Shown here: positions 1 through 64,000 of the stretch, piece after piece | How the letters are laid out: every line of letters begins with the position of its first letter | How positions within the stretch are numbered: the stretch's first letter is position 1 | DNA from: Actinomycetota bacterium | GTDB lineage: Bacteria > Actinomycetota > Acidimicrobiia > Acidimicrobiales > Ilumatobacteraceae | DNA: 64,000 nt | Assembly (NCBI GenBank): GCA_009919275.1 | Contig: RGCG01000002.1 | Coordinates: 1-64,000, forward strand | Direction of reading: 5' to 3' | Made by a program: the position numbers and the translations under genes | The notes under the pieces: generated by a model | Database searches by the model: none | The model's input: only the letters and a program-made list of their open reading frames with translations | Told to the model about the DNA's origin: nothing

Positions 1-1544
1 TTGGTGACGGCCTTCGTGGTGTTACCCACGGCGTCGAGTGCGACCATGATCTTCTCGGGCTCACCGTGGAATTCGCCCGACATCTCGGCGATACCCGCGG
101 CGTTGTCGGAGACGGGACCGAAGGTGTCTTCCGAGACGATGACGCCAGTGGTTGCCAACATGCCCATGCCCGTGAGGGCCACGAGGTAGAAGCTGAAGGT
201 CAGGTTGCCGCCACCGAGTCCGATGGCCACGCCGATCGCGATTGCAATCGCAACCACTGCGTACACCGAGGACTCGAGGCCCGCTGCGGTTCCGGACAGG
301 ACGACCGTTGCCGGACCGGTTTCTGCCGACTCCGCGATCTCCTTGACGGGGCGGTAGTGGGTGCTCGTGTAGTACTCGGTGAGGCGGCTCACCAACTGCG
401 CAAGAACGAGACCGATGGCAACCGCGCCGAAGACGCGCCATCCTGCATTGCTGAGCGGCACGATCTTGCCATCGGGGTTTTCACCCATGAACTTGTCGTT
501 GCCGACGTAGGTGAGAGCGAGGATGAGCGTGCCGACGAGCGTCAGGACACCGGCCACGAGGAAGCCGCGGTTGATGGGCTTCAGGGCATCGGTTTCATCC
601 GGCTTGGCCTTCACGGCGAACACGCCCGCGATCGAGGCAACGACGCCGATGGCGCGTGCGGCGAGCGGGAAGACGAGACCGAGGGCCGGGTTCAAGCCGA
701 TGGAGTTGAACGCGGCCACACCGAGGATGATCGAGGCGACGAGGGTCACCTCGTAGCTTTCGAAGAGGTCGGCGGCCATGCCGGCGCAGTCACCCACGTT
801 GTCGCCCACGTTGTCGGCGATGGTGGCGGGGTTGCGCGGGTCGTCTTCGGGGATGCCCGCTTCGACCTTGCCAACGAGGTCGGCGCCAACGTCGGCGGCC
901 TTCGTGAAGATACCGCCGCCCACGCGCAGGAAAAGCGCGAGGAGCGAGCCACCGAAACCGAATCCGACGAGGATCACCGACGAGGTGTTCTGAAACAACA
1001 TGATGATGACGGTTGCACCGAGAAGTCCGAGGCCAACGGTGAACATGCCCGCGATACCGCCCGTGCGGAAGGCGACGGTGAGAGCGCGGGGCATCGAGTT
1101 GCTGAGCGCCGCAGCGGCGGTACGAACATTGCCGCGCGTGGCCAGGGTCATACCGATGTACCCGGTGAGACCCGAGGCGAGACAGCCCAGCACGAACGCG
1201 ATCGTGCGATAGATGCCTGCTTCGGCGAACGAAAGCGCCGAGGACTTGTCGGGCTTCAAGATCTCTGTCGAGGTCACAAAGACGATGATGACGAGCGGGA
1301 TCAGAATGAACCCGATCGTCTTGAATTGGCGCTTCAGGTACGCCCAAGCGCCTTCCTGAATCGCCGTGGCGATCTCGACCATCTTCGGCGAGCCTTCACT
1401 CTCGGCCATGACCTTCTTGACGAGGAAGAAACCGACGCAGAGGGCGATGAGGGCCGCCGCTGCGGACAACCACAGAACGGCCCATTCACCACCCTTCAGT
1501 TCGAATTGCTGCCAGCCGCCTTCCGCAGCGAAAATTCCAAGCAC
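1..1544 (-). CDS. hppA: membrane-bound proton-translocating pyrophosphatase (partial, runs off left edge)
   Basis: Minus-strand frame open from GTG at 1544 to the window edge (VLGIFAAEGGWQQFELKGGEWAVLWLSAAAALIALCVGFFLVKK...); H+-PPase signature DVGADLVGKVE encoded around 858-890. AAGGATGAG ribosome-binding-like sequence upstream. Absent from the ORF track because it has no stop in the window. Confidence 0.93.
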   Translation of the reverse strand, partial: MLGIFAAEGGWQQFELKGGEWAVLWLSAAAALIALCVGFFLVKKVMAESEGSPKMVEIATAIQEGAWAYLKRQFKTIGFILIPLVIIVFVTSTEILKPDKSSALSFAEAGIYRTIAFVLGCLASGLTGYIGMTLATRGNVRTAAAALSNSMPRALTVAFRTGGIAGMFTVGLGLLGATVIIMLFQNTSSVILVGFGFGGSLLALFLRVGGGIFTKAADVGADLVGKVEAGIPEDDPRNPATIADNVGDNVGDCAGMAADLFESYEVTLVASIILGVAAFNSIGLNPALGLVFPLAARAIGVVASIAGVFAVKAKPDETDALKPINRGFLVAGVLTLVGTLILALTYVGNDKFMGENPDGKIVPLSNAGWRVFGAVAIGLVLAQLVSRLTEYYTSTHYRPVKEIAESAETGPATVVLSGTAAGLESSVYAVVAIAIAIGVAIGLGGGNLTFSFYLVALTGMGMLATTGVIVSEDTFGPVSDNAAGIAEMSGEFHGEPEKIMVALDAVGNTTKAVT

Positions 1545-1721
1545 GTGAACTCATCCTTACGGTGGTGGGGCGGGCGTGGGCCAACCCCAGGGGTTTTTGG
1601 TGAACGCAACGAGTGTAGGGAATTCGGGCGGAGAGGGGCGAAACGGTCCAATTCCGTCACACCCCCGTTTTCGGCTCGGGAAAAGTTCGCCCGTCTGGGG
1701 TCTCGGGGGTACCGTTTCTTC

Positions 1722-1749
1722 GCTCTGAATTCGGGGCTCTGAATTCGGG
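1722..1749. repeat. perfect 14-bp tandem duplication (GCTCTGAATTCGGG x2)
   Basis: Two adjacent identical copies upstream of sdhC. Confidence 0.9.
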
Positions 1750-1790
1750 CCCCCGGCGCCACGTCAGGCTCGTGGAAGAAAGGCAAGTAG

Positions 1791-2552
1791 ATGGCTCAGG
1801 TTCTCCATGGTCGCGGCCCCGTCACCGCGACGGCCAACAAATCGCGCAAGAAGCGACCGTTCCTCCTCGACCTGTATTCGACTGCAGTCGGCAAGAAGTA
1901 CGCGATGGCCATCACGGGCATCGGCCTCATGGGATTCGTGCTCTTCCACATGATCGGCAACCTGAAGATGTACTTCGGTGCGGCCGACCTCGACCATTAC
2001 GCCGAGTTCCTGAAGAAGTTGCTCTATCCACTGGCACCGAAGGGTGCTGTTCTCTGGATCCTCCGCGGTGGACTCATCGCCATGGCGTTCATCCACATTC
2101 ATGCGGCCGTTTCGCTCACGCGTCTCAACCGCACCGCCCGCCCGGTTCGCTACCAGAGCGAGCGTGACTACCAGGTCGCCAACTTTGCCAGTCGCTCGAT
2201 GCGCTGGACAGGCGTCACCGTGTTCCTGTTTCTCGTGTGGCACCTGCTCGACTTGACGTTCGGCGTTACGAACACCGTCGGTGCCGACGGCGAGTTCATC
2301 CGCGCCAACGTGTACGACAACGTGGTACGCAGCCTCGACCGCTGGCCGGTCGCCGCGTTCTACATCCTCGCCAACATCGCTCTCGGCATCCACCTCTTCC
2401 ACGGTGCGTGGAGCCTCTTCCAGTCCATGGGCTGGAACAACCCGCGCTTCAACAAGTGGCGTCAGGCGTTCGCGACCGGTTTCGCGACCGTCGTGGTCGT
2501 CGGCAACGTTTCATTCCCGATCGCAGTTCTCGCCGGCGTGGTCGGCGGCTGA
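1791..2552 (+). CDS. sdhC: succinate dehydrogenase cytochrome b subunit
   Basis: 253 aa multi-TM protein of the single-subunit cytochrome b558 type, immediately upstream of sdhA and sdhB. Confidence 0.93.
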   Translation: MAQVLHGRGPVTATANKSRKKRPFLLDLYSTAVGKKYAMAITGIGLMGFVLFHMIGNLKMYFGAADLDHYAEFLKKLLYPLAPKGAVLWILRGGLIAMAFIHIHAAVSLTRLNRTARPVRYQSERDYQVANFASRSMRWTGVTVFLFLVWHLLDLTFGVTNTVGADGEFIRANVYDNVVRSLDRWPVAAFYILANIALGIHLFHGAWSLFQSMGWNNPRFNKWRQAFATGFATVVVVGNVSFPIAVLAGVVGG

Positions 2553-2567
2553 GGAAGAAGGACAGTC

Positions 2568-4486
<1,919 letters not shown>

Positions 4487-4490
<4 letters not shown>

Positions 4491-5263
4491 GCAACCACCT
4501 GAAGGACATCACCCTCAAGATCTGGCGTCAGTCGGGCCCGAACGACGGCGGACACTTCGAGACTTACAAGGTCGACGAGATCAGCGACGAGGCGTCGTTC
4601 CTCGAGATGCTCGACTATCTCAATGAGCGCCTCATCAACGAGGGCAACGAGGCGATCGTGTTCGACCACGACTGCCGCGAAGGCATCTGCGGCACGTGTT
4701 CGCTCATGATCAACGGCCAGGCCCACGGTCCCGAGCGTGCAACGGCGACGTGTCAGTTGCACATGCGCAAGTTCAAAAGCGGTGACAGCATCACGATCGA
4801 GCCCTGGCGCGCAAAGGCCTTCCCGATCGTGAAGGACCTGATGGTCGACCGTTCCGCCTTCGACCGCATCATCGAGTCGGGTGGTTTCATCACCTCGCCG
4901 ACCGGTGGCGCGCCGGACGCGAACCTCATTCCGATTCCGAAGCCGGTCGCTGACGCCGCCATGGACTCGGCCGAGTGCATCGGCTGCGGTGCGTGCGTCG
5001 CGGCGTGCCCGAACGGTGCGGCCAACCTCTTCACATCCGCGAAGATCGCCCACCTCAACTTGCTGCCGCAGGGACAGGCCGAGCGTTACAAGCGTGTCGA
5101 GGCAATGGTCGAAACCATGGACGAGTACTTCGGTTCGTGCACCAACCACGGTGAGTGCGAGGCGGCATGCCCGAAGGAAATTTCGATCGATGTCATTGCG
5201 TTGGCGAACGCCGACTATCGCAAGGCGAAGGTCAAGAACCGCAAGCAACTCGCCCGCAACTGA
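4487..5263 (+). CDS. sdhB: succinate dehydrogenase iron-sulfur subunit
   Basis: GTG start overlapping the sdhA stop (GTGA). CREGICGTC 2Fe-2S motif and [12 protein letters not shown] / [12 protein letters not shown] cluster motifs. Confidence 0.96.
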
Positions 5264-5322
5264 TCGGCCGTGTTTCGCCGCTGCTGGTGAAGCACTAGCG
5301 GCTTTACGGGTAACGTCGGGCC

Positions 5323-6765
5323 ATGGCAGCACACGCATCGCCCCCCAACACTCTTCCGACGACCCTCGGCGCTCTGCGCACTTCGGGCTGGGAGTCCGTG
5401 CCCGTCAAAGACGAGATGCGTCGCAATGCGATCGCGAAGATTCGCGCCGGCGAGGCATTGTTCGACGGCGTGATGGGTTACGAGAGCACGGTCATGCCGC
5501 AATTGGAGAACGCGCTGCTTGCGGGCCACGACATCGTTTTCCTCGGTGAGCGCGGTCAGGCCAAGACGCGCATGATCCGGTCACTCACCGGTTTGCTTGA
5601 TGAGTGGATGCCGATCGTGTCGGGCAGCGAGATCAACGACGACCCCTACAACCCCGTCTCTCGTCATGCGCGCGATCTCGTCGAACAGATGGGTGACGAC
5701 ACCCCGGTGACGTGGGTGCACCGTTCCGCGCGTTACGGCGAGAAGTTGGCCACACCCGACACGTCGATTGCCGACCTCATCGGTGAAGTCGACCCGATCA
5801 AGGTTGCCGAGGGCCGATACCTGTCCGATGAGCTGACCCTGCACTACGGCCTCGTGCCGCGGACGAACCGCGGCATCTTTGCCATCAACGAATTGCCCGA
5901 CCTGGCCGAACGTATCCAGGTGGGCCTCTTGAACGTGCTCGAAGAGCGAGACGTCCAGATTCGCGGATACAAGATCCGTCTTCCGCTCGACGTCGTGCTC
6001 GTGGCGTCGGCCAACCCCGACGACTACACCAACCGCGGCCGCATCATCACCCCGTTGAAGGACCGTTTCGGTAGTCAGATTCGCACGCACTATCCGCTCG
6101 AGATTTCCACCGAGGTTGAGATCATCCATCAAGAAGCACGCCCCGCGTCGACGGCCGGTGTTGACGTGCGTGTTCCGGCATTCATGGACGAGGTCATTGC
6201 AACCTTCAGTCATCTTGCCCGCGCGAGCAACAACATCAGCCAACGCAGCGGAGTGTCGGTCCGTCTTTCGGTGAGCAACCACGAAATCATGGTGGCCAAT
6301 GCCGTGCGCCGCGCATTGCGTGCCGGTGACAGCGTTGTGTCTCCGCGCGTCAGCGACCTCGAGGCTCTTGCTGCGTCGACGTCGGGCAAGGTGGAAGTCG
6401 AGGTCCTCGAGGACGGCCGCGAGGGCGCCATCCTCGATCACTTGGTGAAGAGTGCCGTGTTGCAGGTCTACAAGCGCATGGCGACACCGACGACCGTCAG
6501 TGTCGAAGCGGTCAACGAAGTGCTCGCCGCCTTCGAAAGCGGAGTCATCGCGCACACGGGCGACGACGTGACGTCAACACAGTTGGTGTCATTGCTCGAG
6601 GAAGTGCCGTCATTGCGATCGGTCGTCAACGTCTTCACCGGAGGCGACGAGTCACCGGCCGTCGTCGCGAGCGCAGTTGAGTTTGCCCTCGAGGGACTGC
6701 ACCTCTCGAAGCGACTCAACAAGGACTCGTCGGGTCCGCGCGCCACCTACAGATCCAAGGCCTGA
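5323..6765 (+). CDS. MoxR/Mg-chelatase ChlI-like AAA+ ATPase
   Basis: 480 aa; Walker A-like GERGQAKT, NELPDLAERIQVGLLNVLEERDVQIRGY, ASANPDDYTNRGRIITPLKDRFG. Resembles the mycobacterial Rv0958 type. Confidence 0.88.
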   Translation: MAAHASPPNTLPTTLGALRTSGWESVPVKDEMRRNAIAKIRAGEALFDGVMGYESTVMPQLENALLAGHDIVFLGERGQAKTRMIRSLTGLLDEWMPIVSGSEINDDPYNPVSRHARDLVEQMGDDTPVTWVHRSARYGEKLATPDTSIADLIGEVDPIKVAEGRYLSDELTLHYGLVPRTNRGIFAINELPDLAERIQVGLLNVLEERDVQIRGYKIRLPLDVVLVASANPDDYTNRGRIITPLKDRFGSQIRTHYPLEISTEVEIIHQEARPASTAGVDVRVPAFMDEVIATFSHLARASNNISQRSGVSVRLSVSNHEIMVANAVRRALRAGDSVVSPRVSDLEALAASTSGKVEVEVLEDGREGAILDHLVKSAVLQVYKRMATPTTVSVEAVNEVLAAFESGVIAHTGDDVTSTQLVSLLEEVPSLRSVVNVFTGGDESPAVVASAVEFALEGLHLSKRLNKDSSGPRATYRSKA

Positions 6766-6778
6766 TCGGTCGCACCCG

Positions 6779-7489
6779 ATGCTCAAGAATCTCGTACTGA
6801 CCGGCGGTTGGGCGCACGATTTCTCGTCATCATCCGCGGTGCTGGCCGAAGTCCTCTCACCGGTGGCGACAAGTGTCGTCGTCAACGACATGAGCGAGGT
6901 TGCTCGGCAGCTGAACACGGGAAACTTCGACGTCCTCACGGTGTACGCCTGCTGGTTCACGATGACGGATGCCAGGTACACGAACGAACAGCGCGCCGAG
7001 TGGGCACGTACCACACCGCGAGACTTCCGTGACGCCGTCGTTCAGCACCTCGATTCCGGGCGTGGTCTGTGCGTGTTGCACACCGGCCTGCTGTGTTTCA
7101 CCGACTGGGAGGATTGGCCGGGAATCGTTGGCGGTGACTGGACATGGGGCCGCAGCTGGCATCCCGCTCCGGCAACGATGCGCGTCGACCGGCACCCCGA
7201 CGCGGCGAGCCATCCGGTCGTCGCGGGAATCGACGGCCTCGAGGTGTTCGACGAGCGTTACTGCGACATCGACGCACGGCCCGGTTCCAGCGTTCTCATG
7301 TCGTCCGGGGGCCCCGAGGGTGAGTTCCCGACGGTCTGGGTCCGTGACTCGGACGGCGGGCGACGTGCGTACAGTTCGCTCGGGCATGATCGCATCTCGC
7401 TCACCGAGCCAACCCATGCGCGGCTCATACGTCGCTTGCTCACATGGGCTGGCGGGGGTGACGCGGCGACGGTCTCGCGCCTAGCATGA
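6779..7489 (+). CDS. ThuA-like domain protein
   Basis: MLKNLVLTGGWAHDF... with GRGLCVLHTGLLCF and HPVVAGI typical of the ThuA/glutamine-amidotransferase-like fold. Confidence 0.7.
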   Translation: MLKNLVLTGGWAHDFSSSSAVLAEVLSPVATSVVVNDMSEVARQLNTGNFDVLTVYACWFTMTDARYTNEQRAEWARTTPRDFRDAVVQHLDSGRGLCVLHTGLLCFTDWEDWPGIVGGDWTWGRSWHPAPATMRVDRHPDAASHPVVAGIDGLEVFDERYCDIDARPGSSVLMSSGGPEGEFPTVWVRDSDGGRRAYSSLGHDRISLTEPTHARLIRRLLTWAGGGDAATVSRLA

Positions 7490-7535
7490 CCGAAGTATTC
7501 GCCGGCATATCGCTGAATCTGGGGGAGAGAACAAC

Positions 7536-9848
7536 ATGTCGCTGATCGGTGCCAAGGTTCTGCGCAAGGAAGACCCGAATCTGATCACCGGACAAGGGCA
7601 GTACGTCGACGATCTCGCACCGGCGGGTTGCGCGTTCATGGCAATGGTGCGCAGCACCGAACCACATGCGCGCATCGTTGCGGTCGACACCTCGGCCGCC
7701 CGGTCAATGGACGGTGTGCTTGCCGTGTGGACTTCCGCCGACATCGCCGGCTTGCCGGCCCGTCCATCGAGCTTGCCCGGAATGGACATGCCCCTCATCG
7801 CCGGTGACGCTGCCCGCTTCGTTGGCGACATCGTTGCGGTGGTTGTGGCCACCGATCGCTATACCGCCGCCGATGCAGCCGAGGCAGTGATCGTCGACTA
7901 CGAACCGCTGCCCGCGGTTGCTTCGCTCGCCCAAGCTCTTGCAGCCGATGCACCGATGATTCATCCGGTGCTTCAGGGCAACACCGTCTTCTTTCAGGAC
8001 TACACCGAGGACCTGTCGGCCGAATTTGCGGCTGCACCGCGCACGGCCAGCCTCTCGCTCGTCAACAACCGCTGTGCGCCCGTTCCCATCGAACCAAACG
8101 TTGTTCTCGCCGATTGGGGACCGGCGGGACTCACCGTGTGGGCCGCATTTCAGGCTCCGCACCACCTGCGCAACACCATCGCCGCGTTCTTCGGGATCTC
8201 GCAGGACACGACACGAGTGATTGCACCCGATGTCGGTGGAGGTTTCGGTGCCAAGATCAACTTCGCGTCGGAGATCTTCCTTGCCGCAGCGTTGTCGCGT
8301 GCGCTCAGCCGTCCGGTCAAGTACACCCAGACTCGCAGCGAGTGCATGGTTGCGATGTTCCATGGTCGCGCCCAGGAACACAAAGTCGACGTTGCCTTCG
8401 ACGATTCGGGGAAAATCCTCGCATTGAAGGTTCAGGTCACGCAGGATCAGGGTGCCTACCCCGATGCAACCGGAATGGGATTGCCGGTCCTCACCACCGC
8501 CATGTCGGCGGGTTGCTACAAGATTCCGAAGGTTGCCGTGTCGTGGCGCAACGTCGTCACCAATACGACGCCGGTTGCCGCCTACCGAGGCGCGGGTCGA
8601 CCGGAGGCGTCGTACATGATCGAGCGCGTCATCGACTTGGTTGCCGACGAAACGGGTGTTGATCCGATCGAGGTGCGCAAGACGAACTTCATTCCCGCCG
8701 ACGGGTTCCCCTACCAGACGCACAGCCCGCTCGCGGTGTACGACAGCGGCAATTTCGCGGGTGCGCTCGACGAACTTCTTCGCCACGTCGATTACCCGGC
8801 CTTGAAAGCCGAGCAGGCGGCACGGCTGGCCGACCCAAACGCGAAACTGCTCGGTATCGGGTTCTCGTCGTGGCTAGAGATCGCGGGCTTCGGCCCTCCC
8901 GGATCACTCGAGGCGTTCGGACACCTTGCGTCCTGGGAGTCCGCCCAGGTTCGCGTGCAGCCTGACGGCAGCGCGATCATCTACACCGGAGCCTCGCCAC
9001 ACGGCCAAGGCACCGTCACCACGTTCGCCCAAATCGCTGCCGATCAACTCGGCATCGACTTCGAACGCATCAGCGTGCGACACGGCGACACTGCAGTCAT
9101 CCCCCAAGGCATCGGAACAATGGGCTCGCGTGCCGTTGCAGTTGGCGGCGAAGGCGTCAAGACGGCAAGCACCCGCGTCTTCGAGCGCGCGAAGAAGATC
9201 GCGGCACACCTTCTCGAAGCCACCGAAGACGACATTGTCGTCGAGAACGAGGAATTCCACGTTCGAGGGACTCCGTCAAAATCGGTGCCATGGTCGCAGG
9301 TCGCATGGAAGAGCTTCCAGCCGCTCGAGTTGCCTGCGGGGATGGAGCCCGGATCGCTCGACGCGACCGTCTTCCAGCAGGTCCCCAACTTCAGCTTCCC
9401 GTCGGGCGCGTACTGCTGCGTTGTTGAAATCGACCGCGAAACCGGTGAGGTCGAGATTCGCAACATGTACCTCGTTGACGATTGCGGAACGGTCATCAAC
9501 CCGATGCTCGTCGAAGGGCAGGTGCACGGTGGGGTCGCCCAGGGAATCGCCCAGGCCCTCTATGAACACATGCAATACGACGAGTCCGGGGTGCCGCGAA
9601 CCGCGACGTTGATGGACTATCTCGTACCCGCCGCCCCCGACCTTCCCGGCTACGTCAGCGGCCGCACCGTGACACTCAATCCCAGCAACACGCTCGGCGC
9701 AAAGGGCGTCGGCGAGTCGGGGTCGGTCGGGGCACCTCCGGCCGTCATCAATGCGGTTGTCGACGCACTCAGCCACCTTGGCGTGAAGCACATCGACATG
9801 CCGGCAACACCACAAAAGATCTGGTCAATCCTCAGGGGGTCGAAGTGA
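7536..9848 (+). CDS. xanthine dehydrogenase/CO-dehydrogenase family large (molybdopterin) subunit, form II CoxL-like
   Basis: 770 aa; [31 protein letters not shown] (form II CoxL signature), GVGESG motifs. Confidence 0.92.
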
Positions 9849-10348
9849 GCACAATCGAAACGCACACGACACGAGTCACCGTCACGGTGAACGGTCGTGA
9901 AGTGAGCGAAGAAGTCGAGCCGCGCACGCTGCTCGTGCACTTCCTGCGCGAACAAGCACGCCTGACGGGGACGCATGTCGGATGCGACACCTCGAATTGC
10001 GGGGCGTGCACGGTTCTCATCGACGACGAAGCCGCCAAGTCGTGCACGGTGCTCGCGGTTCAGGCCAACGGCCACAAGGTCACCACGGTCGAGGGCGTCG
10101 GCAACGGCAGCGGAGGCTTCAGCCCGGTCCAAGAGGGGTTCCGCCAGGAGCACGGCCTGCAGTGCGGGTATTGCACTCCGGGAATGATCATGGCGTGTAC
10201 CGCCTTGCTCGCCGAGAATCCCCGACCGAATGAACACCAGATCCGCGAGGCGCTCGAAGGCAACCTGTGCCGTTGCACCGGCTACGAGACCATCGTCCGT
10301 GCCGTTCAGTGGGCGGCAACCAACGGAGGGGCAGGTGAGTGGGCATGA
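9845..10348 (+). CDS. (2Fe-2S)-binding small subunit of molybdenum hydroxylase (CoxS-like)
   Basis: [23 protein letters not shown] and [10 protein letters not shown]...CRCTGY; GTG start overlaps the upstream stop. Confidence 0.94.
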
Positions 10349-11166
10349 TCCCGGCACGTTTCGACTACAGGCAGGCAGGGTCGGTGGCCGAGGCCCTTCA
10401 GCTTCTCGCGTCCTGTGACGATGCGAAGTTGCTCGCCGGTGGCCACTCGCTCGTGCCGCTCATGAAGATGCGCCTCGTGTCGCCGTCCACTCTCATCGAT
10501 ATCAGCGGTATCGCCGAGTTGCAGGGCGTCACCGATGCCGGCTCGGTTCTGCGCGTCGGCGCACTCACGCGGCATCGGGTTGTTGAACGATCGCAAGTCG
10601 TGGCCCAACACGTTCCGCTCCTCGCGCACGTTGCCGGTCTCGTTGGTGATCCGCAGGTGCGCAACCGCGGAACGATTGGTGGTTCGCTCGTTCACGGCGA
10701 CCCTGCAGCCGACCTGCCGTCAGTGGCGCTCGCAACCGGGGCAACGATGGTGGTCACCGGATCCGGTGGCGAACGGCGGATCGCCGCGTCCGATTTCTTC
10801 GTCGACTTCCTCGAAACCGCGGTTGGTCCGGACGAGATCCTGACCGCCATCGAGTTCCCGAAACGAACCGGAGCCGGCTTCGGCTACGAGAAGTTCGTGC
10901 GCCGTTCGATGGACTATGCGATCGTCGGTGTCGCGGTGCAGGCGGGCGAGCAGCCCGGCATTGCGCTCGTCAACATGGGCAGCGTGCCGCGTCGTGCCGA
11001 TGCCGCTTCGCGAGCGCTGGCAAGCGGCGCGGGCGTCGACGCGGTGGCAGCACTCGCTGCTGATGGCACCAACCCGCCCGAGGACCTGAACGCGAACGCC
11101 GACTACCGCCGGCACCTTGCGTCGGTGTTGACCAAGCGCGCACTCCTCGCCGCGGGGTACCGGTGA
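10345..11166 (+). CDS. FAD-binding medium subunit of molybdenum hydroxylase (CoxM-like)
   Basis: [14 protein letters not shown] and [18 protein letters not shown]-binding motifs; ATGA overlap with the small subunit. Confidence 0.94.
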
Positions 11167-11393
11167 CGGGACACGGCTATCGCGTCGAAATCAATCGCGA
11201 GACGTGCATCAGTTCGGGTCGGTGCGTGGGCGACGCTCCCGGGGCCTTTGTTTTCGACGATGACGAACTTGCCACGGTTGGCGACGCAGTGAGCGAACTC
11301 GCCGAGACGAAGCTCTTGCGCATCGCTCGTGACTGTCCCGGCGAGGCGATCATCGTGTACGGCGCCGACGGCGTGCCGCTGCAACTTCACTGA
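11163..11393 (+). CDS. 3Fe-4S type ferredoxin (P450-associated style)
   Basis: 76 aa; CISSGRC...DCPGEAI, i.e. CXX?XXC(X)nCP with Ser at the variable position. Confidence 0.88.
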   Translation: MTGHGYRVEINRETCISSGRCVGDAPGAFVFDDDELATVGDAVSELAETKLLRIARDCPGEAIIVYGADGVPLQLH

Positions 11394-11399
11394 GCAACG

Positions 11400-12345
11400 T
11401 CACGAGACGGGATCGATGGCAAAGATCCGTCGGGCGTTGCCCCCGAGGATTTTTGCGGCATCCGCGTGCGAAAGACCGAGCGAACTGATCTTGTCGAGGT
11501 ACTTCTCGTGCGTCGGTGCGGTGGACTGCGGTATCGAACGACAGCTGGGCCCATTGTTCGTCGAAGCTGCGTTGCAGGAGGCCCTTGCCCCACGGACGCC
11601 GTTCGAGTGCCGCCTCGAGGCGGCCCTTTTGGAATGGTGCAAAGCCACCGCCATGGGCGACGTGGACATGAAGTCCGGGATGTCTGTCAAGGACTCCACC
11701 GAAGAGGAGGTGGGCGACGGCCAGCGCTTCGTCGATGGCGAATCCGAAAATGATGTCCATGTCCCACGGTCCGAAGATCGGATCGGGTCCGCGCGAGACC
11801 GTTCGGGGTTCGGGGTGGACGACGAGTGGCACGCCGAGCGTCTCGTGCTCGGCCCAGAGATCGTTCCATCGGGGATCGGACAGGGGAACGCCGTTCACGT
11901 CGGAGCCGATGTACGAGCTCTTGAGACCCAATTGGGTGACGGCACGATGCAATTCGGCGCACGCAGCGTCGGGTTGCTGCATCGGCAGGCCCGCCGCACC
12001 GACGAGTCTCGGATGATGTCGACAGATCTCTGCAATTTCGTCGTTCGTGCGTTGGTTGAAGCGGATCGCCTCGCTCGCGGGCTGGTGGTAGAAGAACGTG
12101 ATCGGGTTGGGTGACACCAACTGCTGGTGTATGCCCAGCTGGTCCATGTGCTCGACGCGTTTGCGGGCATCCGAGAACGGACTGTCGACGAACTTCACGT
12201 TCTCGAGGACATAGTCGCCAGCACGAAAGAATTGGGTGCCGTCGGGGCGCACACCCATCTCGGGTCCGGCGTGACCGCAGGTGCCCATCACTCCGGGTAG
12301 GAGGATGTGGGCGTGAACGTCGACGACGTCGAAAGTTTGGCTCAT
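11400..12345 (-). pseudogene. ACMSD-like amidohydrolase with internal frameshift/deletion
   Basis: N-terminal frame MSQTFDVVDVHAHILLP...WAQLSFDTAVHRTD joins only by frameshift to the C-terminal frame HEKYLDKISSLGLSHADAAKILGGNARRIFAIDPVS. The segment expected to contain G(S/T)DYP is missing. Confidence 0.75.
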
Positions 12346-13568
12346 CGGGTTTTCCCTTGCTCGTCGAATCGGTCTTCGAAGACGACGTGGTACGTGCGCC
12401 AGGTCGGTCGGGTGGTGCGATCGTCCGGCACCGGCGGGCGCGTTGACGAACGTCGTGCACCTCTTTCCAGCAGGGTCGAGATCATCACGGTGATGGCGCC
12501 GAGCAAACGATCTCCTTCGGATTGCCCGGGCGGCAATCCCCCCGCGAGTTCCTGACCGAGGCATGCATGGAACCCCGACCCAAAGGTGAGCCCCCACGGT
12601 GCAACGCCCTCGGCGATGGTGCGCGAGGGATCGAATCGGTCGGCATCGTCGCCAAAGACGGTCTTGTCCCTGTTCGCGGCGACCATGTCGATGACGACCG
12701 TGTCGCCTGCCGCGAAGCGGTCACCGGTCGGCAATTGGCCGTCCGTTACCGCGCGCCGAACGGATTGTGGGCTTGCCGGGTGGAGTCGTAACGATTCATG
12801 GACGAACCGTTGAAGAAGTTCGGGCTCGTCAACGAGGGTGTGCAGCACTCCGGGTTTTTCTGCATCGTGTTCGAAGCAGTGGTGCAGCGCATGAACGAGT
12901 GCAATCGAGGTGGAATGCGAGCCCACCCACGGAAAGTATGCGACCTCACGTTCGATGACTTCGGACGGCAGACCATGTTCCTCGCGGGCCGCGAGAAGCA
13001 CCGTGAGAACGTCGCGCGGGAGGTCGCTCTCCGGACGATGTCCGGCACGTACGTCGCGGATCAGTGCCTCGCGCCGGTCCCACGCAGGTGCGAGGTAGAC
13101 GGCTCGGACTTCGTCGAGCGCGGCGAGCCCATCGGCGATGATCGCCGCCTTGTCGCCGGTTGCGTGGACGACCGTCGACGCCGCTGAGAGTCGTGCCATG
13201 AGCCCGGCAAGGCGGAGGAAGTCCGACGTGTCCGAACCGATATCGAGACCGGCGACCGAAGCCGCGAGACGCAACATGGCGTGGCGGACGACGGGAACGA
13301 TGTCGATCTCCGAGGTGTCTTCACGGTGAATTGCGAGCGATTCCTCGAGGAGGACCGGAATGAGTTCACGTTCCCAGTACGCGAAGGTGTCCCGCCGAAA
13401 GAGACGGTTTTCGAGTCGGCGCCGGTCGGTGTGTGGTGCGCCGTGAAGGTTCACAATGACGCCATCCATGAGTGCCCGACCCTCGTCGTAGAGGCCCTGG
13501 CGCAGGTCACGGTGGCGCAACGCCTCGCGGGCGGTCACCCACGACTCGAGACGCAAGGTCTCAGCCAC
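12342..13568 (-). CDS. cytochrome P450
   Basis: 408 aa; ExxR (ESLRLHP) and heme motif FGSGFHACLGQELA. Confidence 0.95.
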   Translation of the reverse strand: MAETLRLESWVTAREALRHRDLRQGLYDEGRALMDGVIVNLHGAPHTDRRRLENRLFRRDTFAYWERELIPVLLEESLAIHREDTSEIDIVPVVRHAMLRLAASVAGLDIGSDTSDFLRLAGLMARLSAASTVVHATGDKAAIIADGLAALDEVRAVYLAPAWDRREALIRDVRAGHRPESDLPRDVLTVLLAAREEHGLPSEVIEREVAYFPWVGSHSTSIALVHALHHCFEHDAEKPGVLHTLVDEPELLQRFVHESLRLHPASPQSVRRAVTDGQLPTGDRFAAGDTVVIDMVAANRDKTVFGDDADRFDPSRTIAEGVAPWGLTFGSGFHACLGQELAGGLPPGQSEGDRLLGAITVMISTLLERGARRSSTRPPVPDDRTTRPTWRTYHVVFEDRFDEQGKTR

Positions 13569-14784
13569 GCATCCCTGCGGCGCGCGGATCGAACAACACG
13601 TGGTACGACGACCAGTAGGGCCGACTCGTTGCCGTATCGATTTCTGCCGGCCGACTCGGGTCGGGCTTCACGCCGCGGTCGAACATCGCCTGGACGGCAA
13701 CCGTCGACAGACCGTATTCGTAGTCGGCGGTCTCCTCGGACCGTTCGTTCAGCCCCGCGGCGAGCTCTTGTCCGATGCATGCGTGCATTCCCGATCCGAA
13801 TGAAAGACCCCATCGGCTGACACCCGGGCCCTGCTCACCGCGGTGAGGGTTGAAGTCGGCGGCGTCGGCACCGAACACCGATTTGTCGCGGTTGACCGAC
13901 ATGAGGTCGATGACGACGGTCGACCCGGCGGGTACGACGGTGCCGTTCCGTAGTGTCACGTCGGCAAGCGCACGGCGCATACCCGTCGGGCTCGACGGAT
14001 TGAGACGGATCGTTTCGTAGACCGCGTGTTGAACGAACTCGCGGTTGGTGCGAACGAGCTCGGCGTCTTCGGGGTGTTTGGCGAGCCACCCAAAAAGGTT
14101 GTCGATGGTTCGCACGAACGCAGTTGCCGAGGTATGGGCCCCGGCGAGCAGGAAGAAGGCAATTTCCCGAACCATTGTTTGCTGGTCGATGTGGAGGGAG
14201 TCTTCGTTGCGGAGCAACACCGTGAGAATGTCGAGGGGAAGTGAATCCTCACTGATTTCGCCCGCGCGCCACTTCCGGATGAGTTCGTGACGACGGGCGA
14301 TTGACGGCGCGAGAAACTCGGCCTCGAACCGTCCCATCGAGTCGCTGACCTCGGCCTTCACTTCGTTGGGATCACGAAGGGTGTGGGCGAGGGTTGCACC
14401 CTCGATGAACTTCATCATGTACGAGTACAACCTGTTGGTTTCCTCGGGGGTTCCCAGTGGACGGTCGACCCCCGCATTCAGCGCTGCGAGATTCATCATC
14501 AATTGATGGGACAGATGAACAAGCTCGACCGAGCCGTGGCTGACGTGCGGCGCGAGCGTGTCGTCGATGATGCGGGGGAAATAATCACGTTCGTATCGCA
14601 CCAAAGTTTCACGACGGAACAGTCGGTTCTCGAGTCGGCGCCGCGCGCGGTGTTCGTCGCCATGGAGATTGACGAGTACACCCCCCATGACGATTTCCCC
14701 AGCGTCGTAGAGCGCCTGGCGTAGATCCTTCTGTCGGTAGACGTCGCGCGCGTCTTCATATGAGGTGACGGTGAAGGTCTCCAT
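13561..14784 (-). CDS. cytochrome P450
   Basis: Start at METFTVTSYED; ETIRLNP and FGSGMHACIGQELA. The 675-aa track ORF is an upstream in-frame extension. Confidence 0.95.
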   Translation of the reverse strand: METFTVTSYEDARDVYRQKDLRQALYDAGEIVMGGVLVNLHGDEHRARRRLENRLFRRETLVRYERDYFPRIIDDTLAPHVSHGSVELVHLSHQLMMNLAALNAGVDRPLGTPEETNRLYSYMMKFIEGATLAHTLRDPNEVKAEVSDSMGRFEAEFLAPSIARRHELIRKWRAGEISEDSLPLDILTVLLRNEDSLHIDQQTMVREIAFFLLAGAHTSATAFVRTIDNLFGWLAKHPEDAELVRTNREFVQHAVYETIRLNPSSPTGMRRALADVTLRNGTVVPAGSTVVIDLMSVNRDKSVFGADAADFNPHRGEQGPGVSRWGLSFGSGMHACIGQELAAGLNERSEETADYEYGLSTVAVQAMFDRGVKPDPSRPAEIDTATSRPYWSSYHVLFDPRAAGMRG

Positions 14785-15572
14785 CAGTTCTCCTCTTTTG
14801 TTGGGTTCGGTTTTTCGGTGATGATGCCGAGACTCAGTCCGCCATCGACGCTGACGACGGCACCGGTTGTCCAGTCGGCCAGTGAGAGGTATTCCACGCA
14901 CTCGGCGATTTCTTCCGTCGTCCCGATTCGGCCGAGCGCGTGGTGGGTCGCCATTGACTCGAGCCGCGCCATTGCCTCGTCGTGGGTGAAGTCGCCGGAT
15001 CGTTCGTTGATCTCGGTGGGTACCGCACCCGGTCGAACGGCATTCACGCGCACCCCACGCGGGCCGAGCTCGGCAGCAAGCACACGGGTGAGCGTTTCGA
15101 CGGCACCCTTGCTGATGGCATACGGGGCAGCCCCCGGATACGCGCGCTTCGTGTAGATGCTGCCGATGAAAATCACTGCGCCGCGTGCGGCGATGAGATG
15201 GGGGAGAGCGGCCTGCGTCAGCATCATCCCGCCGATCACGTTGGTGGCGAGGATCGATGCCAGACCTTCGTCGGTCCATTCCTCGATGGGCCGGCGCCAC
15301 ATGTTGCCGGCGTTCGAGACGAGTACGTCGATCGCGCCGCCGTGCCGTACGGCCGTGTCGATGATCGCGGCACGATCGTTCGCCGAGGTGACGTCGGCGA
15401 CGAGCCAGGTGCATGCCGAGCCGAGATCGTCGGCAACGGCGCGCAACTTCTCCTCGCGACGTCCGCAGATTGTGACGCGCGCACCGCCGTTCACGAATCG
15501 GCGCGCAACGCCTTCGCCGATGCCCGACCCACCGCCGGTGACGACGACGGAGAGGCCATTCATGGATCGCAT
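14784..15572 (-). CDS. short-chain dehydrogenase/reductase
   Basis: TGGGSGIG, SNAG, YAISK motifs. Confidence 0.93.
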   Translation of the reverse strand: MRSMNGLSVVVTGGGSGIGEGVARRFVNGGARVTICGRREEKLRAVADDLGSACTWLVADVTSANDRAAIIDTAVRHGGAIDVLVSNAGNMWRRPIEEWTDEGLASILATNVIGGMMLTQAALPHLIAARGAVIFIGSIYTKRAYPGAAPYAISKGAVETLTRVLAAELGPRGVRVNAVRPGAVPTEINERSGDFTHDEAMARLESMATHHALGRIGTTEEIAECVEYLSLADWTTGAVVSVDGGLSLGIITEKPNPTKEEN

Positions 15573-16318
15573 CAGCGCGTGTTCCCACTGCCGACGGAGT
15601 CGACGGACTGGGGACGCGGAAGACGACTGATCACCGACATCGTGACGCCGCCATCGACGAGCAGGTTCTGGCCGGTGATGTATGAAGCGTCAGGCGAACA
15701 CAGGAAAGCAACGACGTTCGCGATGTCGTCTCCCGAGCCGAGTCGGCCGAGCGGAACCGCGCCCTCGCGTGCCGCACGAGCCTGCGGATCCGCATAGATC
15801 GGAGCACCCATGCCCGCGTTGATGAGCCCCGGGGCAATGGCGTTCACCCGGATGCCGTGTGTGCCCCATTCAATTGCCATCTGTTGGGTGAGAAGGGCGA
15901 CCGCCGATTTGGTCGCCCCGTACGACCCACCGTTCGGCCCGGGCGCGACACCGTTCATTGATGTGATGTTGATGATCGTGCCGGCGGTTCCATCGGCGAT
16001 CATTCGCACCGCTGCAGCGCGCGCGACATTGAAGGTTCCGATGAGATTGACGTCGACGACCGAGCGAAAGTCGGCGTGCGACATTGTGAGCAGCGGTCCG
16101 AATCGGACGATGCCGGCGTTGTTCACCACGACATCGGGCGTGTTGTCGAGGGCCGCGATCGCTTTGTCAACGGCCGATGCATCGGTGATGTCGAGAGCAA
16201 GATCGATGTCGGGTCCGGAAACATCGACACGAACGACCTGAAATCCCTCGAGTTCGAGCCTGCGGCAAATCGAACTACCGATTCCGCCTGCGGCTCCCGT
16301 GACGATTGCGGTCTTCAT
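15572..16318 (-). CDS. short-chain dehydrogenase/reductase
   Basis: TGAAGGIG, NNAG, YGATK motifs. Confidence 0.93.
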   Translation of the reverse strand: MKTAIVTGAAGGIGSSICRRLELEGFQVVRVDVSGPDIDLALDITDASAVDKAIAALDNTPDVVVNNAGIVRFGPLLTMSHADFRSVVDVNLIGTFNVARAAAVRMIADGTAGTIINITSMNGVAPGPNGGSYGATKSAVALLTQQMAIEWGTHGIRVNAIAPGLINAGMGAPIYADPQARAAREGAVPLGRLGSGDDIANVVAFLCSPDASYITGQNLLVDGGVTMSVISRLPRPQSVDSVGSGNTR

Positions 16319-16363
16319 TGTGTTCGCCCCACCCGTTCCGCGCCCCGACGGCGCCCCCCGATG

Positions 16364-17689
16364 TTAGGGGTGAACGAGTTCCCACGTGAGGGGCACGGCC
16401 GACCAGGCCTCGACGCGTTCCCCGCGCAGGGGTGCGCGGTCGGGAATCGGCGTGAGATCCACCTCTTTGCCGCGGGAGAGGAGGTGACGGAAGCGGGACT
16501 TGTCGCCAAGAACGCTGATGTCGGTCTCGGGATGGCCGTCGAGGACGAGGATGTCCGCCTTGGCGCCCGGTGTGATGACGCCGATCTCTCCTTTTTGGTC
16601 GAGCGCGATCGCATTGGTGGATGTACCGCAGGCGATGGCCTCGAGCGGACTGAGACCGAGTTGGTTCACGAACACTTCCATCTCGCGTGCGTGCCAGTGG
16701 CCGTAGGGAGTGATTGAAAATCCGCTTTCTGAACCGCAGAGGAGCGGTACCCCCGCGTCGTACGCGCGACGGAGGCGTGCCCCGGTTTCCTCCATCTCAC
16801 CGGCGAAAACGGCCTGCGCCCCGGTGGTCGCACCGGCCTTCGCGCCGTACTCGGCGAGGTTGGCCAGGAACGTGAAGACGGGGCCAACGGTGACGTTGCG
16901 CTCGACGATTGCTTCGAGCGCTCGCTCACCCAGGTACGAAGCGTGCCAGATGATGTCGACGCCTGCCAGTGCGCAGTCGAGGGTTGCCTGGTCGCCACGG
17001 CTGTGCGCGGTGACCCGAACCCCGAGGTCGTGAGCGGTGTCGCACACAACCTTCAATTCTTCACGCGTCCACACCTGTATCTCACCCTTGCGTGCGGGAA
17101 TGAGTCCGGTGACGTGGATCTTGATGATGTCGGCACCGTCTTTGACCTGGCGGCGCACGACACGAATCATTTCGTCCTTGCTGCGGACGACCTCGGCATA
17201 GCCCGCGGTGCCCTCGTTGGGAATCATTCGCCCCGCGGTGCCACCGACAGCGGTCATGAGCGCGAAGGTTCCCGACTTCATTCGGGGACCTTCGGTGATG
17301 CCCGCCTCGATGGCGTCACGCAACGCGGGTCCGATGTTGAAGAGTCCGTCGACGTCGAGAAAGCTCGTCACGCCTGCGCGGAGGATCTTTCGAGCGTTGT
17401 GTGCCGCGAGCAGTGCAGCCGAGATTGGCTCACGCCTGTTGAACAACTCGTCGTTGCTCGCAGGTTCGCCGAGAGTCACGTGCACGTGGGCATCGATGAG
17501 TCCCGGCATGACCGTGAGGTCGGTTGCATCGATGATCTTCACGTCCGCCGCGCGCTCGGCGGCGCGTGACTCGGCGTCGGGACCAACCGCGACAATGAGG
17601 TCGCCGTCGGTGAGTACCGAAGTGGAGCGCTGCGGGGCGGAGCCGGTTCCGTCGATGACGTTCCCGTTGCGCAGGAGAATGGCTGCCAT
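16364..17689 (-). CDS. amidohydrolase family protein (imidazolonepropionase/prolidase-like)
   Basis: 441 aa; VMPGLIDAHVHV and C-terminal AKADILVLDG. Confidence 0.9.
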   Translation of the reverse strand: MAAILLRNGNVIDGTGSAPQRSTSVLTDGDLIVAVGPDAESRAAERAADVKIIDATDLTVMPGLIDAHVHVTLGEPASNDELFNRREPISAALLAAHNARKILRAGVTSFLDVDGLFNIGPALRDAIEAGITEGPRMKSGTFALMTAVGGTAGRMIPNEGTAGYAEVVRSKDEMIRVVRRQVKDGADIIKIHVTGLIPARKGEIQVWTREELKVVCDTAHDLGVRVTAHSRGDQATLDCALAGVDIIWHASYLGERALEAIVERNVTVGPVFTFLANLAEYGAKAGATTGAQAVFAGEMEETGARLRRAYDAGVPLLCGSESGFSITPYGHWHAREMEVFVNQLGLSPLEAIACGTSTNAIALDQKGEIGVITPGAKADILVLDGHPETDISVLGDKSRFRHLLSRGKEVDLTPIPDRAPLRGERVEAWSAVPLTWELVHP

Positions 17690-17698
17690 GCCCGCAGT

Positions 17699-19585
17699 CT
17701 AGAGAACGAAATTGACGAGGCAGTGGGGGTTGGCGAGTGCCTCGGTGTTGCGGACTGCGCGACCGTTGACGACGTCGGCCACGGCAAGTTCGCTCAGTTT
17801 GCCCGATCGTGTCCGGGGCAGTTCCGGTACTTCGACGATGAGCGAGGGAACGTGACGCGGCGTCAGTCGTGACCGAATCAGATTGCGAACGCGCGCTTGA
17901 AACTCATCGTTCAGTTGTTTGCCGACGACAGGTACAACGAAGAGCACGATCCGCGAGTCGTTCTCCCACGACTGACCGACGGCGAGGCACTCGAGGACGT
18001 CGACGTCTTCTTCGACGACGGCATACAACTCGGCGGTGCCGATTCTCACCCCGGCGACGTTGAGAGTCGCGTCGGACCGGCCATGGATGACGAATCCGCC
18101 GGACGATGTTCGGGTGGCGAAGTCTCCGTGGGTCCACAGCCCGGGAAATCGCGCGAAGTACGCGTGTTCGAACCGTGAGCCATCATCGCCCCAGAAGCCC
18201 AACGGCACCGAGGGGAATGAATTCGCACAGACGAGCTCGCCGACGCGGTTGACGATTTCCTGTCCGTCGTCGTCGACGACACGAACGTCCATGCCGAGCA
18301 TCGTTCCTTGGATTTCTCCCCGCGTGACCGGCTTCGTTGGGTCTCCTCCGACGAAACAGCCGCACAGGTCGGTGCCACCCGAGATTGAGGCGAGGTGAAC
18401 GTCGCCAAGCCGTTGGTAAACCCAGTCGAAGCCGTCGGGTGCGAGTGGTGATCCGGTCGAGCACACCGTCCGCAGTGCGGACAGATCGCGCGTTGATCGG
18501 GGTGCGACGGCGTTCTTTCGCATCGCATCGATGTATTTGGCCGACGTGCCGAACAGTGTGAGTCGTTCGCTCTCGCAGAGATCCCACAACCGGTCGATCT
18601 GTGGGTGCGTCGGGCTGCCGTCATACAGAACGATGGCGGCGCCCGATGCAAGCATCGACACCAACCAGTTCCACATCATCCAGCCGCATGTCGTGAAATA
18701 AAAGACGCGATCACCGGGCCTCACATCGCAGTGCAGCTGCTGTTCCTTCAGGTGCATCAGCAGAACCCCCGCGGCGCGATGCACGATGCACTTGGGTTTT
18801 CCCGTGGTTCCCGAGGTGTAGAGGATCGTCCCCGGGTGATCGAAGTGGAACTGTGGACGCGGTCCTTCGTCGGCCGTTCCGCGGTAGTCGGCCCACGGTG
18901 TGGCGTCGTCGGGACACTCACCGACCACGACGGTACGAACGAGGCCGGGCAGCTCGGAGCGAATCTGCGCCAGAGTGTGGGTCAGATCGATGGTCTTCCC
19001 CGCGTACCGATAGTGGCTTGCCGCAAGCAGAACCGTCGGCGTGGTCTGACCAAAACGTTCGAGGACACCGTGCGCACCGAAGTCCGCGGATGTCGACGTG
19101 AACGTTGCACCAACGTGCATCGTGGCAAGAAAGAGGACAACCGTCTCGCGCACGTTCGGCATCCATGCCGCCACTCGGTGACCGGGGCCGACGCCGTCGT
19201 TACTGAGTGCGGCTGCGACCGCCGCGACTTCGTGTCGAAGTTCGTTCCATGTCGTCGTGCGGCGGGCTCCCGTTTCATCCACTTCGATGATTGCATCGCG
19301 CGCGCCGTCGCCTTCACGGACCTGCAGCAACGTGTCAACGACGTTCAGACGCGCGTCGGGAAAGTAGGACGTGCCGCGCGGTCCGGGACCGTGCACGAGT
19401 GCCGCCCGCTCTCCGCTCTCTCCTTGCATGCCGCAGAAACCCCAGAGGGCCTTCCAGAACGAATCGTTATCCGCGAGAGCAACACGTCGTGCCTCATCGG
19501 TGTCGAAGGCCCCGATCGTCCCGAGGAATCGATGCATGTTCGAGCGTTCAATCGCGTCAAACCGGGGTGTCCAGAGCGTCGACAT
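17699..19585 (-). CDS. acetoacetyl-CoA synthetase / acyl-CoA ligase
   Basis: 628 aa; ILYTSGTTGKPKCIVH, HGRSDATLNVAGVRIGTAELY, C-terminal RTRSGKLSE. Confidence 0.93.
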   Translation of the reverse strand: MSTLWTPRFDAIERSNMHRFLGTIGAFDTDEARRVALADNDSFWKALWGFCGMQGESGERAALVHGPGPRGTSYFPDARLNVVDTLLQVREGDGARDAIIEVDETGARRTTTWNELRHEVAAVAAALSNDGVGPGHRVAAWMPNVRETVVLFLATMHVGATFTSTSADFGAHGVLERFGQTTPTVLLAASHYRYAGKTIDLTHTLAQIRSELPGLVRTVVVGECPDDATPWADYRGTADEGPRPQFHFDHPGTILYTSGTTGKPKCIVHRAAGVLLMHLKEQQLHCDVRPGDRVFYFTTCGWMMWNWLVSMLASGAAIVLYDGSPTHPQIDRLWDLCESERLTLFGTSAKYIDAMRKNAVAPRSTRDLSALRTVCSTGSPLAPDGFDWVYQRLGDVHLASISGGTDLCGCFVGGDPTKPVTRGEIQGTMLGMDVRVVDDDGQEIVNRVGELVCANSFPSVPLGFWGDDGSRFEHAYFARFPGLWTHGDFATRTSSGGFVIHGRSDATLNVAGVRIGTAELYAVVEEDVDVLECLAVGQSWENDSRIVLFVVPVVGKQLNDEFQARVRNLIRSRLTPRHVPSLIVEVPELPRTRSGKLSELAVADVVNGRAVRNTEALANPHCLVNFVL

Positions 19586-19596
19586 CGGCTTGGACG

Positions 19597-20187
19597 CTAG
19601 TTGTCGTCGTGCACCGTCGGTGGCGGAACAATCGAGCCGAACAACTCACTCGGTGTGCGGCCGTGGTCACCCAGCCAGACGGTGTCGACCCGAAGACCGG
19701 CGTCCTCGACTTCGGCCACCGTGATGCAGGCGACCGCACCGAGGAACCGCCGGGCATCGCTGTTGTCCGGATCGAGCGTTCCGCCTTCAAGCCGGGTCAA
19801 CAGGCCGAACGGGTTCTCGAACGGGATCACGCCGGCGACGTCATCGGCCACGCTTGCGACAACCTCGTCGACGAAATGGGACCAGTGTCGATCGGCGCTG
19901 CGGTCGTCGGAGAAACCTCGATCATCGATGAACCAGCCCGGCACCTTGCGGCCGCACAGCGATACGTGCGGCCGAATGCCGAGCGACGTCGTACCCGCGG
20001 CAAACTCGATCAGGCGTTCGCGGACGGCTTCATCCACTCGTCCCGGTCGGGAAACGAAGTCGGTCCATGGAATGCGCAGGCGGACGTCACGGCAACCAAC
20101 GGATGCGAGACGCGCGAGATCGGCAAGTCGACGCTCAACTTCGTCGTGTGTTGCTGGGAGGGTTGCGCGGGTTGCGAACCGGACCAT
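19597..20187 (-). CDS. conserved hypothetical protein, possibly TIM-barrel glycosidase-like
   Basis: Open frame (MVRFATRATLPATHDEVERRLADLARL...); start chosen to avoid overlap with the cyclase gene. Confidence 0.5.
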   Translation of the reverse strand: MVRFATRATLPATHDEVERRLADLARLASVGCRDVRLRIPWTDFVSRPGRVDEAVRERLIEFAAGTTSLGIRPHVSLCGRKVPGWFIDDRGFSDDRSADRHWSHFVDEVVASVADDVAGVIPFENPFGLLTRLEGGTLDPDNSDARRFLGAVACITVAEVEDAGLRVDTVWLGDHGRTPSELFGSIVPPPTVHDDN

Positions 20188-20192
20188 TCGTG

Positions 20193-20744
20193 TCACATCA
20201 CGAAGGGGGACCGTGTCCACAGCTCGCCGGTGTCGTTCCGGTCGGCGATGACGGGGTCGCCCGACAGCGTGACGACGGCGAGGGGTTCGCTGAATCCGCG
20301 GAGCTCGAGCGGGCTGTGTTCGATGGTGCGGACGCCTTCGGGCAGGGTTTCGATTTGGTCGACCGGAATGAGGACTTCGAAGGCCCCGGCGGCGTCGCAG
20401 AGACGCGCTGCGGTGTTGACGGCGGAGCCGATGTAGTCGTCACCTTCGAACAACAGGGCGTAGCCGGTTGACAGGCCGATGCGCAGGGTGAGTGGTGCAC
20501 AAACGGTGGCCGCGCGACGTTGGAGCTCCATCGAAAAGACAACCGCGTCGGCCTGGTCGACGGCGACGATCATGAGACCGTCACCCAACCATTTGGCGAT
20601 GCGAACCCCGCGTTCCGAGGCGACATCGCGGGCGACGGCCCGAAACGAGGCGAGCAGCTTGCCGGCGGCGTCGTCGCCGTGCACTTCCGTGAAATGCGTG
20701 AACCCGGAAAGGTCGACGAAGGCGAAGGTGCGGGGGACGCGCAT
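20193..20744 (-). CDS. class III adenylate/guanylate cyclase domain protein
   Basis: FVDLSGFTHFT, KWLGDGLM, IGSAVNTAARLCD cyclase homology motifs. Confidence 0.85.
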   Translation of the reverse strand: MRVPRTFAFVDLSGFTHFTEVHGDDAAGKLLASFRAVARDVASERGVRIAKWLGDGLMIVAVDQADAVVFSMELQRRAATVCAPLTLRIGLSTGYALLFEGDDYIGSAVNTAARLCDAAGAFEVLIPVDQIETLPEGVRTIEHSPLELRGFSEPLAVVTLSGDPVIADRNDTGELWTRSPFVM

Positions 20745-20778
20745 GCACCTTCAGGTTACGCCAAGTAGGTTCTTTTCC

Positions 20779-22779
20779 ATGTCGACCCGGTTCACCTACT
20801 CCCGCTGGGACGGGACTCAGAAGGGTTTCGAACTCGATGCCGACTCGCTCCTCGAGGCGGTCACCGACGACCTTCTCTATCACGGCGACGTGAACAGTGC
20901 GTTGCGCCGAATCATGCAACAGGGGATGACCGACCGCAATGGCGAACGCATCGCCGGGCTGCGCGACATGCTCGACAAGGTCAGGCAGCGCCGGGAGGAA
21001 ATTCTCGACCGCTCCGATCTGGGTGGCGTATACAAGGAAATCGCCGATGCGCTCGACGACATCGTCGACGAAGAACGTCACCAGCTCGACCGCAACGTGG
21101 CCGAAGCCGACGCGAGCGGCGACGAACGTCGGGCCGATACCGCGCGCAATGCCGCTGCCGAAAAGCACATGGAACTCGAGATGCTGCCTCCCGATCTCGC
21201 CGGCAAGGTGCGAGGCCTGCAGAACTACAACTTTGAGTCGGCAGAGGCACAGCAACGTTTCGACGAATTGATGGACAAGCTGCGCGAGCAACTCATGCAG
21301 CAATTCGTCGACCAAATGTCGGGTGCGATGCAGAACATGTCACCTCAGGACATGCAGCGCATGAAGGACATGATGGCTGCGCTGAACGACATGCTCGATC
21401 GACACGCGAACGGCGACGACCCACGATTCGACGAATTCATGTCGCAATACGGCGACTTCTTTCCCGAAAACCCCCAGAACATCGAAGAACTGATCGAGCT
21501 CCTCGCCGAGCGAATGGCGCAGATGCAGGCGATGATGAACTCGATGACGCCCGAGCAGCGGGCCCAGTTGCAGCAACTCTCCGAACAATTGCTTGGTGAC
21601 ATGGACTTGCAGTGGCAGGCGAACCGTCTGGGTGAGCATCTCCAGAACATGGCCCCGCAGGCGGGTTGGGAACGCCGGTACCAATTCAACGGCGACCAGC
21701 CGATGGGAATGGGCGAGGCGATGCAGGCCATGCAAGAACTCTCGGGCCTCGAGGAACTCGAGAACTTCATGCGAAATGCCACGAATCCGGGGGCTCTTGC
21801 CGAGGCCGATATGGACCGCGTGCGTGAACTACTCGGCGAAAATGCTGCTCAGTCCCTCGAGCGTTTGGCGCAACTGACGAAGATGCTCGAAGACGAGGGC
21901 CTCATCAACCAGACCGAGGGCCGTCTCGAGCTCACCCCGAAGGGACTGCGCAAAATCGGTCAGAACGCGCTGCGTGACCTCTTCAACAAACTCGCCAAGG
22001 ACAAGATCGGCCAGCACCAAATGCGGGAGTCCGGTGGTGGCCACGAGCGGATGTACGAAACCAAGCAGTACGAGTACGGCGATCCGTTCCGTCTCGATCT
22101 GCAGCAGACGCTTCGCAACGCGCTGCGTCGGCAGGGTGGCGGCACGCCCGTGCGTCTCGAACCCGACGATTTCGAGATCGAGCGGACGGAACACGTCACC
22201 ACCACGTCAACCGTTCTGATGATTGACCTGTCGATGTCGATGCCGATGCGTGACAACTTCCTGCCGGCCAAGAAGGTGGCGATGGCGCTCCATTCGCTCA
22301 TCACCTCGCAGTACCCGCGCGATTACATCGGTCTTGTCGGTTTCAGCGAGTCGGCGCGCATCCTCACCGCGGCGCAGATTCCCTCGGTGTCGTGGGACTT
22401 TGTGTACGGAACCAACATGCAACACGGATTCATGCTGGCCAGACAGTTGCTCGCCAAGCAGCACGGGACGAAGCAGATCATCATGATCACCGACGGCGAA
22501 CCGACCGCGCACATCACGCGCAACGGCGACGTGTACTTCAACTATCCACCGGTCCGCGAGACGATCGAGGCGACCCTTGCCGAAGTGATGCGCTGCACGC
22601 GCGAAAAGATCGTCATCAACACCTTCATGCTCGATGCGACGAGTGGACTCCGGTCGTTCATCGAGCGAATCACCGAGATGAACCACGGTCGCGCGTTCTT
22701 CACGACACCCGAGACCCTGGGTGACTACGTGCTCGTCGACTTCATCGAGCACAAGCGCCGACTTTCACGCGCTCGCTGA
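20779..22779 (+). CDS. VWA domain protein (partner-type of MoxR/ChlI-like AAA+ ATPase)
   Basis: Start MSTRFTYSRWDGT; VWA MIDAS motif LMIDLSMSM and MITDGEPTA; Met/Gln-rich helical middle. Resembles the mycobacterial Rv0959 type. Confidence 0.85.
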   Translation: MSTRFTYSRWDGTQKGFELDADSLLEAVTDDLLYHGDVNSALRRIMQQGMTDRNGERIAGLRDMLDKVRQRREEILDRSDLGGVYKEIADALDDIVDEERHQLDRNVAEADASGDERRADTARNAAAEKHMELEMLPPDLAGKVRGLQNYNFESAEAQQRFDELMDKLREQLMQQFVDQMSGAMQNMSPQDMQRMKDMMAALNDMLDRHANGDDPRFDEFMSQYGDFFPENPQNIEELIELLAERMAQMQAMMNSMTPEQRAQLQQLSEQLLGDMDLQWQANRLGEHLQNMAPQAGWERRYQFNGDQPMGMGEAMQAMQELSGLEELENFMRNATNPGALAEADMDRVRELLGENAAQSLERLAQLTKMLEDEGLINQTEGRLELTPKGLRKIGQNALRDLFNKLAKDKIGQHQMRESGGGHERMYETKQYEYGDPFRLDLQQTLRNALRRQGGGTPVRLEPDDFEIERTEHVTTTSTVLMIDLSMSMPMRDNFLPAKKVAMALHSLITSQYPRDYIGLVGFSESARILTAAQIPSVSWDFVYGTNMQHGFMLARQLLAKQHGTKQIIMITDGEPTAHITRNGDVYFNYPPVRETIEATLAEVMRCTREKIVINTFMLDATSGLRSFIERITEMNHGRAFFTTPETLGDYVLVDFIEHKRRLSRAR

Positions 22780-22796
22780 CGCCCCAAGGGTCGGTG

Positions 22797-22857
22797 AAAC
22801 CCTTGAATTGCAAGGGTTTGGCGGGATGAGGGGTACAAAACCCCCGATTTTTTCGGG
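22797..22857. other. cluster of three short inverted repeats downstream of the VWA gene
   Basis: AAACCCTTG-AATTG-CAAGGGTTT (22797-22819), GGGGT-ACAAA-ACCCC (22830-22844), CCCGA-TTTTT-TCGGG (22843-22857). Confidence 0.7.
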
Positions 22858-23033
22858 CTCATTGGCAACGAGAAATGCGCACTTGCTTATTTTGCAAGGA
22901 TTTGGCACAATGTCATCGTTGTAATTACAAGCCTGCCATCACAGGCATGCCACAAGTTGGGGGACAGCGTCCGGTCAACACGCGCCGGACGGCGACGGTG
23001 GATGTCGGGGGTGTGCAGGACGGGAGGCAATCC

Positions 23034-23321
23034 ATGCAATTCCCAGAACACGAATCTGCGGACAATTCAGAGCTCAGCCCGGAACGGGGCTGGCAAGACG
23101 AGGCCAACTGCCTCGGCGTCGATCCCGATCTTTTCTTTCCCGAACGCGGTGCATCAACCCGCGAGGCCAAGGAAGTGTGCAGGGGTTGCGTCGTGCGCAA
23201 CGAGTGTCTCGAGTATGCGTTGGTGAACGGTGAGAAGTTCGGCATTTGGGGCGGACTCTCCGAACGCGAGCGTCGTCGCCTGCGCCGAGCCCGAGCTCAG
23301 GCGAATCGCAACGTCGTCTGA
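23034..23321 (+). CDS. WhiB-family Fe-S transcriptional regulator
   Basis: C...CRGCVVRNEC cluster ligands and GIWGG turn. Confidence 0.95.
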   Translation: MQFPEHESADNSELSPERGWQDEANCLGVDPDLFFPERGASTREAKEVCRGCVVRNECLEYALVNGEKFGIWGGLSERERRRLRRARAQANRNVV

Positions 23322-23387
23322 CGCATAAACAACGTCGTCTGACGCATAAACAACGTCGTCTGACGCATAAACAACGTCGTCTGACGC
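23310..23387. repeat. 21-bp tandem repeat, about 3.7 copies (AACGTCGTCTGACGCATAAAC)n
   Basis: Copies at 23310-23330, 23331-23351, 23352-23372 and partial 23373-23387. Overlaps the whiB stop codon and fills the convergent junction. Confidence 0.97.
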
Positions 23388-23388
23388 G

Positions 23389-24201
23389 TTATGAGAGCGC
23401 GTTGAGGCGGGCTTCGATGGTCTGTGACGGACCGATGTCGAGTTGCTCCCACCGCGTTTCGTCGACCATTTCCAGCTGACGTTGTGGCAATAGCCCCACA
23501 AGCTCGGCACGTTGGACGGTGCTGCCTGCGAGGCGGGTTTCCGATGCCACGAGGTCGTAGGCGTCGGCGACGCTGATGGTCTGGGTGTCGACGATGTTCA
23601 TGCTCACCTGTGCGGAGCCCGCGACGAGGAAGGCGAGTGTTCGCAGGCCGGGGCGCCGCACCCGCGCCGCCACGATTCGGGCAACGTTCATGTCCGATGT
23701 TGCGAGGAACACGTTGTAGGCGATGAGAACCGGTCGCACTCCGACGCACATCGCACCGGCGGTCGGATGCGGCGCATCCGGTCCATGATCGGGCGACAGC
23801 GATGTCCACGCAGTGCGTCTCACATCGGGAAGCGTTCGCTCGGGTCCGTAAAGAAACACCGGTACGTGCAGTGCCGTTGACGCCCAGTGTGCGAAGTCAT
23901 CGCGGGCGCGAAGCGCATCGTCGGTACCGGAACCGTCGAGTGCGACGAAGGGCACCACGTCGACGACGCCGAGCCGCGGATGAACTCCCGCATGCTGCGA
24001 GACGTCGAGCACTTCGACAGCGCGCCGGGCGATATCCCTCACACAACTTGTCCCGACGGTGGTGTAGACGCTCCGGTTGTGGTCGGCATCGGAGTGAATG
24101 TCGAGGACGGCGGGGTTGGTGGTCCCGGGTTCACCGCCCGCGATGAACCGTACAAGGCCCGTGTCGCGGCCCTCGCTCACGTTGACGACGCACTCGAGCA
24201 T
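23389..24201 (-). CDS. glutamate formimidoyltransferase-like protein
   Basis: MLECVVNVSEGRD, DADHNRSVYT, HPRLGVVDVVPF motifs of the FtcD N-terminal family. Confidence 0.85.
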   Translation of the reverse strand: MLECVVNVSEGRDTGLVRFIAGGEPGTTNPAVLDIHSDADHNRSVYTTVGTSCVRDIARRAVEVLDVSQHAGVHPRLGVVDVVPFVALDGSGTDDALRARDDFAHWASTALHVPVFLYGPERTLPDVRRTAWTSLSPDHGPDAPHPTAGAMCVGVRPVLIAYNVFLATSDMNVARIVAARVRRPGLRTLAFLVAGSAQVSMNIVDTQTISVADAYDLVASETRLAGSTVQRAELVGLLPQRQLEMVDETRWEQLDIGPSQTIEARLNALS

Positions 24202-24257
24202 CCCGACATGTTGTCAGGGCGGTGCCGAGTCAGCCGGCGTGCTGGTAGGTTCTCGGT

Positions 24258-24425
24258 ATGTTCGCTTTTCTCGAAGGTCCCGAACTGATCATCGTCGCGG
24301 TGGTCGTGCTTGTTCTCTTCGGCGGGTCACAGTTGCCCAAACTGGCGAAGAACCTCGGTCAGGCCCAGAAGGAATTCAAAAAGGGCCTCGCCGAAGGCCA
24401 AGCCGACGACGCCGACAAGAAGTAG
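24258..24425 (+). CDS. tatA: twin-arginine translocase TatA/E family subunit
   Basis: 55 aa: MFAFLEGPELIIVAVVVLVLFGGSQLPKLAKNLGQAQKEFKKGLAEGQADDADKK. Below the ORF track size cutoff. Confidence 0.93.
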   Translation: MFAFLEGPELIIVAVVVLVLFGGSQLPKLAKNLGQAQKEFKKGLAEGQADDADKK

Positions 24426-24430
24426 GTTTC

Positions 24431-24721
24431 TCAGGCCGCGCCGTCACGACGGCGCTTTTTGATGCGGCGACGCTCGCGCTCGCTCGCCCCGCCCCACACG
24501 CCGTGTTCGATTTCCTCGACAAGTGCGTACTCGAGACACAGGTCCTTCACCTCGCAATTGCCGCAGATCTTGCGAGCCTTTTCGACCCCTGCTCCGTCGG
24601 AGGGAAAGAAGATTTCCGGGGCGTTGTCACGACACAGCCCGAGGTCCATCCATTCGGTTGTGCGGAAGTTCCCCACGAAGGGGAGGGCCAGCACCGACAA
24701 TTCGGTGCGCTTCTTGGTCAT
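24431..24721 (-). CDS. WhiB-family transcriptional regulator
   Basis: MTKKRTELS...CRDN...CGNCEVKDLC and GVWGG; start inferred downstream of the track start. Confidence 0.92.
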   Translation of the reverse strand: MTKKRTELSVLALPFVGNFRTTEWMDLGLCRDNAPEIFFPSDGAGVEKARKICGNCEVKDLCLEYALVEEIEHGVWGGASERERRRIKKRRRDGAA

Positions 24722-24830
24722 GTGTCCTGGTGCGCGGCTCATGTCCCTTCTGACGACGCAAGCGGTACAAAAGTTCCCGAGCCCGGGAAAGGGGTACTCC
24801 AGATAGCCTGAGGCGCAAAGGAGGCACGCC

Positions 24831-25091
24831 GTGTCCGAGATCACCACCAACGAGCCACCCCGAGCGCATGCCCGAATCGTGTATTTGGGCCCAGTTGCGC
24901 CCCATTGGGAGGTCTACGGCGACTATGGCGACAGGGCCCTCCTCGAGGAGTTCCGTACCCGGGTCCTCGCCAGGCTCGTCCTCATCACCCGTGACGACCC
25001 GCAGTTCCGGCGCAACAGCGAGCGTGTGGCCCGCGACGCCGAGCGCGAGCTGATCTCGATCGAGTGGGATCTGGGCACCGTCAGCGCCTGA
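24831..25091 (+). CDS. conserved hypothetical protein
   Basis: 86 aa open frame, GTG start, divergent from whiB. Confidence 0.6.
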   Translation: MSEITTNEPPRAHARIVYLGPVAPHWEVYGDYGDRALLEEFRTRVLARLVLITRDDPQFRRNSERVARDAERELISIEWDLGTVSA

Positions 25092-25146
25092 CGGTTCGTC
25101 CGGACGTCACGGTCCGTTCACGCACGCGCCTTTTTCCGCACCCCGA

Positions 25147-27255
25147 ATGCTCAACCGTCGGTCCTACGTTGACGGAATCGACGAACGTTTCTTCAACCGC
25201 GACCTGAGCTGGCTCGCGTTCAACGAACGGGTCCTCTCCCTCGCCCGCGAATCAGCAATTCCCCTGCTCGAGCGGGCGAAGTTCTGTGCGATCTTTTCGT
25301 CGAACCTCGACGAGTTCTTTCAGGTTCGCGTCGCGGGCCTGAAGAGCCAGGTCGACGAGGGTGTTCTGTTGCACGGCGTCGACGGCCGCAGCCCCGCACA
25401 GGTCCTGGACGAGGTGAATTCCGTCGTTCGACGCCTCGTGCGTGAGCAAGAACGAATTCTTGGCGAAGAGATCTTCCCGGCACTCGGTCAGCACGGCATT
25501 CGAGTCGTTATGTGGCGTGAACTCGACACGACCACCAAAGAGCGACTGACCCGCGAGTTCCGGCAGCGCATCTTTCCCGTGCTCACGCCGCTCGTCGTCG
25601 ACCCCGCGCATCCCTTTCCGTACATCTCCGGGTTGGCACTCAGCATCGGTGCGTCGGTCACCGATCCGCAGTCGGGCGAGGAGAAGTTCACCCGGGTCAA
25701 GGTTCCTGCATTGTTGCCGCGACTCATCGAAGTCGACGGAACGGGAATCTTCATCCCCATCGAAGAAGTCATCGTCGCACATCTCCACGAGTTGTACGAG
25801 GGGATGGAAGTGCGCGCGCCGTTCGTGTTCCGAGTCACGCGCGACGCCGACATCGAAGTCGATGACGAAGACGCCGATGACCTGCGCGAGGCCATCGAAG
25901 AAGAACTGCGCCGCCGACGCTTTGGTCGTGCGGTGCGGCTCGAGACGGTTGTCGGGGTGCCACCCGAGGTGGTGGGGTTGTTGCTCGAGGAACTCGAACT
26001 CGACGCCGTCGACCATTACGAAAGCGACGCACTTCTCGACCTCACTTGCCTTCAAAGGATCGCCGCACTGCCGCGGGAAGACCTGCGTGACAAACCGTGG
26101 CCATCGGTGACCGCGGGGCGGATTCTCGCCGCGCGTGAGAACGACGAGCCGATCTTCAATCTCATCAGGCGCCGCGATCTCGTTGTTCATCACCCGTACG
26201 AGTCATTTCAATCATCGACCGAGGCGTTCATCGACGAAGCAGCTCACGACCCTCGTGTTCAATCGATCAAGATGACGCTGTACAGGACTTCGCCCGACAG
26301 TGCGATCATGCGCAACTTGATATCGGCGGCGGAACGCGGTGTCCAGGTGGCGGTGTTGGTTGAATTGAAGGCCCGGTTCGACGAGGCGTTGAACCTCAAC
26401 TGGGCCCGACAACTCGAACAGGCCGGCGTGCACGTGATGTACGGCATCGTCGGCCTGAAGACCCATGCGAAGTTGGCGATGGTGGTTCGCGACGAGCCCG
26501 ATGGCCTGCGCCGCTACGTTCATTTCGGAACCGGGAACTACAACGCGAAGACCGCGGCCGTGTACGAGGACATCGGAGTGTTCACGTGCAATCCCGAGCT
26601 TGCCGATGACGCGACGCGGTTGTTCAACCACTTGACGGGTTTCAGCCGCGCCAATTGGTACCGCCACCTGTTGGTTGCGCCGCAGTTCCTGCGCGGCGAA
26701 ATCGTCGATCTGATTCGACGGGAACGCGAGATGGGTCCGCGCGGTTCCATTCGCTTGAAGGTCAACTCGGTGGCCGATGCCGACATGATCGCCGAACTGT
26801 ACGAGGCATCGCGGGCGGGTGTGCGCGTCGAGATCGTGGTCCGTGGAATCTGCATGTTGCGTCCCGGGGTCCCAGGCCTCTCCGAGAACATCTCCGTTCG
26901 ATCGATTCTCGGGCGTTACCTCGAACACTCTCGTATCTACCACTTCGGCAACGCGCACGGGCCCGACAAACCGGCGTGGTACATCGGGTCGGCGGACTTG
27001 ATGACACGCAATCTCGACCGCCGTGTCGAGGTGATGACGCCGATCCTCCTCGAACGCCACAGGGCTTGGCTCGAACAAACGCTTGCCTACCTCAACGACC
27101 CCGAAACCCCCCATTTCGTGCTCGCATCCGATGGTTCGTGGGAGCGGAGCGGGCGGGGTGACTTCTCCGACGACGCCCAGGGTCGTATGTACCGATGGGC
27201 CAAGGAGCAACAAGAGCGACGCGGGGTCGAGAGGTCGAATGAAGGGGTCGCTTGA
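25147..27255 (+). CDS. ppk1: polyphosphate kinase 1
   Basis: FFNRDLSWLAFNERVL, SSNLDEFFQVR, HFGTGNYN, ADLMTRNLDRRVE motifs. Confidence 0.96.
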   Translation: MLNRRSYVDGIDERFFNRDLSWLAFNERVLSLARESAIPLLERAKFCAIFSSNLDEFFQVRVAGLKSQVDEGVLLHGVDGRSPAQVLDEVNSVVRRLVREQERILGEEIFPALGQHGIRVVMWRELDTTTKERLTREFRQRIFPVLTPLVVDPAHPFPYISGLALSIGASVTDPQSGEEKFTRVKVPALLPRLIEVDGTGIFIPIEEVIVAHLHELYEGMEVRAPFVFRVTRDADIEVDDEDADDLREAIEEELRRRRFGRAVRLETVVGVPPEVVGLLLEELELDAVDHYESDALLDLTCLQRIAALPREDLRDKPWPSVTAGRILAARENDEPIFNLIRRRDLVVHHPYESFQSSTEAFIDEAAHDPRVQSIKMTLYRTSPDSAIMRNLISAAERGVQVAVLVELKARFDEALNLNWARQLEQAGVHVMYGIVGLKTHAKLAMVVRDEPDGLRRYVHFGTGNYNAKTAAVYEDIGVFTCNPELADDATRLFNHLTGFSRANWYRHLLVAPQFLRGEIVDLIRREREMGPRGSIRLKVNSVADADMIAELYEASRAGVRVEIVVRGICMLRPGVPGLSENISVRSILGRYLEHSRIYHFGNAHGPDKPAWYIGSADLMTRNLDRRVEVMTPILLERHRAWLEQTLAYLNDPETPHFVLASDGSWERSGRGDFSDDAQGRMYRWAKEQQERRGVERSNEGVA

Positions 27256-27327
27256 GGCGACTCGGGTAGCGTTGTTGGTGCGCTTGGCAACGCATTCGGT
27301 GTTTGCTGAACGGAAACGGTGGAGACG

Positions 27328-28068
27328 ATGGAAGAACTTCGCAAGGGTTTTCACGGCGAGATCAATGAAGTCCGCCAGAGTTTGGCGACCCTTGCCGCTT
27401 CGGTCATCGAGGCAATTCCGCGCGCCACGAACGTGCTCCTCGCCAGTGATCTCGAGGGTGCCGAGTACCTGATTCTCACCGACGACGAGATCGATGCCAG
27501 ATCGCTCGAACTCGAGGACCGCTGCTACCGGTTGCTCGCCCTGCAAGCGCCGGTCGCCGGTGAGCTTCGACAACTCGTCGCGATCCTGAAGATGATCGGT
27601 GAAATCGAGCGCAGCGCCGACCTCACCGTGAACATCGCCAAGGCCGCACGGCGGATCTACGGCCACAACCTCGACCCGAAGTTGCGCGGAATCATCAGCA
27701 AGATGGGTGACCAAGCCCAGCAGCTCTTCGCCGCCGCTCTCGAAGCGTTCGAAACCGAGGATGTCGCCAAGGCGAGCGCGCTCGACGACATGGACTCCTA
27801 CCTCGACGGACTCCAGCGTCAGTTCGTCCAGGCGATTTTCGAGTGCAATCTCGCCGGCACAATCGACCTCCAGGTGGCCATTCAGCTGGCGGTGGTGGCC
27901 AGGTTCTACGAACGCATCGGCGACCATGCGGTGAACATCGGTGAACGCATTCTCTATGCCGTCAGTGGTTGGCGTCCCGAACTGAAAGGCGCGGCCCGCC
28001 ACAAGGCGCGTTTGGCCGGTGACGACACCGACGGTGTGCCGTTCCCCGAGGTCGGTCCGGGGTCCTGA
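27328..28068 (+). CDS. phoU: phosphate signalling regulator PhoU
   Basis: MEELRKGFHGEINEVRQSL..., RYYERIGDHAVNI-like RFYERIGDHAVNIGERI. Confidence 0.92.
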   Translation: MEELRKGFHGEINEVRQSLATLAASVIEAIPRATNVLLASDLEGAEYLILTDDEIDARSLELEDRCYRLLALQAPVAGELRQLVAILKMIGEIERSADLTVNIAKAARRIYGHNLDPKLRGIISKMGDQAQQLFAAALEAFETEDVAKASALDDMDSYLDGLQRQFVQAIFECNLAGTIDLQVAIQLAVVARFYERIGDHAVNIGERILYAVSGWRPELKGAARHKARLAGDDTDGVPFPEVGPGS

Positions 28069-28103
28069 CCATCGAGATCACACTCGCCTTCATCCTCGGC
28101 GCC

Positions 28104-29216
28104 GTGGCGGCGGCTGCGGTTGCGAGTCTTTTCGGTGCGGTCCTCCGCGATCGCAGGAACCGCGGGGTTGTCGTACCTGCCGCAGTCCAAGACCTTGCGG
28201 CGCGAAGCATCGAGCAGTCGCGCGGTCCCGACTACGAGGTCGTGTTGAACGCATTGCCCCTCGGCGTGGTTCTTGCTGCGAGTGACGGGTCGGTCATCTT
28301 CCGCAATCGCGTTGCGGTCTCCGTCGTTGGATTGCGACACGTCGACCTCCTCGTCGAAGCCGCGGTCGATCGCTTGATCCGGCAAACCTTCGACACGGCC
28401 GAGGCCAAGACCGAGCGACTTGAGTTGTTCGGTCCGCCTCCGCGCGTCCTCATCGTGTCGACCGTCGAACTGGCCGACGGATTTTGTCTTGCGGTCATCG
28501 AGGACATCAGCGAGCGATCGCGAATCGATTCCGTTCGAACGGACTTCGTCGCGAACATCAGCCACGAACTAAAGACGCCCGTCGGTGCACTCTCGATCCT
28601 GGCCGAAACGCTCCAGGGAGAAGCCGACCCCGCGGTGATCGCACATCTATCGTCACAGATGATCAAGGAAGCCCATCGAATGTCGGACACGATCGACGAT
28701 CTTCTTGAATTGTCGAAGATCGAGTTGGATGCACCACTGCGTCAGAACAACATCGACCTTGGGGCATTGGTTCGCGAAGCAGCCGAACGTCACGCGAGAA
28801 CGGCTGCCGCGGGTGGAGTGACCATCGCAACCGACGTTCCCGAGGCTCGGTTCGTCGTGACCGGTGACCGGATCCAGTTGTTGTCGGCGGCGTCGAACCT
28901 CATCGACAACGCAATCAAGTACAGCGAGCCCGGTGACACCGTGTCGGTTCGTCTTTACCGTGAGCCGGGCAAGCTCGTGATCTCGGTCGAAGACGAGGGC
29001 ATCGGAATTCCGCCGGCCGATCTTGATCGAATCTTCGAGCGCTTCTATCGGGTCGACAAGGCCCGGGGGCGCGGTACGGGTGGAACGGGACTCGGATTGT
29101 CGATCGTCCGTCACATCATGGCGAATCATGGCGGCGAGGTGAACGTGGCCTCACAAGAAGGTGAAGGTTCGTCGTTCCGACTCATTCTTCCGGTGCAGAT
29201 CGGTGATAATCAGTGA
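28104..29216 (+). CDS. sensor histidine kinase (SenX3/PhoR-like)
   Basis: FVANISHELKTPVGALS H-box, NLIDNAIKYS, GTGLGLSIV. True start may lie upstream because coding-like sequence extends to about 28065. Confidence 0.93.
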   Translation: MAAAAVASLFGAVLRDRRNRGVVVPAAVQDLAARSIEQSRGPDYEVVLNALPLGVVLAASDGSVIFRNRVAVSVVGLRHVDLLVEAAVDRLIRQTFDTAEAKTERLELFGPPPRVLIVSTVELADGFCLAVIEDISERSRIDSVRTDFVANISHELKTPVGALSILAETLQGEADPAVIAHLSSQMIKEAHRMSDTIDDLLELSKIELDAPLRQNNIDLGALVREAAERHARTAAAGGVTIATDVPEARFVVTGDRIQLLSAASNLIDNAIKYSEPGDTVSVRLYREPGKLVISVEDEGIGIPPADLDRIFERFYRVDKARGRGTGGTGLGLSIVRHIMANHGGEVNVASQEGEGSSFRLILPVQIGDNQ

Positions 29217-29223
29217 CGTCCGC

Positions 29224-29943
29224 ATGAACGCCGCACCCGCCAACACAACACAAACCGTCCTGGTCGTCGAGGACGAAGAGTCGTTCATTGAAGCCCTCCA
29301 AGTGGGGCTGAAGCGCGAAGGTTTCCGGGTCGAAGTCGCCCGTGACGGGATGCAGGCCCTCGATCTGTTCGACCTCGTGCGCCCCGACCTTGTTCTGCTC
29401 GACGTGATGTTGCCGAAGGTGTCGGGCATCGACGTGTGTCGGCAGTTGCGTAAGCGTTCGCAGGTTCCCATCATTATGGTCACCGCCAAGGCGGCCGAGA
29501 TCGACACGGTTGTCGGTCTGGAAGTCGGAGCCGACGACTACATCACGAAGCCCTACCGACTGCGCGAGCTTGTCGCACGTATGCGAGCGGTGCTTCGTCG
29601 CGCGCCACTCGACCGCGCGGGCGAACTCACCGAGGATGCATTGGTGGTCGGTGATGTTCAACTCGATCCCGACCAGCACGAGGTTTTGATTCGCGGCGAA
29701 CGGGTCTCGTTGCCGCTCAAAGAGTTCGAGCTGCTCCACATTCTCCTCGCCAACGCCGGACGCGTCCTGCCGCGGGAAACGTTGATCGATCGGGTGTGGG
29801 GCAATGACTACGTGGGCGACACGAAGACGCTCGACGTGCACATCAAGCGGCTTCGCGCCAAGATCGAAGATGACCCGGGGACACCGCAAAAGATCGTCAC
29901 CATCCGTGGCCTCGGGTACAAGTACGAGCGACCACGCGCCTGA
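29224..29943 (+). CDS. regX3: OmpR-family response regulator (RegX3-like)
   Basis: VLVVEDEESF, LLDVMLP, ITKPY and winged-helix GLGYKYE. Confidence 0.93.
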   Translation: MNAAPANTTQTVLVVEDEESFIEALQVGLKREGFRVEVARDGMQALDLFDLVRPDLVLLDVMLPKVSGIDVCRQLRKRSQVPIIMVTAKAAEIDTVVGLEVGADDYITKPYRLRELVARMRAVLRRAPLDRAGELTEDALVVGDVQLDPDQHEVLIRGERVSLPLKEFELLHILLANAGRVLPRETLIDRVWGNDYVGDTKTLDVHIKRLRAKIEDDPGTPQKIVTIRGLGYKYERPRA

Positions 29944-29973
29944 TCGTCGGCCCGTCCGACCTACCATCGGGAC

Positions 29974-31203
29974 GTGACGGCGCGCGAGACGACAACCGAT
30001 CTACCGCCCCGACCGCCGTTTTTCGTTCTTGCCCGAACCCACGGTCTCATGACGGTCGGCGAGGCAGTGATGACGGTCGCACTCGCCGACTCGCTCTTCT
30101 TGTCGATCAGCCCCGACGCGGCCCGCGGGAGGGTGATCCTCTTTCTGGCGCTCAGCCTGGCTCCGTTCGCGATCGTTGCACCATTCATCGGACCGCTCGT
30201 CGACCGGATGAGGGGTGGTCGTCGGCTCGTTGTGATTCTCGCCGCGTCGTTGCGTGCCGCCGTTTCGTTTCTCATGATCGGCCGAATTGATTCGCTCACA
30301 CTCTTTCCGTTGGCATTCGCCGCCCTCGTGTTGTCGAAGACGTATTCGGTGTCGAAGTCGGCACTTGTTCCCACCGTGGTTCCCAAAGAACGTGAACTCG
30401 TCGATGCGAACAGCAAACTCGGTCTTCTCTCGGGACTGATCGGCTTCGCAGCGGCCGTACCCGCGGCGATCATCCAATTGATTTCGCCAAACTTCACCCT
30501 CGGGTTGTCGGCCGCCGCGTTCATTGCCGCCGTGATCTCCGCCTGGCATCTTCCGCGCGACGTTCGCATTGCCCGGGAACCGCGTTCTCGGGCCGAAATA
30601 GAAGAGCTGCGCTCGAAGCGCGTACGCCGTGCGGTCGCCGCGATGCGCCTGATGCGGGCCCTGGTCGGGCTCATGTTCTTCCACCTGGCGTTCTGGCTCC
30701 GCGATCAAAAAGCGGGCACGGTGTGGTTTGGCTTCGCCGTTTCGCTCGCTGCCATGGGGACCATGACGGCCAATGCAATTGCGCCGATCATCCGACGGCG
30801 AATCCGGGAGGAGTCGATGATCATCGGCGCACTTGCCGCCACGGGCATCGGTGGATTCATCTGCACGTGGATTGGCGGTGTCACGGGCGGTGTCGTGCTC
30901 GTTGCCCTCGTCAACGCCTTCGCTGCGACGTGCAAGCTTGCCTACGAAGCGGTGGTGCAGTCCGACGCACCCGATGCAAACCGTGCCCGCGCCTTTGCAT
31001 CGTTCGAAACACAGTTCCAACTTGCTTGGGTCGGTGCCGGTCTGGTCCCGGTTGTACTCGACATGCCGGGTGAATTCGGCTTCTTCGTCGTCGGGTTGGT
31101 TGGCTGCGTGGGAACCTTGCTGTTCGTCTTGCGGATGCGAGCAGCTAGGCGATCTCGAGGCGGGCGAGCCACAACCCGGGCGCGTCGATCTCGGCCGGCG
31201 TAG
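29974..31203 (+). CDS. MFS transporter
   Basis: 409 aa multi-TM; GTG start preceded by TACCAT. Confidence 0.8.
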   Translation: MTARETTTDLPPRPPFFVLARTHGLMTVGEAVMTVALADSLFLSISPDAARGRVILFLALSLAPFAIVAPFIGPLVDRMRGGRRLVVILAASLRAAVSFLMIGRIDSLTLFPLAFAALVLSKTYSVSKSALVPTVVPKERELVDANSKLGLLSGLIGFAAAVPAAIIQLISPNFTLGLSAAAFIAAVISAWHLPRDVRIAREPRSRAEIEELRSKRVRRAVAAMRLMRALVGLMFFHLAFWLRDQKAGTVWFGFAVSLAAMGTMTANAIAPIIRRRIREESMIIGALAATGIGGFICTWIGGVTGGVVLVALVNAFAATCKLAYEAVVQSDAPDANRARAFASFETQFQLAWVGAGLVPVVLDMPGEFGFFVVGLVGCVGTLLFVLRMRAARRSRGGRATTRARRSRPA

Positions 31204-32338
31204 GCAACGCATCGGAGCGTCGCAACAGGTCGAGCACCTGATCGGGGGTCGCGCGTTCGAGGATGCCACGGATGAACGCACGACCCCGTTCGACGGTCGC
31301 CCGGGTGTGATGAATACCGAGGAGGTGTTCTACGAATCGATCGGCGGGGGAGGACTCGATGCGGCGTCGCCGGAGTGCCTCGCTGACAGCGGGTGCCCCG
31401 CCGAGCAGACGTTGGGTGACCCCATCGACAATCCAATCGATGAGGCCCACGGTGCATGCGAGCAGAGCATCGAGCCGTGGACGGAGCTCCTCTTGTTCGG
31501 GGGAGATCACGGCACCGAGCAACAGCGCAGGGTCGGACATCGTTTGCTGAAACGCCGCCATCGGGTTTGATGCGTCGATGTCGGTCTCGGAGAGTTTTTC
31601 GATGACTGCATCGGGATCGGGTGAGAAAGCCGAGACGTATGCGTTGACGGCATCGAGAAGCGCACTGCGCAGGTGTGGCGTGCCCAGAACCGCATGGGCA
31701 GCAAGTTCGTGCACCAGAACCCACATGCGGATGTCGGCGACCGGCAGGTCCCATTCGGCGGCGAAGCCGTCGACGTTTGTCGCGACGATGAGCAACGGCT
31801 TCGCGGGGTCGCGTGGAAGCAGGAGGTCGTATTGGCCGAACGCACGAGCCGCGAGCTGGCCGACCATCGAGCCGATGGTCATGCCGAGCATCATCGGGGC
31901 CATCGCCGACATGAGACCGTTCATCATCGACGTCATGGGATCGTCGGTGGCGGTGTCGTTGGAGCCGGTACCCGGGCGCTTGCCGAGGGCGGTCGCGAGG
32001 TTGTCGAAAACCGGCTTGTAGGACTCGAGCGTCGAGTGGCACCACTGTGCCGAGGTGACGCAGTCGATTCGCGGTTCGGCCGTTCCCACACCCGCCAGGA
32101 AATCGGCGATGTGGCGTTGGGCGAGGGGAGCCAGATTTTCGAAGGCAATTCGCGATGCGGGTTCGACGTTGGCGGTTCCCTGGCCGACCCCCATGTAGGC
32201 AACTTGACGTGCGATTTCCCAGTTCAACGGGCCTTGGCCGGCGAGAGATTTCATGATGTCGCCGAGAAACGGCATTGCACCGAAGGGGTTGCCTCCACCG
32301 AACGGGAATTCGCCCGGCGGAGTGTCGTCGTCGGCCAT
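31145..32338 (-). CDS. Zincin_2 (DUF2342) family protein
   Basis: 397 aa; MWVLVHELAAHAVLGTPHLR region matches the family but the HExxH motif is altered. Confidence 0.8.
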   Translation of the reverse strand: MADDDTPPGEFPFGGGNPFGAMPFLGDIMKSLAGQGPLNWEIARQVAYMGVGQGTANVEPASRIAFENLAPLAQRHIADFLAGVGTAEPRIDCVTSAQWCHSTLESYKPVFDNLATALGKRPGTGSNDTATDDPMTSMMNGLMSAMAPMMLGMTIGSMVGQLAARAFGQYDLLLPRDPAKPLLIVATNVDGFAAEWDLPVADIRMWVLVHELAAHAVLGTPHLRSALLDAVNAYVSAFSPDPDAVIEKLSETDIDASNPMAAFQQTMSDPALLLGAVISPEQEELRPRLDALLACTVGLIDWIVDGVTQRLLGGAPAVSEALRRRRIESSPADRFVEHLLGIHHTRATVERGRAFIRGILERATPDQVLDLLRRSDALPTPAEIDAPGLWLARLEIA

Positions 32339-32378
32339 GTTCTGATGATACGACCGTATGGCGCGAGGTGCTTCGTCG

Positions 32379-33149
32379 TCAGTCGAGTCGTGACAACAGA
32401 CTCTCAACGGCGGCCATCGGAACGAAACCAATCGCGCCATCACGCGTCGTGAAGAGTCCGAGCGCCTTGCCTGCCGGGTCGACGACCACCGCCGCTTCGG
32501 GAACGTCGACGTTGGCCACGTCACCACCGAGCGGTACGAATCGACTGGTGTCACTCTTCACGGCGATGCCGATCACCGCTGCGACATCTCCCGAAGTCTC
32601 GGGGCCCGTGCGGACGATGACGTCGGTTCCACTCGCCGGCGCAACCGTTGATGTTGCGACGACCGAGGATCGTGGTGGGTTGCCGCCCGCGAGGACCACC
32701 AGCCCCAGGTCTTCGTCGCGTGCAATGACTTCAAGGTCGTATTCCTCGTCGTATTCCTCGTCATATTCCTCGGGTTGGTTGATACTGACGAGGAAGGTGC
32801 GATCTGCATGGTCGACGGCGATGACGAACCGTGAGCCGTCGTCGACGAGGAAACCGGGTGGCGCCGCATCGGTGGCTGTGGCGCCGCGTGTGGCCACGCC
32901 TGCGGCATTGCGCACGGTCGGGGTCGATTCGCGTTGGGCGTCTCGTGGCACCACGAGTGCAACGACGGCGACAATGAGGGCCAGCCCCAGGCCGCCCGCA
33001 AGTGATGCAACGACGGGATTGAGCGGTGGTGCAGGTCGTCGTTGGATCGCCCGACGGGATTGGCCGATCTCGCTTGGGTGGCGCCACTCGCGCTCGTGTT
33101 TGGGCAACGGCGCGGGCTTCACCTCCAGGCGGTCGTCGTCTTCGGGCAT
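32379..33149 (-). CDS. membrane-anchored, degenerate trypsin/HtrA-like protein
   Basis: Single TM (VVASLAGGLGLALIVAVVALVV) followed by a beta-rich extracytoplasmic domain lacking a recognisable catalytic Ser motif. Confidence 0.55.
   Translation of the reverse strand: MPEDDDRLEVKPAPLPKHEREWRHPSEIGQSRRAIQRRPAPPLNPVVASLAGGLGLALIVAVVALVVPRDAQRESTPTVRNAAGVATRGATATDAAPPGFLVDDGSRFVIAVDHADRTFLVSINQPEEYDEEYDEEYDLEVIARDEDLGLVVLAGGNPPRSSVVATSTVAPASGTDVIVRTGPETSGDVAAVIGIAVKSDTSRFVPLGGDVANVDVPEAAVVVDPAGKALGLFTTRDGAIGFVPMAAVESLLSRLD
32737..32772. repeat. 12-bp tandem repeat x3 encoding EEYD x3
   Basis: gtcgtattcctc / gtcgtattcctc / gtcatattcctc inside the 32379-33149 CDS. Confidence 0.85.
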
Positions 33150-33225
33150 GGAGAGGACAGTAATTAGCCGCCACCCAAATTGGACGTCGGGTCCGAATCA
33201 CGGTGTGGTCGGTACCATTTCATCC

Positions 33226-33708
33226 GTGTCCGGACGTGAAGTTCCTGCCGCCGATCACGGCGACAACTGGGTCGCCATCACCAGCGACGCGCTCGATGTT
33301 GGTCGGGCGTACGACTGGGCGTTGCAGCCGTCGTGTGGCGCGGTTGTGGTCTTTTCCGGAACCGTGCGCGATCATGCCGACGGTCGGGACAACGTCACAC
33401 ACCTCACCTACGAGGCCTACGAAGACAAAGCCGTTGTTCGTATGGCAGAAATCATTGACGAGGCACGACGCAAGTGGCCGACGGTCGTGCGGGTGGCAAT
33501 GTTGCATCGAGTGGGTCGATTGACCCTCGGAGAATCGTCGGTGTTGGTCGTCGTTTCCTCGCCGCACCGCCCGGAAGCATTCGAAGCTGGACGCTTCTGC
33601 ATCGACACCTTGAAGGTTGCGGTTCCGATCTGGAAACAAGAGGAGTGGTCGGAAGGGTCCGACTGGGGAACCGGAGCGCACGACATCGGAAGCGTCCCGC
33701 GTTCATGA
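33226..33708 (+). CDS. moaE: molybdopterin synthase catalytic subunit
   Basis: GAVVVFSGTVRDHADG, HRVGRLTLGESSVLVVVSSPHR, PIWKQEEW. Confidence 0.95.
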   Translation: MSGREVPAADHGDNWVAITSDALDVGRAYDWALQPSCGAVVVFSGTVRDHADGRDNVTHLTYEAYEDKAVVRMAEIIDEARRKWPTVVRVAMLHRVGRLTLGESSVLVVVSSPHRPEAFEAGRFCIDTLKVAVPIWKQEEWSEGSDWGTGAHDIGSVPRS

Positions 33709-33929
33709 TCGCCGCGCAGACCGCCGTGGTGGTGTTCGCCGTTCTCGCCCTCGCCTGTGGTGCGGCACTTGCAACTGTTCTTTTCCGTCAGCAACACCAG
33801 ACCGGTATCTATGACGGAATCGAAAATTTCCGTCGTCACATCGACGCACTCTCACCCGAGGCGCGTCGGAACGTCGTCAATCGGCAGGTCGAGACGCGAA
33901 GCGCTGACCGCACCGATCCCCGTTTGTAG
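33705..33929 (+). CDS. small membrane protein, hypothetical
   Basis: ATGA overlap with moaE; N-terminal TM segment. Confidence 0.6.
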   Translation: MIAAQTAVVVFAVLALACGAALATVLFRQQHQTGIYDGIENFRRHIDALSPEARRNVVNRQVETRSADRTDPRL

Positions 33930-33983
33930 GCGCCATTCGCCCTCACGGTTCTCGTCGCCTCTCGCGACATACACTGGGCGCGC

Positions 33984-34988
33984 ATGGCCCGCGACCTCGC
34001 TATCGACCTCGGCACCGCGAACACGCTGGTCTACATGAAGGGCCGCGGCATCGTGTTGAACGAGCCGTCGGTCATCGCGGTCAATCGCAAGACCAGTGAG
34101 GTCCTCGCCACGGGGCACGAGGCGTGGAACATGATCGGTCGCACCCCCGGGTACATCGTTGCGGTGCGGCCTCTTCGCGGTGGGGCAATCACCGACTTCG
34201 ACATCACCGAGCGAATGATTCGCTTGCTTCTTCAGCGGGTCGGAGTTTCGCGGTTCACCCGCCCCAAGGTCGTCATCTGTGTTCCGTCGGCGATCACCGA
34301 AGTCGAGCGTCGCGCGGTGACCGATGCAACGCGCCGAGCCGGAGCCTCCGATGCACAGTTGATCGAACAACCGATGGCAGCCGCCATCGGTGCCGAGCTT
34401 CCCATCGACGAACCGGTGGGCAACATGGTCATCGACATCGGTGGCGGAACAAGCGAGACCGCCGTCATCAGCCTCGGCGGCGTCGTGGCTCTCGAGGCCA
34501 TCCGCGTGGGCAGCTTCGATATCGACGCTGCCATCCAAACCTACGTGCGCCGCGAACACGGCATTGCCATCGGAGAGCGGACTGCCGAGGAAATCAAGAT
34601 CCAAATCGGAACCGCCGCACCGATGCCAAACGAACGCGGTGCTCAGGTACGTGGGCGCGATCTCGTCACCGGACTTCCGAAGAACATCGATCTCTCGGCC
34701 GAGGAAGTGCGCTTCGCAATCGACGAAGTCGTGTCGCAGATCGTTCAGTCGGTCACTCGTTGTCTGTCGAAAGTGCCACCGGAAATGGCACAGGACTTCC
34801 TGCAGCGCGGCATGTACCTCGTGGGTGGTGGCGGATTGCTTCGCGGCCTTGCCCAGCGAATCGAACGTGAAACCGACGTGCCGGTGCGCATGTCGCCGAT
34901 GCCCCTCGAGGCCGTCGTGCTCGGCGCGGGCCACTGCGTCGAGAACTACCAAGTCCTCCGCAGTATGTTCATGGGCGCGAGGCGTTAG
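33984..34988 (+). CDS. mreB: rod shape-determining protein MreB
   Basis: LAIDLGTANTLVYMKGRGIVLNEPSVIAV; IDIGGGTSETAVISLGG. Confidence 0.96.
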   Translation: MARDLAIDLGTANTLVYMKGRGIVLNEPSVIAVNRKTSEVLATGHEAWNMIGRTPGYIVAVRPLRGGAITDFDITERMIRLLLQRVGVSRFTRPKVVICVPSAITEVERRAVTDATRRAGASDAQLIEQPMAAAIGAELPIDEPVGNMVIDIGGGTSETAVISLGGVVALEAIRVGSFDIDAAIQTYVRREHGIAIGERTAEEIKIQIGTAAPMPNERGAQVRGRDLVTGLPKNIDLSAEEVRFAIDEVVSQIVQSVTRCLSKVPPEMAQDFLQRGMYLVGGGGLLRGLAQRIERETDVPVRMSPMPLEAVVLGAGHCVENYQVLRSMFMGARR

Positions 34989-35094
34989 CCGAACGCCCGG
35001 TGGGCATTTCGCGAGGCGTTAGCCGAGCGCCCGGTGGGCATTTCGCGAGGCGTTAGCCGAGCGCCCGGTGGGCATTTCGCGAGGCGTTAGCCGG
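34977..35094. repeat. 34-bp tandem repeat, about 3.4 copies (GCGAGGCGTTAGCCGAGCGCCCGGTGGGCATTTC)n
   Basis: Copies at 34977-35010, 35011-35044, 35045-35078 and partial 35079-35094. Contains the mreB stop and the 3' end of the convergent gene. Confidence 0.97.
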
Positions 35095-36135
35095 CGCGAA
35101 GGACGCGGCCTTGTTGCCCGTGATCTTGATTGCGGTGACGCGTCCGGTGCAATAGTCCCCGAAGACGTACCAGCCGAGGAGTGCAGGGAGAGCCTTGTCG
35201 CGTACCTTCGTGCCGCCGATGATCGAACAGCCCTCTTCGCCGTGTTCGTAGACGTAGACGGGTGGGGCATGGTCAGGGGCGGACTGGTCCTTGTTCAGGC
35301 GCGAACGCCCCTCGTAGGCGCTCCACCCGAAGTTGGCCCCACGCCCCGACCCGTCAACGGCCCACGCGACGTTCAGTTCTTCCCAACGTTGTTGGCCGAC
35401 ATCGGGAACCCACAGGTTCATTTCGTCGTCGAACTCGAACCGCCACGGATTGCGAAGTCCGATGGCCCAGATTCTCGGGTCGGCCGACTTCGCGTCGCGG
35501 GCGAGCGAGTCGATGCTGACGATCTTCCCGAACAACGACTTGGGGTCGAGTGCGAGACGCTTCGGGTCGTTACCCGAGCCGCTGTCGCCGGTGCTGATGA
35601 AGAGTCGGCCGCCCGGACCAAAGTCCATGCTGCCGCCGTTGTGGACCGACTTCTGGTTTCGTACCAGTTGGAAGACGACGACCCGTGTTGAGGCGTCTGC
35701 AGTGTTGTCGTCACGCATTGCGTAGCGGGCCACCACCGTGTTGCCCTTCGAGTCGGTGTAGTTGACGAACAAGTAACGACCGTTCGTGTGGAAGACGAGG
35801 CCGAGAAGGCCACGTTCCGCATCGGCGCGGGTGAATCGGGTGAGATTGAGTACGACGGAGCGTCCCTTCGAGACTGCGTCGTAACGAATGACCACACCAT
35901 TTTGTTCCGCGATGTAGAGGCCGTCGTCGTTCGCGCGGGTGGCAATGTCGACGGGAATTCTCGCCGAGGTCACCTTCTCCAGTCGTAGCGCCTTGTTCGA
36001 CACTGATCCGGCGTGTGTCGGACCCAATCCGCCAACCCAGGGGACCGCGGTGACGAATGCGATCGCAAGCAGCAGGGCGCGTACCGATAGGCGCCGCTGA
36101 AACGTGGGAATTCTCACCGAAGTGAGTGTAGGCAT
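35053..36135 (-). CDS. PQQ-dependent sugar dehydrogenase-like (glucose/sorbosone dehydrogenase family), C-terminus apparently truncated
   Basis: DDGLYIAEQNGVVIRY, GLRNPWRFEFDDEMNLWVPDVGQ; last residues ANASRNAHRALG derive from the 34-bp repeat. Confidence 0.88.
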   Translation of the reverse strand: MPTLTSVRIPTFQRRLSVRALLLAIAFVTAVPWVGGLGPTHAGSVSNKALRLEKVTSARIPVDIATRANDDGLYIAEQNGVVIRYDAVSKGRSVVLNLTRFTRADAERGLLGLVFHTNGRYLFVNYTDSKGNTVVARYAMRDDNTADASTRVVVFQLVRNQKSVHNGGSMDFGPGGRLFISTGDSGSGNDPKRLALDPKSLFGKIVSIDSLARDAKSADPRIWAIGLRNPWRFEFDDEMNLWVPDVGQQRWEELNVAWAVDGSGRGANFGWSAYEGRSRLNKDQSAPDHAPPVYVYEHGEEGCSIIGGTKVRDKALPALLGWYVFGDYCTGRVTAIKITGNKAASFAPANASRNAHRALG

Positions 36136-37223
36136 CAGCCCCGTTGGGTGAGGAGGCTCACGGTGCCACCGAGTTCGAGGACGTAGACGTCACCCGAGGC
36201 GACCGTTCTCACGGCCGTCACCGAACCGGCATTCTCGACGAGCCTTGTGATGGAAGTCGTCTTCTTCCCGTTCACCTCGATGGCGGTGATGTGTCCGGTG
36301 CAGTAGTCGCCGAACACGTACCAGCCGGTGAGTGTCGGCAACTTCGGTGACCGCACCCGGGTGCCTCCCGAGATCGAGCAGCCATCGTCGCCGTGTTCGT
36401 AGACGTACACAGGTGCAAGGTGGTTCCTCGCCGTTTGATCCTTGTTGAATCGCGCAAAGCCTTCGTACGCGCTCCATCCGAAGTTGGCATTGCGCCCCGA
36501 CCCCAACGTTGCCCACGCGACGCTGACTTCTTCCCACTTGTCCTGGCCGACGTCGGCGACCCAGAGATTCATGTCGTTGTCGAACTCGAATCGCCATGGA
36601 TTGCGCAGCCCAATCGACCAGATTCGTGGATCGGCGGCACGCTTGTTGCGTGCAAGTGGATCGATACTGATGATCTTTCCGAGCATCGACTTGCGGTCGA
36701 GTGCGAATCGTTGCGGGTCGTCGCGCGAGCCGCCGTCGCCCGTGCCGATGTACAGACGGTTGCTTGGTCCGAACGCGAGACCGCCGCCGTTGTGGTTGGC
36801 GTAGGGCTGCTCGAGCGAAAAGAGCTCGACGCGGGTCGCGGGATCGGCCACGTTTCCGGTGGTCATGCGGAATCTTGCGACGATGGTGTCGCCGGCGGCG
36901 TCGGTGTAATTCGCGAAGAGAAATTGGCCGTTGGGGTGAAAGGCGACTCCCAGCAGACCGCGTTCGCCGGAGGCGCCGGTGAGCGACGTGAGATCGAGAG
37001 CGGTCGTCTTTGCCTTTGTCTTTGGCGCGTAACGAATGACGAGGCCATCTTGTTCGGCGATGTAGAGGCCGTCGTCCCCCGGGCGCGAGGCGATGTCGAC
37101 GGGTTTCGATGCGTTCGTGACCTTCACCAGTCGCGCAGATGGCATTTGTGCCGCCCCGACCCCGTCGAGGGTGCCACCAAGAATGAAACCCGCGACCGCG
37201 AGGAGGGAAATTGGTTTACGCAT
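36135..37223 (-). CDS. PQQ-dependent sugar dehydrogenase-like paralog
   Basis: Tandem paralog with the same motifs and a complete C-terminus (VTAVRTVASGDVYVLELGGTVSLLTQRG). Confidence 0.92.
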   Translation of the reverse strand: MRKPISLLAVAGFILGGTLDGVGAAQMPSARLVKVTNASKPVDIASRPGDDGLYIAEQDGLVIRYAPKTKAKTTALDLTSLTGASGERGLLGVAFHPNGQFLFANYTDAAGDTIVARFRMTTGNVADPATRVELFSLEQPYANHNGGGLAFGPSNRLYIGTGDGGSRDDPQRFALDRKSMLGKIISIDPLARNKRAADPRIWSIGLRNPWRFEFDNDMNLWVADVGQDKWEEVSVAWATLGSGRNANFGWSAYEGFARFNKDQTARNHLAPVYVYEHGDDGCSISGGTRVRSPKLPTLTGWYVFGDYCTGHITAIEVNGKKTTSITRLVENAGSVTAVRTVASGDVYVLELGGTVSLLTQRG

Positions 37224-38073
37224 CGGCGTTGACGCGCGCTAGCCCCTCTTGCACGACCGTGATTGCGAGCTGACCATCCTGTGTGTAGATGGATCCGCCA
37301 GCGAGTCCGCGGGCGTTCGAAGTTGAGATGGAGTACTGGTCGTAGAGCATCCACTCGTCGGCGCGAAACGGTCGATGAAACCACATGGCGTGATCGAGAC
37401 TTGCCATCTGCACGCCCTTTGAATTCCACGACAATCCGTGGGGCAACAAGGTTGTATCGAGAAGTGTGAAGTCGCTTGCGTAGGTGGCGATGCAGGTGTG
37501 AAGAACGGGATCGTCGGGCAGTGTGCCGTCGGCGCGCATCCACACGCGTTGGCCGAGTGTCGGCACGCCCTCGCGGGAAAACGGATCACCATCGACGTAG
37601 CGAAGGTCGATCGGGCGCGGCCTGTCGTACCACTCACCAATGAGGTGTTTGTAGGGCGCCATGCGTTCCTTGAAGTCGGGCAGTGTCTCGGGATCGGCAA
37701 GGTTGTTCGGCCCGTTGATCTGGTGGTCGGGGCCGGGCTCGTTGAGGTGGAACGACGCCTGGAGGTTGAAGATGACCTCGCCATGTTGGATGGCGACGAC
37801 ACGCCGGGTGGTGAAACTTCGTCCGTCGCGGATGCGGTCGACGTTGTAGAGAATCGGAACCCAGGGATCCCCCGGGCGCAGAAAGTAGGCGTGGAGAGAG
37901 TGCACGTGGCGGTCGGCCTCGACGGTGCGGGCCGCAGCCACCAGTGCCTGGCCCGCCACTTGGCCACCAAAGACACGCTGCCGGTTTTCATCGGGCGACT
38001 TGCCGCGAAACACGTTGACTTCGATGGCTTCGAGGTCGAGGAGATCGATGAGGTCGTCGAGCGCGGATTTCAT
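37216..38073 (-). CDS. tesB: acyl-CoA thioesterase II
   Basis: RVFGGQVAGQALVAAARTV; HSLHAYFLRPGD; SLDHAMWFHRPFRADEWMLYDQ. Confidence 0.95.
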   Translation of the reverse strand: MKSALDDLIDLLDLEAIEVNVFRGKSPDENRQRVFGGQVAGQALVAAARTVEADRHVHSLHAYFLRPGDPWVPILYNVDRIRDGRSFTTRRVVAIQHGEVIFNLQASFHLNEPGPDHQINGPNNLADPETLPDFKERMAPYKHLIGEWYDRPRPIDLRYVDGDPFSREGVPTLGQRVWMRADGTLPDDPVLHTCIATYASDFTLLDTTLLPHGLSWNSKGVQMASLDHAMWFHRPFRADEWMLYDQYSISTSNARGLAGGSIYTQDGQLAITVVQEGLARVNADA

Positions 38074-38136
38074 TGCACCCCATGTTGTCAGGGCAGGGGA
38101 CCGCACACAACGTGGGAGAGGGGTACCATCGCCCCC

Positions 38137-39428
<1,292 letters not shown>

Positions 39429-39439
39429 CGGCCGCAACA

Positions 39440-40468
39440 TCAGTGGTCGAGGAAGCCGTGGCGGAAGAGCCGCGAACCCGGTGATGCTCCGGTAATGGCA
39501 TCGGCCGCCAAGATGACTGCTGCACCCGTGTAAGCCGTGCGTTCGTCGGCGGGGAACGCAATGCGATCGGGGTAGACGATTCCCGTGAGGTACGAACCGT
39601 CGTCGCAGCGGTGCGCACGCGTCCACGACAACAACTTCACGGCGGTATCGATGTCGCCGAGGGCGGAGTGGGCGAGCGAGCACTCGGCCGTCTCCGCTGC
39701 GGTTATCCAAGGTTCGTCACTCACGCAACGGATGCCGAGACCATCCATTGAAAACGTGTCCCACAACGACGCAAGGCGATCCTTGGCCTGGGATCCCTCC
39801 ATCGTGCCCGTCATGACGGGGTAGTACCAGTCCATCGCCCATCGTTCCTTTGGTTCGAAAGCGGTGAGATCGGTACGCACGACATGGTCGATTGCATCGG
39901 CCGCGCGCAACAGATGATCGGGGTGGTCGTCGACGAGAGCAGCCAACATCGCACCGCAGCGAAGCGAATGCCTGATCGACGACGATCCGGTGAGAAGCGA
40001 GTAGTTCCAGGGCATCTCATCGACCTCGCGGGCCCACAGCACCGTTCCATCGGACTTTCGGTGATTGAGTACCCATTCGAGGGCGGCACTGACGACCGGC
40101 CACAGATTCTTCACCGTGGCGATGTCGCCGGTGCACAACCAGTGGTGCCACAGCCCGGCTGCGACATAGGCACAGACGTTTGTGTCGAGCTTTGCATCTT
40201 CGATGCCGCCGTCGGAGAGGTAGTAGTTGTGCCACGCACCATCATCGCGTTGGGTCGAGGCCAGCCAGTCGTAAGCGAGGCGGGCTTCGCGATGCAGGCC
40301 CAACGTGTCGAGCGCCATCGCGGTTTCGACGTGGTTCCACGGATCGCAGTGTCCACCGTCGAACCAAGGAATCATCCCGTTGGGCAACTGCAAGCGGGCG
40401 ATTGATTCTGCCGTCGCGAGAAGTTCGGCATGGCTGACGACCCCGCTGATGGTGAGATCGTGTTTCAT
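39440..40468 (-). CDS. prenyltransferase-like / alpha-alpha barrel protein
   Basis: Start MKHDLTISG; repeated W-rich helical-barrel pattern. Confidence 0.6.
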   Translation of the reverse strand: MKHDLTISGVVSHAELLATAESIARLQLPNGMIPWFDGGHCDPWNHVETAMALDTLGLHREARLAYDWLASTQRDDGAWHNYYLSDGGIEDAKLDTNVCAYVAAGLWHHWLCTGDIATVKNLWPVVSAALEWVLNHRKSDGTVLWAREVDEMPWNYSLLTGSSSIRHSLRCGAMLAALVDDHPDHLLRAADAIDHVVRTDLTAFEPKERWAMDWYYPVMTGTMEGSQAKDRLASLWDTFSMDGLGIRCVSDEPWITAAETAECSLAHSALGDIDTAVKLLSWTRAHRCDDGSYLTGIVYPDRIAFPADERTAYTGAAVILAADAITGASPGSRLFRHGFLDH

Positions 40469-41214
40469 CGCGATGCCCCAACCGGCGATGCGATGTCGGC
40501 CCGACTGCGGGCGTAAACGACGAAGCTCTTGCCGAGCACCGGACTCAGCACTTTTTCGACGACCTTCATCCCACGGGGCTGGTTGATGATGTCCCATTCG
40601 AGGAAGCGCCGGTAAGCCGTGACGGCTCGGTGTGATTCGTTTCGCGGTCCGACCGCACACCGCAACCACCAGTAGGGACTGTGCAATGCGTGTGCATGGT
40701 GCTGGCCGACGATGTCGAAACCGGCGGTCCGCAATTTTGCCTTCAGTTCGGTTGCCGAGTAGATGCGGACGTGGCCCCCGGGGGATTTCGGCGCGTGGTA
40801 TTCATCGGACAGCATCCAGTTGATCTTCTCGGGAAGCCACGTCGGAACCGTGGCGGCGAGGACTCCACCGGGCTTCAAGACGCGGTGCAACTCTGCGATG
40901 GCCGCCGTGTCGGAGTCGATGTGTTCGAGCACCTCGGAGGTGACGACACGGTCGAACGTGGCATCGGCGAACGGCAGCCGCGTCGCATCACCGCGCAGGC
41001 ATGCAACGAACCGATCGGGCGCCATTTCGCCCGCCAACGCCATCGCAGCGAAGGTGTTGCGGGTGGCGACGACCTCGTCGGCTGCCCAGTCGAGAGCAAC
41101 GACACGCGCACCGAGTCGGGCGGCCTCGTAGGCATGGCGACCAAAGCCGGCCCCCGCATCGAGAAAGAGTTGACCGGGACTGAGGCCCAGCTTGTCGAAT
41201 CGAACCGTCAGCAT
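40465..41214 (-). CDS. class I SAM-dependent methyltransferase
   Basis: FLDAGAGFGRHAYEAARLGARVVALD; LHRVLKPGGVLAATVP. Confidence 0.9.
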   Translation of the reverse strand: MLTVRFDKLGLSPGQLFLDAGAGFGRHAYEAARLGARVVALDWAADEVVATRNTFAAMALAGEMAPDRFVACLRGDATRLPFADATFDRVVTSEVLEHIDSDTAAIAELHRVLKPGGVLAATVPTWLPEKINWMLSDEYHAPKSPGGHVRIYSATELKAKLRTAGFDIVGQHHAHALHSPYWWLRCAVGPRNESHRAVTAYRRFLEWDIINQPRGMKVVEKVLSPVLGKSFVVYARSRADIASPVGASR

Positions 41215-42491
41215 CAACGTCTCCGTGCGCGATTGTGCGGCATGTCGAGAACTTCGCGGTACTGCTCGACCGTGAGTGCAGCGCAGTGACGCCAGCTCCA
41301 CCTTTCGACGACCCGCCGCCGGCCGTTCGCACCGATGCGGGCACGGAGCTCGGCATCGTCGAGCCCGCGACGCAGGGCTGCCGCGAGTGAGTCGACGTCA
41401 CCGGCCTTGCATTGCAAAACCGTGTCACCGTCGATACCGGTGACTTCTGGGAGCGCTCCACCGTCGGTGGCGACAAGGCAGATGCCGGTGCACATCGCCT
41501 CGATGGCGGGGAGGCTGAATCCTTCGTAGAGACTCGGCACCACCGCGAGTTCGGCTTCGGCGTACAACTCGACGATGCGCTCGTCGGGCACACCCGACAC
41601 AAAGTCGACGTGATCACGCAGGCCGAGAGAGTCGATGAGATCGGCGCTCTTTCCGGGTTTTGGTTTGCCGATGATCGTCAGGCGGACATCACGCTCGGTG
41701 CGCAACTTCGCCATTGCTTCGAGCAAAAAGGACAGTCCCTTCAACGCAACGTCGGCCGACGCCGTGGTGATGAGGTGGCCGGGCTTGCGAGCAACGTTGG
41801 GGATCGGACGGAAGAGGTCGGGGTCGACGCCGACCGGCACGAGACGCATGCGGTCGAGCGACACGCCCATGTCGTCGTGGATGTCCTTGATGGAGTTCTC
41901 ACTGACGACCACGATCCGGGGCATTTTCGAGGCAACCTTGCCTTGCATCTTCACGAACGAATACCAGCGGCTGATTCCGAAGCGCTTGTAACGACTCTTC
42001 GTGTGTTCGAGCTCGAGAGCACGATCGCGCGTGATGGGGTGGTGAAGCGTGACGACGGTGGGAATCATCTTTTCGATTTTCAGGATGTCGTCGCCCAGGC
42101 ATTGGTTGTCGTGCACGATGTCAAAGTCACCGACGCGGCTCTTCAGGGCGCGATAGGCGCGCATGCTGAAGGCCTTGGGTTCCCCGAAGGTTCCCTTCAA
42201 GAAAAGCGCTGCCTCGACGAAGTTCGGCCAGTTCTTCAGTTCCCAGTAGGCGGGGAATCGACCCGGATACTGGTCGTTGAAGATGTCGAGGCTCGGCAGT
42301 TGGTGAAGGGGGATGCGAGGGTCGAGAACCGGGTAGGGCTGGCCGCCGAACACCTCGACGTGGTGACCGAGATCGACGAGAGCCTTGGTGAGATGTCGGG
42401 TGTAGACGCCCTGGCCACCGACGTGGGGCTTTCCTCTGTAGGTGAGGTATGCGATGCGCAACGGCCCACTCGGGTCTGACCCCACTGTCAT
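41214..42491 (-). CDS. glycosyltransferase family 4 protein
   Basis: KPHVGGQGVYTRHLTKAL; VPSLYEGFSLPAIEAMCTGICLVATDGGALPEV. Confidence 0.95.
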   Translation of the reverse strand: MTVGSDPSGPLRIAYLTYRGKPHVGGQGVYTRHLTKALVDLGHHVEVFGGQPYPVLDPRIPLHQLPSLDIFNDQYPGRFPAYWELKNWPNFVEAALFLKGTFGEPKAFSMRAYRALKSRVGDFDIVHDNQCLGDDILKIEKMIPTVVTLHHPITRDRALELEHTKSRYKRFGISRWYSFVKMQGKVASKMPRIVVVSENSIKDIHDDMGVSLDRMRLVPVGVDPDLFRPIPNVARKPGHLITTASADVALKGLSFLLEAMAKLRTERDVRLTIIGKPKPGKSADLIDSLGLRDHVDFVSGVPDERIVELYAEAELAVVPSLYEGFSLPAIEAMCTGICLVATDGGALPEVTGIDGDTVLQCKAGDVDSLAAALRRGLDDAELRARIGANGRRRVVERWSWRHCAALTVEQYREVLDMPHNRARRR

Positions 42492-42533
42492 AGAGCGGTC
42501 AGGCTACCGCCCGGTAGGCGACCTGCTCGTGGG

Positions 42534-43779
42534 TCACTTCGTGCGTGTTTTCGCCGGCTCTCTGTCATCGAACCGACGCATGAGCAGGTAGGCAAACGCG
42601 CCAAGCATGACGAGGACAATCGGCATGTCGCCGAGGCGTGAATACCAGGTGCGCCCGGTGCGCAGCGGCACGTCGGCGATGATGACCGCGTCGTCGCCAA
42701 TGCGCGTTCGCGAGACGACGTCTCCTGCATTACTAATGAAGCCCGAGAAGCCGGTCGGCGCCGCCTGGACAACGAATCGCGCCGACTCAATGGCGCGAAC
42801 CCGCGACGACGCGAGTTGCTGTGTCTGCAGAATCGTGCCGCGGTACGAGGATCCGTTCGTCGGGTTGATGACGATTGAGGCGCCGTCCTCGACTCCCTCG
42901 TTGACGCGACCCGCAAAGAAGATCTCCCACGAGATCGCCGTTGCGACACGCACTTCATCGATGGCATCGCCGCTGATGGTGGCCTTGTCGAGCGGAACGG
43001 TGAGTAGTCCCCTCGACGTGCCGGAAACTGCATCGGTGGGCACTTGATCAACCGGTGCACCAATCGCGCGCAGGACCCCGCGCATCGGGATGTACTCGCC
43101 AAACGGGACACGGCGCACCTTGTCGTATTGATCGCCGATCGACCCGTCGGGCATCACGACGACTTGGCGGTTCGTGAAACGACCCGGGCCGGCGTCTTGT
43201 GTGACTCCGACAAGGAACGGAACGTCGAGTCGCCCAGCCTCAGCGGCGATTTCTGCGTACTCCGGAGAAACTGCGAAGTCTGCGACGTCGATGACGTTTT
43301 CGGGCCAAACCACGAGGTCGACCTTGTCCGACGACACCGATGACCCTGACGAGCGGGACAACGGGACTCTGCGCCTGGGAGATTCCGAGCGACGCAAGCG
43401 GCACACCACCGAACGGCCACGAGAATCGGAGTGCTTCGACGAGGCCGTGCGAAAGCGGTTGCATCACGGCGTGGCGATCGGTGCGCCAAATGACAGCCTC
43501 GGCCAGGCCGTGAAGCAGTGCAAAAAGGATGCAGGCGATGATCCAACCCGGTGCCGAGATGAACCACATCCATGCAGTCGCGGGCAAAAGCCAGCCCAAC
43601 ACGAAAATGGTTGCCAGTGCGAATGCACCACGGCGTGTCTCTGCCTTGCGGCTGATCGTGTGGAACCACGCGAGGCCGAGAAATGCGAGGGGCCACCAAC
43701 CCCACGGGGGCATCGACGCGGCGACAATGAGCCCCGCCGCGAGTGATCGTGTGCCGGCGGGCGCGATGCGACGTGTCAC
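42534..43779 (-). pseudogene. lnt: apolipoprotein N-acyltransferase, disrupted
   Basis: N-terminal TM domain (frame ending GISQAQSPVVPLVRVIGVVG) and nitrilase domain (DLVVWPENVID..., DKVRRVPFGEYIP) lie in different frames with about 100 aa missing. Catalytic Cys position reads Ser (AISWEIFF). Confidence 0.82.
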
Positions 43780-44339
43780 TGGCCGCCGGAGGTTCTCTGC
43801 GAGATCAGCTTTGCGAAGACGACGTATCTGTAGGCAATTGAGTGCGGAGGATGGCAAGCAAAGATTGTGAGCGTCGCTGTGCGTGTTGGCCGCGTGATCC
43901 ACATTGCATCGGGTCGCACCACCTGGCGCTTCGTGATCCGGTACTCGAGAACGCTTTGCTTCTTCCCGGTCGTGGTGACGTAGATGAGGTCGCCGATTGC
44001 CAATTTGTCGATGTCGCGCATCGGGGCGCCGTGGCTGGTTCGGTGGCCGGCGATCACTGCGTTGCCGGGGCGGCCCGGTAGCGAGGTTCCCGGCCACAAG
44101 CCGAGCCCGCGCGACAGAGCGTCGTCATGGATGCCGTAAAGAAGAGGAACGTTCACACCGATCGAGGGGATGTTCACGACGGCCACACTGCGCCCGAGCC
44201 GCGGAACCGCGGTTGCGGTTCCAGCGGCTCGAGTGGCGAGCGTTGGCGTGGGCGCGAAGGCGACTGCCGATGTCGCCAGTGCCGCCGATGTTGCCAAAAA
44301 CAAGGCGAGCCACACCAGCCGGGGTTGGGAACGACGCAC
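43776..44339 (-). CDS. sortase family protein (class E-like)
   Basis: AVIAGHRTSHGAPMRDID and TLTIFACHPPHSIAYRYVV catalytic His/Cys/Arg motifs. Confidence 0.9.
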   Translation of the reverse strand: MRRSQPRLVWLALFLATSAALATSAVAFAPTPTLATRAAGTATAVPRLGRSVAVVNIPSIGVNVPLLYGIHDDALSRGLGLWPGTSLPGRPGNAVIAGHRTSHGAPMRDIDKLAIGDLIYVTTTGKKQSVLEYRITKRQVVRPDAMWITRPTRTATLTIFACHPPHSIAYRYVVFAKLISQRTSGGQ

Positions 44340-44366
44340 GGGTCAATTGTGGCAAGAACGGCGGTC

Positions 44367-45764
44367 TCAGCGGGCGGAAATCTCGTCGATGATTCGCATC
44401 GCAACGTCGTTTGCCTGCTGAATGCAAGCCGGTATCCCGATTCCACGGTAACTGGCGCCCGCAAGGTGGGCGGTTGGAAGTTCGACGGCGAGGTGTGCTT
44501 CGACATGAGCCACCCGGTCGAAGTGTTGCGGGCGGTACTGCGGGAAACTCTCGACCCACCTCGTGACTCGGACCGCACTCGGGTTGAGGTCGACTCCGAG
44601 GTGCATTTTCAGGTCGGCAAGTGTGAACGACTGAAGCTCGTCGTCGGAGTGGTGGTGCAACGGCATGCCGTCCCGACCGAGGGACACACGAAGCACTGCC
44701 GTCGAGTCGCTGTCGAGGTGCGCCCACTTTTGAGAGGCGAACGAGACGGCGGTGACGAAGCGCTGCACGGGTTTGGGAACGAGATAGCCACTGCCGACGG
44801 CGGCTCGGGGGAGGCTGCGCTTCGGTACTGCGAGGGTCACCATGACAACCGACGCGTGTTCCCACTCGCGAAGGAGGCGGCCGGCATTCGGTGCGGTCGC
44901 CGCAAGCCATTCCCCGGTATGGCGCGCAGGACCGGCGAGTACGACATGGTCACAGTGGTGTGAGCCTGATGATGTTTGCACCACGACGCCGGTCGCGGTG
45001 CGTTCGACAGAAGTGACGCGTTCGTTCGTCAGCACTGTCGCACCGAGTCGCGTGACGGCATCGAGAGTGGCATCGACGAGTTGTTGCATGCCCCCGATCG
45101 GTGCCGCGAACACGGGGGTTTCGGTCCCGTGGGCTGCGGGTTTCGGCCGCTTTCGCGCCGAGATGATGAGGCTGCGTCCTTCCGTTGCGAGCTCCGACAA
45201 CTGTGGCATGCCGCGCAGGGAGAAGTTGTCGGTGTCTGCCGCATAGATGCTGCCCACCAACGGATCGATGAGCATTTCGTGAACCTCGTTGCCGAGACGT
45301 TTGCGCATGTATGCGCCGAGACAGTCGTTGTCGATCGACGTGCGGGGCACCAGCGGCTCGAGACCCGCGCGGATCTTTCCGCGTGCCGACAGAAGACGCG
45401 AACGGCCAAGTGGCGCAAGTCGCGTGGGCACGCCGAGGAGGAGACTTTCGGGGAGCGGGTGGAGGCGGCCCCGCCATACCGATGCCTGCGCCACCGCGGG
45501 TGAGGTGAGCACGTCGCCGAGACCAACCGCATGCGCCAGGTCTCGCGCCGAGGGTACGCGCAGCAGGAACGCGTCAGCAGCTTCGTCAACGGCGGGGAGT
45601 CCGGCGAAGGGCGTCGTGCGGATGAGACCACCGATGCGATCACTTGCCTCGAGAAGCGTGACCTTGATGGTTGGATCAAGGGTCAACAGCCGGTGTGCGC
45701 AAGCCAAACCGGTGATGCCCGCGCCGACAACGACGACGTGGACGGGTGGTGACCCGGTGCTCAA
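44367..45764 (-). CDS. hemG: protoporphyrinogen/coproporphyrinogen oxidase
   Basis: HVVVVGAGITGLACAHRL FAD motif; GGLIRT; adjacent to hemH and hemE. Confidence 0.92.
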   Translation of the reverse strand: MSTGSPPVHVVVVGAGITGLACAHRLLTLDPTIKVTLLEASDRIGGLIRTTPFAGLPAVDEAADAFLLRVPSARDLAHAVGLGDVLTSPAVAQASVWRGRLHPLPESLLLGVPTRLAPLGRSRLLSARGKIRAGLEPLVPRTSIDNDCLGAYMRKRLGNEVHEMLIDPLVGSIYAADTDNFSLRGMPQLSELATEGRSLIISARKRPKPAAHGTETPVFAAPIGGMQQLVDATLDAVTRLGATVLTNERVTSVERTATGVVVQTSSGSHHCDHVVLAGPARHTGEWLAATAPNAGRLLREWEHASVVMVTLAVPKRSLPRAAVGSGYLVPKPVQRFVTAVSFASQKWAHLDSDSTAVLRVSLGRDGMPLHHHSDDELQSFTLADLKMHLGVDLNPSAVRVTRWVESFPQYRPQHFDRVAHVEAHLAVELPTAHLAGASYRGIGIPACIQQANDVAMRIIDEISAR

Positions 45765-46672
45765 CCCGCTGCCTCGATAATGCGCCGCGCGAGTGCGGCC
45801 ATCACCTCGGGGTTGTCGTTCACACAGGTTGTGCGGTCAAAGACGAGACCGCGTGCCTCGGCGTGCTTCTTCGCTTCGATGTCGAGGTCGAACAGAACCT
45901 CGAGGTGGTCGGCAACGAAACCACACGCGCACACGAGTACACCCCCCGGCGGGTTCTCCGAGGCCGCGAGTGCGTCGATTGCGTCGAGCACATCGGGGCC
46001 GATCCACGGTTCGGGAGTTCGTCCTGCCGACTGCCATGCGATTGCCCACTGTTCACCCTCACGCAAACCAACCGCTTCCGCCACGGCGACCGCCGTCGCG
46101 CGCAGTTCTTGCGGGTAGGGGTCACCTGCATCGATGATGCGTTGGGGTAACGAATGGGCAGTGAACAAGACCTTGGTCTTCGGGGGCATTTTCGCGAGGC
46201 GTGACCGCATGTCATCCGCGAGGAAGGTGATGAAGGCCGGCTCGGTTGCCCACGAGTCGATGCCAATGACTTCGATGCCGTTCGGCTCCGCCGCAGTTGT
46301 CGCGCGGCCAACGTATTGGCCGATGCTGTAGCTCGAGTAGTGCGGGGCAAGGACCAGGCCAACGATCTTTTCGACTCCGACGTTGGCGACGTTGGCGACG
46401 GCCTCTTCGATCATTGGATGCGCGTGCTTCAGCCCGAGCGTGACGCGAAAGCGTCCCGGTTGAAATGAATCGAGGGCATGTTGCACCGCGTCGCGTTGCG
46501 CTTCGGTGAGTGCCGCCAACGGAGACAACCCGCCGATGGCCTCGTAACGTCCCGTCAGTTCGGCGAGCAACTCGTCGGTCGGCGGACGACCGCGCCGGAT
46601 GTCGGTGTAGTACGGGAGGATTTCTTCGCGGCTGCGCGGCGTGCCGTAGGCCATGAGAACGACGGAAATCAT
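45761..46672 (-). CDS. hemH: ferrochelatase
   Basis: LMAYGTPRSREEILPYYTDIRRGR; FTAHSLPQRI; start MISVVLMAYG. Confidence 0.94.
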   Translation of the reverse strand: MISVVLMAYGTPRSREEILPYYTDIRRGRPPTDELLAELTGRYEAIGGLSPLAALTEAQRDAVQHALDSFQPGRFRVTLGLKHAHPMIEEAVANVANVGVEKIVGLVLAPHYSSYSIGQYVGRATTAAEPNGIEVIGIDSWATEPAFITFLADDMRSRLAKMPPKTKVLFTAHSLPQRIIDAGDPYPQELRATAVAVAEAVGLREGEQWAIAWQSAGRTPEPWIGPDVLDAIDALAASENPPGGVLVCACGFVADHLEVLFDLDIEAKKHAEARGLVFDRTTCVNDNPEVMAALARRIIEAAG

Positions 46673-47709
46673 CGGCGGGTCCTTTCGTGAACATGTTGCA
46701 CCACGGCGAGAAGAACATCGGGATCGCACTGTGGTGTGACACCGTGGCCGAGGTTGAAGATGTGTCCAGCGTGTCCGCCGTTCGCTGCGAGGACTTCATC
46801 GGCCGCGGCAATGGCATGATCGCGTCCCGCGAGTACCGCCGCCGGGTCGAGGTTTCCCTGGAGAATGACGTCGGGCCCGATTCGTCGACGCACCTCGTTC
46901 AGCGCAACGGTGTGGTCGACACCGAGTACAGCGGCCCCCGCGTCGTTCATGGCCTCGAGCAAATGTGAACAGCCGACCCCGAAGTGGATTCCTGCAACGT
47001 CGGGGTGCAAGCGACGAAGTTCGGCGAAGAGTGCGCGGGTGTGGGGGAGAACCGCCCGGCGATACGTGTCGATGTCGAGAGCGCCGATCCAACTGTCGAA
47101 AATCTGGAATGCCTGTGCGCCGTGCACGATCTGCCGGTCGACGAGTTCGACGGCGTGTTGTGTGAGGCGCTCCATCGTGTCGCCCCACAGGACGGGTTCG
47201 TCGCGCATCATTGCGAGGGTGTGTTCGTAGGTGCGGCTGGGACGACCCTCGATGAGATAGCTCGCAACCGTGAAGGGTGCCCCTGCGAAGCCGAGCAGTG
47301 GCACGTCGAGTTGTCGTACGAGGATGTCGATCGTCTCCATGACGTAGCCCATGTCGGTTTCCGCATCAAGCGGACGAAGACGAGCAAGGTCGGCGGCGCG
47401 TCGCAACGGTGCTTCGGCAACCGGCCCCGTTCCCGGTGCTACATCGATGCCGAATCCAACCGCGTGTGACGAGACGACGATGTCGCTGTACAGAACCGCG
47501 GCATCGACCCCGTAGCGACGAACGGGCTGCAGCGTGAACTCGGCTGCGAGGTCGGGCTTCTTGATGGCATCGAGGATGCTGCCCTCGCCACGCAGAGCGC
47601 GGTATTCGGGCAGGCTGCGCCCCGCCTGACGCATGAACCACACGGGTGTATGTGTTGCGGGCAGACCGTTGGCCGCAAGAAGAAAGGCCGAGTCGGTGGG
47701 GGCAGCCAC
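46669..47709 (-). CDS. hemE: uroporphyrinogen decarboxylase
   Basis: PVWFMRQAGRSLPEYRALR; GFAGAPFTVASYLIEG. Confidence 0.96.
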   Translation of the reverse strand: MAAPTDSAFLLAANGLPATHTPVWFMRQAGRSLPEYRALRGEGSILDAIKKPDLAAEFTLQPVRRYGVDAAVLYSDIVVSSHAVGFGIDVAPGTGPVAEAPLRRAADLARLRPLDAETDMGYVMETIDILVRQLDVPLLGFAGAPFTVASYLIEGRPSRTYEHTLAMMRDEPVLWGDTMERLTQHAVELVDRQIVHGAQAFQIFDSWIGALDIDTYRRAVLPHTRALFAELRRLHPDVAGIHFGVGCSHLLEAMNDAGAAVLGVDHTVALNEVRRRIGPDVILQGNLDPAAVLAGRDHAIAAADEVLAANGGHAGHIFNLGHGVTPQCDPDVLLAVVQHVHERTRR

Positions 47710-47742
47710 GTGCGGCAGGCTACCGCTGCACGAAGTTTTCGG

Positions 47743-48633
47743 CTAACGGGAGCGGGCCCGCAGGAGCGCCTCGACACGTGCGATGCGCGTGCGAGCCGGC
47801 GGATGTGACGAGAAGATCCGCTCGTGTCGACTGCGTCCGATTGCACTTGGATCGCGGGCCGCAACATGGGTGAGCGCGCGTGACAGCTGTCGCCCAAAGC
47901 CGAGCTCAACGACGCGTTTGTCCGCATTGAATTCCGCATCACGACCGACAAGGTCGTTCAGTCTCTGCGCGAAAACGAGCGTCGACCCGAACATCCACGA
48001 AAACGCGGTGAGCATTGTTCGCACGGCACCGGCGACATAAGGAACGACACCTGACATTCCCTCGGCGCGGCGCACCGATGCATCGGCGAACCGTCGCAAC
48101 CACTCACCGATCTGGTTGAACAGCAGCACAGGAAGACTGAACCACTGGGCAAACGAGAGGGCGACCGTGTGGGCGCCGAGGTGGTGACTGAACTCGTGTG
48201 CGACAACACCGATGAGTTCATCTTCGTCGAGCTTTGCGAGGGCGAAGGAACTGACGACGAGAATGTGGCCTCCACAAGCAAAGGCGTTCAGATCATCGCT
48301 GTCCTCGACCGCCAGCAGGAACCGCCGACGCGGTGTTCCCGCGGCGGCGAGAACCATGCGTGCCGCGACGGCGAGTCGACGTTCTTCGTCACGTTGAGGA
48401 GTTCTGACTCCGAGAAGTCGCAAGACGAAGAGTTGTTGTGTGATCGGAACGAACATGACAACCGACGCGAGAACGGCAATGGCAATGAACATCGGGTAGT
48501 TGATGTCGAACGGAAGTGAAACGACGAGCCAGATCAGTGACACCGCGACGAGCCAAGCAGGGAGTAGTGCGACAACGGGCAGGACCGCGGTGAAAGCGGC
48601 TGCGTCGACAGTTCGTTTTTTCCGCCGCGCCAC
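47743..48633 (-). CDS. M48 family (HtpX-like) metallopeptidase
   Basis: GVVAHEFSHHLGAHT (HExxH). Start placed at the GTG 7 nt downstream of TAGCCT; the track start is 48654. Confidence 0.88.
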   Translation of the reverse strand: MARRKKRTVDAAAFTAVLPVVALLPAWLVAVSLIWLVVSLPFDINYPMFIAIAVLASVVMFVPITQQLFVLRLLGVRTPQRDEERRLAVAARMVLAAAGTPRRRFLLAVEDSDDLNAFACGGHILVVSSFALAKLDEDELIGVVAHEFSHHLGAHTVALSFAQWFSLPVLLFNQIGEWLRRFADASVRRAEGMSGVVPYVAGAVRTMLTAFSWMFGSTLVFAQRLNDLVGRDAEFNADKRVVELGFGRQLSRALTHVAARDPSAIGRSRHERIFSSHPPARTRIARVEALLRARSR

Positions 48634-48672
48634 GCGACCGAGGCTAGACACCACCGCGTCTACACTGAGTGA

Positions 48673-49437
48673 ATGAGCGAGTCACAGGTCATGGATGGTG
48701 CGGAAGCGTGGTCCCACGAGGGAACGGTCGACGCCGGAGTGGTCGTGGTGCACGGATTCACCGGAAACCCAGGCTCGATGCGCGGTCTCGCCGAGGCATG
48801 CGCAGCAGCGGGTCTGCATGTCGAGATGCCGCGACTGGCAGGTCACGGAACATGCGTCGACGACATGCTCCCGACGAGGTGGGTCGACTGGTGCCGCGAC
48901 GCTGATGCCGCGTATGCGCGATTGTCCTCGCGCACCAAGAACGTCGTCGTCATGGGTCTGTCGATGGGTGGATCGCTCACGTTGTGGCTCGCAGCCGAGC
49001 ACCCCGAAACAAAGGGGATCGTGTGCGTGAACCCGGCGACTTTCCCTCTGCCCGACGAGATGATGTCGGCAATTCGCGGAATTCTCGAAGGCGGCACCGA
49101 GGTCATTCCGGGGATCGGCAGCGACATCGCTGATCCCGAGGTCACCGAGAACGCCTATCCGGGCACACCGGTGAGGCCCCTTCTGTCCTTCATGGACGAG
49201 GGCTTGGTGCCGCTGTCACGGCGCTACGCCACCACCCGGGTGCCACTCCTTCTCTATACGTCGGCGAACGACCACGTCGTCGACCCGGCCCAAAGCGACC
49301 GGTTGGCCGAGGTCTACGGAGGGACGGTCGAACGGGTCACCCTCGAGCGCAGCTTTCACGTCGCGACCCAGGATTACGACAAGGGCGAGATTTTTGCCGG
49401 TTCGGTGGCCTTCGCACGTCGCGTCACGGGGTTCTGA
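48673..49437 (+). CDS. alpha/beta hydrolase (carboxylesterase-like)
   Basis: VVVHGFTGNPGSM; VMGLSMGGSLTLWLA nucleophile elbow. Confidence 0.92.
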   Translation: MSESQVMDGAEAWSHEGTVDAGVVVVHGFTGNPGSMRGLAEACAAAGLHVEMPRLAGHGTCVDDMLPTRWVDWCRDADAAYARLSSRTKNVVVMGLSMGGSLTLWLAAEHPETKGIVCVNPATFPLPDEMMSAIRGILEGGTEVIPGIGSDIADPEVTENAYPGTPVRPLLSFMDEGLVPLSRRYATTRVPLLLYTSANDHVVDPAQSDRLAEVYGGTVERVTLERSFHVATQDYDKGEIFAGSVAFARRVTGF

Positions 49438-49440
49438 TCG

Positions 49441-50277
49441 GTGTCACTGCTCGCAGCCATACCGAGCCCGTCGTCGAACGCGCTCGAGATCGGCCCTCTC
49501 AGACTGAATGCCTACGGGTTGATGATTGCGCTCGGCGTCATCCTCGGTGTGCGCATCGCAGGCAAGGCACTCGAGCGACGTGGCGCGGGAACCAGCGATG
49601 ATTTCGGTGCGGTCGCAATGTGGGCGGTTCCCGCGGGCGTCATTGGTGCGCGGATTTACCACGTCGTCACCGATTGGGACAGGTTCTCCGGAAACATCGG
49701 TGATGTCGTGAAGGTCTGGCAGGGAGGCCTCGGCATCTGGGGCGGCATTGCCCTTGGCGTACCCGTCGGGATGTGGGCGGCACGTCGCCGCGGACTCGAC
49801 GTAGCGGTTGTCGTCACCGTCGCCGCACCGGCGATTGCCGCGGCGCAGGCGGTTGGTCGGTGGGGGAACTGGTTCAATCAGGAACTCTTCGGAAAGCCGA
49901 CGGACCTACCTTGGGCGTTGCGCGTCAGCGATGCGAAGGCAGCCGCCGCGGGTTTCGATCCGGGAACGACTTTTCATCCGACCTACCTTTATGAGTCGCT
50001 GTGGTGTGCGGCGCTTTGCATTGCACTGCTGGCGGTCAACCGCCGTGGCTCACTCAAGCCCGGCCGCGTGTTTTGGCTCTACGCCGCGGGGTACACGCTC
50101 ATGCGTTTCTTCATCGAGGGATTGCGTATCGACCGTGCCCACGAAGCCGGCGGGTTGCGGCTGAACCAATGGGTGTCGCTGGTGGTGTTCGTCGTCTCCG
50201 TCGCGCTTTTCGCGGTTCAGGTTCGGGCCGATCGTCGACACGGGTCTAGCGTGGCGATCCATGAGCCCCAGCAGTAG
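49441..50277 (+). CDS. lgt: prolipoprotein diacylglyceryl transferase
   Basis: LRLNAYGLMIALGV; AVGRWGNWFNQELFGKPTDLPW; FHPTYLYESLW. Confidence 0.96.
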   Translation: MSLLAAIPSPSSNALEIGPLRLNAYGLMIALGVILGVRIAGKALERRGAGTSDDFGAVAMWAVPAGVIGARIYHVVTDWDRFSGNIGDVVKVWQGGLGIWGGIALGVPVGMWAARRRGLDVAVVVTVAAPAIAAAQAVGRWGNWFNQELFGKPTDLPWALRVSDAKAAAAGFDPGTTFHPTYLYESLWCAALCIALLAVNRRGSLKPGRVFWLYAAGYTLMRFFIEGLRIDRAHEAGGLRLNQWVSLVVFVVSVALFAVQVRADRRHGSSVAIHEPQQ

Positions 50278-51097
50278 CCCAGCTTCCGGCAGCGACGTCG
50301 TTCTCTATTCCACGCCCGCGCCGGGTGTCGCACTCTTGACCTTGAACCGGCCCGATCGGATGAATGCATGGAATGCAGATCTCTCCGCGCGCTACTTCGA
50401 GCTTCTCGAACACTGCGCGCAGAGTGACGACGTGCGTGCGATCGTGGTCACGGGGGCGGGTCGCGGATTCTGCGCGGGCGCCGACATGGATGCACTGCAG
50501 TCCATCGGCTCGTCGTCTGACGGCGGGTCGGGCGGTGCACCAAGCGCCGAGGCAGCGTCGGGTTCGCACCTCCAGTCGTTCACGACCACCGTCCCCAAGC
50601 CCGTCATTGCGGCGGTCAACGGCGCATGCGCCGGCATCGGCATGGTTCAGGCCCTCGCCTGCGACATTCGTTTTGCGGCCGCGGGCGCGAAGTTCACCAC
50701 TGCATTCGGTCGTCGCGGACTGATTGCCGAGTACGGAATGAGCTGGCTGCTCCCGCGACTCGTGGGAACCGCCAACGCACTCGACCTGCTCTTGTCCGCG
50801 CGGGTTGTGCTGGCCGAAGAGGCTCACGCGATGGGAATGGTCAACGCCGTGCTGCCCGCCGACAAGCTCGTCGACCACGCGGTCGCCTACGCCGCCGATC
50901 TCGCCGCGAATGTCTCGCCGACATCGATGGCCGTCATGAAACAACAGGTCTATGCCGACTACGGGATGACCCTCGGCGATGCCGAGCAGAAGGCGTTGCG
51001 TTTGATGAAGGAGTCGTTGCGCCGGCCGGACTTCAAGGAGGGCGTCGCCAGCTTCCTTGAAAAGCGGCCACCGAATTTCTCCCCGGTCACTCGTTAG
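50261..51097 (+). CDS. enoyl-CoA hydratase/isomerase family protein
   Basis: VVTGAGRGFCAGADM; AVNGACAGIGMVQALACDIRFAA. Confidence 0.95.
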   Translation: MSPSSSPASGSDVVLYSTPAPGVALLTLNRPDRMNAWNADLSARYFELLEHCAQSDDVRAIVVTGAGRGFCAGADMDALQSIGSSSDGGSGGAPSAEAASGSHLQSFTTTVPKPVIAAVNGACAGIGMVQALACDIRFAAAGAKFTTAFGRRGLIAEYGMSWLLPRLVGTANALDLLLSARVVLAEEAHAMGMVNAVLPADKLVDHAVAYAADLAANVSPTSMAVMKQQVYADYGMTLGDAEQKALRLMKESLRRPDFKEGVASFLEKRPPNFSPVTR

Positions 51098-51108
51098 CAT
51101 CTGACGCC

Positions 51109-51411
51109 GTGTCACAGCGTCTCACCGCCGCCGACGTGGCGAAGGTTGCGCGCCTCGCCCGTCTCAACGTTTCGCCCGAGGAAGTCGAGCGTTACACGCG
51201 CCAACTCGATGGCATGCTCGATCACTTCGCCGACATCGACAACCTCGATCTTGCGAATGTCGAGCCGATGACGCAGCCGTACCCTCTCGTCAACGTGTTG
51301 CGCGCCGATGTCGAGCAACCATGCCTCGATCGTGACGAGGTTCTCGCGGTGGCACCCGCGGCCGAAGATGGTCGATTCCGCGTTCCTCCATCGGGTGGTC
51401 TCCATGAATGA
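51109..51411 (+). CDS. gatC: Asp-tRNA(Asn)/Glu-tRNA(Gln) amidotransferase subunit C
   Basis: VAKVARLARLNVSPEEVERYTRQLDGML; operon with gatA and gatB. Confidence 0.95.
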   Translation: MSQRLTAADVAKVARLARLNVSPEEVERYTRQLDGMLDHFADIDNLDLANVEPMTQPYPLVNVLRADVEQPCLDRDEVLAVAPAAEDGRFRVPPSGGLHE

Positions 51412-52828
51412 CTTTCCGACTGTTGCATCGATTGCGGCCGACGTCGCGGCCGGCCGCGTGTCGGCACGCGCGATCCTCGAAGAGCATTTGACGCGCATCG
51501 ATTCCCGTGAATCAGAGGTTCATGCCTTCAATCTCGTCATGCGCGACCGGGCTTTGCAAGCCGCAAATGAGATCGACGACCGCGTGAAGCGTGGGGACAA
51601 CCCGGGAAGGCTCGCGGGCGTACCCATCGCACTGAAGGACAACATGTGTACGCGCGGTATCGACACCACGTGTTCGTCGCGCATTCTCGAGGGCTGGAAG
51701 CCGCCGTACGACGCAACAGCAGTGAAAAAACTCGCCGCCGAGGGCGCGGTCTTCATCGGAAAGACGAACCTCGACGAGTTCGCGATGGGGTCGAGCACCG
51801 AGAACTCTGCGTTTGGTCCCACCCGCAATCCGCTCGACACATCGCGTGTTCCCGGTGGTAGCAGCGGTGGAAGTGCGGCGGCAGTCGCCGCGGGGTTTGC
51901 CGCAGGCAGTCTCGGCAGCGACACGGGCGGCAGTATTCGTCAGCCCGCCGCACTGTGCGGTCTCGTTGGAGTGAAGCCGACCTACGGCCTTGTCAGTCGG
52001 TACGGCCTCGTCGCATTCGCAAGCAGCCTCGACCAAATCGGCCCGTTCACACACACCGTCGAAGACGCAGCAATCCTCACCGAAGTGATTGCGGGCCACG
52101 ACCCCATGGATTCGACGAGCATCCCGCAACCCGCCCCGGCTCTCGTCGGTGTCCTCGGTGCCGGTGTGAAGGGCCTGCGCATTGGTCGCGTCGCGGACTT
52201 GCCGAAGGGCGCCGACCCCGACGTGCTTGCGCGTCTCGATGTTGCGTTCGATGAACTCGCCAAAGCGGGTGCCACCATCGTCGATGTGACGTTGCCGTCG
52301 CTTTCTTTCGCGCTCACGGCCTATTACCTCATCGCTCCCGCAGAAGCGAGCAGCAACCTTGCGCGCTACGACGGCGTCCGCTACGGCAAGCGTGTTGCGG
52401 CAGGTGACATCAACACGATGTACGCCGACACACGCGAGGCCGGCTTCGGCGACGAAGTGAAGCGGCGCATCATGCTCGGCACGTACGCATTGTCGGCCGG
52501 TTACTACGACGCCTACTACGGAAAGGCCTTGAAGGTCCGCCGACTCATCGCCGATGACTTCGCGCGGGCCTATGCCGCTGCCGACGTCATTCTCACGCCG
52601 ACGTCCCCGTCGGTCGCGTTCCGCTTCGGGTCAAAAACCGACGACCCGCTCGCCATGTACCTGTGCGACATCTTCACCATTCCGACGAACCTCGCCGGCC
52701 ACCCGGCGATGAGCGTTCCGTTCGGAACCGGCCAAGACGGCATGCCGGTGGGTGTGCAAGTACTCGCTCCGACACTCGGCGAATCGACGATGTTCCGCGT
52801 CGCTGCGGAGCTGGAGCGTGCGGCATGA
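51404..52828 (+). CDS. gatA: Asp/Glu-tRNA amidotransferase subunit A
   Basis: GTRNPLDTSRVPGGSSGGSAAAVAAG; SLGSDTGGSIRQPA. The track start 51308 is an extension. Confidence 0.96.
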   Translation: MNDFPTVASIAADVAAGRVSARAILEEHLTRIDSRESEVHAFNLVMRDRALQAANEIDDRVKRGDNPGRLAGVPIALKDNMCTRGIDTTCSSRILEGWKPPYDATAVKKLAAEGAVFIGKTNLDEFAMGSSTENSAFGPTRNPLDTSRVPGGSSGGSAAAVAAGFAAGSLGSDTGGSIRQPAALCGLVGVKPTYGLVSRYGLVAFASSLDQIGPFTHTVEDAAILTEVIAGHDPMDSTSIPQPAPALVGVLGAGVKGLRIGRVADLPKGADPDVLARLDVAFDELAKAGATIVDVTLPSLSFALTAYYLIAPAEASSNLARYDGVRYGKRVAAGDINTMYADTREAGFGDEVKRRIMLGTYALSAGYYDAYYGKALKVRRLIADDFARAYAAADVILTPTSPSVAFRFGSKTDDPLAMYLCDIFTIPTNLAGHPAMSVPFGTGQDGMPVGVQVLAPTLGESTMFRVAAELERAA

Positions 52829-54279
52829 GCGGCACGGGGAAAATCGAAAACGGTCTACCCGACGGTTGGGAACTCATCGTCGGACTCGAAGTCCACGTCG
52901 AACTTGCCACGAAAACGAAACTCTTCAGTGCATCGCCGAATCGCTTCGGTGACGAGCCGAACACCAACATCGACCCCGTGACGCTCGGCCTGCCGGGTGC
53001 GTTACCGGTGCTGAACGAGCACGCCGTCGAACTCGCCATGCGAATCGGTCTCGCACTGAACTGCAGCGTGCAGCCCTGCACGTTCCACCGCAAGAACTAC
53101 TTCTATCCCGACCTGCCCAAGGCCTACCAGATCAGCCAGTACGACCAGCCCTTGAACGTCGACGGCTATCTCATGTTGCCGGGCAACGTCCGAGTCGAGG
53201 TTGAGCGGGCCCATCTCGAGGAAGACACGGGCAAGTCGACGCACTTCGGCGGGGCCGGAGGGCGTATCCACGGCAGCGAATACTCGCTCATCGATTTCAA
53301 TCGCGCAGGTGTGCCGTTGGTCGAAATCGTTTCGCGACCCGACATCCGCACCGCCGAGCAAGCAAAGCAGTATGTGAGCGAATTGCGTTCGATTCTGGTT
53401 GCCATTGGCGCAAGCGATGCGAAAATGGAAGAGGGTTCGATGCGCTGTGATGCGAACGTTTCGGTTCGTCGTTTCGGCGAGCCGCTCGGTACGCGGTGCG
53501 AAATCAAGAACGTCAACTCGGTGCGATCGCTCGGTCGTGCGATCGAATACGAAGCGCGTCGACAAGTCGACATCCTCGATACCGGTGGAAGCATTCGTCA
53601 AGAGACGCGTCACTGGGACGATGCCGAGGGTCGCACCCATACTCTTCGCACGAAAGAGGACGCCGACGACTATCGCTATTTCCTCGAACCCGACCTCGTG
53701 CCGCTTGCTCCCGATGCTGCGTGGGTCGAGCGAGTCCGGACCGCACTGCCACCGTTGCCGGCTGCGCGTCGCGCCGCGCTTGCCTCTCTCACCGGCGCCG
53801 ACGTCGAAGGTGAAGCCGTGTCGGTGGTCGTCGAGCGCGGACAGGACACGTACGTGAAAGCTGTTGTCGATGCAGGTGGCGATGCGGCCCGCGCATTGGT
53901 GTGGGTTCAGCAATCGTTTGCCGATGAAGGTGACTCGCCGCGATTGCCGGCGTCCGATCTCGCAGCGCTCACCCAAATGGAGCGTGCCAACAAGATCACG
54001 GCGACCCAAGCAAAGACGGTTCTCGGCGACATGCTTGCCGCAGGCGGGGGAGACCCGGCACGGATCGCTGCATCGAAGGGCTTTGAAGCACTCGACACAA
54101 CGTCGATCGCTGTGTTTGTCGACGAAGCGATTGCGGCGCAACCCGATGCCTGGGCAAAGTACTGTGCAGGTGAAGAGAAGGCCGCAGGTGCGCTCGTCGG
54201 TGCCGTCATGAAGGCGAGCAAAGGAAAAGCCGACGGCAAAGTCGTCACGGCGTTGCTACAAGAACGGCGCGGATCGTGA
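52825..54279 (+). CDS. gatB: Asp/Glu-tRNA amidotransferase subunit B
   Basis: WELIVGLEVHVELATKTKLFS; HLEEDTGKSTH; EIVSRPDIRTAEQA. Confidence 0.96.
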   Translation: MSGTGKIENGLPDGWELIVGLEVHVELATKTKLFSASPNRFGDEPNTNIDPVTLGLPGALPVLNEHAVELAMRIGLALNCSVQPCTFHRKNYFYPDLPKAYQISQYDQPLNVDGYLMLPGNVRVEVERAHLEEDTGKSTHFGGAGGRIHGSEYSLIDFNRAGVPLVEIVSRPDIRTAEQAKQYVSELRSILVAIGASDAKMEEGSMRCDANVSVRRFGEPLGTRCEIKNVNSVRSLGRAIEYEARRQVDILDTGGSIRQETRHWDDAEGRTHTLRTKEDADDYRYFLEPDLVPLAPDAAWVERVRTALPPLPAARRAALASLTGADVEGEAVSVVVERGQDTYVKAVVDAGGDAARALVWVQQSFADEGDSPRLPASDLAALTQMERANKITATQAKTVLGDMLAAGGGDPARIAASKGFEALDTTSIAVFVDEAIAAQPDAWAKYCAGEEKAAGALVGAVMKASKGKADGKVVTALLQERRGS

Positions 54280-54821
54280 AGCGTTCATTCGTCGTTGTTC
54301 TCGTTGCGTGTCTCTTGGCGGCGGGATGCGCGGAAGACTCGACTCCAAACAGTGATGCATCGGCGGTCACGAGCCTCGAAGCGTCGCCGTTGGAATCGTC
54401 GACGTCGAAAGCGTCGACTCCAGCGGTGTCAACGACAACGGCTGCGCCGGTGTCGCCAGCGGGTGACTTTGGGTCGCGATACAACGGGGCACCGGTTGCC
54501 TTCTGGTTCTGGGCGCCGTATTGAGGCACCTGCAACAGTGAAGCCCCCTCGGTCGAGGTGGCCAGTCAAAAGTGGGCCGGAGAGGTTCAAATTGTCGGGG
54601 TTGGCTGGAACGGCACCCAGGACGAAATTGATGGTTTCGTCTCTCGCCACGGTCTGACCTTTGCCAACGTTCGAGACGCCGACGGGTCGATTTTCGCCTC
54701 TTTCGGCGTTGCGGGCCAGCCAGCATGGGTTTTCCAGTCGGCCAACGGATCTCGTGAACTTGTGCTCGGGGCCCCCTCGGCTTCCGAAGTCGCGGGTCGT
54801 CTCGCCGGAATCGCCGGCTGA
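54276..54821 (+). CDS. candidate selenoprotein: DsbE/Mpt53/TlpA-like thioredoxin lipoprotein with UxxC active site (TGA at 54522-54524 read as Sec)
   Basis: One reading frame: (GTG)KRSFVVVLVACLLAAGC...GAPVAFWFWAPY-[TGA]-GTCNSEAPSVEVASQKWAGEVQIVGVGWNGTQDEIDGFVSRHGLTFANVRDADGSIFASFGVAGQPAWVFQSANG...GIAG. Lipobox LLAAGC; cis-Pro loop GVAGQPAWVF. The TGA replaces the first Cys of CxxC. The track splits it into 54276-54524 and 54558-54821. Confidence 0.8.
54543..54562 (+). promoter_or_regulatory. putative bacterial SECIS hairpin
   Basis: GCCCCCTC-GGTC-GAGGTGGC: 8-position stem (7 pairs, one C/U mismatch), GGUC tetraloop starting 27 nt after the UGA (26 nt in between). Confidence 0.7.
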
Positions 54822-54946
54822 TTCCTGACCCTCGCCGGGCTCCAGATGACTCCCGGGAAAACGCCGATTGAAAGATGTGTCACCTGACTGGTCAATAATG
54901 GGGTCTCTCATTACCTTGAGGGCAAGTCCAGTTGAAGGGGGCAGCG

Positions 54947-55456
54947 GTGGGTGTTCGTCGTGCGAGAGGAAATTTTTTAGCCGTTTGCATAGTCGGTGCA
55001 TTTGTACTGGGTGCATGCGGTGGTTCCGACTCGTCGTCGAATGACGAAACAACTGCCGACTCCACCGAAGTTGTCAACGAAACAGATGAAGCAGAGGAAG
55101 CAACAACTGACACCGCTGTTGAAGCAACCGGTTCGGTTGAGGAGTTCTGCAAGTCGGCACTCGACAACCAGGGTGGTGCCGACATCGCCGCCGACGATGA
55201 CCCTGCAGCGATTGCCGAGAAGTTGTCGGCGAATGCTGCGGCACTCGAAGAGATGGCATCACTCGCGCCGAGCGACGTGAAGGCAGATGCCGAAGCTGTT
55301 GCCACTGCTGCTCGCAGCATGGCCGAGGCAATTTCTGGTGACCCGACTTTGGACAAGTTCAACTCGCTGATCGAAGAATTCGCAACATCCGATGCCAACA
55401 CCGCGTCAGCCAACGTGCAGACATGGGTGAAGGCGAACTGTGAGCCCGGGAAATGA
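54947..55456 (+). CDS. lipoprotein, hypothetical
   Basis: Signal FLAVCIVGAFVLGACGGS (lipobox LGAC) with an acidic/Thr-rich linker; possible TTG start at 54932. Confidence 0.75.
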   Translation: MGVRRARGNFLAVCIVGAFVLGACGGSDSSSNDETTADSTEVVNETDEAEEATTDTAVEATGSVEEFCKSALDNQGGADIAADDDPAAIAEKLSANAAALEEMASLAPSDVKADAEAVATAARSMAEAISGDPTLDKFNSLIEEFATSDANTASANVQTWVKANCEPGK

Positions 55457-56529
55457 TGAGAGGTACATCAATCATGAGGAAACGATCGTTCTTGACCGGG
55501 GTCATCGCGGCCACGGTTGTGCTGGCTTCGTGCGGCGGGTCATCTGACTCGTCGTCGGGTGAGACAACGGCATCGACGCGTGTGAAGAACGCGGCGCTAC
55601 CCGCAACGACTGTTGCTGCGACAACCGCGGCACCCGAGACCACCGCTGCACCTGCAACGACTGCGGCACCTGCGACAACCGCGGCGCCTGCAACGACCGC
55701 AGCACCCGAGACCACCGCGGCACCTGCGACAACCGCAGCGCCCGAGGTCACGGTGCCCGAAGTGACAAAGGTGAAGGACCCGGGTGGCTACCAGGCGACG
55801 TACCTCGCAACCACCGACCCACTCGGCTCACCGCGTCCCGCGTTGCCCGCCGAAGCATCGATCACAGCGAATGCGGCCAAGGCAGTCGGCAGCGTTTACC
55901 GCACCGACAGCGACGGCATCCTCGGTGTCACTGCCGCTGAATGGTCGGGCACGGCCACGCCGCTCACGCTTCGCTGGACAGTGAACGGCAAGCCCTGTGA
56001 CAACTGCGCCTTCCTTTCGCCCACCTCGAAGAAAGTGGTGAAGGCCCTGCTGGCGGCGACATTGCCCGGTTCCGGAATCACCGGCATTCGAGGCCTCGAT
56101 GCGACGGCCGTCGGAGTCGGTCGGTATCAGGGCAGTGGTTGGGGTTTCGAAGTCCTCATCGGCGACCCGGCATCGGCTGAAGCGCAAAAGACCGGCAATG
56201 CAATCCGTGACTGGGCGCTTTCCTGCTCGGGTGATACCGCAGCGACCTGCCGCAACGTCGAGCTCGGAATCGGCGAACTGCGCTGGAAGAACCAAATCTG
56301 GTCGGTGGCCAACTGCACCTCTGCGCTGCAGAACGGCGGACCAAAGATTCTCCTCGCCGACGCAGCAAATCTGCTGAAGGGCGCCACTGCCGAAACCGCA
56401 AGCCTCGTGCGCCAACGCGCCGCAATCGATCGGGTGGCAATCGCCACGCCCACGTATCGCCCAGTTTTTGCGAGCTCGGGTGACGCCCGCGCTCTCACCG
56501 GATTCGCTTCGACAGGATGTGCGAAATGA
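55453..56529 (+). CDS. lipoprotein with TTAAP(A/E) repeat linker, hypothetical
   Basis: GVIAATVVLASCGGS lipobox; seven TTAAPx repeats; ATGA overlap with the upstream gene. Start may be internal (MRKRSFLTG). Confidence 0.75.
   Translation: MMRGTSIMRKRSFLTGVIAATVVLASCGGSSDSSSGETTASTRVKNAALPATTVAATTAAPETTAAPATTAAPATTAAPATTAAPETTAAPATTAAPEVTVPEVTKVKDPGGYQATYLATTDPLGSPRPALPAEASITANAAKAVGSVYRTDSDGILGVTAAEWSGTATPLTLRWTVNGKPCDNCAFLSPTSKKVVKALLAATLPGSGITGIRGLDATAVGVGRYQGSGWGFEVLIGDPASAEAQKTGNAIRDWALSCSGDTAATCRNVELGIGELRWKNQIWSVANCTSALQNGGPKILLADAANLLKGATAETASLVRQRAAIDRVAIATPTYRPVFASSGDARALTGFASTGCAK
55621..55746. repeat. 18-bp coding tandem repeat x7 (TTAAPA/E)
   Basis: ACAACCGCGGCACCCGAG-type units encoding the Thr/Ala/Pro linker. 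Confidence 0.9.
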
Positions 56530-59500
56530 GCATGAATAGCTTCAAGAAATTTGCCCTGGTATCGGCGGCGATCAGCATTGCAATCGTCGACATCACCCCG
56601 GTCGGCGCAAGCAGCCCGGCCGATTCGACGACCACCACGGTCGCACCGGCAGCCGAGGCGACCACCACCACTGGCGCGCCCGCTGCGGGTGACGCAACCA
56701 CGACGACGGCTCCGGGTGCTGCAGCGCCCGCCGCGACCGACGTCGCGGTGCCCACCACGATTCCCGGTCTCGACAACGCGTTACTCGCGCCACTGCCGAG
56801 TGACGCGAAGCCCGACAACGTCGACCTCGTGCCGGCAACCACGGCACCGGCCACTACGTTGCCGCCCGCAACGCCGGGCAAAGCGAAGTCCGGCCCCGAC
56901 ATCATGGCCTCGGCAAACCAAACAAGCGTTGTCACCACCGACCTCAACGCGGTGATCATTGTTCGTTTGTCGAACATGGGTAACGCGGCCGCGGGTATTG
57001 AAGCCCCGGTCTCGTTCTCGTTGGCCAAGTTGCCGCGAGGCGTCAAGGTGCTCGAGGTTCTTCCTGCGCTGAACGACAAGTCGGCGATCGGTGACCAGGG
57101 CTGGGAGTGCAACGCGACATCGTGCACGCTCAAGCAGAAGACCGACACCGGTATCTCCAGCGGCATCATTCCCGTTGCGGGTGTCGTGCGCGCCGACCTG
57201 CGCGTGAACTACGCACCCGATGCGGAATTGTTCGTCGCCGACGATGCGTACACCACCAAGAGCAACGAGCTTGCCGAAAAGCGTGACATCGCAGGAATCC
57301 AGGCCTTGTCGCGTACCGTGCCGCACTTCCTCGTGCGTGCGTCACTCGCGGGTGATGCTGCTCCCGAAAACGACGAGTTCGCTCTCGCGGTGCTGGGCGC
57401 TCCTCGCAATACAACGGGCAACAGCCCCGCCGAGGACACGGGCCGCAGTTCATGCGTCTTCGTTGACGGTGAACCGTCCGGAAACACCTATCCGGGTGGT
57501 CGCTTCAAGATCGTTCTGCGCACGCTTCCGGTGTGTGATCAGGTTTTCTCGGGCGACATCACTTTCACCGACATTCTTCCCGCACAGCTTGGTCTCACCG
57601 ATGTGAAGATTTCCGGCAACGGTTGGACCTGCGATGACCCTGCCGCACCGAAGCGTTGTACGCGCACCGGTGGCGAGATTCAGCCCAGCTTCTTCAGTGA
57701 GCCGCTCATCATCGAGGGTCGCACATCGAAGACCGCAGCGGTGACGGCACAGCCCTTCACGTGGAAGGTCAACTCAGTGAGCCGCGTGCTGGCCGATGGA
57801 ACCCAGCTCGAGGCGCTCGCCGAACTCACCTCGCAGATCAACGAAGCCCCGAAGCCCGACCTCGTCGCAAAGGTCATCGCGCGTGATGGCAAGACCAGCA
57901 TGGTTGCTCCCGGCACGTTGCTCGTCGATGCGAAGGTGCGTTCGATCAACGGTATTGGTCAGAACGTCGCCGTCACCGTGGGTGTCCGCAAGGGCGTCAC
58001 AATTGAAACGTCAGCCGATGGCTCGCCCGGTTGGACCTGTGCGTCCGCCGCCGCCGACCCGGCTGCCGGCGAAGGTGCAACTGCGTTCAAGTGCGTGAAG
58101 GCAGAGTTGTTCGACACGGCCGAAGAAACGGTCGCTTTCAAGTTCACGACCACCGAAGCGACCGAAACGGGCGCAGCGCAGGTCATCAGCGTGATCTCGG
58201 CCGAGAACGAAGATGCGGCGAAGGTCGAGAACAACCGTTCGGGCCAGACGTTGCTCATTCAGCCCGCTCCGGCAGCAATGCCCGGCATCGTGTTCACGCG
58301 TGCCGACGAGAAGGGCGCAACCCAGGCCGTCAGCGACGGTTCGACAACCGAGATCATCGTTGGCAAGAAGGCCAGCTACGGCCTCGCGGTCTCGAACCTC
58401 GGCGCGGCTCCCATCGCAGCTGGATCGGTTGTTCGTCTCGAACAGTACGTATCCGACTTCGCGATCTTCTCGGGCAAGTCAGCACCGAAGGAAGCCGACT
58501 TCAAGGGCGACCTTGATTCGAAGAAGATTCCGGCAACGCCGGGCCAGTGGGCCTGCGTTGCAGGTCAAGGCACTCCGCCAGTGGTGCAGTTGCCCGAATC
58601 CCTCGCGGGTGCGGGGGAGGCCATCGCCGCGCCGACACCCGTTGCCACACCGGGCAAGAAGGGCGCGGCAATTCGTTGTGAGTTGACGCTCGCCGCTGCC
58701 GTGGCACCCGAGGCACAGACGCCAATTCTCAATCTCACCGTCGAGGCCGCGAATTCGGCCAAGCCGGGCAAGCCCGAATGGCCGGTGTACGCGTCGTTGC
58801 CAGCGGTGAAGACCGCTCCGGTGGCCCGCTACGGCATGGGCATCACCGTGGTCAAGCAGCAACCGGCGCTCACCGCGGCGATTGCCGCACCGGCCGGACC
58901 TCGTCCGGGTGGCAAGGCCGCTGCGCAATTCAGCGTGAAGAACGAAGGCACGGCCGACTCCAATGCTCAGTCGATGATCATCAAAACCAAGGGCGGTCGT
59001 TTGACCGGCGCCAAGGGTGAGGGTTGGAACTGTGCAGTCGTCGGTGGCTTCATCGCCGAGGGCTTCATTGCGTGCTCGCGCAAACTCCCGCTGAAGGTCG
59101 GGGAAGCGTCGAAGGCCGTCGCTGTCGACTATCAGTCGAGTGACCCGAAGGCCAAGAAGATGGTGTTGCAGGTGACGTCGATCGTCTCGAACATCTACGG
59201 CCAGCCCACCAGCCAAACCTCGACCCAGGAAGTCGACCTGCGCGCGCCGCTGTCGTTCTCGATCCAGGGTCCCGACGTCATTGTCGATCAGATCGTCGAT
59301 GCCACCGGAAAGCGTGTGCCGTCGTCGATTCTCCTCACAACGGTCGGCAACGCCGACGGTTCGAAGTTCACGTGGCGCCAGCTCTGCACGACCGATGCCG
59401 ATGTCAAGGCATCGAACGGGCTCTGCAAGGCCGTCACCTCCGCGGCCAAGTGGGTCAGCGACGCTCCGTCGACGGGCCCCACGGCGAATCTGCTCGCACC

Positions 59501-62500
59501 CGCCGTCAAGGCGGAAGAGACGTTGGTCTTCGAAGCAACCGCTCTCGACGAGGCGGGAACTTCCTCGACCGCGCGCTTCTCGGTGCGTGTCCAGCCGTTG
59601 CCCACCGCGCAGGGTCCGACCGGCAAGGCGGGAAGCGGCAGCGGTTCGTCCGTGCTGCGTCGCGTGCCGAAGCAGTCGGGACCAAGCGTCCGCGCATTTG
59701 CCGCCACCGCGCCGACATCGGGCGCCGGTGACACTTCCGTTCTCACGTCGGCCAATGCCGGCGTGACGGTCAACGGCAACATCTTCGGTGGTTCGACGCT
59801 CACCGTCGCTCAGGGTGCCGCTGTGTCGGTCACCGCCGCGGCCTCGGGCGTTGGCGCGGTCACCTACGCGTGGTCGCAGGCCGCGGGCCCGACACCTTCG
59901 GTGCTTGCAACAGCCGTTACGAACACCGCAACGGTCGCGTTCACCGCACCCGCAGCGAACACAACCATCAGCCTCCGCGTGGTCGCAACCGACTCACGCG
60001 GCGAAAAGTCATCCGATGTCGTCACAGTTGTCGTTGGCACCGGTGGCGCTGCCGCCGTGTCGGCGAACATCACCGAGGGCGAAGGTCCCTTGGCAGTCGA
60101 CACGGCGAAGGCAATTGCTCTCAACGCAACCGCAACCGGTTCGGGCGCCATCACCTATGCCTGGACACAGGTGTCGGGTCCTGCTCTTACGTTGAACGGT
60201 GCGAACACTGCAGCGCTCTCGATCGCGGCATCGGCCGCAATCGGCACCGCAGTCATCCTGGTCACTGCCACCGACGCCACAGGCGCCAGTGCAACCGACC
60301 AGATCACACTGCAGATGAACCCAAGCGGTGCACCGACCCCGTTGTGTGACTTCGTCGAGGCAATCTCCACGAACACCGCCTCCAAGCTCGAAGCGACGTA
60401 CAAGGCGATCGGTATCGGCAATCTTGATCTGTCACAGCTCAAGGTGAACTCTTCGACGTGTTCGGAGAGTTCGAAGGTGTCGTTCACCAACGCCGGGTTC
60501 TCGCTCGCCGGCTACCTCACCGTTTCGGGTGCAAGCGGCTCGATCAGCGCCGCCGGTCTCACCATTCGCTCGGCCACTTTCACCGGTCCCGAGTCGTGGG
60601 GTTCACCCGTCTTCTCGATCGGTGGAACCGACCCCGTCGGCCTCTTCATTCCGTTCTCAAGAGCATCGATTGCAATCGGCGCATTCGAAGGCAAGATCGA
60701 ATCGGGTTCGATGCCGTTCCTCAAGTTGCCCGCCGGCTGGACGCCCGCTGCGACGTTGACGTTCAGCGTCGACGCCGAGGGTGGCAAGGCCGTCAGCCTC
60801 GAAGCAACCGCTACCGGCCCCGAGAAGAACGGCAAGAAGCCAACGGCCCGCATCGCGGGTGCCGTCGCCACAAACGGCACGTTCTCGCTTGACGCATCGC
60901 TCGCCAACGGGTTCGAGCTCTTCGGCTCGACAATCGACTTCGCCGGCTCGGTGAAGAAGGAAACCCCCGAAGCCGACGTCGCTTTGTCGCTGAAGGGCGC
61001 CCTGCAGGGTGAGATCGCGCTCACGTCGAACGTGAAGATCACCGCATTGTCGGCGTCGTACGACAAGGGCGGCGCCATCACAGGTTCCGGCACGATGACA
61101 ATCGGCTCGGGCGACACCGCACTGGCAGTGACGGCCGACCTCAGTTACACCGATGCAAACAACCATTCGTTCGCCGTGAAGGCCGCAACCGCGGGTGGCA
61201 AGTGGAGCCCGGGCAAGGACATCTCGATCCCGCTCGCCAGCGCGTCGGGTTCGTACGTTGCCAAGGACGGCGCAAAGACCATCGACGTCTCCGTCGTCGG
61301 TGGTGACGTGTCGCCCTTTACCGGTCTCAAGTTCGTCGCACCCACCATCAAGGCGACCGCACAGTGCCCGGCAACGGGTGCCTGTGACGTGAAGGTCAAC
61401 CTTGACTCGGGTGCGGAAGTCACCCTGGGTTCAACCTCGACGACCGGCAAGATCACCGGTGCGGTCGACATCACCAACAAGACGGCGTCACTGAAGGCAT
61501 CGCTCGACAAGATTCCGCTCGTCGCGGGCCTCGAGATCACGTCGGCCTCACTGGCAATCGATTCCACCAACATCGGTGCCGCGAATGCGGCCACCACCGT
61601 CACGTTGGCGGGTTCGATGACAGTGTTCGAAAAGACGGTCAGCGCCTCTGCGGCGTTCTCGAAGACCGGCGTGTTGCTGACCGCCGACCTGCCGGAGCTC
61701 GCACCGTTCGGCGCAAGCGGACCGGTCTGGAAGCCGGGCCAGCTGAGCTGGTCGTCGGGTCCGATCTCGATCACACCAAAGGTGCCGTCGTTGCCGAACA
61801 TCAAGTCGGTCAACCTGACACCCAGGGTGCCGCGTCTCAACATGGCGATCGCACTGCCCGAGCAGATCAAGGGTCTCGCTTCGGCAACGGTGAGCAACGT
61901 TGGCGACATCGCCCTCGATGGTGAAGTCGACTTCTCGACCGGCAAGTTCAGCCTCGCCGCGTCGCTCACGAACGACACGATCGACCTCGCTGGTGCAATC
62001 AGCCGCGAGAAGACCGGCGACCCGTTCAAGTACAACCTCACCGGCAAGGTGAAGAAGGCAATCGCCCTCACCGACTCGGTGTCGCTGACCACGCTCGACG
62101 TGAGCTTCGGCAACGCAACGGCGGGTGGCCCGCTCACCCTCACCGGCAATGGTTCGGTTGACGTGAAGTTGCCCGACTCGACGGTTGTCACCGTCGCGGG
62201 TGCGGTCACCTACAACTCGGCCACCGACTTCACCGTTACCGTCTCGGCGGGTGCAACCGCTCCGTCGTTCGCGGTCACCGGTGGCGAGGCTCTGAGCCTC
62301 GGTCAGGCAAGCGGTACCTTCAAGCGCACCGCTGCAGGAAGCGTCCTCGACGTCAACTTGTCGACCGCTGGTCCGTGGAAGCCCGTCAGTGGCCTCAGCG
62401 TCACCAACGTGTCGGCCAAGGCATCGGTCACCTGCAACACCGGCGCCAAGTGCGTGCCGGCGTTCGACCTGAAGGGAACCCTCGGCTTCGACCTCGGTAT

Positions 62501-64000
62501 CTCGGGCCTCAACTCCGCGGATATCAGCGGCAAACTCGACGACAAGGGCTTCGCGTTCAGTGCGAAGTTCAACGACCTCGCGTTCACGTCTGACATCAAG
62601 TTGTTGGCTCCGACCTTCAGCCTGGCGATTCCACCGAAGACCAGCACCGACAAGGCCTCGGCATCGTTGTCGGGCACGTTCGCGCTCTTCGGCGCGACGC
62701 TCAACGCAAACGTCAACTTCAGCTCGGCGGGCGTCCTGCTCACCGGCGACTTCCCGAAGTTCAACTTCCCGGGCTCCGACATCGGCTTCGACGGTGGTCA
62801 GTTTGCATGGGCGCTGCGCGCACCCAGCAGCATCAGCTGGACACCGAAGGTTCCGAACTTCCCGTCACTGCCGGCCATCAGCCTGCCCGCTGGCGCTCCG
62901 CGCCTCGTGTTGTCGATGCCGACACCCGACGCAGTGAAGCAGTTGTCGGGCGACACGAGCCTCACCTTCGGTGCGGTCAAGGTCGAAGGCAGCATGACGC
63001 TGGCGTCCGGGGCGTTCTCGCTCACCGCGTCCTACGACTCGAATGCCACCAACATCACCGGCACGTTCTCACGTGAGGGCACCGGCAAGAACCTCACCTA
63101 CAACATCTCGGCCAAGGTGAAGCAACCGCTCACCGTCGTCGACGGTGTGAAGGTGGCCGCACTCGACCTCAACTTGAACAACACCACCGGTTCGGTGCAG
63201 GCGACGGGTACTGGTGACATCGAAATCTCCACCCCGTCGACGCCGATCGTCCTTGGCTTCAACCTGAACTACAAGTCATCGACCGACTACTCGTTCCAGG
63301 TGACGGTGAAGCCGACGGGTGGTACGACGTCCTGGTCGCCCTTCGCAGGATTCAGCCTGCCGCTCGGCAACCTGACGGGCACGATGGCACGTTCGGGTCA
63401 GACCCGCACGTTCAGCCTCGCGTTCAAGGGCGCCTCTGACTGGATTCCGGTCGGCTCTGCGAACGGCCCCGGTGTGAAGATCAGCGAGCCTGGCGCGGCC
63501 ATCTCGGCCACGTGCCAGGTCGGCGCGAGCTGCGTGCTCGCGTTCACTGCAACCGGCAAGGTGTCGGTCAACGTCGGTCAGGGTTACACCGCGCCGGCAA
63601 CCCTCACCGGTACCTTCACCAAGGACAGGTCGGAACTGCAGGCGGTGTTTGCCGACATTCCGGTCACCACCGGCGTCACGATCAAGGCTCCGACACTCGC
63701 CGTTGCATACGCGACGGTCGGGGGTCTCTCGGCCAGCGTGTCGGGTAGTGCCGATGTTCTCGGCACCACACTGTCGATGGCCGCGGTCTTCTCCGCCCAG
63801 GGCGTCATCGTCTCGGGTGGAATGAACGACTGGACGCCGATCCCCGGCGGCCCGACGCTCACCAACGCCTCGTTCGCATTCGCGACCTACAACGCGGTCC
63901 AGGTGACGTTGCCGAACGCACCAAACCTCGGCAAGGTCGACATTCCGCTCAACAACCCGACGCTGCTCGCGGGCTTCAAGGTCCCGGGCTGGTTGAAGGA
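56526..64000 (+). CDS. giant secreted/surface repeat protein (partial, over 2,490 aa, runs off right edge)
   Basis: Frame checked open at several points from ATG 56526 to the edge; signal-like N-terminus FKKFALVSAAISIAIV; STTTT/ATTTT linker; two Ig/PKD-like domains (TYAWSQAAGP, TYAWTQVSGP); long repeats. Absent from the ORF track because it has no stop in the window. Confidence 0.85.
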   Translation, partial: MSMNSFKKFALVSAAISIAIVDITPVGASSPADSTTTTVAPAAEATTTTGAPAAGDATTTTAPGAAAPAATDVAVPTTIPGLDNALLAPLPSDAKPDNVDLVPATTAPATTLPPATPGKAKSGPDIMASANQTSVVTTDLNAVIIVRLSNMGNAAAGIEAPVSFSLAKLPRGVKVLEVLPALNDKSAIGDQGWECNATSCTLKQKTDTGISSGIIPVAGVVRADLRVNYAPDAELFVADDAYTTKSNELAEKRDIAGIQALSRTVPHFLVRASLAGDAAPENDEFALAVLGAPRNTTGNSPAEDTGRSSCVFVDGEPSGNTYPGGRFKIVLRTLPVCDQVFSGDITFTDILPAQLGLTDVKISGNGWTCDDPAAPKRCTRTGGEIQPSFFSEPLIIEGRTSKTAAVTAQPFTWKVNSVSRVLADGTQLEALAELTSQINEAPKPDLVAKVIARDGKTSMVAPGTLLVDAKVRSINGIGQNVAVTVGVRKGVTIETSADGSPGWTCASAAADPAAGEGATAFKCVKAELFDTAEETVAFKFTTTEATETGAAQVISVISAENEDAAKVENNRSGQTLLIQPAPAAMPGIVFTRADEKGATQAVSDGSTTEIIVGKKASYGLAVSNLGAAPIAAGSVVRLEQYVSDFAIFSGKSAPKEADFKGDLDSKKIPATPGQWACVAGQGTPPVVQLPESLAGAGEAIAAPTPVATPGKKGAAIRCELTLAAAVAPEAQTPILNLTVEAANSAKPGKPEWPVYASLPAVKTAPVARYGMGITVVKQQPALTAAIAAPAGPRPGGKAAAQFSVKNEGTADSNAQSMIIKTKGGRLTGAKGEGWNCAVVGGFIAEGFIACSRKLPLKVGEASKAVAVDYQSSDPKAKKMVLQVTSIVSNIYGQPTSQTSTQEVDLRAPLSFSIQGPDVIVDQIVDATGKRVPSSILLTTVGNADGSKFTWRQLCTTDADVKASNGLCKAVTSAAKWVSDAPSTGPTANLLAPAVKAEETLVFEATALDEAGTSSTARFSVRVQPLPTAQGPTGKAGSGSGSSVLRRVPKQSGPSVRAFAATAPTSGAGDTSVLTSANAGVTVNGNIFGGSTLTVAQGAAVSVTAAASGVGAVTYAWSQAAGPTPSVLATAVTNTATVAFTAPAANTTISLRVVATDSRGEKSSDVVTVVVGTGGAAAVSANITEGEGPLAVDTAKAIALNATATGSGAITYAWTQVSGPALTLNGANTAALSIAASAAIGTAVILVTATDATGASATDQITLQMNPSGAPTPLCDFVEAISTNTASKLEATYKAIGIGNLDLSQLKVNSSTCSESSKVSFTNAGFSLAGYLTVSGASGSISAAGLTIRSATFTGPESWGSPVFSIGGTDPVGLFIPFSRASIAIGAFEGKIESGSMPFLKLPAGWTPAATLTFSVDAEGGKAVSLEATATGPEKNGKKPTARIAGAVATNGTFSLDASLANGFELFGSTIDFAGSVKKETPEADVALSLKGALQGEIALTSNVKITALSASYDKGGAITGSGTMTIGSGDTALAVTADLSYTDANNHSFAVKAATAGGKWSPGKDISIPLASASGSYVAKDGAKTIDVSVVGGDVSPFTGLKFVAPTIKATAQCPATGACDVKVNLDSGAEVTLGSTSTTGKITGAVDITNKTASLKASLDKIPLVAGLEITSASLAIDSTNIGAANAATTVTLAGSMTVFEKTVSASAAFSKTGVLLTADLPELAPFGASGPVWKPGQLSWSSGPISITPKVPSLPNIKSVNLTPRVPRLNMAIALPEQIKGLASATVSNVGDIALDGEVDFSTGKFSLAASLTNDTIDLAGAISREKTGDPFKYNLTGKVKKAIALTDSVSLTTLDVSFGNATAGGPLTLTGNGSVDVKLPDSTVVTVAGAVTYNSATDFTVTVSAGATAPSFAVTGGEALSLGQASGTFKRTAAGSVLDVNLSTAGPWKPVSGLSVTNVSAKASVTCNTGAKCVPAFDLKGTLGFDLGISGLNSADISGKLDDKGFAFSAKFNDLAFTSDIKLLAPTFSLAIPPKTSTDKASASLSGTFALFGATLNANVNFSSAGVLLTGDFPKFNFPGSDIGFDGGQFAWALRAPSSISWTPKVPNFPSLPAISLPAGAPRLVLSMPTPDAVKQLSGDTSLTFGAVKVEGSMTLASGAFSLTASYDSNATNITGTFSREGTGKNLTYNISAKVKQPLTVVDGVKVAALDLNLNNTTGSVQATGTGDIEISTPSTPIVLGFNLNYKSSTDYSFQVTVKPTGGTTSWSPFAGFSLPLGNLTGTMARSGQTRTFSLAFKGASDWIPVGSANGPGVKISEPGAAISATCQVGASCVLAFTATGKVSVNVGQGYTAPATLTGTFTKDRSELQAVFADIPVTTGVTIKAPTLAVAYATVGGLSASVSGSADVLGTTLSMAAVFSAQGVIVSGGMNDWTPIPGGPTLTNASFAFATYNAVQVTLPNAPNLGKVDIPLNNPTLLAGFKVPGWLK
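61320..64000 (+). repeat. long in-frame protein repeat, about 357 aa period, at least 2.5 copies
   Basis: CX5C anchors at 61365, 62433 and 63513 (spacings 1068 and 1080 nt); second anchor TPKVPSLPN / TPKVPNFPS; third anchor YNLTGKVKK / YNISAKVKQ. Confidence 0.75.

Follow-up and report, generated by a model that had tools for sequence, protein, structure and literature searches.

The catalytic cysteine of apolipoprotein N-acyltransferase (Lnt) is regarded as essential, and its serine mutant serves as an inactive control. Lnt of E. coli and P. aeruginosa (TIGR00546; PDB 5N6H, 5N6M) shares with the proteins described here the two-domain architecture, the fold and the residues Glu267, Lys335, Glu343 and Glu389 (E. 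coli numbering). The E. coli C387S mutant (PDB 5VRH, 8B0M) has a serine nucleophile within the Lnt fold; it forms an O-acyl enzyme intermediate from which the acyl chain is not passed on (PMC6828757), and only low activity has been reported for it (PMC10313180). A natural Cys-to-Ser change of the nucleophile is present in BCG_2279c (Rv2262c/2261c), the second Lnt homologue of M. bovis BCG, and this paralogue gave no N-acylation of four lipoproteins after the Cys enzyme had been deleted (PMC3850990). Another Lnt homologue, AatD of the Aat system, shows that the acceptor can change (in its case to glycine) and, unlike the Ser-type Lnts (Ser-Lnts), retains the Glu-Lys-Cys triad (PMC7943197). Our search of the open-access literature, a scope outside which most subscription papers lie, returned nothing relevant on a Ser-Lnt in Acidimicrobiia or on a serine nucleophile in the nitrilase superfamily. 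Serine as the sole Lnt of a lineage appears to be undescribed, and BCG_2279c is the only precedent that we found; there the Ser form accompanies a working Cys-type Lnt as an additional copy, whereas in the order examined here the Ser type is the only Lnt found.

We analyzed a 64,000-nt stretch of a genome of the Ilumatobacteraceae (hereafter, the window), whose lnt region is summarized in Table 1. As the initial annotation had proposed, the membrane part and the nitrilase domain (Pfam CN_hydrolase, 4.7e-19) lie in different minus-strand frames, whereas in relatives the same succession of LNT_N and CN_hydrolase occupies a single open frame. The frame of the membrane part stays open as far as 43240, that is, beyond the joint into out-of-frame bases, and the GTG start codon overlaps the stop codon of the sortase gene. 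Alignment with the nearest relative confirmed a frameshifting internal deletion; its size, first put at about 100 residues, is 248 nt or about 83 residues, covering the last residues of the membrane part and the first nitrilase-domain strand. Because 248 does not divide by three, the frame is shifted. Only the nitrilase part is matched by TIGR00546 (128.2 bits, below the curated cut-off of 132.9). Its motifs VWPEN (Glu), YDKVRR (Lys), PFGEY (Glu) and AISWEIFF (Ser) preserve the equivalents of Glu267, Lys335, Glu343 and Glu389; at the Cys387 position, the serine read earlier in AISWEIFF was confirmed, and every sampled member of the order has the same residue there.

Table 1. Features of the lnt region, in window coordinates.
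Feature	Position	Strand	Evidence or remark
lnt, serine-type apolipoprotein N-acyltransferase homologue, broken frame	42534..43779	-	GTG 43779 to TGA 42534
LNT_N membrane part, frame 1	43328..43779	-	Pfam LNT_N 2.5e-18
Deletion joint	43327..43328	-	blastn vs L006 and G003:C27; 248 nt absent, present in G003/L006
Remaining nitrilase domain, other frame	42534..43327	-	TIGR00546 profile positions 196-393
Ser codon TCG at the Cys387 position	42929..42931 (+/- few bases)	-	printed sequence; alignment to E. coli Lnt
Sortase gene upstream of lnt	43776..44339	-	Pfam Sortase 1.7e-28; neighbour in many relatives
lgt, intact, member of the conserved neighbourhood	49441..50277	+	Pfam LGT 2.8e-65
Conserved glycosidase-like protein, methyltransferase and family-4 glycosyltransferase	39443..42491	-	downstream of lnt in most relatives

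The serine had been taken as a second, independent lesion. It is, in fact, common to intact homologues and ancestral: Ser occupies the catalytic position in all 81 aligned loci in which this position is readable, and the triad's Glu and Lys are retained as well. Because AISWEIFF was among the seeds of that scan, the count was repeated on whole genomes with the TIGR00546 model, and this unseeded survey found Ser in 50 of 50 lnt genes of the order (27/27 in the family of the window and 23/23 across 17 further families), the 11 genus mates with an lnt among them. The final Actinomycetota-wide set of 247 Lnts contains 123 with Ser and 124 with Cys at position 387, and no third residue among the rows kept. 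Glu267, Lys335, Glu343 and Glu389 are each present in 123/123 Ser rows, and the serine is encoded by TCN in 108 of these and by AGY in 15. A hidden cysteine acting as the nucleophile in the clade of the window was considered and rejected, as no Cys is invariant among its 51 aligned members. These alignments place the window gene in a serine-type Lnt branch whose catalytic Cys has given way to Ser across the sampled order. Two further loci were noted: a Ser-lnt placed inside the order of the window but found in an otherwise Cys-type family (L206, genome G064, family f34), which points to transfer or contamination, and two Ser-type lnt genes in tandem in one genome of family f24 (L211, G063:C7:17572-20649).

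The AF2 model of the protein from the intact relative L006 (pLDDT 89.6, pTM 0.91), whose catalytic-position serine is residue 366, has the Lnt fold, with TM-scores of 0.73-0.80 against Lnt structures. Compared with E. coli and P. aeruginosa Lnt, the consensus of the window's group is Ser387, Gly413 and Gln425, and the window copy has the 248-nt deletion in addition. Position 413, which belongs to a segment (residues 413-416) lining the Lnt cavity near Cys387 (PMC5500890), is Asn or Asp in 115/124 Cys rows vs 2/123 Ser rows. It is replaced by Gly, Ala or Thr in the group of the window (S1), mostly by Glu or Gln in a second group drawn from the same class, and by Thr in f46 and f68. Position 390 is Ser, Thr or Asn in 108/124 Cys rows and mostly Gly, Val, Ile or Ala in Ser rows. 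His425, for which a part in activating Cys387 has been proposed (PMC5500888), is kept in 105 of the 124 Cys rows and in 11 of the 123 Ser rows, all 11 in f46; since the Cys-type clade adjoining S1 already has Gln here, loss of His425 is only partly tied to the serine. Tests on independent pairs gave the expected direction for the link between Ser and position 413, which cannot reach significance on the tree because it comprises only 3-5 independent switches; a statistical proof of joint change was therefore abandoned.

In trees built without the catalytic columns, about five Cys/Ser changes are needed, and a single origin of Ser was rejected by the AU test (p-AU 2.9e-6). S1 comprises the order of the window plus a few second copies and adjoins the Cys-type clade f63/f68/f72/f75. 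Other families of the class and f69/f76/f83, which are joined weakly (76/29), form a group marked by a C-x4-C pair; further Ser groups are f46 and the second copies in f68. These second copies resemble mycobacterial BCG_2279c, which would stand on a separate branch from the group of the window if, as we infer, f68 is its lineage. The C-x4-C pair (CP...C) falls in alignment columns 204 and 209, approximately E. coli 233/238 when counted from W237, a residue named as essential in Lnt (PMC3850990). It was observed in 57/123 Ser-Lnts (L127, L131, L334, f24-f43, f69, f76 and f83) and, among the 124 Cys-Lnts, only in two f38 genes; the pair could form a disulphide or supply a second thiol close to the active site. 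The two Cys-type f38 genomes nest inside the cysteine-pair group and retain its marks, which suggests a probable return from Ser to Cys. As a proven event this return was rejected, given that a Ser-only clade without f38 survives the AU test (p 0.35). Tentatively, and with a little less than even confidence, we propose that at least two and probably three or four Cys-to-Ser switches took place in Actinomycetota, that the products function as the sole Lnt of whole orders, and that they are natural serine-nucleophile members of the nitrilase superfamily, compensated at position 413 and, in one group, bearing the C-x4-C pair beside the site.

Further examination of the lipoprotein pathway confirmed that lgt is intact in the window. 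lspA is also present in the window genome and in 19/21 genomes overall. A second, Cys-type lnt, whose possible existence had been raised in the initial annotation, was sought in the window genome (87.6% complete) and none scored above the family cut-off; four further nitrilase-family genes were found there. Likewise, no second lnt above the cut-off was detected in any sampled member of the order. The conserved neighbourhood of lnt includes lgt (close to lnt in 10 of 53 long loci of relatives), an M48 protease, haem genes, sortase, a glycosyltransferase and a methyltransferase. The glycosidase-like gene downstream has no Pfam match, and its label is our own reading.

In the alignment with L006, the closest relative, the 248-nt deletion is the sole gap; L006 and genome G003, the latter from the genus of the window, have identical lnt genes. 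The deletion has a 2-bp microhomology or overlap (GA) at the joint, and no repeat spans the joint. Between 19.7 kb and 64 kb (~44 kb), the window aligns collinearly to G003 with ~85% identity, and only the lnt gap interrupts this stretch. At ~19717 there is a second break in collinearity with G003, where ~355 nt are missing or unalignable here. The record of L006 (JAGWWV010000001.1) is titled Acidobacteria; this title looks wrong, given the lnt shared with G003 and a gene order that matches that of the window. In all 11 genus mates having lnt, the gene is an uninterrupted reading frame of 496-610 codons with a TIGR00546 score above the cut-off, and no lnt was seen in the twelfth (80% complete). 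The window gene thus has a frame-disrupting lesion absent from close relatives, as a pseudogene should, but not the relaxed selection expected after such a lesion, since its branch shows no clear excess of change. dN/dS between the window and L006 is 0.11 for the nitrilase part and 0.14 for the membrane part, resembling intact pairs (0.07-0.14 among intact relatives), and private amino-acid changes on the window vs the L006 branch number 15 vs 10 and 10 vs 6 in the two halves. Values of ~0.1 in both halves imply that the deletion is either recent or an assembly error; on this comparison, lnt is a gene under purifying selection until recently, or one still so in an assembly that is wrong.

The initial annotation held that two independent inactivating lesions argue against a sequencing error. 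The deletion is indeed there, but Ser stands in intact genes of the whole sampled order, so that two lesions can be given practically no credence; with one lesion remaining, this argument no longer speaks against an error of sequencing or assembly. The initial annotation had itself named homologues with an ancestral and functional Ser as grounds for giving up its view, and the ancestral half of this is what the homologues show. The deletion is known from one draft assembly of 237 contigs with 87.6% completeness and 3.8% contamination, in which an error (e.g. from a strain mixture) could have interrupted a Ser-lnt that the organism retains intact, and the unrelaxed state of both halves and the intact gene in every genus mate having lnt would fit such an error. 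We consider it the less probable source of the gap, although a serious one, given the clean 248-nt gap with its 2-bp overlap, the joint free of a spanning repeat and the otherwise collinear ~44 kb. Moreover, lnt was not matched in 11 genomes of the same order (families f18 and f20), each at least 95% complete, so its loss seems tolerated, and lnt seems to be dispensable and to have been lost more than once in the order. True loss in the organism is thus the probable reading. If the assembly is right, the deletion would inactivate the protein, the N-acylation step would have been lost, and the lipoproteins of this organism would be diacylated. The lesion itself is an ordinary gene loss or an assembly fault.

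As to the intact Ser-Lnts, the reading that we favour is that of active acyltransferases with a Glu-Lys-Ser triad. A re-tuned pocket (Asn/Asp413 lost and His425 usually lost) would allow transfer of the acyl group, and the acceptor would most probably remain the amino group of the diacylglyceryl-Cys on lipoproteins. The O-acyl intermediate formed by E. coli C387S counts in favour of this reading, whereas the absent or low transfer by that mutant and the failure of BCG_2279c count against it. We put such activity, most likely still directed at lipoproteins, at about an even chance, and we lean slightly towards the explanation as a whole, with an active Ser acyltransferase, a re-tuned pocket, lipoproteins as the most likely acceptor and a deletion in the window copy. 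To our knowledge, no activity or lipoprotein chemistry is known for any sole Ser-Lnt. A lipoprotein role is favoured by this being the only Lnt found in the order, by the presence of Lgt and LspA and by a conserved neighbourhood that includes lgt. The same facts speak against a rather unlikely alternative, in which Ser-Lnts are catalytic but deliver phospholipid-derived acyl chains to a different acceptor (a hydroxyl, a glycolipid or another N-terminus) or to water. That alternative draws on the suitability of O-ester intermediates for hydroxyl acceptors, the pocket altered at position 413, the glycine acceptor of AatD (PMC7943197) and the failure of BCG_2279c as a lipoprotein N-acyltransferase for four substrates; the family-4 glycosyltransferase, the methyltransferase and the glycosidase-like gene are conserved neighbours too, adjacency being weak evidence because haem genes are also among the neighbours. 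More improbable still is a non-catalytic role for Ser-Lnts, as scaffolds or partner proteins retaining the fold. The complete or nearly complete inactivity of E. coli C387S and the failure of BCG_2279c to compensate for the Cys enzyme would fit such a role; yet residue 387 is only ever Ser or Cys, all 123 Ser rows keep the other catalytic residues unchanged, and the probable return to Cys in f38, within a Ser clade, would be odd for a dead enzyme. Together with the strong selection, these constraints argue against a dead protein. The E. coli mutant, moreover, differs from natural Ser-Lnts in that it carries one substitution in a Cys-tuned pocket, whereas they also differ at 413, at 390 and mostly at 425.

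These observations also carry a warning, in that the motif alone is no ground for calling Ser-lnt genes dead. In an entire lineage, another chemical group may carry out the Lnt reaction or some variant of it. Lineages that rely on the Ser type would either demonstrate the way in which N-acylation is completed by a serine enzyme or reveal an acyl acceptor new to this fold, and either outcome bears on whether Acidimicrobiia possess triacylated lipoproteins.
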